Source of the DNA: Ulota crispa
Lineage: Eukaryota > Streptophyta > Bryopsida > Orthotrichales > Orthotrichaceae
Length of the DNA: 64,000 bases
Assembly (NCBI GenBank): GCA_963920765.1
Contig: OY987244.1
Coordinates: forward strand, 9,426,501-9,490,500
Direction of reading: 5' to 3'
The translations under genes were made by a program, and so were the position numbers. Position 1 is the first letter of the stretch. Each line of letters begins with the position of its first letter. Of this stretch, positions 1 through 64,000 are shown piece after piece. Below the pieces are notes generated by a model. It made no database searches. It was not told the DNA's origin and was given only the letters and a program-made list of their open reading frames with translations.

Positions 1-1620
1 TCCTCTTTACTGGTTCTTATCTTCCACTTGCCCCCTATCACCTCCACTGTATTATCACTATTGATTTTTGCTGGGGGAAGGAAAGAAATAAAGATAAAGA
101 AGTAGATACAAACTTTGAAAAATAAAAGGAAAGCCCTCATCACCAGTCCTCGTTCTCTGCTCCGTGCTACTGATTATTCTACTTGTCGTCACCAAGCTTC
201 TACAGTTCTCCGCCGTGTAACTTGAAATAGTGATCTCTCCGTTCCTAGTCCGCACTTGTCTTTTCAGATGCTTGATAGGGCTGGCGGCATAATTCTTTGA
301 GTTTCATGTGGCCCTCGCTGCTGCTTCTCTTCCTTTTCTTCTGAAGGTTCGTTCTAAAAAAATTGGAGGTCTTAACCCATTTAGCTGCTGGTGGGGGCAG
401 TCCCATGAAACACCTAAAGAATAAGAAGTAAAAATAGACTTAGCCTGAATGCCAGGGTTTTCTTTTTTCATTTTGTACAAGGTGTCAAAGTGGCGATTTA
501 TAGAGTTATAGTGGTGCTTCAAATTTCAACATTCATCCATATAATGGATAGAAAATATCACATTAGCACATATTACATGTCTATAATTTGGTTTTCATTC
601 ATAATTTGGCAATTTCATCCAAGATTTTTTTAAATTTGAAGCTTTTTTGGCGATTTCATCCAAGGTTTTTGTCACATTTTTTAACTAGATTTTTATTTTT
701 GGTGTAATCGAGCACCAAATCGCCATAAAAAAAACATTGTTGAATGCATGCAATGATCAATCACATCAAGGAAACAAAACAAGTATAATTTGACATTGGT
801 GGTTGGGTATGATATTCAGAGGTGAACCCCTGAGCACCCAAAGTGAAGACAAGAAAATGAGGCCAGGAGTGACCATGCTCAAAAAGATAGTACGCCCCGA
901 GTTGGGAATTTTGATCGGGGAGGATTCACCGTTGAAATAGCAAAAAGGGTGCTTGATGCACCCACCCAGAAATTTGCAAAAATTTTGATCGCACCATTTT
1001 GTAAATTATAATAGTCAAAGTATAGTTGACTATGTGGCAACCGGCCAATTTTAGGGGGTTTGTGGCTTTGGATGCAAAAATCTATGCCTCAAAATAGGCT
1101 ATTTTTTGATGAAATTTAAGTAAGGGATGCGATTTACAAGTATCTTGCTTGCTGCCAAATTTAGTGATGTTCCAACATCCACAAGGTGCTTTTTGAGAGG
1201 CCTAAAGTTGCAAGGCTCACATGGCATGGTGGACAATAGACGGGGATAGGTATAGCCTTGACCTCCACAAGTGCACGGCTCTTGGAGGTATAGTTGCAAA
1301 ACCCTTCTCTAATCTGATGCATTTGTGCCAAAACATCTCTTACGGTATGGAACCGGCAATATTTGGTGGTCTCTATCCTCACACCCAAACCCTAAACTGC
1401 ACAAAATGACATTTTGGCATCTATTTGTCATACTTGACTTGCACAATCTGTGCTTGTACATGCAAGTAACAAAATCCCATCGGTCCACTCTGATGACATG
1501 AGAGTAGTACTGTACCCTAAACCCAAGTATAGTTTTTGGCCAGTACCCCTGATGTGGACAAAATTCTTTTCAAAGTCTGATTTTGGGCACCCCAGTTTGA
1601 GGCGCTGGGGCTCTCAGGGG
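1..1620. other. unassigned AT-rich sequence, no gene recognised
   Basis: I see no convincing coding region here. A short open frame at 1221-1409 (+) has no recognisable motif. At about 590-670 there are two copies of a phrase like 'ggcaatttcatccaag', which also occurs in the dispersed 250-bp repeat found elsewhere in the window, so part of this stretch is probably old repeat debris. Confidence 0.5.
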
Positions 1621-2534
1621 CTAACCCCTAAAGGACCAAGCGATGTTTTCTCCAAAAACTCTTCAAAACTGTCATTTTTAGAGCATCAACCAAATTTGAA
1701 AACAAAAACTTTTTTATGCATATGTAACCATAGGATCTTGTAATAGGATAGTTTGAGAATACTTGGGAAGAATTTCAGAATTTTCCGCCACGTGGGTTGG
1801 AAGATACAACTGTTTGAATGTTCAAAAATATCTTGTGAAAATCGGCAGCTACCCTTCAAAAGGTGGAACTCTTAAGGAAAAAAGGCTGTGTGGGTGGCGC
1901 TTCTCTAGATTACTTATTCCACCTAAGTAGGGTACTTGTCAAATAAGTTTCAAATCATTTGGAATTATACAACATATGGGAAAAAAATAGTAAGCAAAAA
2001 GTAGAGAACAATTCAAAACACTAAATTGTTGAAAATTTAATTATGGAAATGAAAAATGCCAATCCCAACAGTTGCAATGTTGTAATAAACAATTTACATC
2101 ATTTGGATTTTTTTTCCAAAATGATGAAAATTGAGTAAAATAAAGGACTTCAAAGTTTATTTTAGAGTAAAGAATCTAGAACTACCCAAAAAAAAACTTC
2201 TCATAACTTTCATTTCATTGATCAAACCAGAATAATTCAAAACTTTCTACATTTACATAAATCTCATTAACCAATGTAAAAATTTTGTTTTTGAAAAAAG
2301 TAGTTTCTTAAAATGTGCCTGAGCTACTTGCCGCGTGATAAAAACAACATATTACGCCATATCTTCTCATTCATGTTTTCAAATTAAATGTCATGAAATT
2401 TAGTGCATATGAAAGATAAACCTCGTTCCCACATTCTATCAAAATTTTAGCCTAAAATATGAAAATCTATAATTACATGTACCTACCCAAATTGCTATGT
2501 TGCTAAAAAGGGGGCTTGGTCCTTTAGGGGTTAA
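1621..2534. mobile_element. TTAA-flanked non-autonomous DNA transposon (CCCCTAAAGGACCA family)
   Basis: The left end reads ctaa-CCCCTAAAGGACCAAG and the right end is its reverse complement, CTTGGTCCTTTAGGGG-ttaa. Length is 914 bp, typical of the family in this window. The left TTAA has decayed to CTAA. The interior has no open frame of note. The right TTAA (2531-2534) also serves as the left TTAA of the next element. TTAA duplication plus ends starting CCC is the piggyBac pattern. No transposase is present, so mobilisation in trans is inferred. Confidence 0.8.
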
Positions 2535-3507
2535 CCTCTCATCGCCTAAGATCCAAACATGCCTAAATGCATCCTTGCTTTCCAAGTATTGTAAGTCTAA
2601 ATTCTAGTGGAGTATGAAAACCTCAACCGTAGAATCTTGTAGTGTGCATGTTGTAGATGATGTGGAACAAATTTAGGGTCATTTAACTACATAGATTGGA
2701 AGATTATAATGTTTTAGTCTAGAAAAAGATGCTAAAACTTTCCTAAAAACACATTTGGAGGTGAAACTAGGTTTCCAAACCTACTCAAATGAAAAATAAA
2801 TAAAATGTAAAGTGATTCAAACCAACACAAAAAACATTGGTGAAAGAAAATATCAATCAACATACTCATTTTGTTTGCAAAATTGTTTTGAAATTTAAAA
2901 AAACAGTGAAAGAAGTAGAAAAAATACACATCTATGGCTAAACTCCCTCTACTATAATGCTTCTTATTCACTCTTAGCTTCTTGGATTGATATGAAATTT
3001 TAATAACAATAACTAGACTAGTATGTGCAACTTTTCCAATAACAAATGTTGAAAATAAAGTTCCCATGAACAATTCATAAGCCACCAAAGTTTTATGTAA
3101 TGCAAAAATGTGCCAATTTTGAACTTTGAGTTGCTCCCAAACATTCTAGGAAACTTGGATTGACATTAAAAATTTACCACAATTACCAGACTTTAAAAGG
3201 AACTAAACCCAACAAATTTTATTGAAAAAAAATATTTAATGAAAAAGATACAAACCCCCAAAGTTGCAGCCATCACAATGCAGTGCGGCAAACTCAATTT
3301 GACCTTGTGAACTTTGAATGACTTGCACAAATTGAATATGTCTTAGATTGATCTCATAATTCTATCATAGAAACTAGACTAGTATGCGCAACTTTACCAA
3401 CAAGTTCTATTGAATTTGGATAATTTGCGCAAAAATTATAGCAGTTCAAATAGGTTTAATGGACTGCAAGAGGATGGAAACCATCCCCTTAGGCGATGAG
3501 GGGTTAA
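2531..3507. mobile_element. TTAA-flanked element, variant ends CC(C)CTCATCGCCTAAG
   Basis: The ends are TTAA-CCTCTCATCGCCTAAG at 2531 and CTTAGGCGATGAGGGG-TTAA at 3507, an inverted pair about 977 bp apart. The terminal sequence differs from the main CCCCTAAAGGACCA family, but TTAA is kept and the length is alike. It abuts the previous element and shares one TTAA with it. A 118-aa antisense frame inside (2732-3088) is low-complexity and not credible as a gene. Confidence 0.7.
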
Positions 3508-3563
3508 AGACATATCCACTAAAATATGCTATAATGAAAATTATGTGCTACACCATCAAAAGT

Positions 3564-3713
3564 AAGGTTGTCCTTCCATATGAGGGGATGAGTGGTGAAG
3601 CTCAATGTAGCTCCCAATAATCAATTAGATGAGAGTTTTGATTTCTCTAGAATCTCATCCGATCAATTATAGGTGAGCTCCACCAACCACCCCTTTACAT
3701 GGAAGGATGCCCT
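3564..3713. mobile_element. hairpin MITE
   Basis: About 150 bp that folds back on itself. The left half contains AAGGTTGTCCTTCCATATGA and the right half TACATGGAAGGATGCCCT, with further complementary blocks inside (gtggtgaagctc / gagctccaccaac; aatcaattagatgagag / ctcatccgatcaatt). The arms are imperfect, so it is an old copy. The superfamily is not decidable because no clear target duplication is visible. Confidence 0.6.
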
Positions 3714-4379
3714 AAAAGATGTTTGAGTTCTTTTCAAATTCAAATTATGTTCCATGCATGGAAAGGGAACATTATAAATTCAATCATTTTTTGTCAACTA
3801 AGACATTTTTGTTAATTAAAACACTTTTTTATCAATTTGGACACATTTAGTCAATTAGGGTGTATCAATTTGGACACTATTTTCATGTAGTGATGCAACC
3901 CCAAACTTGAGAAACTTGGAAACAACAAAACAATTTTAGACTGCAATATTGTTTGTAGTTTTGATCAATTTTCAAGTCCGGACTATCGTGGAAGTTCAAG
4001 TACTACAGTGGTCCATACTGCAGCCAACTTATGTTTGACAATTGTAGCCTTCCTTCGGTAAAACCGAGGGAAGGGGAGAGCACATTATTCAACACCACAT
4101 GCCAGTAGGTGGGAGTCCTGGTGCAAATAGGGAAAGCATGTGCTGCATGTTCTGGCTGGTAGGGGCACCCAAAATTACCTCTTACGGCCGCTGAGTAAAG
4201 GTCCTTATAAGGTAGAAATACCATAAACGGTTAAAATAAGCCACTTTAGCTTATAAGATATGGGGATTTCTTGATAAATTATGCTCAATCTGTGCAGGAA
4301 CAAGGATAAGGAAGCTTGCAAAAAAGAAAAATAAAAAATTACTCAAGAATGAATATTTTATGCAATATAAATGTGGATT

Positions 4380-4519
4380 CACTAGTAGAAAACTATGTTG
4401 AAGTCAACATAAACTACATGATGTTTTCATGTTTCTAACGCAAATTTTTACGTTAGAAGCATGATGCTTCTAAAACATCATGTAGTTTATGTTAACTTCA
4501 ACACAGGTTTCTACTAGTG
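4380..4519. mobile_element. CACTA-type hairpin MITE with 3-bp duplication
   Basis: A 140-bp near-perfect foldback. It starts CACTAGTAGAAA and ends TTTCTACTAGTG. The flanking trinucleotide ATT is present on both sides (4377-4379 and 4520-4522), as expected for the CACTA (En/Spm) superfamily, which makes 3-bp duplications. The arms stay complementary for about 45-50 bases each, with a short loop rich in T. There is no coding capacity. The near-intact arms suggest a fairly recent insertion. Confidence 0.85.
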
Positions 4520-4861
4520 ATTTAGGATTTGGACCAATTCTGGTTTCATAAGTGCACCTTAAACGGCTACTTCTAGTACCTTGTTCCGAAATAAGTTTGA
4601 ACCAATCAAACGCAAGGAAATATTTCAAAAACTTTTTCAAATGCAGCTATTGTTGGTTTCAGAGCAGTCTAGTTCTCCAAGTAGAGGTCACTAACCATTT
4701 TTGGTATTTCTACCTTACTACGTTGTCCAAAAAAAATCCATGTTTTGATTTTTTTCAAGACATGAAAAGTGTTCAAAGTCCCCAAAGCATGCATGAGGTG
4801 GGCATATTGTATTTTTCATCGTGCACACAATTCAGTATTTAGTTACAGGGTTTAATTTTGG

Positions 4862-5120
4862 ATTTTGTCAAGGTAGAGCTACCCGCACTCTAGCCTGTTG
4901 GCAGGTAAGGAAAATTTGGCTAAAATAGGAACAAATGAATGATACACAAAATTTCATCCAAAATATTGCTATTATAAGCTACTTTCATCCAAAATTTGGT
5001 GAATGAGGATTCTACTCTAGGAAGGATATAGCATTTTCATCCATTTTTTCACATTGATTTCTTTGTGTAAAGGTAGCGAGTGCAGTTTTGAGGTAAGATT
5101 TAGGCAAAATTTCTCCAAGA
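4862..5120 (+). repeat. dispersed ~250-bp repeat (GGTAGAGC...TTAGGCAAA family)
   Basis: One copy of a family seen at least seven times here. Orientation is defined by a start like 'aaggtagagctacccgca' and an end like 'gaggtaagatttaggcaaa'. Internal hallmarks are 'gcaggtaaggaaaatttggc', 'tttcatccaaaat' (repeated two or three times) and 'aagctactttcatcc'. Other copies are at 6587-7050, 7395-8425, 8820-9082, 17403-17660, 17975-18215, 20985-21180 and 46915-47171. The nature of the family (MITE or SINE-like) is unresolved. Confidence 0.65.
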
Positions 5121-5724
5121 AATTAAACCTTAATTTAGTACATTTGATTTAGTAAAGGAAATTTGACTAAACAGTGCTTTTAGGTTATTGCAATAATTAG
5201 GTTGTCTTACCTTGGAACGTTACCTCATGACTCATTAATTGGTCACTTGGATGTGCATGCAACTCTCTAGATACTAAAATTTCACATAGTTTATAATTTG
5301 GATGTTGTTAATTTATCTCAGCAACATTGTTGTTCTTGTCATGCCTTCTAAAAACAATTTATTACAATAGTTATTGATGAAAATTAACTTAGTATCAATA
5401 TGTATTTAATTAGTGAAAAACATTAAGGAATTAGTGTAGGACAACTTAAATGCACTATTTAGTGAAGTGCTAAGAGATTATGTATGATTCCATACTCTTT
5501 TGTAGAAACAAGGATGCACAAGATTGGTAGGATAACGTCATGTGTAATGGCAAAAATAAAGTGTTTTTTCACTTTGTTTATATCTTACATGGTACACTAA
5601 ATAGTGCATTTGGGTTGCCTTAACAAACAATTTGCCTTACGTTGGCAAAATTACCTCATGACTCATCCTCAACCACCTTGAGGGGTATGTAATTCTCTTT
5701 ATACTACAATAATTCTTGGTTTTG

Positions 5725-6388
5725 TTAAAATCTAAAGTCTCAAGGCCTTTTTTTCATCAAAAACCACTTACAATTGCCAGGTCTATTGTAAAGAAAAAAA
5801 ATAAAAAATCACTTAAATTTCACTTATAAATAATTGTTAAAAAGAAAGTAGGCTCAAAATTGAAGGGAAAACAAAAAATTTAATAGCTCTAAGATGAGAT
5901 TGAAACACACTAATCTCTACAATGAGATTGTTCTAGCAAGAAGTCTTAACCTTGCAATATCTCTTTTTTAGAAAAATTGTGAAATTTGAATTCAAAAATG
6001 AATCTTGCAAGTTATTTTTTTCAAAAGCATGCTGTGATTGCCCAAAAGACAAGATTACCCATAAATTTTTCATAACAAATCCATATGGAATAATTCAATG
6101 ATTTCTTTGTACATAAAAATATAGCCTATGAGAAACTAATATTTCAATGTTTTTATTTTAACTTTTTGTGGGTGTTGTTTTTTGCGCTTGAACTTTAAAA
6201 AAAGGAATTTTTGTGCCATATTTTTTGCTTTTAAACATCAATTGAGATAACAACTATGTCCCTTAAAATTTAATGTCTTTCCTATTTTCACAAAAAGTTT
6301 CAAAATACTACAACAAATATTGAGACTAGAATAGCCTACCCAAAATCCATTTTGTCCCCTATAGGGACAATGGGATTATAGGGGTTAA
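5725..6388. mobile_element. TTAA-flanked element, decayed and internally shortened copy
   Basis: The right end is clear: a small palindrome TTGTCCCCTATAGGGACAA, then 'tgggattataggggttaa', matching the end found in other copies of the main family. The left end is degraded (ttaa-aatctaaagtctcaaggcc) but keeps the spacing and the following 'cttttttt..caaaaacca' stretch. Length is about 664 bp against 910-950 bp for full copies, so it carries a deletion. Confidence 0.55.
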
Positions 6389-6586
6389 AGTTCAAGCTAA
6401 CTTGCTCCTTGATTTTGGCGGATTTGCTAGCTTCCTTCATTGTTTATCACAATAATTGTTGACAATAGTTATAGTAGTCTTGGTTAATATTTAAATAGTT
6501 TGAATGTCAAGAATTTAGTTAGGGCCAAACTTAAATGTACTATAACATTGTAGAAGTACAAACCCCTTGGTGGGGACATTGTTTTT

Positions 6587-7050
6587 TTTAATGGCAAATT
6601 TTTGCCAAAGGCAGACATACCCATTCTTGACCATTGAACCTAATGCCGCTAAAATGTACATAGGACATATATTGAATTCTCAAATCTAGACATAAATGTC
6701 TTATTTTATGTGCACAAAAAATAAGGCACTTATAACTTGCCTAGACTTGAGATTCCAAATGTAAGTGGTGTGTACATTTGAGCGGCATTAGATTCAATGG
6801 TTAAGAATGAGTATGTCTACCTTAAATCTTACCTCAAAATCCTTGTGGCTACCACTAAACTAAGGAATTAGGCTTAAAAAGTGGATGAAACTGCTAGATG
6901 TCTCCTTAGCAAACACACAATTAGCTAGCATTTGGATGAAAGTAGCTTGTATTAGTGAACTTGTTGGATGAACGTGCACACATCGTTCATTCTTTCCAAT
7001 ATTAGCTAGTTTTTCCTTACCTAAGCGCTTCTAGGATGAGAGTTGCTCTA
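6587..7050 (-). repeat. dispersed ~250-bp repeat, interrupted by a MITE
   Basis: The same family as 4862-5120, on the opposite strand. The piece 6587-6609 (ggcaaatttttgcc...) is continued at about 6822 (ttaaatcttacctcaaaat) after a 212-bp insertion at 6610-6821. It ends with 'ttttccttacctaagcgctt' and 'gttgctcta' near 7050. Confidence 0.6.
6610..6821. mobile_element. 212-bp hairpin MITE nested in a dispersed repeat
   Basis: The terminal inverted repeats are GGCAGACATACCCATTCTT and its near-complement at the right (AAGAATGAGTATGTCTACC). Complementarity runs far inward (ccattgaacctaatgccgct / agcggcattagattcaatgg; caaatctagac / gtctagacttg-like blocks). It splits a copy of the 250-bp repeat. 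Uninterrupted copies read gcc-taaatctt at that point, so the insertion boundary is well defined. The duplication is probably (T)AAA. Confidence 0.75.
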
Positions 7051-7394
7051 AGGTAGAAAAATCATAAACCGTTAAAATAAGCATTTTAGCTTGAAAGATA
7101 TGGGGAATTTCTTGAGAAACTAAGCTCAGTATGTGCAAAAAAAAGGATAAGGAAGAATGCAAAAAGAAAAGAAAATTAAATAATCCTCAAGAATATATTT
7201 TTTATGCAATATAAATGTGGATTCTTCATTTGGACCCATTCTTGTTTCATAGGTTCACCTAAAACAACTACATCTAGAATTTTGCTCCAAAACAAGTGTG
7301 GACCAATCATATGCTCCAAAATTAAATCTTTTTAGAAAAAAATTCAGAGCAAACTAGTATTGGTTTCAGAACAATTACCTCTGCTAAGGTTTAA

Positions 7395-8425
7395 TTTTTG
7401 TATTTTTCAGGGTAGAGCAACTTGCACCCCAAAATACACGCAAGGAAGGAATTTTTGGCTAAAATTGGAAAGAAAGAATGATAAGCATAAGTTCATCCAA
7501 AAAAATTGCCAATATAAGCTACTTTCATCCAAAATCTGGCGAACTAGGATTTCACTTCAAGGTGATTGCAAGAAACACTTGTACTATTTTCTATCCCCTT
7601 CACCTCCTGCAGGTGGTTTTTGGCTCCTATCTTTTGCATACCAAGTCATTTTGACTTAGGATTTCAGAGTAATGTTCACTTCAAAGTTATAGACGTTCAA
7701 TGATTTTTTTTAAATTTTTTTAAAAATTACTTTACTATTTTTAAAAAACACCTAAATAGGTGTCTACCTTGGCCATTTTGGGGGGTTTTTAGTACTATTT
7801 TGGGTCCAAAAAAGAAAATCTCATGCCACAAATCAAGGAAGTTGTTCATCATAGGGCATTACATGGATAAATACAAGGGTTCTAGGAAATTGTGAATTCT
7901 TTGCCTTCCACATGCTCTCAAAGTGGGCATCCATTCTCCTTGCATTGGTGAAATAAAGTAAAAAAAAATCCTCCAAAAACCACTTGCATCATGTGAAGCT
8001 ACTCAAAGAGATAAAAAATGACCATTTTTTTTTTTATTAATTTGAAACTTTTTACTATTTTCTAAAAAGGAAAAAGAAAATTGTCTTTTTGTTGGTAATT
8101 TCTGTTCCTCTATTTTTATGCATAACTTTTAGAATAATTTTTTTCTAAGTCTAAATTTTCACAAGTATGCTATTTTAAGTGCTTTACAAAATTTCCATGT
8201 TTTATTTTTATTTTATTTTTTAAAATTCAATTGTTCATAGTATTACCTAGTACTACTAGTTTTAAGGGTGTTTGAGTCAAAACCGTGAAGTGTTTCTTGC
8301 AACTACCCTTCAATAAGGAACTGGCAATTCCATCCAGTTTTTCCATGAAAATTACTTAGCGTATTGGTTGCCAGCCGCTTGTTGAGGTAAGGTTTAGGCA
8401 AAAATTTGCCAAAAAATTAAACGCT
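7395..8425 (+). repeat. dispersed ~250-bp repeat, interrupted by a 752-bp element
   Basis: The left part (about 7395-7558) has 'cagggtagagcaacttgcacc', 'gcaaggaaggaatttttggc' and two 'tttcatccaaaa' blocks. The right part (about 8311-8425) has 'ggcaattccatccag', 'gaggtaaggtttaggcaaaaa'. Together they make one repeat of the usual size, split by the inverted-repeat-bounded segment 7559-8310. Confidence 0.6.
7559..8310. mobile_element. TIR-bounded 752-bp element nested in a dispersed repeat
   Basis: The left end AAGGTGATTGCAAGAAACAC is matched in reverse complement by GTGTTTCTTGCAACTACCCTT at the right, about 21 bp with two mismatches. The element sits inside a copy of the 250-bp repeat, which gives independent support for the boundaries. 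The interior is AT-rich with no coding potential. I could not establish a target duplication, so the superfamily is open. Confidence 0.6.
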
Positions 8426-8819
8426 AACCTCTGAAACTATAGGGAAGTAATGGCTTATGGTATTCCTACCTCAGAGAATCGCCACCGCAAACGCAACTGT
8501 CCACGCGAAGGGAGAGCTTTAGCGCATCCATGCCAAAGCTTTTCCCTAGTTTCTAGGCAACACTACAAGCTCCCGTTCACGCTACTCTCCAAGTCTTTGG
8601 CATCCATGGAACAACTCATAGGAGCACTCAAATTTGTTGAAGGCTTGTTCATGGTCATTTCCTTTCCCGGTGCTGAAGAGAAGAAGAGACAAAGTAGCGT
8701 GAGTGCACGGTGGAGGTGTTCCCGGAAAGATGGAGCTGGTACGTGAACTGGCCCGCGTGGTCACTCATCAATTCTCTAGTCGCGGAGAGTGGTGGCGATG
8801 CTCTTACCCAACGTTTTTT

Positions 8820-9082
8820 TTTTGCAAATTTTGCCAAAATCTTGACTTGAAGTTGTCATGATGAATGTTACATTAAGAATTTTGGGTAAAAAAGTGGATG
8901 AAATCGCCAACTCCTTACTTACGCAAACATCAGATTCTCTTATTTTTGGATGAAAGTAGCTTACATTAGTAAACCTATTGGATGAACAAGCACCCTTCAT
9001 TCATTCAATCCAATTATACCCATATTTTCCTTACCTGCATGCATTCTAGGTGCCAGTCGCTCTACCCTGACAAAAACAAAAC
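8820..9082 (-). repeat. dispersed ~250-bp repeat
   Basis: The antisense copy contains 'gcaaattttgcc' at the left, 'gtggatgaaatcgccaa', 'ttttggatgaaagtagctta' and 'ttccttacctgcatgcattctagg' followed by 'cgctctaccctg' at the right. It is full-length by comparison with 46915-47171. Confidence 0.65.
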
Positions 9083-9889
9083 ACTGCTCTTACCTTGGCG
9101 AAAACATAAAAGAAAACACTAGGCGGGGATACAATTCTCTATTTCGGTCCCAAGCAGTTGGTAGAGAAGGGATCATTCCGGCGAACAAACATGCGGTGGC
9201 ACAACGCGCAACTCACAAGGTGGCCCTGGAGCAAATCGGGAAAGAATCGTGCGACAAAAGGAGAGCATCGCGGGTTCAATGGTTCATGACGCTGCAGCGT
9301 CGCCCGGTCGTCGCGTAAAAGCAAAGAAACCCATACTTTATTATTAACCTAATCTGCTCATCGTCCATTTCCCAGTCACTTCAATGCAAGTGAAGTGAAT
9401 CAATGGCGAGGAGGGCCAGAGCGAGCGCTTGATCCGTTGCTGTACTATTGCAAAAAAAAGAAGGAAAAAGGCCGGAATCGAAAGGTCGTGACGGTGTTCG
9501 GGACAGTTCACCGAGATAAGGAAAAAGGACAGTTTTTTCTGTTGGGGCTGCCAATAGCAAAGCTTCAGGGAATCCTGGCTCGGAGTTGGGAAGAGAGCAA
9601 ATAATAGAATTGGATGTTACTAAAAGAGAACATTCTTTCAAACTCGGCGGACTTGTATGCGGACCATTCCAAGTTCAAACCGTCCAGGCGCCCCCCTTTC
9701 CAAGATATAATTATTCTTTGTTCATTACCGGTCGCGCATGTGGTCAACAAACTAATCTTCTATTGATCTCCTCCTGTGAACTAGGAAATTTCAACAACGT
9801 GTATCTCGCACAGAATTGCTTTAGAGCATCCCCATTGGTTCCGGCTCTTTCCAAGGTTTTCATCTATTTTTGAAGGGCCCTCAAGCTCC
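9083..9889. other. GC-richer low-copy stretch, no product recognised
   Basis: Composition is clearly richer in G+C than the surroundings, for example 9130-9330 and 9390-9720. Short open frames exist on both strands (such as 9395-9604 + and 9586-9873 +), but none has a recognisable domain, a consistent frame over distance or convincing splice structure. It could be the remnant of a gene or of a coding transposon. Confidence 0.3.
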
Positions 9890-10124
9890 TTAACCCTTGA
9901 GCGCCCTATTGACATTATATTGTCGATGGGCCCACAAATTTTTTTCACTTTTTCTCTCAATCCATACTGTAAAACAGTCATGGTTGGTCCCCAACAGCAA
10001 AGAAGGTAGTTCTTTTTCAAATCCTGTAATCACTTTTCTGGATGTAGTTTTCCAAGCTGTGGTAGCCATTAGACCCCCCATTTTCTTCTAAATCCTAAAA
10101 TTACTCTAGGCGCTCAAGGGTTAA
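9890..10124. mobile_element. 235-bp TTAA-flanked MITE (CCCTTGAGCGCC ends)
   Basis: The ends are perfect inverted repeats: TTAACCCTTGAGCGCC at 9890 and GGCGCTCAAGGGTTAA ending at 10124. TTAA is present on both sides and is read as the target duplication, as in piggyBac-type elements. The interior differs from the ~930-bp family. A possible relative lies at 16887-17119. Confidence 0.8.
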
Positions 10125-10473
10125 TCTCCACCCATGCTCTTCAAAAAGGTGGCCTTGCACTTCAACACATAACATTGTTTACCAATGCTGGAGGGCTCCC
10201 TTTTGCTCCCCGCACAAGCAGGAGCCCCTAATGCTACAATTTTATTGTGTCGTAACTCCTTATCCCACTGTAGACCAGCTCCTCGAACTTCGGCACCCCT
10301 CAACCTGCCAGGACCCAGCATTGTATTTACTTCCCACTCATCGTCCAGCCACTCACATGGGCCGTGTTATAACTCAATTGCCTCCCAGGTATCTAGGAAG
10401 GTATATACCTCCACCTGGGGGGAAACGAACTTGCCTGCTTAGCAATGTTATGCATGCCCCACAAATAATCACC
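10125..10473 (+). other. short open stretch between two MITEs, unidentified
   Basis: An open frame covers 10231-10476 (+) with a proline-rich tail, and another covers 10185-10442 (+) in a second frame. Neither has a recognised motif. The stretch is flanked by a TTAA MITE on the left and a Tourist-like element on the right, so it is either unique DNA or repeat debris. Confidence 0.2.
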
Positions 10474-10476
10474 TAA

Positions 10477-10915
10477 GAGCATCTCCACCTATCCGGGGAG
10501 AGTGGGACACAATATCAAGTTGTAGAGATTGCAGAGCATGATTGATTATGCACGATGGGGTTGGAAAGTCCATCGGTGAGTAAGAATCAACATGCTCAAT
10601 TGGCTCAAGTAAGGTTAAAGACAAAAAAGAAATCAATAGTAAGATGTACGCAGGTTTGTGGGACTAGTCGTCGTGGAAGGAGTAGCTTCGCCAGTGCAAA
10701 CTGACATCCCAAAATAACTTCCTAATATTTCTCAATGCGCGAATTTCAAGCTCACTAAAAGCAACCCAAGTCATGGCCACTCCTCCTCTCTGAGCGCTCA
10801 TTTAGCATGGCCGGTCAATATTTTTTTTCCCCGTGCCATTGGTGGAGATCAAGGACAAGAAAAGAGCCTTCAGCCACGCTATCCTCCCGTTTTTTGTCAA
10901 CAAGTGGAGATGCTC
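10477..10915. mobile_element. Tourist-like (PIF/Harbinger-type) MITE
   Basis: It starts GAGCATCTCCAC and ends GTGGAGATGCTC, with TAA directly outside both ends (10474-10476 and 10916-10918). GAGCATCTCCA-type ends with a TAA/TTA duplication are characteristic of Tourist elements in plants. It is 439 bp long with no transposase. Related words occur near 9824 and 16875, which suggests further fragments. Confidence 0.75.
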
Positions 10916-11022
10916 TAACTACTTATCAAAAAAAGTGGAAATTAAAGTTCACTAAACTTGGGATGAATACTGATGAATAGCTTTTTGAAGGGCCTTTGCT
11001 AGACACATTAGGATAGAGAATC

Positions 11023-11948
11023 TTAACCCCTAAAGGACCATTGTCCCTACGGAGGACAAATGACATTTTGGGCAAGTACCTACGGCCTCAATTTTTGTCT
11101 TGATTTTTTGAAACTTTTTTTGAATATAGGAAAATACATCAACTTTTAGGGAATATAAATTTTATTCCAACCTATGCCATGGAGCAAAAGTTATGCCCAA
11201 ATAAGCACAAATTTGGGGAGTCCACACATCACATTTATTTTTTACAATAACTTTAAATGTTTTTAAGGTTTGTTTTTTTCATAATTTATATCTTTGTCTA
11301 CATCTGAAGCTTTGATTCATTCCATTTGGACTTGATATGAGAAAGTTATCGACGATCTTGTTTTTTGGGCAATTCAAGCATCTTCTTGAAAAAAATAACT
11401 TGTAAACTTCATTTTTGAATGCAATTTTAACATTTTTTCAAAAAAAATTGTTGGAAAGGGTGAAGTTTGCTTTCTAGAACAATCTCATTGTTGGGATTAT
11501 TGCGTTTCATTTCCATCGCATGGTTATTGATAATTTAAGTTTTTGTTCAATCTCATACCTTCTTCTACCTAATGTTTTTTTTAAGAATGAAAATTGAGTA
11601 TTTTTTGTTTTGATTTCCAAAGATTCCCAACTCAACTTCCCACCACAAAAAAGTAAAGTTCCAAACTCTATGGTGCAAAAAATTAAGTTTAAAAAGTTCA
11701 TAGTTAAATAATCTAGTCATGCAAAGTGCAAAAAACCTTGTTTTTACACTTTGAATGCAAATATCTTCCAATTTGTGTTGTCAAAGTTCTTGAGTTTTGT
11801 ATGGCACATTTTTGTACTAGTCTAGTATAAGATCCTACGGTCAGATATGCAAAAAGACCAATTTTCAAACTTTTTTACCCTTTGCCGTTGAAATGGCAGT
11901 TTTGAGTGTCTTTTGACAAAACAAAGGCCATGGTCCTTTAGGGGATAA
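11023..11948. mobile_element. TTAA-flanked non-autonomous DNA transposon (CCCCTAAAGGACCA family)
   Basis: The left end is TTAACCCCTAAAGGACCA at 11023, then the subterminal hairpin ATTGTCCC..GGGAC(AA)-like and 'ttttgggcaagtacctac'. The right end is 'ggcagttttgagtgtctttt ... ccatggtcctttagggg' followed by ATAA (a decayed TTAA). Length is 926 bp. It abuts the next element, sharing the ATAA at 11945-11948. It is most similar to the copy at 29012-29935. Confidence 0.85.
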
Positions 11949-12354
11949 CCCATTAACTAGTGGTCAATTATGGGGTGGGCAATTCCTTTGTATGGCCATT
12001 TAGGGCAAAGTCTAAAACTATTGAATATAGATGTCTACCACAGATATGACCGTACAGATGGAAGTATCTTGCAAATTCTAGTGTTATGCATCATGAATTA
12101 TGCTCACTCTTTAGTTGTTATGGCCATCTTTTTACAATTATTGGTGTATTTTCAACCAGCATTCTTTTAGTTTTTTCAACTCTCTAACCACATGCCACCT
12201 TAGATTGGCTTGGTTATTGTCCTAAATTCTTCACTTTCCAATTCCCCAGATTTGACCCTTTACCATGTCATCAAATTCCTTGACATGCTCTCTCTACAAA
12301 GTTAAAAAAGTCAAAATTGATCAAGAAATGGTCGACTAGACATTAATGAGTTAA
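11945..12354. mobile_element. TTAA-flanked ~410-bp element (CCCATTAACTAG ends)
   Basis: The left end is (A)TAA-CCCATTAACTAGTGGTC. The right end is GACTAGACATTAATGAG-TTAA. A second copy with the same interior (a 'gggcaattcctttgtatggc'-like start and 'tatgctcactctttagttgt') lies at 45595-46006. There the empty insertion site can be read from an inverted duplicate, confirming that this is a mobile unit. Confidence 0.8.
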
Positions 12355-12664
12355 GAGGGTTTTGAAAGGGCCATTAGCAAATTTTATCCACTGTGGACGT
12401 GTGTCAAACCCTTGGAGGGCATTGTTGGGATGCTCTTATGTCTCTTTTTTGTTGGTGAACTCCCACGCAACATTTAGGGAGAAAATTAGACTTTCACTAG
12501 CTAAAATTTAGTTTTATTAATTTTCGACCGCTTTCTCACCGAATTGCACCAAATATTCTATGTTTATACCAGGATATGTTATTATTTATTTATTTTTGTA
12601 AAATTTGGCCAGTTTCCTAGACAAAAATTTCACATTCAACTGACTTTTTGGCAATAAGAACCGG

Positions 12665-13602
12665 TTAACCCTTAAAATATATAGTTACATGTTTAGATGG
12701 CTTGAAATTGACCACTCTTAATAAAAATATTAGTGGATAAAAATTTGTAAAATTTACTTTGCCATTTACTTCTTATGAACATTCTTTTAAAATTTCAAAC
12801 TTTGTGAGGGCATACTTCATTAGATCATAACATTCAAAGTAGGTTTTAAACTTTTTTTGAAGCTTGTCTAACGAGTCAAGAAAAATCCATCATCTAAAAT
12901 GATAACTTCCACTTTACAAATTTCTTGCACAATTTGAATTTATTATAGAGCATGAAGTTGGCTATATGCTTCACAAATTTCATGATCACCTAATGCTTAA
13001 AACATAGTGGAAAACAAATTGGAAGCTTGAATTAACTTGTTTAAATTGTCATTAAATTAAGGAAATTTCATGAAAGAGATTTGTGTAGAAATATATCTCA
13101 ATCACAAAATCCATTCAGTGTAAACCTAGAACATCTTGTAGATTGCTTGGCAAATCAAATTTTTCTAAAAATAAAAAGTAAAATAGAAGTTATTATGTAG
13201 TCAAGGAGAGTTCACTGCAAAATTTGCCCACTAACCAAGAAATTGTAAAGTTTTTGAACAATTTATGGGCAACACCCTCCCTCAATCTCTTTATTATTAT
13301 TATTATGATTATGATTATGATTATGATTATGATTATGATTATGATTATGATTATGATTATGATTATGATTATTATCATCATCATTTTGAAGAATGCCCAA
13401 ATTGACACCCAAATCACATACGGTACCATCTCGGTACCATATCCTACCCAAAAATCATTCAATTCCATATTTTTTGGGAGGAATGCTTTTCAATATGAGC
13501 ACATACACCCTTATTTTAACAATTTTGTCTCAAGTATTCACATGGGAAACACTTGCTTGAATATCCAAAAGCTCAAAGGCTTTTTGGTCCTTTAGGGGTT
13601 AA
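12665..13602. mobile_element. TTAA-flanked element, subfamily with 'ttacatggtcaaa' interior
   Basis: It begins TTAA-CCCTTAAAATATATAG and ends TTTGGTCCTTTAGGGG-TTAA (938 bp). The interior matches the truncated copy at 28077-28890, including 'agcatgaagttggctatat' and 'caaggagagttsactgca'-like blocks. A hexanucleotide microsatellite (13290-13384) has expanded inside it and is absent from the sister copy. Confidence 0.75.
13290..13384. repeat. (ATTATG)n microsatellite
   Basis: About 14 tandem copies of the hexamer gattat, flanked by tta triplets on the left and atc/atc on the right. It lies inside the 12665-13602 element. It is open in several frames, giving artificial Ile-Met or Asn-His repeats. 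Confidence 0.95.
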
Positions 13603-13833
13603 TGACTCTGACACCTTGCACTTCTAAGATTGTAAGGTCAAGGTGGAAAAGCTTAAGTTGTTTTCTCAACAAGGATAATAGTAATAATTTGCCTCCTATG
13701 TTTTTGTTGTTTGAATGTATCCTCCTCCAAGGTTTTGGATTGAAGCAAGGTCATGAGATCCAAAATCTAAATTTGAAACTCCCATATTCAATCTGTAGAT
13801 GGTAAATATCTAAACTCTCACATTTTTTGGTGA

Positions 13834-14779
13834 TAAACCCCTAAAGGCCTGTTGTCCCTTCGGGGATTGTTTGGGGTTTGGTCATGTACCTATGAGTAAA
13901 CTACTTTATGTAACTTTCTGAAACTTTTATGGGAGATGGGGAATTCAAAGATCTACGTGGACATCAAAAAAATTCTTTATTCCGACATTTATTGAAGAAG
14001 TTATGCATGTTTTTCTGAAATTTTGGGGTAGGCTGCCCATCTAGGCAGCCCAAAAACATCTTTAGAATTTATATATTTTTAAAATAAAATTTTGAAACTG
14101 GTTCTTTAGATTTTTTCATACATGAGAAGCTTTGAATCAATCAATTTCAATCAATGACATGAAAGTTATAAGGAGTTTTTGTTTGCAGGCAGTTATAGAT
14201 TCTTTACTCTAAAATAAACTTTGAAGTCCTTTATTTTACTCAATTTTCAATATTTTGGAAAAAAATCTAAACCTAAGGAAGTAGATTGTTTATTACAACA
14301 TTATCACCATTGAGATTTGCATTTTTCATTTCAATAATTAGATTCTTAACAATTTAGTGTTTTGATCCATTCTCTACTTCTTTTTACTTATTGATTTTTC
14401 TTGTGTGCTGTATAGTTCCAATTATTGTTCCATTTGATTTGAAAATTCTCCCACACATACCTAACTTGGTCTTCTACATGGGAAAAAAAAAACCTCAACT
14501 TTGCGTAGAGCAAACTTTTTGATATAGGAGTGGTCAACAATTTCTGAAATTTTTGGGCAGTATGAAAAAAAACTTTTTCCTTTGATTCGCATGTATATAT
14601 CTCACTCCTTTTCATTTGAAATAAGCTTATTTTTTTTCTCAAGTACCTCATACTGTCTAGAGCAAGATCTTACGGTTGGATTTCAAAAAGAAAAACAAAA
14701 AAAAACAAATCCTTTCATCCCAAAATGGCAGTTTTCATTGTTTTTCACAGAAAAGATGGCCTGGGCCTTCAGGGGTTAA
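13834..14779. mobile_element. TTAA-flanked non-autonomous DNA transposon (CCCCTAAAGG family)
   Basis: The left end is taaa-CCCCTAAAGGCCTGTTGTCC, with TTAA mutated, followed by the family's subterminal hairpin (TTGTCCCTTCGGGGA). The right end is 'gatggcctgggccttcagggg-ttaa'. It is about 946 bp. Its interior is shared with copies at 21515, 35141, 41010 and 47838. Confidence 0.8.
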
Positions 14780-16886
14780 AAACTTGAGATTTTTACCTTG
14801 GCTCCACAATCCTGTATGTGCAAGTTATCAAAATATTAAAGACCAGCATGAGTTTTAGTGCAATATTGGAGGCACTTGTTGGTTTATATTTAGGAATTGT
14901 TTTCTTGCTTCAACTTCTGTCAAAAAGTTTAAAAGATTATAGAAACGGGCACAAAGGGAGGGAGGAAATCTTCCCAGTGAGTAGATTATCTTTATTAGAG
15001 AGTATGTAATCAATACAAGTGGTTAGCACAACAAAAATCGTCTTTCCGCTCCAGAGAAGGTATTACATATTTATCATGAACACTCCAACCCATTGCCATT
15101 CTATAACTCTGGAGAATAAGATTTACAAGAAGGCCCTTTCATTGCCAATGTAGGGTGAGTGCACAGATGTTTTATTTTGCAACAATGTTTTATATCTCAG
15201 TGTCAAATATTTTATTATTATATTAAATTGATAGCATTCTTCTAAGAATTTTGCTCAATGCTTAGATTAGCTAAGGCACATTTAACTATTGATGAAGGTA
15301 TAACTCACAACAACTATTGTCAATTTTGAAAGAATTAGCATTAATAAGCACAATATTTGAAAGATTAAATATAGTAGATACTATTTATTGGCCTTCAAAA
15401 GTTGAACAATTATTAGCAAGATTGTCAAACAAGATGTTGTTTTGGTGAGATTTATTGCATTAGAAAACACAAGATCTTTTTGCAATAAGTTAATCAAGTA
15501 CAAGGCTTAAGGATGAGCACCTGTAACCGTCAAATTAAGGGTTTTGAACATGATGATTATTAATAAATATCTGGAAAATTACAGGATCCTATTAGCAAGA
15601 GAAAAATGATGAGTTTTGATTTTTGAATGAATTATTTGGATACAACAAGAATAAGTTGTGAATTTTTAAAGAGCCGAATGCAGTTGCACCTAATACCAAA
15701 ACTAAGGTTTCATGTTCACATGTTGTACATCCTTGTAATTACATCTAGTCACTTCCACAAATTTTTCAAGATTTTAGAGATTATGGTTGTGGATACAGTG
15801 ATGGTTATGGGTGTTGCTACTTTACAAGCTAGAGTCATATAATGTTTCAAAATCCATTACTTAAAGCATCTTAGATTCTATTCTTTTCTTTTAACTCTAT
15901 GTTGTTTCCAAGGCTTGATTGCAATTTCCTTCATATCTCCTAAATCACAAGTCTTACAATGTCAAAACTTTTACACAATCTCAATATAACACTAGGAAAG
16001 GTACTAAACAAGTCTCACCTCTAGTGCTCCAAAGGTTGCCAAGAACCATGGTTTCAAAGTTGATGCTCCTTCATTGCACCAAAAAAAAAAATTTTGATAC
16101 AAAGCTACATAACAAACGTCATTCCTTTCACTTTTCTTAGATGCAACACAAAAGCTGCTTGATAGCTTGATATTCCCTTGCAACTTGCAATCTTGACTAC
16201 CAATGTTGTGTGTTTTTGCACATATCATAAATTTTTTAGCCAAGTAAGGGCTACTTCACACTACAAGTTGCTGTTGATTTTCAACCTAGGACACTTCCTA
16301 TGTTGGCCTTCTATTATTTGATTTTTTCTGAAAATGGCCTCAAGGTTGTTGCACTAGGAGTCAAAGCCAAGTTTTAAGACAACTTTTAGCATTTAAGAAA
16401 ACAAGGTCCGGTACATTTCCAATTTTTAAAATTGGATTTCCAAAAATGAGAGGCCAAATTGTGACCGGGCAATAGTTAGACTTCATTGGAACATGATTAA
16501 TTGAATGACAAAGAGTCTTTTGAGATGGTCAACACTATAAGATGAAATAAAAAGATCAATGGCTCTACTTGATCTCCTTTTTTTACTACTTTCGTTTTGA
16601 AGATTTGAAGATTTAAGATAGTGGCATAAACGTTTTAGCCTCAAGGCTTTTACTTACAAGGCAATTGACCCATTATACTCTTATTACAAGGGGTGTTTGT
16701 TGACCCATTATACTCTTATTGCAAGGGGTGCTTGTGGACATTCTCCATTTAATTTGAAATTTTAGTGGAAATGACCCCAAGTTTTCATGGTTGTGACTCC
16801 TAGTGTAAATCAGCTCTAGATGTGAAATTTGCAGGAGGGAGGTAGTGGTAGCAGGGCAGGGTGGAACAAGCGTAAGAGCATCTCCA
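14780..16886. other. unassigned AT-rich sequence
   Basis: No protein family recognised. Frames such as 15627-15842 (+) and 15919-16140 (+) are short and compositionally ordinary. A 35-bp tandem duplication is present at 16665-16734. This may be decayed transposon or intron-like sequence; nothing in it decides. Confidence 0.4.
16665..16734. repeat. 35-bp tandem duplication
   Basis: Two head-to-tail copies of TTGACCCATTATACTCTTAT followed by t(a/g)caaggggtg(t/c)ttg. They differ at two positions. Confidence 0.9.
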
Positions 16887-17119
16887 TTAATCCTTGAGCG
16901 CCTCAGGACCTCAAAATGGGGCGCTCAGTTTTGAAAAATGTCAGTGTTTGACTCTTATCCTCTTCTTAATGGTAAAGTTAAAGGATTTGTACTTTTTCAT
17001 GTACCTTTAGGCATGTGTCTACTACCACTCAAAAAAAATTCAAGCTATTTGACTCTATTTTGGTAATACTTTTATTGGACTAAGTACACACAAGTATGGC
17101 CAGGAGGCTTAGGGGTTAA
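16887..17119. mobile_element. possible 233-bp TTAA-flanked MITE
   Basis: The left end is TTAATCCTTGAGCGCCTCAGG. The right end is CCAGGAGGCTTAGGGGTTAA, an imperfect inverted match with TTAA at both edges. The size is almost identical to the 235-bp element at 9890-10124, whose ends it resembles on the left. The interiors do not align by eye, so kinship is uncertain. Confidence 0.45.
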
Positions 17120-17402
17120 TATGCACTAAAGGTCAAACTCTTGCCAAAATTAGATGATAAGTGCTTCAATCCATTCAAAATTCTTTCATGGCACCCAATC
17201 CTAGTGTGTCAAGCTATGGCTCTTCAAAAAACTATTCATTCTAAATTTAGTGAGTTTAATCTACAATTTCCCTTGGTGATAGGTCAATTTCTATTTGTGA
17301 CATATGTTTGAAGTGCAAAAGCCACCTTTTGAAGAGCAAAGGTGGAGATGAAATTTTTTGAGGACTCTTCAAAAAATAAATGTAAACTTCAAGTCATGGA
17401 GA

Positions 17403-17660
17403 ATTTTATTGGCAAAATTTTGCTTAAATCTTACCTCAAAACCTGATTGGCAATTGTCACACTACACAAATCCACTTTAAAAAATGAATGAAGTTACCAA
17501 GTCCCTCCCTTAGATAGCACAAGATTTGCCAGATTTTGGATGAAAGTTAGTAATGCTATATATTTTGTAGATGAACAAGCACTTGTTAATTCCATCCAAT
17601 TTTGTCCAATTTTCCTTACGAGCACTTGTGGGGGTGCGTGTCGCTCTACCAGCGAAACTA
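17403..17660 (-). repeat. dispersed ~250-bp repeat
   Basis: The antisense copy has 'ggcaaaattttgcttaaatc' and 'ttacctcaaaacctg' at the left, 'agattttggatgaaagttag' in the middle, and 'ttttccttacgagcacttg' then 'gtcgctctacca' at the right. Antisense frames reading through this repeat (17494-17926) should not be taken as a gene. Confidence 0.65.
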
Positions 17661-20600
17661 CAAAAGAAGCCCTGCTTTGAGTGTGTTTGGTGTAGCAAGC
17701 AACGGCAGAGATGCTCAGATGCTTTTCCGCCCGGCATAATAAAGTTGGAGCCGCACGGACGATAATAATTGTGCAAGAGCGCACTTTTGTGTACAACGAG
17801 CCTGGCATGCCCAGCAAAGCTGCAAAGATATTCAGCAGCGGAGGATTCTCTCTCAACTGCAGGATCCACGTATCTGATCACCAGAAGGCACCCCAGGTCG
17901 CCGAAGCAGAACTTCATGGAGTCCATGCGCGCTAGCAGGAACGCATGCGAGCAGGGTTATTTTCTTGTATAAGCTTATTCGAAGGTAAAGCGACACGCAC
18001 CCCAGGGATTAAGCAGGAAAGAAAAATTTGGATAGAACTGGATAGAAATTGATTTATGACGCATGCACGTTCCTCCATGAGGTCCACTTATATTAGTAAA
18101 CTTCATCCAAAATTTGACGAACCTAGTGCTTAGCAGGGGAAGAATTTGGCGATATCATCCAATTTTTCACCTTCCAATCAAAAAGCAAGAAAAATTTCCC
18201 TAAGCTTACATGCTAGCGAAGCGAAGAGACATTATGACTTATCCTTCTCAGAGATGCCCGACTGCCCGAGCGAGTGAGCAAGGGAGGGGGCTCCACCACC
18301 ATGGACGATCCAGCGCCGCTCCCACATAAGACGCCGGAGATTCTAATCTTATCAGGGGCATGCTGCAGCCGGGCTATCATAATGGGGGCCAAATCGTCGC
18401 CTTTACAGGAGCGAAAAGGTACTTTATGGCTCCAAGTGCAGGCCGGTGGGGGGCACCACGCGGCCTACTCTATCACCACTCTCGTTATGTACTGTAGCTC
18501 TTCTAGCTCACCCTTCCCTGCCAGGCCTGCCAGAGCCCAGAGCCAGGCAGGCAGCGCCAACTCGACAAGGTGTGCATGCCGAGGAATCAAAAGCAGGCGC
18601 CCCGGGGTATCTTTATTGGACGCGAATCTCGCTCCGTGCTTCGATGCTAATCCGGGATGCTGCTGCCTCCGTGACTGGGCAGTCGTCGTCGTCGTCGGCT
18701 GCCAGACCCGCCCCGCATCAAATCAAGCCGGACTATGGATTTTCAACCCACACCCACGCTGTTCACTTTCTGGACCCTTCTTTTCAAAAACTGAAAAATA
18801 CTAAAAGAAGGAAAAACCAAAACAAATCTTCGCTTTCTGTTGTGTTACAGTTTTGGAGAAAAATAAATAGCAAGAAATGGGAAGAAATAAGTTACCACCA
18901 CTTGGACGGCCGGAGTGAACTCAACTGTGTCTCCTTCACATCCATGTTTTAAATAAGATCTGCAATCAAGTAAGGGTAAGAGTAATAATTCGCCTCCTTT
19001 TTCAGCCTTTTTCACTTTCATTCTCTTTGTAGGAATCAGATGAAATCTTGGTCTTTGAACCCAAATGTGAAGTTAAAATTTCCAAATTCGATCTCTTGAT
19101 GGTAAACTTTCAAACTCTCAGAATGAATGTTTGAAGTTTGAAAAAGCAGACCCTGACCCCACTCTCCAGGAACTCGTAAAGCAGTTGACCGAGCTCCCGG
19201 CCCCGTTCATCCAGGCGGGGGGTCAGTTCATCCTGGCCCACTTGGACATCTCAACATTATTTATCCTCGGTGCTAAGTTACTGCTGCAAACTGGTTTAGC
19301 ACTTCTGTATTCACTTTCTGTTGCAGTGGTAGTAAAATAGGGGGAAAAACCCAAATCTGGACATGCACGAGGAATTCAGCAAGAATCCTCTGTACCTGAA
19401 TTGAAATAGATTCAAATCAATAGGGTAGGTTAAACAGAAAAATAGCCTTAGCTTTCAAAGTATCGTCAATCGGCTGCCTCAGGTAAGTTCTAGACCCTAG
19501 TGAGTAAGGAGTAACTGGTAATTGGAAGTGATATTTACCGTTCATGAAGAAACGCGCACACACTCACACCGAAAGCTATCGCCGTCCATCAATGCAAGCT
19601 CTGACACGCACCCAAGTGTACATTTTTTCACGTTTCGTCGACGGCCTCTTTACAGCTTAAAAGTGGTCAGAACATACCTCAATGACTGTGGTTGTTGAGA
19701 ATTTAGGGTTACCATTCCTCCTCGTTCTCGTCGACCTGAGTCACTGGGTGTCCCATACAATGAATCTCCAACTTTCAAATGCCAGCTCCATGTCAACCAC
19801 TGGTTCTCACATCATGCATGTTATCTATTACTTTGTCCTTTCTTTCTCTTTTTGCTGCAAACGAAAGGCTGCTTCATTGCTGCATGCTGAAATATCCCCT
19901 CGCAGAAGTTTTGCTCGAAATGCTTGATTTATTAACACGGTCGATCTACGTGGATTCGTCCAGCACCAGTATCTGCCAGGGGGGCCCACATTCTTCATTC
20001 AGGTAGTTGCTGGCTTTGAATGGAACTCGAATCACGAGCTTGTTGATATTAGTTAACTTGGGGCATTTCTGGGATAAATTCAAATATTGAATCCACCTTG
20101 TTTTTGCAAAATATACTGAAGTGAAGAAGCTAGTCAACTGCATCTGGCATGCCAGTTGACTGTAGTAGCGTTGTCCGTCACGACAATTGCATGTGCAAGC
20201 TAGTATAGCTAGCTACGTGCAGCCTTGCTTTGATTTTCCTACGAGGGAGGGGGAGATCTCGAAGCAGCTTTTGTTCTTTTTTAGGGTCACAACAGCAGCT
20301 TCTGGAAAGCCAATTTGAAACCCAAAGTGGATGACTAGACCGTGGATCCTTGATCCGATTATTGCAGTAAAGTAGGTGTGGATCGAATCTAGGACTTTCA
20401 AGGATCCCAATGAAGTAAGTTTAACAGGAAAAAATCAAATCCAACGATGAGCAACTGATCCGATGCTGCTGCGGCATCCAAGGGACGCTGGGGATTACAT
20501 CGATTCAGGTGGGCTAGTTCATGCGCTTTTGTGACACTTTATACTGTGATCACGTTGTGTCTAACTTTAGTAAACTTTGATCAGATGAAATAGTTTACAG

Positions 20601-20984
20601 CTTCGAAAGTTGTGAAAACGGCAGTGAGGGAATTTTCGATTTTTCTAGCACATTTTGTAGTGTTTTTAGCAAAGAAAGCTGTTTACGAAAATAGCTTACA
20701 TGTAGGAGGGTGATGAATAAAGTTATTAGCTGTAACAAGCAAATCTTGGCGCAGCAGCAGCAGCATCATCATGCGTGGCCGAGGGGAGGGCGTGACTTGC
20801 GTTTCAGTGGCGGATCTTAGTCTTGTCGCCGCAGCAGGCTTGCCTGCAACTCCTCTTCGCAACAAACCGAGCCCTTGCTCCATCGACGACGGGCTCAGGC
20901 CGGTTTAAGGGTTTGGGGTTTTAACCCCGGGGAAAACATTAGGTTTTCGAGTTTTAACCCCCAGGGACCATAGCAGGATTTTAT
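17661..20984. other. GC-richer, mostly non-repetitive island; possible host exons
   Basis: This is the only long stretch left of 53 kb that is both richer in G+C and largely free of the window's repeats. Candidate coding pieces are weak. A 167-codon frame at 18301-18804 (+) starts in a good Kozak context (CCACCATGG). A short stretch with codon-like GC bias lies at about 19140-19260 (+). An open frame at 19928-20056 (+) has a possible donor (attcag|gtagtt) near 20000. A 45-codon frame runs 20772-20909 (+). I cannot assign any function, and no two pieces can be joined with confidence. Confidence 0.3.
17975..18215 (+). repeat. dispersed ~250-bp repeat
   Basis: The sense-orientation copy starts 'gaaggtaaagcgacacgcacc' and contains 'ttcatccaaaatttgacgaa' and 'ggcgatatcatccaattttt'. 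It ends near 'aaaaatttccctaagctta'. It is moderately diverged from the others. Confidence 0.55.
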
Positions 20985-21180
20985 GTTTTCTGTCAAAAAT
21001 TTGCCTAAATCTTATCTCAATTTGTCACCGTAACATTGAAAAAATACGGTAGAAAAATGATGTAATCGCCAAATCCCTCCCCAATCCAACACCAAACTCG
21101 TCATATTCTATCCATTTTTTCCCATGTTTTCCTTACTTGTTTGCATTCTTTGGTGTGGGTTGCTCTACCCTAGTAAAATG
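20985..21180 (-). repeat. dispersed ~250-bp repeat, shortened copy
   Basis: It contains 'aaaaatttgcctaaatctta' at the left, 'gatgtaatcgccaaatccc' in the middle, and 'ttttccttacttgtttgcat' followed by 'gttgctctaccctag' at the right. It lacks some of the central 'tttcatccaaaa' blocks. Confidence 0.55.
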
Positions 21181-21514
21181 AAAAGAAAAACCCCCCTTGA
21201 CCACAGGACGATATGTTCAATTTATCACAATAAAGGTCATCCTCCATGCTGCATCATAATTGGAGAACTACAGAAACAACAAATTAGTTTTGGATGGAGC
21301 CACTGCATGAAAGTGTGCTAGAATATAACAAAATTAGATATTTGAAATGGTACTTTGGCAAATTTCTTGTAAGAAGCACATAAAGAAAATTGAGTATTTT
21401 GAAATTGGAACATTGATCACCTTGGTCAATATCAATGCATCACAAAAGTTTGCCCTAAGGTCAAATTTTGAAAATTTGAAATTCATGTATGGATGCAATT
21501 GACCCTCAATTACA

Positions 21515-22464
21515 TTAACCCCTAAAGGCCCAAGTGGTCCCTTGGGGGTTGAGTGGGGTTTGGGCATGTACCTGTAGTTAAACTGTTTCTTGTGATTTTT
21601 AAAAACTTTTACAGAAGATGGGGAATTCAAAAATCTATGTGGGCATCTAATTTTTTCTTCATTCCAAAAATTTTGAAGAAGTTATGCATGAATAACTGAA
21701 AAACAAGGGAGAAGCGGCAGCCCCCCAAAAAAAAAAAATTAAAAAAAAAAAAAAATTGAAATTGGTTCTTTAGATTTATACATATGCGAGAAGCTTTGAA
21801 TCATTCAATTTTGATTTGTGAGATGAAAGTTATGAGAAGTTTTAGTTTGCAAGTAGGTATGGGACTCCCAAACCTCCATTCCTTTTTGCCTTTGTAAAAT
21901 TTGGTGCTTTACTTGTTTGAGCTCTTTGTGTATTTGATTTTGACTTTTTTTTCCCCAAATTGTAGTAGACTACGGTTCCTTGGTTTTCACCATTTGGATC
22001 AAAGCAATTGAGATTTCTTAATTTTACATAAATCCTCCAATCTTGCCTAGTGTATATGCAAATTTCATGGCCTTACGGCATTGCAAGACTTTACAAAGTA
22101 TGATCCACACCTCCAATTCATTTGAAAATTCTCCCACACATACCTAACTTGGTCTTCTACATGGGAAAAAAAACCCCAATTTTGCGTAGAGCAATTTCTG
22201 TGATATAGGAGTGGTCAAAGGCTTCTGAAATTTTAGGGTAGCAAGGAAAAAAACTCTTTTTTTCACTTCAGTTGTCAATATCTCACTCCTCTACATCTAG
22301 AATGAGCTGATTTTTTTCCCACAAGTACCTCTCATAGTCTAAGGCAAGATCTTACAGTTAGGTTTCCAAAAAAAAATTCCTATTTTTCTACTTATTCCCC
22401 AAAAGTGGCAGTTTTGAGTGACTTTCACAGAAGAAAGGGCTAAGCTTGGGTCTTTAGAAGTTAA
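21515..22464. mobile_element. TTAA-flanked non-autonomous DNA transposon (CCCCTAAAGG family)
   Basis: The left end is TTAACCCCTAAAGGCCCAAG and the right end is CTTGGGTCTTTAGAAGTTAA, 950 bp apart. The interior closely follows the copy at 47838-48778, including 'gggactcccaaacctcca' and 'ccttggttttcaccatttgg'. There is an A-rich run at about 21727-21757. Confidence 0.85.
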
Positions 22465-23853
22465 GGAACTTCATAGTCTGATATTTTATGTTTACTTTGG
22501 ATGTTATCACTCTTTGATATGAATGCGTGTATCACACTTATAGTGTTTGGAGAAACACACGCTTTTGGAGATGTTTGTATGGTCATATAAACTTTTATTT
22601 CAATTTCTTTATTTCTTAAACCTTAGAAGTGATTAAAAAACAAAAGAAAGTTGCCTTTCGATGCCGTATTAACAGAGTTCCACATCCACAAAAAGGTCGT
22701 TTTCAAGTTTGAGAACGAGATATTTCTTCAAGTGTTCATATTTGGTAAAATCAAGAACCTCGTTGCACCAAACTGATTTTGAGAAACGACTTTGTCAAAG
22801 TTTGGAATGTCCAGTAGTGCGGTGATAGGAGAAATATACAATCAACCCCAAGTACAAGAGAAAGAGGCAGATGTTTTATTTTTTGCTACCTTGGTTGTAA
22901 AATTGTTGGAGCTAGCACACCGTTTTGGTATGATTGGTATAACGGGCCACGTAATGCTCAAGAGCATCGTGGAGATGGTACTTTCGAGTCAATCTTTTTG
23001 AAAGGTATAACAATTTTTGCAAAGAAATAACGGTAGTGAAAAACACATCTTCATTGTTTCTGAGCAAGAGTTGGATAAACATAATCCATATGCTGTTTTG
23101 AAACATTTTGTTGTTTTCAACTTAGTCGTTCTTTTTTTGAGTTGAGATTAAAAAAACGATTTTCCAATACTCCAAGACCAGTATTTGGATTTCATAATTA
23201 TATTCAGATAAAGTCATGTAGTATTGGTTGAATTTATAGCCCCTTTCAATAGTTTTTATTAAAGTTAGATCCTTGGCTTTCAAAAAACCCAATGAGGTAT
23301 TTGGCCCTGGCGTTACTTCCCAGTAACTGATCCGAACCTTTGGCATTAGGATATCCAGATCCGGACGGTAGATCCGGGTTGACAAAAATTTGAATCGACC
23401 AGTACTGGGCAGCATCTAAAAAAAATTCGTCAATCCCGCCACTGCTTGAGCGACACGCACCCTCGAATGCATGCAATGAAGTAAAAGTACCAAATAATAC
23501 AAAAAAACAGATAGGATCGTCTACGTGCCTACGTTCATCTACAAAATCATCTATTGGAAGTATTCATCCCAGCATGCAGCGACCCTATTGTTTCAGTAAG
23601 AGTGAGTGTCTAGCGAGTTCTCATCCTTTTTTTTAACAATTCCTATATACCTATTATTTACTGTTAAGGTCGCAAATCGCAACTGCCCAGACGAGGTAAG
23701 ATTCTGGTCAAGATTCGGTTTAATTTTTTAGCTGGGCAGCACCCTATATGACCAAAATCACACGACGCATGCAGACTACCAAAGTGGACTCAGACCTTCC
23801 AATTAAAACCAACAATGGGAACATAAACCTAACGTACAATAACCATCCTAATA
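22465..23853. other. unassigned sequence
   Basis: No recognised coding region. A phrase resembling the end of the 250-bp repeat (gcgacacgcaccctcgaatgc) occurs at about 23450-23470, so a degraded copy may be present. Frames at 22792-23001 (+) and 23122-23476 (-) show no motif. Confidence 0.35.
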
Positions 23854-24780
23854 TTAACCCCTAAACGACCAAGCCATTTTTTCTGTGAAAAACACAGAAA
23901 ATTGCCACTTTTTGGGAAGCAAATACAATGGTAAAAAAAAATGTTTTTTACAAGAATTCAACCATAAGATCTTACAGTATACTACAAGAGGTACACATGG
24001 TAAAATATTCAATTCAATCTACACAAAAATGAGTGAGATATTGACATTTGAATTGCAGAAAACCGTTTTTTTGTGCTGCTGCCCAGAAATTTCAGAAGGC
24101 TTTGATCACTCTTAGATCAAAAAAATTACTCTACACAAAGTTGAGGTTTATTTTTCCCATGTAAGAGACCAAGTTAGGTATGTGTAAGAGAATTTTCAAA
24201 TCAATTGAAACTATGCAACACATGGGAAAAAATAATAAGTAAAAAGAAGTAGAGAATGAGTCAAAACATTGAATTGTTAAGAATTTAATCATAAAAATGA
24301 AAAATGAAAATCCCAAAGGTTATAATGTTGTGATAAACAATCTACATCCTTTGGTTTTGTTTTTTTTTCCAAAATATTGAAAATTGAGTAAAATAAAGGA
24401 AATCAAAGTTTATTTAGAGTAGAGAATCCAGACCTGCCCGCAAACAAAAACTCCTCATAACTTTCATCTCATCTATCAAAATTGAATGATTAAAAGCTCT
24501 CCACGTTTACATAAGTCTAAAGTACCTATTTCAGATTTTTATTTGAAAAAAAAAAAATTAAAGAAGTTTTTGGCTGCATGGGGAGCAGCTTCTTTTAGAT
24601 TTTCAAGCATAACTTCTTCAATGAATGTCAAAATGAAGAAAAAATTACATTCCCACATAGATTTTTGAATTCCTCACCTTCAATAAAAGTTTCAAAAAAT
24701 CACGCAAAGTAGTTTAGCCATAGGTACATGCCCAAAATCCCAATTGTCCCCTGAGGGGACATTGGTCCTTTAGGGGTTGA
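23854..24780. mobile_element. TTAA-flanked non-autonomous DNA transposon (CCCCTAAAGGACCA family)
   Basis: The left end is TTAACCCCTAAACGACCAAG. The right end is the hairpin TTGTCCCCTGAGGGGAC, then ATTGGTCCTTTAGGGG-ttga (TTAA with one change). It is 927 bp, in inverted orientation relative to 21515. The hairpin-bearing end is well preserved here. Confidence 0.85.
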
Positions 24781-24853
24781 CACCAAGCAACAAGAACAAT
24801 ATTTACATATTTAGTACGTATTCATATTCTTATGATTCTAAGGAAGTTTAGCA

Positions 24854-25100
24854 CAGGGTTTGGGGAGAACCGGCAGTTAGTGTAGTGGTAGCCGGTTGAA
24901 ATTGCAAAAAATCCAATTGAAACTTGAAACCATCAGCTAAAAACTAGTCCATTTTCCAAAAAAAATCTAAATTTAGTACTTTTACAATAGAAATTTAGAA
25001 TTTTTACAGAAAATAATCGGTCCATATTAGTGAAAATCTGGTTGAAACAGGACACTGCCGGATTTCAACCAGTGAAGCTAAAATTTCTCCCCAAACCCTG
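24854..25100. mobile_element. hAT-type MITE with perfect 8-bp duplication
   Basis: The terminal inverted repeats are 16 bp and perfect: CAGGGTTTGGGGAGAA at the left, TTCTCCCCAAACCCTG at the right. The flanking octamer GTTTAGCA occurs on both sides (24846-24853 and 25101-25108). CAGGG ends with an 8-bp duplication are diagnostic of hAT-superfamily movement. The element is 247 bp with no coding capacity. The intact duplication suggests recent activity. Confidence 0.92.
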
Positions 25101-25200
25101 GTTTAGCATGCTTTGGTAGTTAGAGAGTTGGGAGAACGCAAAACTGCTGTAGAAGCAACAGCATTCCTTTAGGTCACATTGAGTTTTTTAAAACTACTTT

Positions 25201-25863
25201 TTAACCCCTAAATGCCCAAGCGACCAGATTTGGGTTGCAAGGAAAATTTGAAGATGAATAAAACCTTATCAAATCATTATTTTCAGCTTTTTTTTTTTTT
25301 TTTTTTTTTTTCAATATAAGTTTGTTTTCATGTCTACTTTCAACATCAAAAATCTGATTTTGAAAATAAAAGTTGATAATTTTTCTACATGAGATTTTGT
25401 ACAAGGGTGTCCACTACAATCTTGAGTTACCTAGTGTTGGAAGATTTTGAAAATGAGCCTCAAATACACTAGAGCTTGGAGAAAATTCCACATTAGAAAT
25501 CCATTTAAAAAAAATGCAGGAGTAGATTTTCAAAACTGTAAATTGATTTGAGTTAGACATGTAATGACCTTAAACCTCATATTTTTATGGTGACCAACTT
25601 TTTGGATTTGACATGTGAAACAAGGATTGGAAAAATTTAAGTCACTTTTGCAGTTTTAACACCCTCATGTTCAAATATTATTATCTTTCAAACTATAAGT
25701 GATATTGTTGTGTTTTCTTTTTCCATGTAATCATTAACATGTTTAACTTAAATTTGTACAGTTACAATTGAAAAAAAATTAATGGAATGAAGAGGTTGAT
25801 TGATTGTTCAGTTTCACGGAAAGTCCAAGAAGCTCAGAGAGGCCTTGGGCATTTAGGGGTTAG
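25201..25863. mobile_element. TTAA-flanked element, CCCCTAAATGCCCAAG subfamily
   Basis: The left end is TTAACCCCTAAATGCCCAAG. The right end is CCTTGGGCATTTAGGGG-ttag. It is 663 bp with an interior unlike the main family, and it includes a run of about 24 T at 25288. Another copy begins in reverse orientation at 36305 and runs into the N gap. Confidence 0.8.
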
Positions 25864-26600
25864 TGTTTGTTGGTAATGGATTCCTCATCATAAATGCCCG
25901 CTTAAAAAGTATAGATATTAATGGGTGCAGACTTGTGTACCCTGCGTCTAATTTCAAACACGTTTTTTTACAGTTATTTTGTTTACAATTTAGTAGAGAG
26001 AGATGAATACTGTGAGCGACCAGTCTGAACTGAGGCTGAATTTAGAAAATATTATGCCGGTTATTATTTTGCAGGAAAAAATGCAAGCACAGTATTGTAG
26101 GGGTTAATCTCTAAAGGATCAAGCTCTTTTTTCTGCCAAAATCATTAAAACTATTACTTCAAGGGTATGAATAAGAAGGTAGATTTTTTTTTTTTTTTTG
26201 TACAATCTTGCCTTAGACTTAAAGAGGTACTTGTGGAAAAAAAATCAGGTCATTCTAGATGGAGAGGGAGATATTTACATTCGAAGTGAGAAAAAAAAGT
26301 TTTTTCCCTATTGCACATAAATTTCAAAAGCCTTTGACCACTCTTACTTGAAAAAAATTACTCTACCCAAAGTTCTATTTTTAATTTTCCATGTAGGAGA
26401 TCAAGTTAGGTATATGTGGGAGAATTTTCAAATCAATTGGAACAATACAACACATGGGAAAAATATAGTAAGTAAAATGAAGTATAGAATGAGTTAAAAA
26501 AATAAATTGTAAAGAATATAATTATTGAAATCAAAAATGAAAATCCCAACGGTCACAATGTTGTAGTAAACAATCTACTTCCTTTGGTTTAATTTTTGTT
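25808..26600. repeat. left arm of an inverted duplication (partner about 35570-36360)
   Basis: Position p here pairs with 62168-p on the other side. As far as I can read, the match is perfect from 25808 through 26107, including about 240 bp of non-element DNA (25864-26103). It then stays near-identical through the adjoining TTAA element before diverging beyond about 26450-26600. The partner arm ends exactly at the N gap. Confidence 0.85.
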
Positions 26601-27030
26601 TCAAAATTTTGAAAATTGAGTAAAATAAAGGACTTCAAAGTTTATTTTAGAGTAGAGAATCCATATTTGCCTGCAAACAAAACTTCTCATAACATTCATC
26701 TCATTGATTGAAATTGAATGATTTGTAGCTTCTTGAGTATAGAAAAAATCTATAGAACCGTATCCAAATTTTTATTTTTTTAAAATGCAATTTTTTAAAT
26801 TTTTTTTTGGGCTGCCCGAATTGGCCGTCCTCCCTAAATTTTCATAAATTCACGCATAACTTCTTTATCAACTGTTGGAATGAAAAAAAAAAAATGGCCA
26901 CAAAGGTCTTTGAATTCCCCACTTTCAACAAAAATTTCAAAAAATCACATAAGTAGCTTATCATGAGGTGCATGCCTGAAGTACCACTTGTACCCTGAGG
27001 GGACAGTTCACTTGGTACTTTTGGGGTTAA
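26104..27030. mobile_element. TTAA-flanked non-autonomous DNA transposon (main family)
   Basis: The left end is TTAATCTCTAAAGGATCAAG and the right end is ACTTGGTACTTTTGGGG-TTAA, 927 bp. The TTAA at 26104-26107 is preceded by GTAGGGG, so it could be shared with the end of another, unresolved element. The interior is nearly the same as 35141-36064 read on the other strand. Confidence 0.8.
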
Positions 27031-28076
27031 ACTTGGATTTTAACAAGTTTAGCAGTGTTTATGGTTAGGAGAGCTACTTATGAAAATCATACTTGGGAGC
27101 AGGATTTCTGTTTTTGTGCATTTTTTTTTCGCTCTATATCAATACAAAAAATTGTTTTGAGACAATGATTGACATTGTAGTCTTCCTCATTTTGTGGATG
27201 AAATTGCTCAATTGTTCCACAATCTTTTGATGATATTGTTTTTTTGGATGAACATGGACTAGATTTTTGACGAAGAAATATTTCTTCATTCCTATTTTGC
27301 AAATGACGTCCATGCCCACGTATGGAAATAGCTTTGGCACTCTAGCAAAAGAGTAATTTCTGGAGTGCCCAAATTAAATGCAAAAAAAATGCCCTACTTG
27401 GAATCATTGCTTAGAGCAAGTTTCCATGTTGCTCGAAAGTTGTAAAAGTAAAAAAAGAAAAGCTAACTTGTTTTGCAAAATTGTTTGTCACCTTTGGCAT
27501 CTACAATTCCTAGGCCAGCATGAAAGTTTGCTCTTGATACAATACAATGGGGAATTTCCAGTAAAGACTACCATATGAAATCCCCCTTCATGGACTCTTG
27601 TGCGTGCTTTCACAATTAGATGAGAGCAACACTATTAATAATAGATATGGCTAAACTTAGCAAAATTTATAGTATATTATTTTGTTACTTACAAAAAAGT
27701 AAAAATAAATATCACAAGGCTGAATCATCTCCAATGCTATGTTAAAAAAGACATTAAGTTTTCAAAAATGCCAATGTGAGGCAGAACTTGTAATTTTGCA
27801 AATTATTTATTTTCAAAGTCTTGCAACCTAATTCGAAAGTTTTATTATCATCAAAAATGAATTTCTGCCAACATCCTATTTTGTCTTACCTATCAATTTG
27901 GGCAACCGTGCAGACTTTGATGAATGGAAGTATGGAACCCAACAAGTGCAACCATGTGAAGAAATGATGCGTGGCACTTTCCTTCTTGCCAGATACATGT
28001 CCTAAATCATTGCATCAACTCCAAGGAAATGAAGTTTGGCAATAGCAAATTCTCACAAAAGGCTCTTCTCCTTACC
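27031..28076. other. unassigned AT-rich sequence
   Basis: No recognisable coding region or element ends. Frames at 27087-27340 (-) and 27378-27578 (+) have no motif. Confidence 0.4.
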
Positions 28077-28890
28077 TTAACCCCTAAAGTTCTTTTGTGT
28101 TTACATGGTCAAATGGTTCAAAATTGACCTCTCTCAATAAAATGATTAGTAAATATATTTTTTGATTTTTTTTCAATAGTTCAGCCATAATATCTATTTT
28201 CTCACTTGCTTATGTACATTCTCTCAAAAATTCAAACTTTTTGAGGGCATACTTCATTAGATTGTAACACTCAAAGTAGGGGCAAAATTTTTTTTGAAGC
28301 TTCTTTTGGGTGTCAATTTATTCTTCACTCATTCAAAATGATATCTTCCACTTTATGAATTTCTTGTGCAATTTAACTTTATTATAGAGCATGAAGTTGG
28401 CTATATACCTCACAAATTTCATGATCACCCAATGCTTAAACCATAATGGAAACATATTGGAAGCGGGAATAGCTTTGTTCAAATTGTTGTTACACTAAGA
28501 AAACTTCACCAAAGAGATTCTTATAGAAATAAATCTCAATTACAAAATTTGTACGGTGCAAACCTAGAACATCATGTGGAATACTTGTCAAAGTATTTTG
28601 TTTTTTAAAATAAAAAGTAAAATATAATTTATTACATAGTCAAGGAGAGTTGACTGCAAATTTTGCCCATTGACCAAGCCATTGGAAAGTGCTTTTGAAC
28701 TCAATTTGGGCAACACCCTTCCTCAATTTCTTTGTTTTTGAATTTTTTTGAGGATGCCCGTGTTGACATCTAAATCACATTTGGTACCATACCTCACTCA
28801 AAATTATTCAATTCCACTTTTTTTTGGAGGTATGCAAGCTTTTCAATATGAGCACATACACCCTTATTTTCACAATCTTATCTTGGGAAA
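28077..28890. mobile_element. TTAA-element, right-truncated copy of the 12665-13602 subfamily
   Basis: It starts TTAACCCCTAAAGTTCTTTT and follows 12665-13602 through 'acacccttattttcacaatc'. It then stops near 28890 without the expected GGTCCTTTAGGGG-TTAA end. It lacks the hexamer microsatellite of its sister copy, which marks that expansion as recent. Confidence 0.7.
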
Positions 28891-29011
28891 TTAGAGACAC
28901 TCTTAGATTGGAATTTGTAGCAGATTTAGAAGTTATCTAAGAATTAATATTGATTATGAAAATCACATTTAGAATCACTATAGTAGCAAATAGCAACAAT
29001 TTTTTATTTTC

Positions 29012-29935
29012 TTAACCCCTAAATCCCTAAGTGTCCCCTTGGAGGACAAATGAGATTTTGGGCATGTAACTATGGCCTCAATTTTTGTCATGATTTTTTG
29101 AATTTTTTTTGAAGATAGGAAAACACATTAGTTTAGGGAATATAACTTTTATTCCAATATATGTCCAAAAGCAAAAGTTATGCCAAGATTAGCACAAATT
29201 TATGGAGATTGGGCAGCAAACAATATTTTACAAAAACTTTAGTTTTTTTTTTTGAATTTTTCTTCTTATAGGTTGTAGTTGTCTACATTTGAAGCTTTGA
29301 TTCATTCCATTTGGACTAGTTATGAGAAAGTTATGGACAATCTTGTTTTTTGGGCAATTCAAGCATCTTCTTGGAAAAATAACTTATAATAATCATTTCT
29401 AAATGCAATTTTCACATTTTTCCAAAAAAATTGTTGGAGAGAGTGAAGTTTGCTTTCTAGGACAATCTCACCATTGGGATTATTGTGTTTCAATTCCATT
29501 GCAAGATTATTAACAATTTAAGTTTTTGTTCAATCTCATACCTTCTTCCACCTAATGTTCTTTTTAAGAGTGAAAACAAAGTATTTTTTGTTTTGATTTT
29601 TTTCCAAAGATTCACAACTCAATTTTCCACCATAAAAAAATAAACCTCAAAACTTTGTGGTGCAAAAATTTGAAGGTAAAAAAGTTCAAAGTCAAATAAC
29701 CTAATCATGCAAGGTGCAAAAATGTTTGTTTTCTACACTTTAAACACAAATACTTTGCAATTTGGGTGGTCAAGGTTTTTGAATTTTTTCCCCACGTTCT
29801 TATACTTGTCTAGTACAAGATCCTATGGCTAGATATGAAAAAAGATTAATTTCAAACTTTTTTACTCTTTGCAATAGAAATGGCAGTTTTAAATGTCTTT
29901 TGACAAAATTAAGGCCCAAGGGCTTTAGGGGTTAA
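29012..29935. mobile_element. TTAA-flanked non-autonomous DNA transposon (main family)
   Basis: The left end is TTAACCCCTAAATCCCTAAG, then GTCCCCTTGGAGGAC. The right end is GCCCAAGGGCTTTAGGGGTTAA. It is 924 bp and co-linear with the copy at 11023-11948 over its whole length, so the two form a subfamily. Confidence 0.85.
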
Positions 29936-30511
29936 AGTCTTCAAGAAGGCTAGAGTTATTAGACTTATGACTAGTTTAACCAAATAAAAACCAATTTTCT
30001 AAAATTTAAAAATAATAGTCAATAACAAGAAGTTCATAAATATATGCAAAACATTAAAAGAATTCACGATGTTTTGTTTAAGAATTGAAAAATCTTCAAA
30101 TGTTATGCATATTCCATAATTATATGAATATGCTATTATTACAAGGTATTTGGGCCCAAGAAAGGGTTGTGAATTTGGATGCTCCCAATGTTGAGAACCA
30201 ACCACTATTGATTGTTAGAAGATAAAATACTAATAATAATAATAACAATAAACATGTTTAATTTTTTAAAATTAATTAAATAATATTATCTGACATGGTC
30301 GCCTCAATGCCATGTCAAACTGCTACAGATTGGTTATGTGGAAGTGTTGTGAAAGTGTTCCCAAAGTTCCTATGGTTTTGAGGGAAGGGGCCCTTTCTTG
30401 GGTCCAAATCCCTTGTAGATAATAGTTAAACATGACATTTTTCATGATGTCCAATATTTTTTGAATGTTCTACATCAATAAATATGTAAAGCTTGTACAC
30501 ATTTATTGTAT
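29936..30511. other. unassigned AT-rich sequence
   Basis: No coding region or element ends recognised. There are short AAT-type runs near 30225-30250. Confidence 0.4.
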
Positions 30512-30844
30512 AGGGAAATTTTATAGATACCCCTGAAGTTTGTCATATTTGTATAAATATGCCAAGTTTTTCAAAAATTGCACAAATACCCTTGGACCAT
30601 AATTTTCAAGTATTTGTTTTGTTATGCATGCTAGTTTCTTTTATGATCAATGTTGAAAGGAGTATAATCAATAGAATGGAAAAGGAACAGCATGTGCACA
30701 AGGGATAAAGAATCGGCATGCATAATAGAACAATCGCCTAACAATTATGGTCCAAGGGTGTTTGTGCGATTTCTGAAAAATTAGAGGTATCTCTGCAAAA
30801 TTGCAAATATGGCAAACTTCAAGGGTACCCATAAAAATTTCCCT
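30512..30844. mobile_element. foldback element with ~100-bp inverted repeats
   Basis: The left end is AGGGAAATTTTATAGATACC and the right end is GGGTACCCATAAAAATTTCCCT. The arms remain complementary far inward (gcacaaatacccttggacca / tggtccaagggtgtttgtgc). TAT flanks both ends (30509-30511 and 30845-30847), a possible 3-bp duplication. About 333 bp, no coding capacity. Confidence 0.75.
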
Positions 30845-31473
30845 TATTATGTTTGATACATTTTGAGGCTCATTTTGACATAAGTTATCATTGAACCAAA
30901 TTGGGTACTTGCTTCGCCTGAGCTCCGTTGTTGAACTTTGCAAAGACTTTTCTCTCGTAGCTATTTGGCCAAAACTTGTTCAAAAGCAAATCTACTACAG
31001 TAATGCCTCCCTAAGATGAACCTTTATAAGGAAAAACGCTTAACTAAGATGAAGTAGATGATTGTACTTGGTGGTTGGGAAGTTACAAAAACTTATTTAG
31101 TTACAATGAATGTTTTCCTTACATAAAAAGAATATGCTGTCCGGATACCTTCATCGTATCCAAGCACTACTGTAGCAGGCAGCAACAGTTCTTCTTTTTG
31201 TTTTTTAATGTTTGCCTGGGCGGTTCCTAGAGTGCGATTGAGGTTATCATGTTATAATCGGTTTTGTATGGTGATACACCTTTTTAGGGTGAGAGATCAC
31301 ATCCCCGGACCCGGCTGATTAGTAATGAAAATGAGTGAAAAAATAGAGGTAAGATACACCGATACGCATTATTCTTTGGGGTACATGGGTGGGGCGGCAT
31401 CAATTTTGTATTGCATGATGATACCCAAAATACTGTTCATTGTCATTGTGAACATGTCCTTTTTGTTGTGTAG

Positions 31474-32441
31474 TTAACCCCTAAAGGACCAAGAGTGTTT
31501 TTTGAAAAAAAATCTTAGAAACTGTTAACTTTGAGCGCATTGTCTAAAATTGAAGTAAGAACCCTTTTTCTCAATTTCATCCGTACAATAGTTTGTAAAA
31601 CCAATAAACCAACTTGTGCAAAAAACTTCAGCCCATCTGACTGCGTGGATTGTAAGATTATAAGGTTTGAAGTGAGAAAACAATTGTTTTTTCATTTTTG
31701 CAAAACAAGGTCAACATACTTTGAGAGCCTTCCTAAAATAAATTTTTTTGGTCTACACAAATTTGAGCTATTTGACCATTCACAAGTATATGGTGTTAGG
31801 TTCACTTATGAAAATTTTCAGATGCAAATATAAAATCTAGCTTATTCTAAATCACCCTCCAATACAAGGAGGTTTTGTAAATTGGCAATACATTAGTCAT
31901 TCTTTCATAATTTCTTGTGCAATGTAGAAGTCTTTTATTTGAAATCTAAAAGGTGAAAAGTTGGGGAAAACCTTTTGGAATATTTGAAAAACAGTTTCAA
32001 GAGCTTTGGGTTTATATAGATTGAAAGATAATAGGGCTTGAAGTTAGAGGATTTTTTTTTCCTTGAAACTACCCAAACATAGTTAACAAAGTTTGACTCC
32101 TTTCAAAATATGATGTGAGAGCCTTTTTTTTTGTGACAATTGTACACCATGTTTTTTTAGTTACATACTTGCCAAAGTTCAAAAGTTGATGAGAGTTTTA
32201 GCGTAAGATTCTCCAAAGATACTCAAACTACCCAAACTGCCCAAATTGCCCAATTTCTTTTGGACAACATAGTTTTTGAACTAGGCATCCGATTGGGGAT
32301 CATATTAGATTTCCACTTGAGGGATAGATTTTTGCACATTGTGTAACAATTTTAAAAACATCCAATAAAAATTAACTCCATATGACCCTATCTGAGTTCT
32401 CATGTGGCTGTTGAATAGCCACTTAATACTTTAGGGGTTAA
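31474..32441. mobile_element. TTAA-flanked element, diverged subfamily
   Basis: The left end is TTAACCCCTAAAGGACCAAG. The right end is 'acttaatactttagggg-ttaa', 968 bp. The interior is unlike the main copies and resembles 38086-39067 (shared 'ggattgtaagattataaggtt'-like block). The repeated word 'actgcccaaattgcccaa' at about 32233 is a small local repeat. Confidence 0.7.
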
Positions 32442-32724
32442 AAGATTGCATTTCCCTCAATAAAAATTCTATGTTTATTTTGTTAAATTCAACAATTCGT
32501 TTAAATTGTGACAATGTGAAGCCTATGACAAAAAAATTGGGTGTTGAGTGTTCAATTAGGAATTGCCGTAATTTAAAAATGGAGTTTCCTTATTTTACCT
32601 TTCCTTTGAAAGATGAGTACTTCTAAACTTTAATCGAGTAGTGCAAAACAAACCTCGTTCATGAGGAGAAAACAAATTGAGATTCATCTAAAGTTCTTGG
32701 CAAGCAGGGTTCCAAGTGAGAGCA

Positions 32725-32866
32725 TACTAAAAGAAAAATTCACCTAAACGATTGGTTCTCAACTATTGCAAATGTCTTAAACAACTATGTAATAACTCAA
32801 TTATAGTTGTTAGGATATTTACATTTTTTGTGAACCAGTTGTATAGAACATGCTTTTCTTCTAGTG
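32725..32866. mobile_element. CACTA-like hairpin MITE, old copy
   Basis: The left end is TACTAAAAGAAAAATT and the right end is GCTTTTCTTCTAGTG, roughly complementary. It is about 142 bp and shares the internal word 'ctcaattatagttgttaggat' with the element at 50016-50159. The 3-bp duplication is not clear, so the copy is old. Confidence 0.5.
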
Positions 32867-34782
32867 ACGTAGGATTTAATTTCTACCTTGAAGAATGTTA
32901 GTATACTCACCAATACATAGATTTCATATTAAAGCCTAAACGAAGGTTTAGTTTTATTTTTCCCTTCAAAATCTATAGCAATTGTAGAGTTATCATTCTC
33001 ACAATCACTTTACATTGCATAAGCCCTAGCAACAAGCTTGAATCAAACAAAAACAATGCACCATGGTTTGTATAACAACTACTTTATAATTTTGTTTCCT
33101 CCAGTTTCTTGGTGTCAAATCACGCAATACACAAAGCAACCAAAATGAGCATGACGAGGTGACAAACATTTAAATAGCTCATCCTCAGAGGAGCAACCAT
33201 TGAAATTTTAGAAAATTAGGTGAGATAAAAAAATAGGGTCAATTTTATTCATTGGAGATATTTTTTTTACTTTTGTTAGATCTACTTTAGCATTGAAAAT
33301 ATGTCTCTTCCTTCATTATATGTAAAATAGGGTAGGGAATAATACTTCCACTTTAGTATATGGTAGAAAAAATAGGGTAAGGAAAATAGGATCTCCCTAA
33401 AAGTGCTTAGTAGGATGAGTTTGATTGTAATTGTATGACCAATTTGGGTGAAAAATATTGCACTTTCTATCCAAATTTTGAATGTAGTGGAGGAAAATCT
33501 TTTGGAGTTTAGGGTTTCATTTGAAACGTGGCAAGGATATTAGCATTGTTAGCAGGAATAGGGTTGAAAACTCTAGAAACACAAATAATTTACCATTGGT
33601 AAGTGTTTTCAGGTTTTTGGATTCTTGCATGCATTTTAGGTTCCTAATGTTGCTAAGGGTTTAGGCACCTTCGACTCCTACATGCAATTTAGTTTGCTTT
33701 TGTGATGTAAGCTTATACGTTATTTTTGTTCTTGAATTCTCTAATTGCACGTATTGCAAATGTTGAAGTAGCGCTTTCTACTTTTTGCTATTTGTGAATT
33801 GTCCTTCTAGGGTTTTTGTTTACTGCGCTTATTGCGTTCAAATTTGTGTTCACTGCACTTACTATGGGCATGAAAGTGGCAATTTTGGGAGATTTTCAAT
33901 TCATGGTTTTTGTGTTATCTTCTTATCAAATTTGACCTCTTGGCGCATTTTGCAAGCATCATAGAGGTAGTTTAGGGTGTTTAAGAGTTTTGATATATTT
34001 TTTTACTTAGGGTTTACGGTTTGAATTTTTTTATTGTTTAAATCAATTTAGGGTTCTTTTGGTGTTTAGAATTTTGGTGCAAGTAGTAGGAGGACAACGG
34101 TCGTGAACGCTAGAGTTAGGACTTAGTTCTTTTTTGTAATATTCCACTTGGGATGTAAGGATTTAGGATAGAAACCTTGTTACATTCTTGTGCCAAGTTT
34201 TGGTACTTTGCAATTTGTAAGAAAAATAAGGTGTCAAAAATTAGCCTTCCTAACCATTTAGAAATAAACATAGGGTACCCTAAAACACATAAAAGTAGTT
34301 TTTTATTTAAAGATACGGAGGAAAAATTACCTTGAAGAAGATAAATACCTCCCACTTAAATACCCCATTATTGCACGTGATATCCAAGCATGAGGGGGTG
34401 TGACCCCCCTCCCCCCGCCCTCTCAAGAGCTCATCCATAGCATAGTTATATAAATCGAAAGTGTCTAAGTTTCAATAATACAAACATGTATTAGTATTAA
34501 AATTAACCGAAGAAAAGCTATGAAGGCTCTTTAAATATGGCATAAACATTTTCAAGGAGAATTGTACCACCTCTATGGCATAGTGGCAATTGCTTGCTTC
34601 AACAAGAGTTCTGGTTGTTTTTAAGAATTTTCAAAGAAAATTGGAGAAAATCAAATTTTCTTTGGAAAATTTTCCAAACACAATCAATAAATGACACATG
34701 ATATAGCTGGCTTCAAATTTCAAACTCAAAGCAAAATCTAGCACGATTTCTATGATGAAAAGCTTTTTTTTTGGGTCTCCAT
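32867..34782. other. unassigned sequence
   Basis: No gene or element ends recognised. There is a C-rich patch at 34402-34422. The antisense frame 34116-34355 has no motif. Confidence 0.4.
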
Positions 34783-35820
34783 TGAAAATTTTGGATTTGA
34801 AGATTCTTTTTCACTTTTGAGCAATTTATTTTAGCACTTCTAGTCAACTTTGATAATTAAAATATACAGCTTGATCTTAGTGAAACTTTGTAAAATAATG
34901 TGCATTTGCATCCATAACAAAAAACAAGATTGTATACATCATCAAATTCAATAGCACCAACACAGGCTGCCCTCCCTCCAATTGAATGGCGTAGAATATT
35001 TCACACCGTTCAATTGGAGGGAGGGTAGCCTTTGGTGCTGCTATTGAATACTATGATGTTTGTTTGTGGAGGTTGTGATTGGTGTTTTTTTAAGGAATTG
35101 TAAGCACTAGTCTTTGTTATCCCCTTTACATTGGAGAATATTAATCCATAAAGGACCATTGTCTCTGTGGGGGACAAATGGGATTTTGAGCATGTACCTC
35201 ATGATAAGCTACTTTTTGTGGTATTTGGAAACTTTTGTTGAAGGTAGGGAATTTAGAGATCTACTTGGGCATTTAAGTTTATCTTCATTCTCACATTTAG
35301 CATAGAAGTTATGCAAGAATTTATCAAATATGACAAAGGAGTGGCAATTTGCACAGCCCAAAAGATTTCTTTAAAAACTATATTTAAAAAAATAAAAAAT
35401 TGGATATGGTTTTTTAGACTTTTTTTAGACTTGGGAAGCTTTGAATCATTCAATTTCAATCTATGAGATGAATGTTATGAGAAGTTTTTGTTTGCGGGCA
35501 ACTATAGATTCTCTACTCTAAAATAAACTTTGAAGTCCCTTACTTCACTCAATTTTCAAAATTTTGAAACAAAAATTAAACCAAAGGAAGTAGATTGTTT
35601 ACTACAACATTGTGACCGTTGGGATTTTCATTTTTGATTTCAATAATTATATTCTTTACAATTTATTTTTTTAACTCATTCTATACTTCATTTTACTTAC
35701 TATTTTTATCCCATGTGTTGTATTGTTCCAATTGACTTGAAAATTCTCCCACATATACCTAACTTGATCTCCTACATGGAAAATTAAAAATAGAACTTTG
35801 GGTAGAGTAATTTTTTTCAA
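34783..35820. repeat. direct duplication, copy 1 (copy 2 at 36561-37598)
   Basis: The sequence is repeated at a constant offset of 1778 bases with no difference I could see. Copy 2 begins at the first base after the N gap. The match ends inside a TTAA element (ttttttcaagtaag versus ttttttcatgtaag). It is either a very young tandem duplication or an unmerged contig overlap. Confidence 0.9.
34938..35060. repeat. inverted repeat / hairpin around ATTGAATGG
   Basis: The blocks ggctgccctccctccaattg and caattggagggagggtagcc are complementary. Outside them, ttcaatagcacc / ggtgctgctattgaa continue the stem, and catcaaattc / tactatgatg are weaker. This is a strong ~50-bp-arm hairpin, MITE-like. It recurs at 36716-36838 because of the duplication. 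Confidence 0.8.
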
Positions 35821-36064
35821 GTAAGAGTGGTCAAAGGCTTTTGAAATTTATGTGCAATAGGGAAAAAACTTTTTTTTCTCACTTCGAATGTAAATATCTC
35901 CCTCTCCATCTAGAATGACCTGATTTTTTTTCCACAAGTACCTCTTTAAGTCTAAGGCAAGATTGTACAAAAAAAAAAAAAAAATCTACCTTCTTATTCA
36001 TACCCTTGAAGTAATAGTTTTAATGATTTTGGCAGAAAAAAGAGCTTGATCCTTTAGAGATTAA
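35141..36064. mobile_element. TTAA-flanked non-autonomous DNA transposon (main family)
   Basis: The left end is TTAATCCATAAAGGACCA, then the hairpin TTGTCTCTGTGGGGGACAA. The right end is CTTGATCCTTTAGAGATTAA. It is 924 bp. Its first ~680 bp equal 36919-37598, and its remainder equals the reverse complement of 26104 onward. A switch of partner inside one element may indicate mis-assembly. Confidence 0.8.
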
Positions 36065-36560
36065 CCCCTACAATACTGTGCTTGCATTTTTTCCTGCAAA
36101 ATAATAACCGGCATAATATTTTCTAAATTCAGCCTCAGTTCAGACTGGTCGCTCACAGTATTCATCTCTCTCTACTAAATTGTAAACAAAATAACTGTAA
36201 AAAAACGTGTTTGAAATTAGACGCAGGGTACACAAGTCTGCACCCATTAATATCTATACTTTTTAAGCGGGCATTTATGATGAGGAATCCATTACCAACA
36301 AACACTAACCCCTAAATGCCCAAGGCCTCTCTGAGCTTCTTGGACTTTCCGTGAAACTGANNNNNNNNNNNNNNNNNNNNNNNNNNNNNNNNNNNNNNNN
36401 NNNNNNNNNNNNNNNNNNNNNNNNNNNNNNNNNNNNNNNNNNNNNNNNNNNNNNNNNNNNNNNNNNNNNNNNNNNNNNNNNNNNNNNNNNNNNNNNNNNN
36501 NNNNNNNNNNNNNNNNNNNNNNNNNNNNNNNNNNNNNNNNNNNNNNNNNNNNNNNNNNNN
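36065..36560. other. end of inverted duplication, then a 200-base N gap
   Basis: 36065-36360 is the reverse complement of 25808-26103, with the start of a CCCCTAAATGCCC element at 36305. Bases 36361-36560 are exactly 200 N. The sequence on the two sides of the gap repeats other parts of the window, so the join is suspect. Confidence 0.95.
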
Positions 36561-37598
36561 TGAAAATTTTGGATTTGAAGATTCTTTTTCACTTTTGAGC
36601 AATTTATTTTAGCACTTCTAGTCAACTTTGATAATTAAAATATACAGCTTGATCTTAGTGAAACTTTGTAAAATAATGTGCATTTGCATCCATAACAAAA
36701 AACAAGATTGTATACATCATCAAATTCAATAGCACCAACACAGGCTGCCCTCCCTCCAATTGAATGGCGTAGAATATTTCACACCGTTCAATTGGAGGGA
36801 GGGTAGCCTTTGGTGCTGCTATTGAATACTATGATGTTTGTTTGTGGAGGTTGTGATTGGTGTTTTTTTAAGGAATTGTAAGCACTAGTCTTTGTTATCC
36901 CCTTTACATTGGAGAATATTAATCCATAAAGGACCATTGTCTCTGTGGGGGACAAATGGGATTTTGAGCATGTACCTCATGATAAGCTACTTTTTGTGGT
37001 ATTTGGAAACTTTTGTTGAAGGTAGGGAATTTAGAGATCTACTTGGGCATTTAAGTTTATCTTCATTCTCACATTTAGCATAGAAGTTATGCAAGAATTT
37101 ATCAAATATGACAAAGGAGTGGCAATTTGCACAGCCCAAAAGATTTCTTTAAAAACTATATTTAAAAAAATAAAAAATTGGATATGGTTTTTTAGACTTT
37201 TTTTAGACTTGGGAAGCTTTGAATCATTCAATTTCAATCTATGAGATGAATGTTATGAGAAGTTTTTGTTTGCGGGCAACTATAGATTCTCTACTCTAAA
37301 ATAAACTTTGAAGTCCCTTACTTCACTCAATTTTCAAAATTTTGAAACAAAAATTAAACCAAAGGAAGTAGATTGTTTACTACAACATTGTGACCGTTGG
37401 GATTTTCATTTTTGATTTCAATAATTATATTCTTTACAATTTATTTTTTTAACTCATTCTATACTTCATTTTACTTACTATTTTTATCCCATGTGTTGTA
37501 TTGTTCCAATTGACTTGAAAATTCTCCCACATATACCTAACTTGATCTCCTACATGGAAAATTAAAAATAGAACTTTGGGTAGAGTAATTTTTTTCAT
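36561..37598. repeat. direct duplication, copy 2 (copy 1 at 34783-35820)
   Basis: This starts immediately after the N gap and repeats copy 1 base for base as far as I can compare. It includes the hairpin (36716-36838) and the left ~680 bp of a TTAA element. Confidence 0.9.
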
Positions 37599-37828
37599 GT
37601 AAGAGTGGTCAAAGACTTTCAAAATTTGTAAACAACACAGAAAAAAACTTTTCACTTCACTTTAGATGTAAATATCTCCCTTCTCTCCATCTAGAATGAC
37701 CTGATTTATTTCCCATAAGTACCTCTTCTAGTCTAAGGCAAGATCCTATAAATATAAATATATATAAATATATAAATAAATATATATATAAAAATATAAA
37801 TATAAATATATATAAATATATATATATA

Positions 37829-37919
<91 letters not shown>

Positions 37920-38013
37920 ATATATATATATATCTACTTTCTTACTCATCCTCTAGAAGTGGCAGTATTGTGTGATTTTGGCAAAAAAAAGGGCTTGGTC
38001 CTTTAGGAGTTAA
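36919..38013. mobile_element. TTAA-flanked element expanded by a TA microsatellite
   Basis: The left end is TTAATCCATAAAGGACCA and the right end is CTTGGTCCTTTAGGAGTTAA. It is 1095 bp. The excess over the family's ~930 bp is explained by the AT-only tract at 37746-37936. In the homologous place other copies have a short A- or T-run, so this is a hot spot for simple-repeat growth. Confidence 0.8.
37746..37936. repeat. (TA)n / (TAAATA)n microsatellite
   Basis: About 190 bases of almost pure A and T, first 'aaatata' type and then (TA)n, inside the TTAA element 36919-38013. It is open in several frames, producing meaningless Tyr-Ile repeats. Confidence 0.95.
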
Positions 38014-38085
38014 GAGGGAAGATGTTGCACTTGGCTGTAATCTCTCACAACTGGCAAAATTTTGCCAAAAATGTATATTCATGTT

Positions 38086-39067
38086 TTAACTCCTAAAGTA
38101 TTCTAACTGTATTTCACCAAAAAACACTTAGAATGAGTTGTTTTGATAGCAAAGGCAAAAAAGTAAAATCAAATGAAATCTTGGTGTAACTTATTTTAGG
38201 ATCTAGTATTAGTCTACTTCATTACCCTATAATAAAAAATGAAAGATACTTGCTACACGGATTGTGAGATTATAGGGTTCACAGTGAAGAATAATTATTT
38301 AGGGGCATTCAAGTTTTGGGCAGCTCTAATTTGGGGAGGCTTTTGCATTTGTTGATATCATTCTTTTGCTTGAGCTTTTTCAAAATGATTCTTATAAAAG
38401 AGTTGGTTATATGCCTAATTTTTTTTCATAATATTTTAAATTAAGAAACACGTACTAAAAAACTAGAATAGAAAACTAGCTTAAAAAAATTCTCATATAA
38501 ATCCCTTATTTCAACAATTTTTGGCTTCCATGTACAATAATATTTTCAACAGGTGAAGACTAGAGCTTTAGGCTTAATTAGCTTTAGGGAAAGGGGAAAG
38601 AAAATGGCCAAATTTTGTGACTTAGACAAGCTTGATCAGCATAGGGAGACATCCACCTAAGGTGAAGGAAAGGGGAGTATACCAAAAAAAATGCCTTCCT
38701 AGAATGGGTTTGGGTCAAGGATTGGGTTAAGGATTGGATTAAGGATTGGGTCAAGGATTGGGCCAAGGATTGGGTTAAGGTTTGACAAGGAAACAACTTT
38801 ATCCCTCAACCTTCGGGCAAGATCCCAAAGTTTCAACATCAGTATAAATAGTTGTGCTTGTCATACCCTTCAAGCAAGCAAAATTACATACTCCATCATA
38901 ACTTATTTTCTATCAACCAAAATGATTTGAAAATTGTTGCTATAGAGATACTCCTTGGGCATACAAGCTCTATTTTTTTATGGAAATATATTAATTATTA
39001 TATAAGTACTAGCCTGCCCAAAATTGTTGTGTTGCCAAAAGACGTTGATTGATCTTTTAGGGGTTAA
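38086..39067. mobile_element. TTAA-flanked element, diverged subfamily
   Basis: The left end is TTAACTCCTAAAGTATTCTA and the right end is 'gattgatcttttagggg-ttaa', 982 bp. The interior shares blocks with 31474-32441 ('ggattgtgagattataggg'). A 12-bp minisatellite lies inside at 38707-38783. Confidence 0.65.
38707..38783. repeat. 12-bp minisatellite (AAGGATTGGGTY)n
   Basis: About six tandem units of tcaaggattggg / ttaaggattggg with single-base variants. Translated, it gives a Leu-Thr-Gln-Ser repeat on the minus strand, which is not evidence for a protein. Confidence 0.9.
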
Positions 39068-40398
39068 TTGAGTGTTTTTTTTAAATGTGTAATAAAAACA
39101 ACCATTAATGGCAAAAAAATTGGTTGACTTTGGTGCATGCATAAAATCAATGGACTAAGCACTAACCATATTTTAACTTAGCTTAATCCTAAAACTACAT
39201 TTTAGGTTTGGATGGGGCAGTTTGAAGAATCTCAAAAAGAATAAGAAGCAAGTATATATTTAGGATGGGCATGCATACATGACCAATCACAATAAACAAA
39301 CAACCACATGAGGAATCAACTGAAGGACTTGGACAATCAAACCTCTCGTGTGCACATTGCAAGCAAGCATGGAAAATTTTGATGTTGTCATTAAGTACAA
39401 TGACTGACCCTCATTGTGCTAAATTGATAAACCTATGTTTAGAGTACTGTAAACCAAGTGATACTTTTGCACAAAGATAGATTCTTTAAACATAATAACT
39501 TTGGATTTGGGTATGTTGTTGAAGGGCTAACTCTCCTAAAAGAGCTATCATTCAAGTTGTGATTCTTGTTGTGATGGGTCGTCAGAGGATTCAAAATGTA
39601 GTTGTAGAGGAGAGGACATAGGGGCTCTAGGCTTTGTCAACAACTTCAAATCCAAACTTTTTCTTTCTTTCTGTTTGATTTTGGGGCAAATTTTTCATTT
39701 TTCAATGACAACTTGATTGTGAATGAGTTGGAAGGATCCTTGGCTTTCATAGGTTGAAGGGCTTAACACCAAGTTGTATTCTTACCAGTGACACAATGAG
39801 GTGAAAATGGGTACTTCCAATACCCAATCCAATTTTTTTCTTGACATTAGAAAACTCAAACTATTGAATTGTAGTAGAAAGGTTTATAAACATGTAAAAA
39901 ACACAAATTTGGAGGAAAAAAACAGTAGGTTTTGGAGGTAAGAGGGTAAAACTAGAGACCCATGAAAGTGCGACCAACAACTCAAAAGTGCAACCGGCAA
40001 TCCATTCTAGATAAATGATAAGAAATATCGGGGAGCTTGTAAGAGCATTTCCATTCATACGGTGAAACACCATGTTAACTACACTTTTGGATGAAAAGGT
40101 TGTAGTTAATGCTTGGACATGTCAAAATATTCTCCCATGCATTGCAAGATTTGCATTTTCCTAGTGCATAGCAACTCCTTTAATTTTTTTGATTCTTTAA
40201 TCAATTAATAAGTTGAGGAAGCAATGATGGAGAATCTATATATTTTTTCAAACAAGGAGGCTTATTAGTGGTCGAATACTATTCTGCCTAGTTGCATAGG
40301 TGGGGAAATTATAGTTAAACATAGGAAATATGATTCACGGTGTTTTCTTTGGATGAAAAACTAGAGGTCTAGCATTTGATGCTCTAACAAACTCCTCG
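39068..40398. other. unassigned sequence
   Basis: No recognisable coding region or element ends. The minus-strand frame at 39861-40073 has no motif. Confidence 0.4.
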
Positions 40399-40400
40399 TA

Positions 40401-40726
40401 AGGTAGGAGGCTCTAATTTGACTCATGCTCTAAAATGGATCACCTTCTCAAATGTACTATTTTTGTACATGTTGTTTTTCATAGGCTTCAATAATGAACA
40501 GTCAATGTTTATTTGAGGAGGTGATCCATTTTAGAGCCTTATGCCATTTCAACTTCAAATTTTCAAAACTAATTCCACAAAGCTCCAAAAAATATGAAAC
40601 AATTTGAAACAAATGCCAATTTCTCTTGTGTTTCAAGGAAAATTAACTAAAAAATGTTTCAAGAAATTTCACCTCCTCAAAATTCAGTTTCAGCACTTAG
40701 ATGATCCATTCATGAGCCTCCTACCT
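40401..40726. mobile_element. TA-flanked MITE (AGGTAGGAGGCTC ends)
   Basis: The left end is AGGTAGGAGGCTC and the right end is GAGCCTCCTACCT, perfect over 13 bp. Dinucleotide TA is outside both ends (40399-40400 and 40727-40728). A second internal inverted pair is aaatggatcacct / aggtgatccattttagagcc. TA duplication is the Tc1/mariner (Stowaway-like) pattern. 326 bp, non-coding. Confidence 0.8.
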
Positions 40727-41009
40727 TAGCTGGGTTGGGCTTGGCGGTTGACTACTCAAGCGTCACAGTTCCTCAGGTTATACGAATGAACAACCCTCTA
40801 TGCCCTTACGGTTCTGCTTTCTGGATTCACACCATTTTTTTGGTTTTCGATATCACTAAAGCGACTTTTTGAAGAATATTTTTATTATTTTCGAAACGTG
40901 CTTTTCTAATGTTTTTTGAAAAACGAGCATTTTAAAAATAAAACTGCCTTTAAAATTCAGTATGAAAGTACATTTTTATTTACTTGTTTTTTCTCTGCTA
41001 TAACTGGAG

Positions 41010-41947
41010 TTAACCCCTAAAGGACAAAGTACTTTTTTCTGCCAAAATCACTAAAAATTGTCATTTTTAGAAGGTTTAGAAAAAAAGGATTTTATGTTTT
41101 GTTTTTGGGAAATCCAACCATAGGATCTTGCCCCATATTAGAAGAGGTACTTGTGGGAAAAAATTCAGCTCATTCCAGATGGAGAGGAGTGAGATATTTA
41201 CATTTAAAGTAAAGAAAAAAGTTTTTTCCCATGCTCCCTGAAAATTTCAGCAGCCTTTGACCACTCTTATAACAAAAAAATTGCTCTACCCAAAGTTGCG
41301 CTTTATTTTTTCCATGTAGGAGATCAAGTTAGGTATGTACGGGAGAATTTTCAAATCAATTGGAACTTTACAAGACATGGGAAAAAATAGTAAGTAAAAA
41401 GAAGTAGAGAATGAGTAAAAACACTAAATTGTTAAGAATTTAATTACAGAAATGAAAAATGCTAATCCCAACGGTGATAATGTTGTGATATACAATCTAT
41501 TTCCTTTGGTTTAATCATTTTTCCAAAATATTGAAAATTGAATAAAACGAAAGACTTCAAAGTTTATTTGAGAGTAGAGATTCCATAATTGCCCGCAAAC
41601 AAAACTCCTCATAACTTTCATGTCAGTAATTGAATTTGAATGATTCAAAGCTTCTCATGAATTAAAAAATCTATAGAACCAATTTCAAATTTGTATTTCA
41701 AAAAAATGTGATTTTTAAAAAAGTTTTTGGGCTGCCCAGATAGGCAGTCCTCCCCAAACTTTCATAATTTCATGCATAACTTCTTCATCAAATGTTGGGA
41801 TGAAGAAAAAATTAGATGCCCAAGTAGATCTTTGAGTTCTCCACCTTCAATAAAAGTTTCAAAAAATCGTGCAAAGTAGTTTAGCCGTAGGTACATGCCT
41901 AAAGTCCAACTTGTCCCACAAAGGGACAATGGTCCTTTAGGGGTTGA
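41010..41947. mobile_element. TTAA-flanked non-autonomous DNA transposon (main family)
   Basis: The left end is TTAACCCCTAAAGGACAAAG. The right end is the hairpin TTGTCCCACAAAGGGACAA, then TGGTCCTTTAGGGG-ttga. It is 938 bp. This is one of the best-preserved full-length copies, in the same orientation as 23854-24780 and 48775-49711. Confidence 0.87.
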
Positions 41948-42012
41948 TACAATTTTATGAACAGTTGCTCGTCAGCAAAATTCGTGTAGGAGGCACACTC
42001 CAAGAAGCTCTA

Positions 42013-42321
42013 AGGTAGGAACACTCATAAGCATTAGTGTCCCCATACACCTCTAAAATCTTGGAAAATTTGTAGAAGTAAATAGAAGTAATTACAAGGA
42101 TGTACAACATGTGAACATGAAACCTTAGTGTTGGTTATGGGTGCAATGGCAATCTGCTCTTTAAAAATTCACAACTTATTCTCATAGTATCAAATAACAC
42201 ATTTGAAAGTGCAAACTTATTATATTTTTTGTTCCCAACAAGATCCTACAATTTGCTAGCTGTTTATTAATGCTCATTTTTATCAAAACTCTTAAACCAA
42301 CACTTATGAGTGCTCCTACCT
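42013..42321. mobile_element. TA-flanked MITE (AGGTAGGAACACTCATAAG ends)
   Basis: The left end is AGGTAGGAACACTCATAAG and the right end is CTTATGAGTGCTCCTACCT, 19 bp with one mismatch. TA lies outside both ends (42011-42012 and 42322-42323). It shares the first eight bases AGGTAGGA with the element at 40401-40726 and has similar length (309 bp), so the two belong to one family. Confidence 0.85.
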
Positions 42322-42323
42322 TA

Positions 42324-43353
42324 TGGGGAATTGGTAAATTTCTTAGTTTCACTGAATATAGTGCATGACACTTAAAACCAACACTATTGGTCAACAAGAA
42401 ATATCAATGCACAACACATACATTCATTAGCTCAAAAGTAATTCCACCACCAAGCGGGACAAACCCTAAGTTTCATCTTGGTGGACTTAAATTTTTTAAA
42501 ACTTTTTTTTTGAAAAAGCCTCAAGGTAACCACTTGAATTGCAAGTTGTTGGTTATAAGGATCATGCACTGTAGGTTTGGCATTTTTTTTCACTTGGCAA
42601 CCGCCTAATACTCATTTTTTTCTTGGTTGAAATTTGTTGTTTCTATTTACCACTTAGAAAATATTTGGCTTTTTGAATATTTCCTTGGCATATTTCCAAA
42701 TGTGATACATATAGTTGGTTTTATCTTTTTCTTCTTCTTTGACATTCTCAATGGGTTTCATGCATAATTTAGGGTTTCATAATTTAGTGTTCTTGAGAGG
42801 AGTTGAATTTGACCAAGCCTCTACTTCTTGGAGAGAAGGATGTTGTTTTTGGAAAATACGTGGATCCAAAAGAGGGTTCCTACATTTTTCCAAAGGCTAC
42901 TTAGTACAACAAAACAACACGTGTATTTCAACCCAACTCACTATTTTGAAAATCAAGTAAGCCAAATAAACATGAAGCACTATTAAAATTTAGAAAAGCC
43001 AAGTACCTAAAGGCGTTAGCATATAAAAATCAATATTTATGTTTGTTTTTCCACAAATTTTTATCATCAATGATAAACCAAACTCCTCATTTGGCTTTTT
43101 CAAAGAATTTCTAAGCATGGCCTCTAGGTTCTTATTCTCCGGCAAACTTCCCATCCCCTCAGCTTAAATCTGGAAAAATGAAACCACAAACGGTAAATAT
43201 CCTAAATAATTCACTAGTAGAGAGTTTAATGCAAAATCAACAAAGAATCAACTACAGATTGTTGTTTTTTTCTATTGATTTGGTCATGTTGATTGAGATA
43301 TTTTATATCAAGATTTTTTTGTTGTTGATTAGGTTAACTTCAAGGAGGAAATT
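42324..43353. other. unassigned sequence
   Basis: No gene or element ends recognised. Frames at 42387-42608 (+) and 42715-42960 (+) carry no motif. Confidence 0.35.
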
Positions 43354-43355
43354 TT

Positions 43356-43427
<72 letters not shown>

Positions 43428-43457
43428 GTATATATATATGTATATATATGTATAAAT
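43354..43457. repeat. (TA)n microsatellite tail
   Basis: This is a TA tract with a few TG interruptions at the outer end of the left arm. It mirrors the TA tract at 46699-46752, so it looks like the 3' tail of a retroposon-like unit. Confidence 0.9.
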
Positions 43458-43610
43458 ATATACTCCAAGCAGCATCTAGGCAATAGGAAAAAAATTGCCC
43501 AAATTTGTAACACTGCCTAAGCAGGGGCCGCTGGATGCCCACGGGATTCAAACCTAAGACTTGTGGCCCAACAAGCTAAGGCTCTAACCAACACACCTCT
43601 ACTCTAATTA
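43458..43610 (-). other. tRNA-derived, SINE-like block
   Basis: Read on the minus strand: an A-box-like TTGGTTAGAGCC (43580-43591), 25 bases, then a B-box-like GGTTTGAATCC (43544-43554), the layout of a tRNA-type pol III promoter. Downstream comes a short body and the TA tail at 43354-43457. It is not a functional tRNA gene, since I cannot fold an acceptor stem. The partner copy is at 46575-46698. Confidence 0.55.
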
Positions 43611-43647
43611 GATGTTGTATACATGTATTTTTATCTTACTGATGTAC

Positions 43648-44040
43648 TTAGAATTCAATGTTTACTTAACTTAGCAAACTTTGGCGGCCATTTAGGCACA
43701 AGAAACAATTTTTTTTTTTAAAGTGAAGGAAAAAAGTTACAAAATCAAATTTACTTTCATCTCCAAAAATTCATTTGAGATTTGGAGACTCCCATCAAAA
43801 GTTATGGACAAATATCATAGAGGATAGTTAAAATCATTAAAGAAAATGTCCCTTCCAATCCCTCTCTAAAATTTGTCCATAATTATTGATTGAAGTCTCC
43901 ACATATCAAATGAATTTTTGGTAATGAAACTAAACTTGATTTAGCAATTATTCTTTGCTCAATTTTTTGGAAAACAATATATTTTCCAATGCCTAAATGG
44001 CTGCCAAAGTTTGCTGAATAAGAAAACATTGAATTCTAAA
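43648..44040. mobile_element. ~390-bp foldback element inserted in the left arm
   Basis: The outer arms are ttagaattcaatgttt and aaacattgaattctaa. Further in, caaactttggcggccattta and taaatggctgccaaagtttg pair, and complementarity continues (aaaaattcatttga / tcaaatgaattttt; ttatggacaaat / atttgtccataa). The right-arm copy of this locus lacks it (gatgtac continues directly), so it is an insertion. Exact edges are uncertain by a few bases. Confidence 0.8.
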
Positions 44041-44113
44041 TATAGTGGCATACAAACTACTTTTGTTCACCTTGTTTTACATTTCAAAACCTTGACACTT
44101 TAGAATAAAATTA

Positions 44114-45315
44114 GGGAATTGATATATGCACACTAGGGGGTTGATATTTGCACACCCTCCTTGGGGTAAATTTTAGACTTCTATTATCATAAAGGGGAGA
44201 TGCAAGCTAAGGATGACCATTTGTGGCAAAAAAATGTCCTTTTTTAGAACAAAACAAGATGTTTTTGTGTTCCCAATGAGAATTCTCCCTCTTCTCAATG
44301 AGAGTTCTAGATTCCAAAGGTTAGCCACCCTAATTTATGCCATTCTAAGACACTTAGAAAAAAAAACAAAAAAAAAGAAGATTTAACTTAGAGAAATCAA
44401 TCCCCAAAAAAAGGCCAAAAATTATAGTCATTCAAAAGCACATTGTGTTCTTGATGAGAAATTCTCCCTCTTCTCAATGAGAGTTCCAAATTCCAAAGGT
44501 TGACCACCCTAGTTTATGCCATTCTAAGACACTTAAACAAAGAAAGAAACTAAAAAAAAGATTTTACTTGGAGAAATCAATCCCCAAAAAGGACCAAAAA
44601 TTGTAGTCATTCAAGAGCACATAAAAGTCCTTTTCTCCAAAATGTAAATTACATTCATTGAAATTGATTCCAAAATATAATCATCCCAATCCTCCCAGAA
44701 TGATGCCAAAAGATTGTGCCCATATTATGAGTCTACATATCAATTCAAGAGTCCTTTTTATCAAGAAAAAGCACTATGATAGTTTTATGAGCTATGTTCA
44801 AAAGTCCTATTCTCTTAACACATAAGAGGTATATACTTTATTTTGGTGGAAATTGGATCATCAACAAGTCTAATTTCTAAATATGAGTCCTTTCTCTCTT
44901 AAGAACTTCATTTTTCAATGAAACTAGATCCATTTGCTAAAAAAACCCTTCATTTTTACCCTTGTGACTTACATAATAGTCACCCTTAGCTTGCATCCTC
45001 CCTAAAGCTGAACTTGAGAATTTTGAATTGAAATTTGGAGTTAGAGACCATGCTTTAGTCTAGTTCATCAAAAAAGTTGCAATTCAACAACATCCAATGA
45101 AAATGCTAACTTCTTTTACAAACAAAAGTAAAAGTAACACTTGTCTCCCTAGCTAAACATTTTCATTGGGTACTGTTGAATTGCAACTTTTTTTATGGAT
45201 CTAGACCACATCATGGTCCCTTAGTCTAAATTTGAATTCAAAATTCTCAAATTCAGCTTTTTGATGGTAGAAATCTAAAACTTATTCCATAGGGGGTGTG
45301 CGTATATCAATTCCC
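44114..45315. mobile_element. hAT-type non-autonomous element, 8-bp duplication, empty site present
   Basis: The ends are GGGAATTGATATATGCACAC and GTGTGCGTATATCAATTCCC, a near-perfect 20-bp inverted repeat. The octamer TAAAATTA flanks both ends (44106-44113 and 45316-45323). The right arm of the inverted repeat carries the same locus with a single TAAAATTA, which is the empty site. It is 1202 bp with no transposase and contains a ~180-bp tandem duplication. The 8-bp duplication points to the hAT superfamily; the GGGAATT ends are not the commonest hAT form. Confidence 0.9.
44262..44635. repeat. ~180-bp tandem duplication inside the hAT-type element
   Basis: Two head-to-tail units share 'ttctccctcttctcaatgag', 'ttatgccattctaagacact', 'gagaaatcaatccccaaaaa' and 'tagtcattcaa'. 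They differ by scattered substitutions and A-run length. Confidence 0.85.
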
Positions 45316-45594
45316 TAAAATTATCATTCTTAGAACCTTGTATCACTTGCTTTTAATTCTTAGTCACTCCTAGTCAAGCATACCAGATTTTGAGTTTCAA
45401 AAAGCCAATACCCTACTTTTGGTGAATTGTTTTACATAATATTCATGATTTTACATGATAAATGATTAAAAAAATTTGGTGATGAATTTTTGAAGTTTGA
45501 TTGCATGGATATGTAGGAAACATCCATACACACATCTTTCCTTCTAACAAGCACCTCCAAAAAAATTTAAAATTTCTTCTATGTAGATTTTAAT

Positions 45595-46006
45595 GTTAAC
45601 TCGTTAAAGTTTGTGGTTGATTCTAGAGGTGGGCAATCTTGTGTATGGCTATTTGGGGGAAATTTTAAAACTATTGAATACAGATGCCTGCCGCAGATTT
45701 GAACATATAGATGGAAGTATCTTGCACGGTTTAGTGTTATGCATCATGAATTATGCTCACTCTTTAGTTGTTGTGGTCATTTTTTCATTTATTGACATAT
45801 TTTCAGTCGGTACTCTTTTAATTTTTCAACCCTCTAGCCACATGCCACCTCAAAATGGCCTTGTTTATGTCCCAAATTCCTCACTTTCCAATTCCCTAGA
45901 CCCGTCCTCTTTGCCACGTCATCAAAATTCCTTGACATGCTCTCTCTACAAACTGAAAAGAGTCAAAATCAACCAGGAACTAGTCAACTAGACCTTAAGG
46001 GGTTAA
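45595..46006. mobile_element. TTAA-flanked ~410-bp element, with readable empty site
   Basis: The left end is TTAACTCGTTAAAGTTTGTGG and the right end is ACTAGACCTTAAGGGG-TTAA. The interior matches 11945-12354 ('tatgctcactctttagttgttgtgg'). In the opposite arm the locus reads 'gattttaatgttggagtgatc' without the element, so the insertion lies exactly at the TTAA. This is the best local evidence that TTAA is the target. Confidence 0.87.
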
Positions 46007-46574
46007 GGGGATTACAACCAAATCTTGTAAATTAGATGTTTCTTTAATAATAATTAGATTTTGATATTTGACTTACACAACATGATGAGACTTGAATCTT
46101 TGAGCGTAATGATATGGTTGTTTTGCCAAAATATAGTTAAAAATACTTGAATATCTAATTTACAAAATATGATCATGATCACTCCAACATTAAAATCTAC
46201 ATAGAAGAAGTTTAAATTTTTTTGGAGATACTTGTTAGAAGGAACGATGTGTGTATGATGATTCCTACACATCCACTCATATAAATTTCAAAAATTCATC
46301 ACCAAACTTTTTTAATCATTTATCATGTAAAATTATGAATACTATGTAAGATAATTTGCCAAAAGTAGGGTTTTGGTTTTTGAAACTCAAAATCTGGTAT
46401 GCTTGATTGGGACTAACTAAGAATTAAGGGCTAGTGATACAAGATTCTAAAAATGATAATTTTATTCTAAAGTGCCAAGGTTTTTGCAATGTAAAACAGG
46501 GTGAACAAAACTAGTATGTAAGCAAGCGTACATCAATAAGATAAATACACTTGTATACAACATTGAATATGAGT

Positions 46575-46698
46575 AGTGGTGTGTTGATTAGAACCGTGAC
46601 TTGTTGGGCCAGAGGTCTTGGATTTGAATCCCGTGGAAACCTTTTGGCCACTGCTCGGATAGTGTTACAAATTTGGGCAATTATTTTCCTATTGCTCG
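46575..46698 (+). other. tRNA-derived, SINE-like block (partner of 43458-43610)
   Basis: There is an A-box-like TTGATTAGAACC (46584-46595), then a B-box-like GGATTTGAATCC (46620-46631) 24 bases later. They are followed by a body shared with the other copy ('acaaatttgggcaatt', 'cctattgctcgg' versus 'cctattgcctag') and the TA tail at 46699-46752. The two blocks point toward their outer tails in inverted orientation. Confidence 0.55.
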
Positions 46699-46700
46699 GA

Positions 46701-46752
<52 letters not shown>
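46699..46752. repeat. (TA)n microsatellite tail
   Basis: A pure TA repeat of about 26 units directly after the SINE-like body. Confidence 0.95.
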
Positions 46753-46754
<2 letters not shown>

Positions 46755-46914
46755 CTCTTTGGAATTAAAACTAATCTTTAGAAGTAATCAACACAAAAAC
46801 AACATAGTCTTAATAGAAAGTATCATGATCAATGCATTTTGTTGTTGTTTCCAGCTAGGTTGTAACTAAACCTTGTCACTCCCCGCTCATTGGTAGGAGG
46901 CAACGTTTAATAAG

Positions 46915-47171
46915 TTGGCAAATTTTTGCCTAAATCTTACCTCAAATCTTAGGTGGCTATCAGTACACTAAGATTTTCATGTGAAAGTTGGATGAAATTG
47001 CTAGATTCATCCTGGAGCAAGATCCAATTTGCCAGATTTTGGATGAAAGTAGCTTATATTAGCATTTTTTTGGATGAACGTCAATAGATCATTCATTTTT
47101 TCCAATTTTAGCTAAAATTTCCCTACCTGCCTGCATTCTGGGGTGCGGGTCGCTCTACCCCGCTGAAAACA
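46915..47171 (-). repeat. dispersed ~250-bp repeat, best-preserved copy
   Basis: It begins ttggcaaatttttgcctaaa and ends with 'cctgcattctggggtgcggg' followed by 'tcgctctaccccgctgaaaa'. All central blocks ('ggatgaaattgct', 'ttttggatgaaagtagctta') are present. It is a good reference for aligning the other copies. The edge GGCAAATTTTTGCC is itself a palindrome. Confidence 0.7.
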
Positions 47172-47837
47172 AAAATTAAACCTTGGTAGGAGGTCAAGGA
47201 GTTGTGCCTGCTCAACTACTACTCTTCTTTCCATGTAATTATTCAACCTTGCTTCTAGATTTAGGATCCTTCTTTTTTTGGAATAGCTGCATGCTCTAGC
47301 ATGCTGAACCCAACAAGTGGTAAGTTTGCTCTCTTTCATGTTATCAATAGTGCTTATCAAGAATATTTTTTTTGGTTCGGACCAATAACTTCTCAAGCCA
47401 TATGGTAATTCTTAGTGGTGCACATATGCCCATACAAGATTTTTTTTAAGTGCAAATTAAGTTGCAAGTGTTACACTTAAAGCTTGTTGATTGTGACCAA
47501 AATTTTCCTAAAATCAAAAATTACTATTGCAAAAATGATTTTTGTAAAAATGTGGGTTACTAAACCCAAAAATTCATAACAAAAGTAAAAACATCTATAA
47601 GAGATTTAAATGCAGCTTGATTTTAAATAATATGGCTCCACATGGTGTGAAGATCACGTTGTTTTCTACCTAAAGTTCCGAATTGACTACTTACAAACAA
47701 CAACATATTGTTTTTTTTGATGCGTGGCATGCATTTAGATTTGGGACATTGAGTGACATTTGTCACCATGACGCTGTTTTTTCTTCATGTTTTTGTATAG
47801 GCTTATAGCTTGATTTTTTTGGGTAGCTTTTTGGCTT
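47172..47837. other. unassigned sequence
   Basis: No gene or element recognised. The minus-strand frame 47112-47396 overlaps the repeat and has no motif. Confidence 0.4.
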
Positions 47838-48778
47838 TTAACCCCTAAAGGACCATTGTCCCTACGGGGGACAAATGGGATTTTGGGCATGTACCTATGG
47901 CTAAACTACTTTGCGTGATTTTTCAAAACTTTTATTGAAGATGAGGAATGCAAAGATCTGCGTGGGCATCTTATTTTATCTTCACTCCGACAATTATTGA
48001 AGAAGTTATGCATGAATTTCTAAAAACATGCAAGATCGGGTAGCCAAAAACTTTTTTAAATATAATTTTTTTTCATAATAAAAATCTGAAATTGGTTCTT
48101 TAGATTTATACACACTTGGGGAGCTTTGAATCATTCAATATTGATTGATGAGTGAAAAGTTTTAGTTTGCGGGCAGGTATGGGACTCCCATACCTCCACT
48201 CCTTTTGCCTTTAGTACTTTACCATTTTGTGCTCTTTGTGAATTTGTTTTTTGACTCTTTTTTTTTCCAAGTTGTAGTAGACTAAGATTCCTTGGTTTTC
48301 ACCATTTGGATCAAAGTAATTCATATTTCTGAATTTTACATAAATCCTCCAATTTTACCTAGTGTATATGCAAATTTCATGGCCTTATGGCATTGCAAGA
48401 TTTTGCAAAGTATGATTCAAACCTCCAATTCATTTGAAAATTCTCCCACACTTACATAACTTGATCTTCTACATGGAAAAAATAAACACCAACATTGCGT
48501 AGAGCAATATTTTTGGTTTAGGGGCAATCAAAGGCTTCTGAAATTTTTGGGCAATAGGGAAAAAAACTTTTTAATTCACTTCAAAAGTCAATATCTCACT
48601 CCTCTACATCTAGAATGAGTTGATTTTTTTCTCACAAGTACCTCCCATAATCTAGGGCAAGATCTTCTTGTTGGATTTCCAAAAATAATCATTTTTTCTA
48701 CCTTTCTACTCATTCCCCAAAAAGTGGCAGTTTTTAGTGACTTTTGGAGAAAAAAGGGCTTGGTCTTTTAGGGGTTAA
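47838..48778. mobile_element. TTAA-flanked non-autonomous DNA transposon (main family)
   Basis: The left end is TTAACCCCTAAAGGACCA, then the textbook subterminal hairpin TTGTCCCTACGGGGGACAA. The right end is GCTTGGTCTTTTAGGGGTTAA. It is 941 bp and shares its final TTAA (48775-48778) with the next copy, which lies in the opposite orientation. Confidence 0.88.
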
Positions 48779-49711
48779 CCCTAGAAGGCCCCAGCCTTTT
48801 TTTTTGCAAATATCATAATAAACTGTTAGTTTTAGGGCAATGAATAAAAAGGTGGATTTTATTTGGTTTTTACAAATCAACCATAGGATCTTGTCCTAGA
48901 CTATGGAAGGTACTTGTGGGAAAAAAATCAGCTCATTCTAGATGCAAAGGAGTGAGACATTGACATTTGAAGTGCAAAAAAAAGTTTTTTCTTTGTTGCC
49001 CAAAAAATTCAGAAGCCTTTGATCGCTCCTATATAAAAAAAATCACTCTACGCAAAGTTGAGGTTTATTTTTTCCATGTAGAAGATCAAATTATGTAAGT
49101 GTGGGAGAATTTTCAAATGAATTGGAGGTTTGAATCATACTTTGCAAAATCTTGCAATGCCGTAAGGACATCAAATTTGCAAATACACTAGGCAAAATTG
49201 GAGGATTTATGTAAAATTCAAAAATTTGAATTAGTTTGATTCAAATGGGAGAAACCAAGGAATCTTAGTCTACAACAACTTGGAACAAAAAAAGTCACAA
49301 AAACAAATACACAAAGAGCGCACCAAATTTTACAAGAGGCAAAATGAATGGAGTTTGGGAGTTTCATACCTATTAGCAAACTAAACTTCTCACTTAAAAT
49401 TGAATGATTCAAACCTTCCCACATATGTATAAATCCAATGAATCAATTTTAGATTTATATATTTTTTAAATGCAATTTTTAAAGAAGATTTTTGGGCAGT
49501 CTGGATTGCTGAACCTCCCTCGTTTTTCAAAAATTCATGCATAATTTTTTTAATAAATGTTGGAATGAAGAAGAATTTAGATGTTTGCGTAAATTTTGGA
49601 ATTCTCTAACTTCAATAATAGTTTCAAAGAATCACACAAACTAGTTTAGCTATAGGTACATGCCCAAAATCCATTGTCCCTAGAGGAGACAATTGGGCCT
49701 TTAGGGATTAA
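48775..49711. mobile_element. TTAA-flanked element, inverted neighbour sharing one TTAA
   Basis: The left end is TTAACCCTAGAAGGCCCCAG. The right end is CATTGTCCCTAGAGGAGACAA, then TTGGGCCTTTAGGGATTAA. It is 937 bp. Placed tail to tail with 47838-48778, it forms a ~1.87-kb imperfect palindrome. Confidence 0.85.
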
Positions 49712-50015
49712 AAGCCTAAAAAAAACCTTGGTGCTCACCTCTCTCACAAGTACAAAGTCAACACTGTCTATGTTTTTTCTGGCCTTTGGATTTCATAGAA
49801 TTTATAGAATAGAAGAATTATAAACATGGAGCACAAAATTGCAAATATAAGTAGATAAACAACCATAATATTGTTTATTTTTTATTTATTTGGCAAGCCG
49901 TTAAGCCAAAGAATTTTTGTGTTTGGATCTTCATAAGATATACAAGAAAAGTGCAACAAAAATTTAAGAGAGTATCTAAAAGTGTGGTAAGATGGATTGC
50001 TATTTATGTTGTTGT

Positions 50016-50159
50016 CATTATAAGAAAAACGAGTTCTAAATGATTAGTTTACAATAAATGCAAATGTCTACAATAACTATTAGATGACTCAATTATAGTC
50101 GTTATGGATATTTGCAACTATTGTGGACAAGTCATTTACAAAATGTTTATCTTGTAGTG
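50016..50159. mobile_element. CACTA-like hairpin MITE, old copy
   Basis: The left end is CATTATAAGAAAAACG and the right end is GTTTATCTTGTAGTG. It is about 144 bp and shares 'ctcaattatagtcgttatgga' with 32725-32866. The right terminus CACTACAAG (complement) is of CACTA type; the left is mutated. Confidence 0.55.
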
Positions 50160-50299
50160 TATTTTTGTTTTGGTAAAATTTTCCCAACTCTAACAAATTT
50201 TGGCAAATGCAATATCTTCTCCTCCAAATATTCTCAAATGTAAGGAGGATCATGAAGTGCTTACTATACTTTACAAAAAGCACTAAATCTTGCTTATGT

Positions 50300-52850
50300 G
50301 AACAATACTATTAATCAAATGTTCCTTGGGACTGGTGGACAATGAGTGACAAAGTAAAATTGTGATCATGCAACAAAAAAATCAAAGGCAATTTTAGTCT
50401 ATTATAAAGGTTTATAAATATCCAATTTAAAAATTGAGTTAGTTTTTTTTCAAAAAATAATATAATTAAACAAAATTTAAAGAGCACCATTCAAACAGTG
50501 TATAAAACACACAATCAAACATTGATAAGAGTTTGCAAGATGAAAAAATACTAAATGTTATTAACATATTTGAAAATAAAGTGGTAAGAGTTAATGGCAT
50601 CTTCCAAAATTTCTCTTCCGCTTAGTCAAGACCAAGATGACATTGATTTATGTAAATCTGGTTTTAAGTTTCATAAATAAATAAGAATTGAGAAACATAC
50701 TTTTAAATTGTGAATTTATATGATGTAGATTACACGGTTTTAGTTATTAAAGAATGTTGTGGTTTAAAAAATATATGGTTCTAATAACAATATTGTTAAA
50801 TGTGACAAAATATTAAATATGTAGAAGAAATAAGTAAATAGATTTATAGATCTAATGGTAAGAAAGTATACAATTTAAAAATAAATAAATTACACACAAA
50901 TGTTCTTTACAAAAATTATATCAAATCTTATGACTAATGGGTATTGATTTACATAAAATAATATTAAAAAAACTCATTAAAATTGCAATGCCACTAAACA
51001 TTTTTAGTATTTACAATTTTTTTAAATTATTGATCTTTAAAATTTCAGTTTGTTACAAAAATTTATTATTTATACAAGTTTGCAAGTTTTCATATAGGAC
51101 TTTTTTTTGATTTAATAAAAAAGAAAAAATATTTCATAGTTGTATAATGCATTTTATCAATATGCTAGCAAAAACTATTCTACATGATTTTAATTATGCC
51201 TATTCTATCACAAGACCTATACTTATGGCATCACAAGATTTGTATTTGTTGTATTATAAAACTTGTATTCATGTTGAACTTTCAAATAATATAATGTTTT
51301 AAATTTTTTTAAAATAAAATTCTTATATAAAACTTCTAAGAATTGATAATAATAATATTTACACATTTATAAACTAAATGGTGAGTAAAAATTATTTAAA
51401 TAACTAAAACATACTATTTGAATTATTGAATTTTACTTAACATTTAAATTGATGTTTTTGACTATGAGCTCCAAGATTAGCACTTTGGACTTACAGTGTT
51501 GTTTTTATATTAGTTTTGAGTTTTTCGCAAAAAATAAGCAAAATGATCATAGAAATTCTTTAAATCAACTTAAGTAAATGATTAGATATACATAGAATTA
51601 CCTCTACAACTTTAAACATCTAAAATTCCATTTTTGTAATTTTAAAAACTTTAAAATCTAAAATCTAAAAATAGCAAGCTAGAATTAGGTTCAATTTTAA
51701 TTTTGCAACAATTTATTAAAGGCTAATTGAAACATATTAATTTGCAAAATTATTATGTAATTCTAAAGTAGATTCCACAAAAGAAAATTGGAATTTTCTA
51801 ATTGTTAGAGCTTGACATTTAGATAACCAATTGTTGCAATCAATAATACATTATATTTAAGAATTTTTAAAATTGGTAAAATTCCACAAAAAATCAAATT
51901 AGAATATTTTGTGATAATAATACATTTTGATAAAATTCAAGACGTTTCATTTGCGGAAATTGTTTCATCATACAATTTTAGCAGCTTCAGTTTAATCCAG
52001 TATGAGCTTCAAAATTAGCATTTTAAGTTAGAAAAGCTCACTTTTAATTTTATTTTGCAAATTTTAGTAAGAAAAAATGCCAAAAAGCCCTAAAAAGTAG
52101 TTAAAGTTAATTTTATGAAATAGTTAGATTTACATATAAAATCCCTTCATCCTTTACTATCTAAATTCTACTTTTTGTAAATAAAAAATAGTTAAAAGAT
52201 AAAACTCTAAATAACAAGTTAGAATTGGGTTCAACTTTAATTTTGCGACAGTTTCAAAAAGATCAACTGTATTTTATTATTATGCAAAATTGTTGTGGAA
52301 CTCCATGGGATGTTCCACAAAAATTTTGGGATTTTTCTGTTGTTAAAATTCAATGTCTAGACGGTCAATTGTTGGAATTAGCGAGAAAATGTTCTTACAA
52401 AATCCCAAAATATTGATGAAATTTCACAAAAAAACTGCATAAGTTATTTTGTGTCAATAAAACAATCCACCAAATTTGAAGGCATTTTGATTGCGGAAAT
52501 TACCTCAACGCACAACTTTAGCAATTACAACGTTAGGCAATGCTTAAACCAAGATTTTAGGAGCATCCGACGTTTGAATTTGGCAAAAAAACAAGAATTT
52601 CCTCATTGTTACAACCATTTTAAACAAATGTTGAAGTTAAAATTTTGAAAAAAAAATCTTTTATTTGGAGTTTTCATAATTTTGACTAATTTTAGGTTTT
52701 GAAAGCTTTAAAAATTAGAAAAAAAAGTGCAATGTATCTAAATATATTAATTTAGGCTTTAGGAAACCAATGACACCATTCTTATGTGATTTGGAGTTTT
52801 TTCTAAAAGTTAGCATTTATCATAGATTATTATTATTAGTAAGTCCAAGG
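50300..52850. other. extremely AT-rich tract without genes
   Basis: The A+T fraction is visibly higher than elsewhere, with almost no GC-containing runs and many 'aataatat' and 'ttaaa' words. The only open frames are short and meaningless. A diverged tandem duplication (51455-52560) is embedded. It could be an old satellite, a matrix-attachment-like region or a deeply decayed transposon. Confidence 0.6.
51455..52560. repeat. diverged tandem duplication, period about 540 bp
   Basis: Unit 1 (about 51460-51998) and unit 2 (about 51999-52540) share an ordered set of words: 'gagctccaagattagca' / 'gagcttcaaaattagca', 'gttagaattgggttcaa' / 'ctagaattaggttcaatttt', 'gattccacaaaa' / 'tgttccacaaaa', and 'tttgcggaaatt' / 'attgcggaaatt'. 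Identity is low but collinear. Confidence 0.65.
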
Positions 52851-54537
52851 ATAGAGATTGAAAATGAGTTAGAAACTTAAGGACCACTCATGTGAAGGAT
52901 GAGATACCTTTTGAAGGAGTTTTGTATATAGTGACTATATTTCCTTCACTTTGTACATCCTTTCATTTGTTAATTGCACTTGCAAGCTTTTCTATATAAT
53001 TTTTTATGTCAATGTGTGTGTTCAAGTTTTAATTAATTCTTTGCCTTTTAAAGGACTTGGGATTTCCTCCAAGGCATGAATTAGTAATGGATGCTTATTT
53101 TACTAGTACTAACATTCTAAGTTAGTTCTTTACTCTATGTCACGAGACGTGGTGTTGAAGGTCTCTCCGCATTGTGGTGCTTTGCGTGGACATTCATTGA
53201 ACGGGCGAATTTCATCCATTAGGATTTGGTGTGTGTATGTAGTGTACAAAAGCCCTTGACTTGACTCTCTTTGTCAAGTTGACTTTGTGAGTGAGTTTAG
53301 AGTTTTTAGTGATTGTCTTTGTTTGTAGGTGAAGCGTTATCATTAGTGAAGCTTTCTATTTCTCCACCATTTTGCACTTGTTGATTTTCCCTTGATGGAA
53401 TGCAAGACGCTTGACTTCTAGTGAGTTAGAACTTAATCATTTCACAAAGAAAGTGTGCTTCTAGTTGATGTTCTCATGTTTTGAGTGTTAGATATTAGTG
53501 TTAGATTTGAATTCTTTTAGTTTTTGAAATACGCCTGTGCACTTTAGTGAGTTTCGTACTTGTGAGTTGCTAGAGTGGGGAGTGACGAAGCTATACGGAG
53601 CTGTTCAAAAGCAAAGTCGGGACGTGGAAAGTCTGGGGCACAGGAATCGGGAGGAGCCAGGCTCGGCGGACAAGCACGGGAGCCGGTTAGGATTTCGTGC
53701 AGGTCAAAGGAGCAATACAAGTGCATTGTAGCGGTGGCCAACAGCAAAGCGACAAGCTGGCCAAGGCACGGCGATGGAAGGTGCAGTAACAACCGCGATA
53801 GCAAGAGTTGCGGTAGTTGGGCGACCAACAAAGCAGGGAGCAACGAGCTTTTAAGGTTTGAGAGGCGGAGCAGTCGTGAGAGACAACAGGCTGGGGTTTC
53901 ATCCCCTGTCTTGTTCACTATCATCTGTTGGAGACTAATTTGCCATTCTTCCTTCATTACCTCCTTTCATCCACTCTCCTCCTCGTGCGCAAATTCATCC
54001 ATTTTTCTTTTATCAAGATTTTCATCCCTTCCATTTCTCATCCATCACATGGATGATACTGTAATTTAGATAGAATTAAAATTATTGTGAGATAGAGAGC
54101 CTAAATTAAAGATTATTTTTGAATTCCAATTGTGGATTTGAACTCCTAGGGGGAGTATTTACCAAGTGAGAAATAAAAGTTTCAATTTCAAAGGTTTTTC
54201 AAAAATTATAAAAAAAATAAAATATTAATGTCTAAACTTTGGAGGTAGATTGTGAGGGCAATTTTACTCGGATTTGAGTGAAATTTGCTCCTATACTTGA
54301 GGATTTTCATCACTTAATCCAATTGTAGTGTTGGATTGGCAGTTTGGCTTATTATATCATCCAATTTGGCAATTTTCATTGGGGGATTTGTGTTTTGTGA
54401 ACGCCGCGCCAAAGTATTCTATTACCTCTTTAGTTTTAGACATTAGGAGAACACTATTAGTGTAATCCTTTGCTATGTAGATATTGCAACTTGGGGCTAT
54501 CCACTAGAGGCGTGTACTGGTGGCGCTGACCCTTTCA
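52851..54537 (+). other. sequence upstream of gag; possible LTR/leader of the retroelement
   Basis: G+C rises sharply at about 53560-53900. A long open frame on the plus strand (53575-54069, non-ATG start) and one on the minus strand (53544-53957) coexist and neither has a recognised domain, so I do not call a gene. If the gypsy element's 5' LTR and leader exist they should be here. I could not find a matching 3' LTR, because the 3' end of the element is missing, and no clear primer-binding site. Confidence 0.3.
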
Positions 54538-55482
54538 ATGTCCAAATTGAATAAGTGGATGGTAGATATGCTTGCCGCGCATCTCCTCTTCTGCTATCAT
54601 GGCAACGAAACTTTGGCAGAAGTTTTTGCCGAGGTAGAAGAGTTGAACAGGGATCTTGGGGTGAGGGAAGCCCTAGTCTTAGCTACAACCTTGATAGATA
54701 CTCCCAAGCCTAAGAAGCTTGCTACTGCGACTATCAGCTTGGCAGAAGCACAACCTGAGAGCGTTGTGCGCTGTTGGGCTTGTAGAGAAGCTGGCCACAC
54801 CAAAAGAGACCCAAAATGCTCAAAGAAGAAGGATGCTAGTGCAGCAATGGCTAAGCCCAAGATTGAGGCGTCTAAGTCTGAGGCACCAAAGTTTGGCAAC
54901 AAGGTTGGGGACAAGGGAAAGAAGTATGTGGTATGTTCTCACTATGGCAAATTCGGCCATAATGAGGAGATGTGCTTTATTTTGCATCTAGATAAGCACC
55001 TAGGATTTTTTGCTACCGGATCTACAACTACCGGATCAGATGAGGTGAAGACACTTCAAGCCAAAATTGCAGAGCTTAAGAAGAAGATGAGTGCAATGGA
55101 CTCTTTCAGGCAAGTGGCGGATGCACGAGCTCTAGTCAAGAGTCATGGTTCATCTTCCGCCATGAATGCCTTCTTGTATGGTGCCTCAAGGCAGGTTGTG
55201 GCAGGGATTGCTACTCGCGTTCAGACCATCGCACAGACGGTGGCACTTTCTTCGACTCCTGCCAATAATGGCGGATGTCAACGACACGTAGAGTTGCCGG
55301 ATCACATTGGGCAGTCCCAGTTACTTCTATCTTTCAGCACTGCAGATGCGACTACTTCTACAGTCACTCCTCCTCCGCCCAGTGCTTCACAGATTTCCCC
55401 CACTCAAGGGGATGCCGCACACACTTTGGCGTACAAGTTGTTGCGATTTCTTGTGTTTGTTGGAGTGGACTTCATGACATAG
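54538..55482 (+). pseudogene. Ty3/gypsy gag remnant with zinc knuckles
   Basis: Gag packages retroelement RNA into virus-like particles. From the first ATG (54538) the frame runs 314 codons to a TAG at 55480. Counting from the GTG at 54520, residues 85-100 form a knuckle of the type C-x2-C-x4-H with the last Cys six residues on instead of four. Residues 139-152 form a second knuckle, C-x2-Y-x4-H-x4-C, in which the second Cys is replaced by Tyr. A charged, heptad-like segment follows (about 175-195), then a Ser/Thr/Pro-rich tail. The capsid N-terminus is not evident. The frame is the same as that of the downstream protease, methyltransferase and RT, so this was one polyprotein. Confidence 0.8.
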
Positions 55483-56280
55483 GATTTTCAACCATCTAGT
55501 GTGTTTCATTTGGCGGGGAGTATGTTGGAGGACAAAGTGCCTATACAATCATTGGAGGTATCGTAGGTAGTGACGGCTCTAATCACCAAGGAGGATTTGT
55601 TGGCCATGCGGGCCAAATTGGAGGCAGAGGCTATTTCTGCGTTTGAGGCCAATGCCCTACCAACATCTATTATGCAGTCATCAGTAGTGGCTTATTTGTT
55701 CAACGTTGCAGCCCGTTCTACCATGGAAAGACACAACTTGTGTCCATGGGTAATACATTTAGTGAATGACGATGGAATTATGGTGGTTGGTCGTACCAAT
55801 GGCAACTCTAGACGAGCCACTCCTTTGCAAATTATGCTAGATTCCAAGCTCAACTAGTCAAGATTGGCAAGTAGCTAGCCCAAGATTTGGGTTTAGAGGC
55901 TGTTGATCTTGAGCCTTGCTTGTTCACTATTATCACATCAATTGGGGGTACGGAGAAGGTCATGGATTATACACGACATCTATTACAGTTGATGTTTGGT
56001 GTAGGATCAAGTCCATTATTCTCCCATGTATCTTTCTAGTGCACTGTAACTAGTGCCACCAATTACGACATTTTGGTAGGCCAACAAACATTATATCCAC
56101 TTGGTTTTGGCGTGGACAACTAGATAGAGGAGGCATGGATTAGGCCAGAGTGTTTTGCCAGTGATGGTAGCAAGGAGCTCATTCCTATTACCTTTGCAGC
56201 TAGCGCAGTGACCTCTACAACAAAGGCTATGTTTGGATGCAATACTTTGGCATCTGATGTCATGTAGTTCCATACTTTTG
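55483..56280 (+). pseudogene. retroelement aspartic protease remnant
   Basis: The protease would cut the gag-pol polyprotein. In the gag frame, after stops at 55480 and 55564, the reading continues to the active-site region, where Asp-Ser (55840-55845) should be followed by Gly. There one base is missing (55846-55847) and the frame shifts, so the catalytic triad is broken. Homology continues in the next frame through a 'LAQDLGLE' segment (from 55875) and on to the retropepsin C-terminal 'DILVGQQ' block (about 56068-56088). Further TAG stops lie at 56121 and 56265. Near 56275 the frame returns to that of gag. Confidence 0.75.
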
Positions 56281-57480
56281 GATGAGACATATGCATTTAT
56301 GTCAGCACTTGAGAAATCACATGAGCATGCACCGATAGAGATCCTTGTACGTCATTGCAAGGATCTGTTTCCACCATGGAAATTTTAGTTGGAGCTTACT
56401 TGTCATAGTAGAGAGATTGTGGATGCTCTTAATGCTCCTCAATCCCTTTTGGATTCTTCCACACCGTTGTTGGCTTGCACTATTCAGATGGTGCCACCAA
56501 ACAATGGCATTACCCTTGTCGAGCACTTTGTCGGCATTGGTACATGACTGGCAGCTGTGTTAGAGGCTGGGGGTAAGGTGTGGCAATACATCCACGTCAA
56601 CAATGGCTTTGCAACCAACCGTGCCACTCGTCACTACATACATCATTTGTTGGCGTTGTATTTTGAGCAGCTTCCACCTTCTACTATTCATGGATGTTTT
56701 GGCAGGTTGCCACAAGATGTCACACTTATAAGTGAGGATGATCTCTGGTGGCTAGGCCACGTGGATCTGGTGATTGCCGGATGGCCTTGCCAAGGCCATT
56801 TACAAGCGGGCAGTGGACGTGGATTAGATGATTCGCAGTCATCACTCTTTGCATATCTACTCAAGCTCATCCAGTGGTAGGTTACCCACCAATCTCTGCC
56901 ACTCGGGGACATTTTTGAGAATGTACCTCCATTGGATGATACACAAATGAAGGTGCGTGAGGTTGGTGCATACATCCATCATTTTCTTGGTCCTCCTACA
57001 TTTGTCAATGCTGTTGCGTTGGACTTAGACGCCCATTGGCCACAATGGATTTGGACCAACTTGGCCTCTTTGGCAGTACGCACCTTTGCACTAGCTCAAG
57101 TGCAACGACCCACTTATCGTGAGGTCGATGACATTTTTAATGATCATCATGTTTCTACAAAGGTCACCAAAGATGATGAGCCGCCATTAGCCTTGATGAA
57201 CCGCGGGGGTTTTCTTTAGAGAACATTGCCCACATTGATGTCTTACCCAGGATTCTTTGCTTTTTGATCAAACGGTCCAGGTATGGTTTGAGATAGTACT
57301 TCCCACATTTATAACGAGCCTTCAGCCAACAAGCGAGAGCGGGCAATGGGCTTTTTGACTGGTACCACCGTCACACCAGGTCTTTCTGAGGGTCAGCGCC
57401 ATTTCTTGTTGGGTTAGGCTATTGACCTTGACACCCTCGTTTGGGTTTCTGGCCTCTGCTTTGCCATTCAGCGTCATCAG
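56281..57480 (+). pseudogene. C5 DNA cytosine methyltransferase domain inside the gypsy polyprotein
   Basis: Enzymes of this fold transfer a methyl group from S-adenosylmethionine to cytosine C5. The conserved motifs appear in order in one frame, the frame of the RT downstream. Motif I: F-V-G-I-G-T at 56527-56544, where the following Gly is replaced by a TGA stop. Motif IV: A-G-W-P-C-Q-G-H with catalytic Cys at 56788-56790, then A-G-S-G-R-G-L-D-D. Motif VI: F-E-N-V at 56914-56925. A motif VIII-like W-I-W-T-N lies at 57046-57060. A motif IX-like R-E-R-A-M-G-F lies at 57334-57354. A motif X-like L-L-G lies at 57406-57414. The region VIII-IX would be the target-recognition part. Size is about 325 residues, a compact catalytic domain without regulatory modules. 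In-frame stops (56386, 56545, 56878, 57217, 57265, 57289, 57415) make it inactive. It lies between protease and RT, so it is retroelement cargo and not a host gene. Confidence 0.85.
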
Positions 57481-58868
57481 CGTAACCATCCACGTGTGTC
57501 GGAGGCAAACTTGGATGGTCAGGGGGCAGCAGTGCCACATTCCATCGAGATTGAGGAGGCGGAGCTACTTTTTCATTTGGAGAGGTTTGCGTCAGAGGAG
57601 CTTTGAGCTTAGTATGTCTTTGTTGTTTTTGCCGAGGATTTCAAACGAGAGGAAGCCCAAGACTTATTTTTGTGAGTCTATCATCTCGATATGGAGTTTT
57701 TTATGGATTCCATTAGTGAAGAGTCTGGGGGCATGAGCACCCTCTCTGCTACCAAGTAGCAATCACCGGCTGTGCCGGTATGCAGTGGTTTTCTAGCGAT
57801 GGAGAATGAGACCACATAGTTTGATGATTGGATTTTGGATTTAGGGCCACATCTAACCAATGCCAAAGCACAAAGGGTATAAGCATTTATACATTCGTAT
57901 CTTAGCTGTTTTGTCTTTAGCCTCCATGGTTTGGAAGGCTACAAGGGCAAACTGATTCACATTTAGTTGGAGGATGACCACTCTATCTTCCGACGACCGT
58001 ACAAACTCAATCTTTCATAAAAAGCTGGGGTTCAGACTCAATGTCAAGAGTTGTTGGCCGCTAGCTTGATTGAGCTCTCCAACAGCGAGTATGCTTGTAA
58101 CACGGTTATGCCTTTGAAGAAGGATATCTTTGGCAACTAGACAGAGAATTGGATGTGTGGGGATTATTGACTGGTCAATTGCGAGACTAAATTGGACCGG
58201 TACCCCATGCCCACGCCGGAGGAGTTGTTTGATGCGGTGGGACATGTTAGAGTATTTAGTATTGTAGATTTGTGATCTAGTTATCACCAGTTACCGTTGA
58301 TGGTGGATGACCAGGAGAAGACGGCATTCTGGGGAATTGATCAGGATGGAAGAGATCAGTTTTATCATTGGAAGTTTCTCCCATTTGAACTCAAGAACAC
58401 ACCGGCCAAATTTTAGAGGGTGATGGACTTGGCGTTGACCTATCTTCCATTTGTTTGTTGTTACATTGATGATGTTAGCATCTTTAGTAGCAACCCTGAG
58501 GAGCGTGTGAAGCATCTTGTGACGATGTTTGACAAGTTACATTAGTGGAGATTGCGCTTGCACCATGGCAAGTGCAAGTTCTTCCACAAGTGATTACCAT
58601 ATTTGGGCACATGATTGTCCCAGGAGGTCTTGGTGTACAGCAGGCCAAGGTGGATGCATTGCAGAAGATTCCAACCCCAACCGACGTGTCGCGGCTTTGA
58701 GCTTTTCTTGACTTAGTGAATTACTATTGCCGGTTTGTCAAGAACTTTAGTTTGATTGCTAAGCCGTTGACTATTCTCACAGGGAAGAATCAACCATGGA
58801 CATGGAGACCAGAGCAACAACAAGCTATTACTGTATTGAAGCTCAAGCTTGGTTCAGCACCTGTATTT
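57481..58868 (+). pseudogene. Ty3/gypsy reverse transcriptase and start of RNase H
   Basis: This part of pol copies element RNA into DNA. A linker (57481-57900) has several stops. From about 57900 the typical gypsy sequence is readable: a 'RRPYKL' block (57999-58016), 'DRYPMP' leading into the palm, the first catalytic Asp in F-S-I-V-D-L (58258-58272), T-A-F-W, F-L-P-F, and the Y-I-D-D catalytic box at 58462-58473. Then comes 'HHGKCKFF' at 58561-58584. Stops lie at 58138, 58168, 58273, 58414 and 58543. A one-base frameshift sits near 58609. The connection domain ('NYYCRFVKNF' from about 58717) continues to Ala-Pro-Val just before 58869, where a 3.4-kb insertion interrupts RNase H. Confidence 0.92.
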
Positions 58869-61800
58869 TGTGAGTATTCAAACCTCCCCCTCGTGAAGTA
58901 AGCACAAGCACAACCAGGTTCTAACAAAACTGGAAAATGAGGTATAACAGCAAGAGGGTGGGTTGGGTTGTAGATTTCCAACTAAAGATGCCTTCCAAGC
59001 AATGGATTTTTACTAACAAGCCTACAACATACAATGATGAGCAAAGAAGAGGACAACCTACTTAGTATATCACATGTGAGGTTTTGTGGTTAATTGAAAT
59101 GGGAACGTAAGTAATCATACCTCGTCATGGGGGTTCACATACCCTACGTCTTGATTGTGAATGGCCTCCATCTTTTTGTGATATGGTGGTGCTGGATCAG
59201 CATATGATGATTCTACTCTAGGGACAAATAATCACAACACTCTAGGGGGTTGGTGACTCAACCTATACTACTGGGCCGGTTTAGGATATTGCCTTGTGAT
59301 GAATAATCACAACATAAACTGGCTCCTATACTTGAGGATCAAAGATTATCATAATCCCTTGGTATTCAAGATTCAACGATTATCCAAATCCCTTGGTGAG
59401 TTGTGGATGTATCCCAAATGCTAGAGGCTATCTCCTTTCCTAGCCACTTAATGGAAATATGACGCTTTGTGGTTCTACGTGCTCCCTATGATGTATCCTT
59501 AGTTTAAACAAAATGAGGATCTCCCTGTAGTTTGGAACAATTGTTAAATTACCATGCCAAGCCAAAGAGTGGGTAAGGGCATTTACGAGCTTCACAAAAA
59601 TCTTTTTCCAAAGTAAAAAAATGCCTTGAGGTGTAAGGCCGAACCTGCTGGCCAGTAGGAGGGCGGAGCTTGAGGCTGGGGTGGGGCCGAGAACCAGAGG
59701 CCAAGGTCCGGGTATGAGACGAGGCTGGGTACAAGACAGAGCCGGGGCTGATGCAAGGCCAGGTGCCGCTGGCCGCATGAGGGGGTGAGCGGCTGCTGTG
59801 AGAACTTGGCTGTCGTGATCAAGGACTCGGCCATAGAATTTTGAGAGCTAGCTGCTGTGCTCGGAGCTGAGGCTACGAGAATTTCTGAGAGCTCAAGCTA
59901 TTGTAATTGGAATTGAGGCTACAAGAATTTTTGAGAGCTAGGTTGTTGTGATTGAGGACTAAATTGTAGAATTCTAAGAGCTAGCTATTGGAGCTGAGGC
60001 TACGGGAATTTTTGAAAGCTAGGCTGCCGTGATTGAGAACTCGCTGTAGAATTCTGAGGGCTAACTGTTGTGCTCGAGGAGTTGGGCTACAAGAATTCTA
60101 AGAGCTCAAGCTACTGGGATTGAACTGAGGCTACGGGAATATATATGAGAGCTGGCTGCCGTGATTGAGCTAGGCTATAGGATTCTGAGAGCTAGCTGCT
60201 ATGAGTGAGGGTGAGGGCGGAGTCTAGGCGGTAGGAATGCCAAGGGTCAAAATGCTGTGATTGAGCTAGGCTATGGGGATTTTGAGAGCCAGGTATTGTG
60301 ATTGAGTTGAGGCTACAAGAATTTCTGAGAGCTAGGCTAGGGAAAGTTCTAAGAGCTCAAGCTGCGGTAATTGAGCTAGGCTGTGGAGTTTCTGAGAACC
60401 AGCTGTTGTGATTGAGCTGAGGCTATGGAAAATTCTAAGAGCTCAAGCTGTTGTGATTGAGCTAGGCTGTGAGAATGCCAAGGGTCAGGTTGTCGGGAAA
60501 GTCTTTGAGAGCTAAGGCTGATGTGATCGGAGCTGAGGCCGTGGGAACTCTGAGAGCCAAGTGATTGTGAGAATGCTAAGGGTCAAGCGGCCATAGGAAC
60601 TCTGAGAACCAAGGCTGTGGGAGCGGGTCGGCTACAAGAGCCAAGTGGCCGTAAGGACTAAGCTGATGTGAGGACTGGCTGTTTGGTGCTGAAGAGGAGG
60701 CAGGGTCAGTAGCTGAAAGACTCTAATAGCGAGGCAAGGCCTCAAGCTAAAGTAGTCAGTGAGCTAGGTGACTTCTCAGAGACCTGCTTAGGGAATCAAG
60801 AGAGCTGACCAATTGAGGTTGAGCTGAAAGGATTCCCACTGAGCTGCTAGGAGGGCTTGTTCTGGTACTGGGGCTTTGATAGTAATTGGTAAGCTATGGC
60901 TTAGGTAAGGGCTCCTACTCTAACTATGGCTCTTTCTAACCAACTAATAACTTGCATGTAACTAGGACTTCTAAGAAGTGTGGAAGAGCGGCATTGCCAA
61001 TCGTAATCTAACTTCCTATGGGTTAATACGACCAATGCAAGGGAGGGGGTTTGTTCTACTAAGTGCAAGAGAGAGGTCTTCCAAGGCAAGGTACAAGAGG
61101 TCTAAGGGCTTGGCAAGACACAAATGGTGAGTGACAAGGGATGGGCCCAAATGATGGCAAAGTGATGATGGAAAAGAGTACAAGTGACAAGAGGCCAAGA
61201 ACTATGATGAAAGTGATCTAAACATGGGAAAGTGATGGTGAGGGAGGAGGTGGGCCTCCCTTTATACATTTGGAGGAGGACACCTCGGCCCTCTATCCAG
61301 GGGAACCATAGATCCCTTGAAATCTACCTAAATTCTAAGAAAAACTCAAAATGGATGAAATCTGGATGAATTTGCCATAACTTTTGGAGCATATCTCCAA
61401 ACAATAAAAAAATGGTGGCATTAAATTCCTTGGATCCAAAATAGCCGGTTTTGATTGTTCACACTTCCAATTCCGAGCTATAAGGCGTCAGGAACTTGAA
61501 TGAAGGGTTAGGGGTGGATGGATGAAAAACATAGAATTGGGAATTCATCTAAAATTCAGAAATTGACTTTCCGAGGTCTTCCAACGTTGTCGGGGGAGCT
61601 GGGAAACATTCCTTGCTTCTGCCAATTGGGCTCCAAATGGATGATGTCTTGAAATTGGATGTCGCGCGCTTTCTTGAAATAAGCTGGATGTGGTCGTTTG
61701 AGGCTTTCCAGCTATCAAAACAACTTGAAACTTAGGGGATTGTCTTAAATTGTTGAGAAACTCTTCCATGAATTTTCTTGGCATTTTACTGCCGTTTTTC

Positions 61801-62246
61801 AATCTCCTTTGACGGGGGTGACTAGTAGTCTAGCATGGTTGACTGCTTGGAATCACGCTCTTTAAAAAGCGGAAAGTCTTGGGAGTCTAGGATACAGATG
61901 CATCAAATTGATAATGTGATGTGAACTAGGTGGGGTGGCCCTTGGCCATGGCATAACTAATCTACTCCTAAACTAATCCTCTCTAATTAGGAAGGTGGGG
62001 ACTTTTGGAGGGGATCCCAAGCCCCTAGTATGTTTGTCGCTCAAACTAACTAAAAGCTACTAATTCTCACTAAATCACTATTAATGATTTACCAAATGGA
62101 GTAAGGTAAATGGCGTATTGCTAACCATTTGGTCTAACTAATCTAAATCAACATAAATGGCTATTCCACTTACATTAATGTACTTTCAAAGCTAAATAAA
62201 ACGAAAAATAAATTCAAGACTTTTGGTGCTAAATCTAGGACTTACA
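58869..62246. mobile_element. 3378-bp insertion in RNase H, probable solo LTR
   Basis: The left terminus is TGTGAG and the right terminus is CTTACA, a TG...CA pair with short inverted ends as in LTRs. Flanks are TATTT (58864-58868) and TACTT (62247-62251), a 5-bp duplication with one later change. With one TACTT kept, the RNase H reading frame is continuous across the site (codons for V-L-Q-R-P-D). I found no internal pair of long direct repeats and no coding domains, so a single LTR left by recombination is the simplest reading. It would be unusually long. A TATA-like tttatac sits at 61260 and a purine-rich patch at about 61990-62015. An unclassified non-autonomous element remains possible. 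Confidence 0.75.
59820..60720. repeat. degenerate minisatellite, period about 40-50 bp
   Basis: The words 'gagagct(a)', 'tgtgattgag', 'gctgaggcta' and 'gaat(t/g)' recur in the same order more than a dozen times with many small changes. The preceding 59640-59780 is GC-rich with its own 'gaggctggg'-type repeats. All of it lies within the solo-LTR candidate. Confidence 0.8.
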
Positions 62247-62734
62247 TACTTCAACGTCCAGATGCTACGCAATTTTTCTAGTTGCGCACAGATTGGAGTG
62301 CTGTAGGACTGGGAGCTGAGTTGAAACAGAAAGATGAGGAAGGGCGTGAGTATGTTGTGGCTTTTGCTTCTAGAAGTAACAGCAACGCGGAATCCAATTA
62401 TTTCTCTTATGAGGGAGAGGCTTTGGTGGCAATTTTGGCCATTGCGCACTTTTGGCCTTACTTGTATGGGCAACGATTCACTTTAGTGGCTGACCATTAG
62501 CCTCTGAAGTGACTCATGGAATCTGACAAGCTTACAAGCAAGCTTGTCAGGTGGGCTTTGTTGCTCCAAGACTATGACTTTGACATTGTACACCAAGTTG
62601 GCATCACGAACTTGGATGCAGATGGTCTTTCTTGCAATCCAAGTCCTTCAGAGGAAGATTTGACTGGTGTTAGGTGGCATGCAAACTGTGACAGGGAGTC
62701 AGTTCCGGGGTGACATGCAGCTACCTACTTCACT
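62247..62734 (+). pseudogene. Ty3/gypsy RNase H, 3' part
   Basis: The element pol resumes after the insertion. RNase H removes RNA from the RNA-DNA hybrid. The acidic residues are visible: Asp in R-T-D-W (about 62294-62305), Glu in Y-E-G-E, Asp in V-A-D-H (about 62489-62497), and Asp in N-L-D-A-D-G-L-S (about 62612-62635). Also present are 'FASRSN' and 'FWPYLYG' blocks typical of gypsy elements. Stops replace Gln (62498, TAG) and Trp (62510, TGA), with another TAG at 62279. Confidence 0.88.
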
Positions 62735-63197
62735 TTGATGTCTGAATCAACGTCTTCGCTGCCATACCAAGCAGCCGATGAGGAGCCAGACAAGGCTCAA
62801 GTTGTTAGCAATGTGTGGGAAGATATACTAATTTTGTACAAGCTACAACATGGGGCACTTCCAAAAGCTCTTTCAAATATACAGCGGGATCGAGTTGGAC
62901 ACTGGGTGGCAAAGTTCCGTTGGGAGAACGGCCTTCTATTTTGGTTGTGGCCAAATGGGACTAGGCGCATAGTTCCTTGGCCAGATCAGAGGGCTTTATC
63001 GGTACAATAGTACACAAAGACTTTGGGCATTTTGGTGTGCGACGGACTCATTCCATGTTGCGCGGCTAGTATTGGTGGACCGGCATATATCAATAGGTCG
63101 CCACATATGTTTCACAATGTGAAATGTGTGATTGGCTTAGATCCAGCTTCTACACTCTGTCACCGCAGTTACACCCTTTATCCATCATGGGGTTGGG
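62735..63197 (+). pseudogene. Ty3/gypsy integrase N-terminal zinc finger, truncated
   Basis: A linker frame (62735-63010) in the RNase H frame ends in a frameshift at about 63005. The next frame shows a perfect integrase zinc finger, H-x4-H-x29-C-x2-C: His at 63013 and 63028, Cys at 63118 and 63127. It contains 'YWWTGIYQ', with stops on either side. The reading then stops at 'GLG' (to 63197). The catalytic D,D,E core and chromodomain, if any, are absent because another sequence begins at 63198. Confidence 0.85.
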
Positions 63198-64000
63198 TGT
63201 GACAATCTAGAATTTACTAAATAGACATATTTTTGAAAATTCCGGATAAACCACTCCTTTCTAGCCCAAAACTTCTTGTTTTCTTAACTAGAGACGGGAG
63301 AATAGCTGAAATAGAGGTTTGGTATATCATAGTAATCCGGGACTAGTAAAACTAGTTAAGCAAGGACATTATGGGTCGCCCTTTAATCTAGATAGGAGTC
63401 CGGAATTCATCTTTGAATCTGGACGCAAGTATTTTCAATGGCGGCAATGGTACCGAAGTAGCCCAAGAGCTCATAGAAATAGTATCGGCCTTAGTATCGG
63501 GATTGGCCCAGTACCCCAACGGTTTCAGTTACATCCCTAACAACATTCAGGGATAAGACGTTTAAATTCCTAATCATCACATCCCAACGATTGCAACAAT
63601 CTGACCAACCGCCAAAATCGGAATTAGGAAGGAAGGACAAAGAGGTCCCTAACTTATCTTCTTGCCCTCACTTTCTTTTTCTTACCTCTGGATAGCAATT
63701 GAGCGAGTTTGAGTGCTGTCAGAGATTAGTTGCAAGATTGTAATCGTTTTCTATAGCTTCCGGATTGCAGCACCATTGGAACAATGGGGAAGGAATTGCT
63801 GCATATGACCCTCCGGTTTGTGACTCCGGACATACCCAAGAAGCCCAATAAGCGACAGATGTTGGAGGATGATTTGCAATAAATGGGTTGTCAAGGATTG
63901 TTGGGGATGCCGTGGAGTCTGAAGGACAAGGATACGGTCCGGGAAGTGTTGAAGGAGCCGCAGAGCCAATGGGATTGTACAAAGTGAGCTCAACTGGGTT
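63198..64000 (+). mobile_element. start of another LTR-type element, running off the window
   Basis: At 63198 the integrase homology breaks abruptly into TGTGACAATCTAGAATTTA, a TG-start resembling the opening of many plant gypsy LTRs. About 590 bp later a plus-strand frame starting at ATG 63784 runs, with single stops (TAA at about 63880, TGA at 63985), for about 70 codons. It could be the start of a gag, but I cannot identify a domain. If this is an insertion, the 5-bp duplication on the left would be TTGGG (63193-63197) and its partner lies outside the window. Confidence 0.4.

Follow-up and report, generated by a model that had tools for sequence, protein, structure and literature searches.

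The window analysed here, a 64-kb stretch of the Ulota crispa genome (C3:9426501-9490500), contains a broken copy of a Ty3/gypsy retrotransposon in which a cytosine methyltransferase (MTase) domain lies between the protease (PR) and the reverse transcriptase (RT), with RNase H (RH) and the zinc finger of the integrase (INT) following (Table 1). The preliminary description, made from the letters of the window, had proposed this order, and alignment to an open-frame relative, L007, bears it out. The start of gag, about 1.1 kb of element, is lost after the leader remnant, and a search for the gag N-terminus gave no significant match; in the gag that remains, zf-CCHC_6 is matched weakly (E 0.011, under the Pfam cut-off). 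At its other end the element stops at the integrase H2C2 region, such that the integrase core and the PHD finger carried by its relatives are missing there.

Table 1. Remains of the retrotransposon in the window (positions are those of the window; L-numbers denote related loci).
Feature	Position	Strand	Basis
5' LTR, ~300 bp, decayed	53136..53468	+	79% identity with the L035 5' LTR; part 76% with L007
Leader remnant preceding gag	54419..54523	+	70% match to L007 8217-8323
Remaining gag, CCHC-like zinc knuckles	54538..55671	+	Colinear with L007 from 276
Aspartic protease, broken	55744..56199	+	Alignment to L007 1473-1929
DNMT3-type cytosine MTase domain, six in-frame stops	56464..57492	+	PF00145 5.3e-7; 63 relatives
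ORF1/ORF2 junction, UAG then CAAUCA (CARYYA), candidate leaky stop	57757..57765	+	Common to L007
RT (YIDD), broken	57940..58748	+	Alignment to L007 3672-4481
3.4-kb insert, foreign to the element	58865..62254	.	Absent in L007, flanks 7 bases apart there
RNase H	62255..62641	+	Alignment to L007; RT_RNaseH 5.1e-18 for the open piece 62282-62497
Integrase H2C2 region	62981..63192	+	Alignment to L007 up to 5543

Aligned to L007, the window frame carries 33 stops, only one of which, at 57757, is common to both, as well as frameshifts that lie before the MTase, where RT ends and within the integrase. From 56258 to 58608 there are zero indels relative to L007, which places MTase and RT in one frame. 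With six stops in the MTase frame, these frameshifts, and an insert splitting RT from RNase H, the copy is dead, as had been said of it, and makes nothing. The insert has no Pfam domain in six frames and no 7-mer common to its two ends; imperfect 43-46-bp repeats lie within it around 59826-60613. L040, a copy of a divergent subfamily, likewise carries about 2.5 kb of additional sequence separating RT from RNase H. Elsewhere, no Rfam match and no tRNA was found within the 64-kb window and no Pfam match in window 16500-21400, and a plant initiator-Met primer-binding pattern occurs in neither the window nor L007.

L007 came from a scan of GTDB contigs that gave five loci: four Streptomyces MTase loci and this one, a contig of 9285 bp assigned to a cyanobacterial MAG (AVDCRST_MAG81). 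Since the contig holds an LTR-type element, its 'cyanobacterium' label is probably contamination; P0005, a related protein named as belonging to a Candidatus Obscuribacterales MAG, is a probable case of contamination too. The contig ends overlap by 127 bases, as if a repeat had been closed on itself in assembly. In L007, gag, PR and MTase form one open frame that is closed by a stop at 3489; RT, RNase H, integrase and PHD follow as a second open stretch in phase with the first (Pfam: RVT_1 4.3e-31, H2C2 9.6e-18; Asp_protease_2 reaches E 7.8e-4, under its cut-off). Window and L007 are colinear over 4.3 kb (76% for window 54538-58864 against L007 276-4597), and window 62255-63192 matches L007 4605-5543 at 82%. 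Since this open-frame relative has the stop at 57757 too, that stop is a normal part of the element.

The same element recurs across the 274.8-Mb assembly (157 contigs). PF00145 gave 46 matches there, host genes among them; a DRM2-like exon scored 1.7e-56 and marks the host as a streptophyte, DRM being described as restricted to streptophytes (PMC12344493). The MTase of P0003, with 101 of 159 candidates scored, gave 103 matches at about 89 places after neighbours were merged by eye, and the sole stop-free match is a 101-residue piece whose copy is broken elsewhere. The expectation that intact relatives might exist in the same genome is thus not supported by these 103 matches, all but one of which bear stops; open-frame relatives do occur in other sources, namely L007 and environmental proteins. 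Twelve further copies were fetched as 10-kb stretches, and in eight of them the order gag-PR-MTase-RT-RH-INT-PHD is complete. Of the other four, L029 retains gag and protease in part, with ~3.5 kb between them, L030 lacks integrase and PHD within the fetched stretch, L032 has MTase and RT in part only, and L040 has the gap of about 2.5 kb described above. The Ty3/gypsy order PR-RT-RNase H-integrase is therefore seen whole in L007 and 8/12 copies, while the window copy shows it as far as the integrase H2C2 region. LTR pairs, present in five of the twelve, are 84-92% identical over 253-299 bp, and these insertions are thus not recent. Two pairs of MTase matches in this genome (G000 C3:32753160 and 32773881; C4:9402334 and 9413279) lie 10-20 kb apart in opposite orientation with identical scores and junctions, and may be inverted duplications or assembly artefacts.

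That the MTase is a host gene, or a retrocopy of one, with a retroelement merely inserted alongside has next to no probability: we found no support for it, and it is refuted by the 4.3-kb colinearity with L007, by the shared order in 8/12 genomic copies, and by relatives carrying MTase and RT in a single chain. The proposal that a Ty3/gypsy element captured a C5 MTase is well supported.

Within the MTase, the blocks that we take to be motifs I (HFVGIGT), IV (GWPCQG), VI (FENVPP), VIII (VIII-like, AHWPQWIW) and IX/X (IX/X-like, RAMGF ... LLG.AIDL) follow one another in one frame, which, given the indel-free alignment above, agrees with the claim that they lie in order in the frame of RT; PF00145, suggested as a check on the translated interval, is matched above threshold (29.8 bits versus a cut-off of 22). 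Among 2136 candidates, 63 MTase relatives were found at E<=0.001, the closest of which share 70-71% identity with the query over 95-100% of its length, so the match is no chance result. Motif order from I to X is the usual one in the window and its relatives, with no DRM-style rearrangement. Profile comparison favours DNMT3 (3.8e-18, DNMT3A best) over the RNA enzyme DNMT2 (about 3e-4), a fold comparison of P0005 also ranks DNMT3A best, and among C5 MTases the catalytic domain is thus nearest to DNMT3. Motif IV reads Pro-Cys-Gln in the window and relatives, unlike the Pro-Cys-Asn of animal DNMT3 (DNMT3A rows), so that the label 'DNMT3-type' rests on overall likeness. A bacterial or phage source was considered and rejected: six loci on viral contigs and the four Streptomyces loci on genome contigs match over short segments only, at 31-53%, and the four such bacterial or viral loci placed in the MTase tree fall far outside. 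A plasmid search returned six records, each at <60% identity.

The conservation of the motifs is what would be expected of a working enzyme. Across 23 relatives (alignment A3) the Pro-Cys-Gln of motif IV is invariant and the Glu-Asn-Val of motif VI nearly so; one relative in the 18 rows of a second alignment (A1) lacks the motif IV cysteine. Such conservation makes it quite improbable that the MTase is a catalytically idle domain that binds nucleic acid or helps to assemble the particle, after the manner of the idle animal DNMT3L, even though its position at the end of the Gag frame would suit a structural part and the nearest enzyme to have been tested, the algal KnitGypsy-Dnmt3, showed no activity in yeast (PMC5890265). 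Alternatively, the enzyme might act elsewhere – on host DNA at large, on element or host RNA, or on invading viral DNA – as RNA has been proposed as a target of LINE enzymes (PMC5890265) and defence against DNA viruses as a role of transposon methylases (PMC6338049); this seems unlikely, as the profile result above favours DNMT3 over the RNA enzyme.

The MTase is under purifying selection. Between window and L007, dN/dS is 0.227 for the MTase (bootstrap 0.165-0.299), the other values being 0.247 for RT, 0.130 for the protease, 0.259 for gag, 0.178 for RNase H plus the integrase zinc finger and, for the linker that closes ORF1, 0.352 (0.194-0.618). Nine close copies, including the window, give 0.17-0.26 for MTase and 0.15-0.25 for RT against L007. 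With dS high or saturated, the ratios of the four divergent copies carry no weight. These ratios include decay after the death of the copies, so that past constraint was, if anything, stronger. CG sites were compared as well: where L007 has C in CG the window has T/A at 181/562 positions, against 45/276 in reverse, and CpG observed/expected in this comparison is 0.49 for the window versus 0.78 for L007. This pattern fits decay of methylated DNA but also a low-CpG host (0.39 for window 1-53000), and so is no proof.

The stop between ORF1 and ORF2 lies in a conserved context, AAG TAG CAATCA in both L007 and the window, and in L007 the frames on its two sides are in phase. The junction codon is a stop in 13/13 copies (nine found via a junction-spanning probe, four via PF00145 alone), the next commonest shared stop position being found in 6/13. 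In a larger set of 28 copies (30 loci minus two duplicates, window included), which are related by descent and hence are not independent trials, 24 show a stop followed by CARYYA no more than 20 nt from the junction (22 UAG, 2 UAA), as does L007: TAG CAATCA and TAG CAACCA occur nine times each, and TAA CAACCA, TAG CAATTA and TAG CAACTA twice each. Two of the remaining four keep the hexamer but not the stop, one reads TAG CAATTG and one is unrecognizable. Elsewhere the motif occurs at 8 per 112,900 other positions, with 0.003 expected per stretch. In TMV, readthrough is reported to require CAR YYA behind the UAG (PMC2754532), and we regard UAG CARYYA here as a candidate TMV-type leaky stop, dividing gag-PR-MTase from RT-RH-INT-PHD. 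A leaky stop in this position would mean that the MTase is made with Gag, and RT and integrase less often. In several ORF1 relatives, e.g. Marchantia Mp_4g09160, the chain terminates shortly beyond the MTase; in P0114 no stop separates MTase from RT, the two forming a single open chain.

The motif could instead be simply inherited and no recoding signal, with ORF2 expressed via splicing, reinitiation or a subgenomic RNA. The copies do share ancestry, and judged on identity alone the junction ranks high without being unique (97/5031 30-nt windows equal or better it); moreover, a Marchantia chain (P0088) that joins MTase to RT is explicable by a predicted splice, and transcript-derived P0109 is a free-standing ORF2-like protein. 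However, the motif is kept in two subfamilies, the ORF1 of divergent copies being only ~32-51% like that of L007, while its YY letters vary within the consensus and alter the amino acid; with the TMV requirement also against it, we rate inheritance without recoding as improbable.

The second unusual part of the element, missing from the window, is a PHD finger at residues 990-1034 of L007 ORF2 (Pfam 4.3e-10). Its nearest solved chains include CHD4, PHF12 and UHRF1, whose PHD fingers are readers of the unmodified H3 tail. Chromoviruses, which are gypsy elements with an integrase chromodomain, similarly have a C-terminal integrase domain that could read chromatin; here a PHD finger takes the place of the chromodomain, which Pfam did not find in L007 ORF2.

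Why should a transposon carry the type of enzyme that silences transposons? The reading that we think probable is that the window holds a dead copy of an element with two reading frames, ORF1 for Gag, protease and a DNMT3-type MTase and ORF2, beyond a leaky UAG, for RT, RNase H, integrase and PHD finger, and that the target of the MTase is cDNA or a new insert of the element itself. The enzyme would be made at Gag level and would enter the particle; a conserved stop of leaky type ties it to Gag, and this suggests that it acts in the particle or on cDNA. Its likeliest role may then be to methylate the element's own cDNA or fresh insert, so that a new copy would arrive already marked, while the PHD finger might aid the integrase in target choice by reading histone H3. 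Methylation by the MTase of its own element copies is plausible, and CG would be the likeliest target by analogy with tested retrotransposon DNMT3s, two of which, from DIRS-type elements, methylate CG in yeast (PMC5890265). Elements without a DNMT are reported to transpose too in such hosts (PMC5890265).

A DNMT3 domain in gypsy Pol is already known from KnitGypsy-Dnmt3 of the charophyte Klebsormidium nitens (de Mendoza et al. 2018; PMC5890265), work that PMC12344493 cites for retrotransposon DNMT3s. The preliminary description had this case right, but not that of dinoflagellates, whose MTase carriers are LINE and DIRS elements, not copia (PMC5890265). Like the present element, KnitGypsy-Dnmt3 is an LTR gypsy element whose Pol region includes a DNMT3-type domain under purifying selection; its lack of methylation in yeast was called inconclusive by its authors (PMC5890265). 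By description it has a DIRS-like repeat structure, whereas the present element has ordinary LTR pairs, land-plant and chlorophyte relatives, an MTase closing the Gag frame, a leaky-type stop and an integrase PHD finger. SymbioDIRS-Dnmt3 and SymbioLINE-Dnmt of Symbiodinium are likewise retrotransposons with cytosine MTases, but are DIRS and LINE elements described as unrelated acquisitions (PMC5890265). For the stop, the UAG CARYYA context is that of TMV (PMC2754532), and stop suppression in a plant retroelement has a precedent in SIRE1 (cited in PMC2829016), where it yields an envelope-like protein, the stop here falling after gag-PR-MTase and before RT. The main text of PMC5890265 names no PHD, readthrough, Marchantia or liverworts, and passages of PMC6453930, PMC10538959 and PMC9033089 have nothing that bears on the matter. 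Among the titles listed in our literature search, which covered mainly openly accessible papers without their supplements, none deals with gypsy elements of land plants or chlorophytes that bear a DNMT, with a gypsy integrase that bears a PHD finger, or with a leaky stop following an MTase; this is weak evidence of absence.

What is new here is the reach into land plants, from which (tracheophytes, for example) transposon methylases have been described as absent (PMC6338049), together with an ORF1 ending in an MTase before a leaky-type stop, a PHD-ended integrase, relatives in Marchantia, Calypogeia and volvocine algae, and a second MTase position. The family is widespread. We scanned 223 listed relatives, all found by likeness to the element, so that the counts are not frequencies (one of the searches listed 120 of 330 matches). 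An MTase match is present in 151 and absent from the chain of 72. MTase then RT or RNase H occurs in one chain in 10, (gag-)PR-MTase chains number 35 more, 26 have the MTase between RNase H and integrase, 23 MTase-INT-PHD pieces would fit that second placement, and 57 have the MTase alone or in uninformative combinations. Named hosts among the matches listed include Marchantia polymorpha, with 11 rows, and Calypogeia fissa, and one record bears the label Mesvir1, which we take to be Mesostigma; Volvox reticuliferus and Tetrabaena socialis have MTase-INT-PHD, Haematococcus lacustris has INT-PHD without an MTase match in the chain, and no row is named Klebsormidium. Given relatives in liverworts, green algae and environmental samples, the fusion appears to be an old, maintained part of the element.

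It is possible, but only tentatively suggested, that these elements form one Ty3/gypsy lineage across Viridiplantae, with a DNMT3-type writer made at Gag level ahead of a conserved leaky stop and a PHD reader on the integrase, new copies being methylated before or during insertion and so arriving pre-silenced; the MTase would lie before RT in streptophytes and between RNase H and integrase in chlorophytes, having been gained early and later moved, or else gained twice, and the pairing of reader and writer would echo animal DNMT3 itself. In the MTase tree (83 rows, bacterial outgroups only) the two positions part with one change, the A branch having a support of 10 and the B branch one of 89. 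In the integrase tree the four MTase-before-RT rows need four changes, and its main split has a support of 19, so that it neither confirms nor denies the split in the MTase tree. The few named rows and the weakly supported tree are why we hold the lineage-wide reading so loosely.

The reports cited here rest on one charophyte and on dinoflagellates, and the presence of the family in Marchantia polymorpha, a tractable model in which its members are annotated as hypothetical proteins, makes the question of why a transposon carries such an enzyme testable there. In one EukProt gene model, P0061, the MTase is joined directly to the PHD finger, which may reflect a predicted splice over the integrase or another arrangement.
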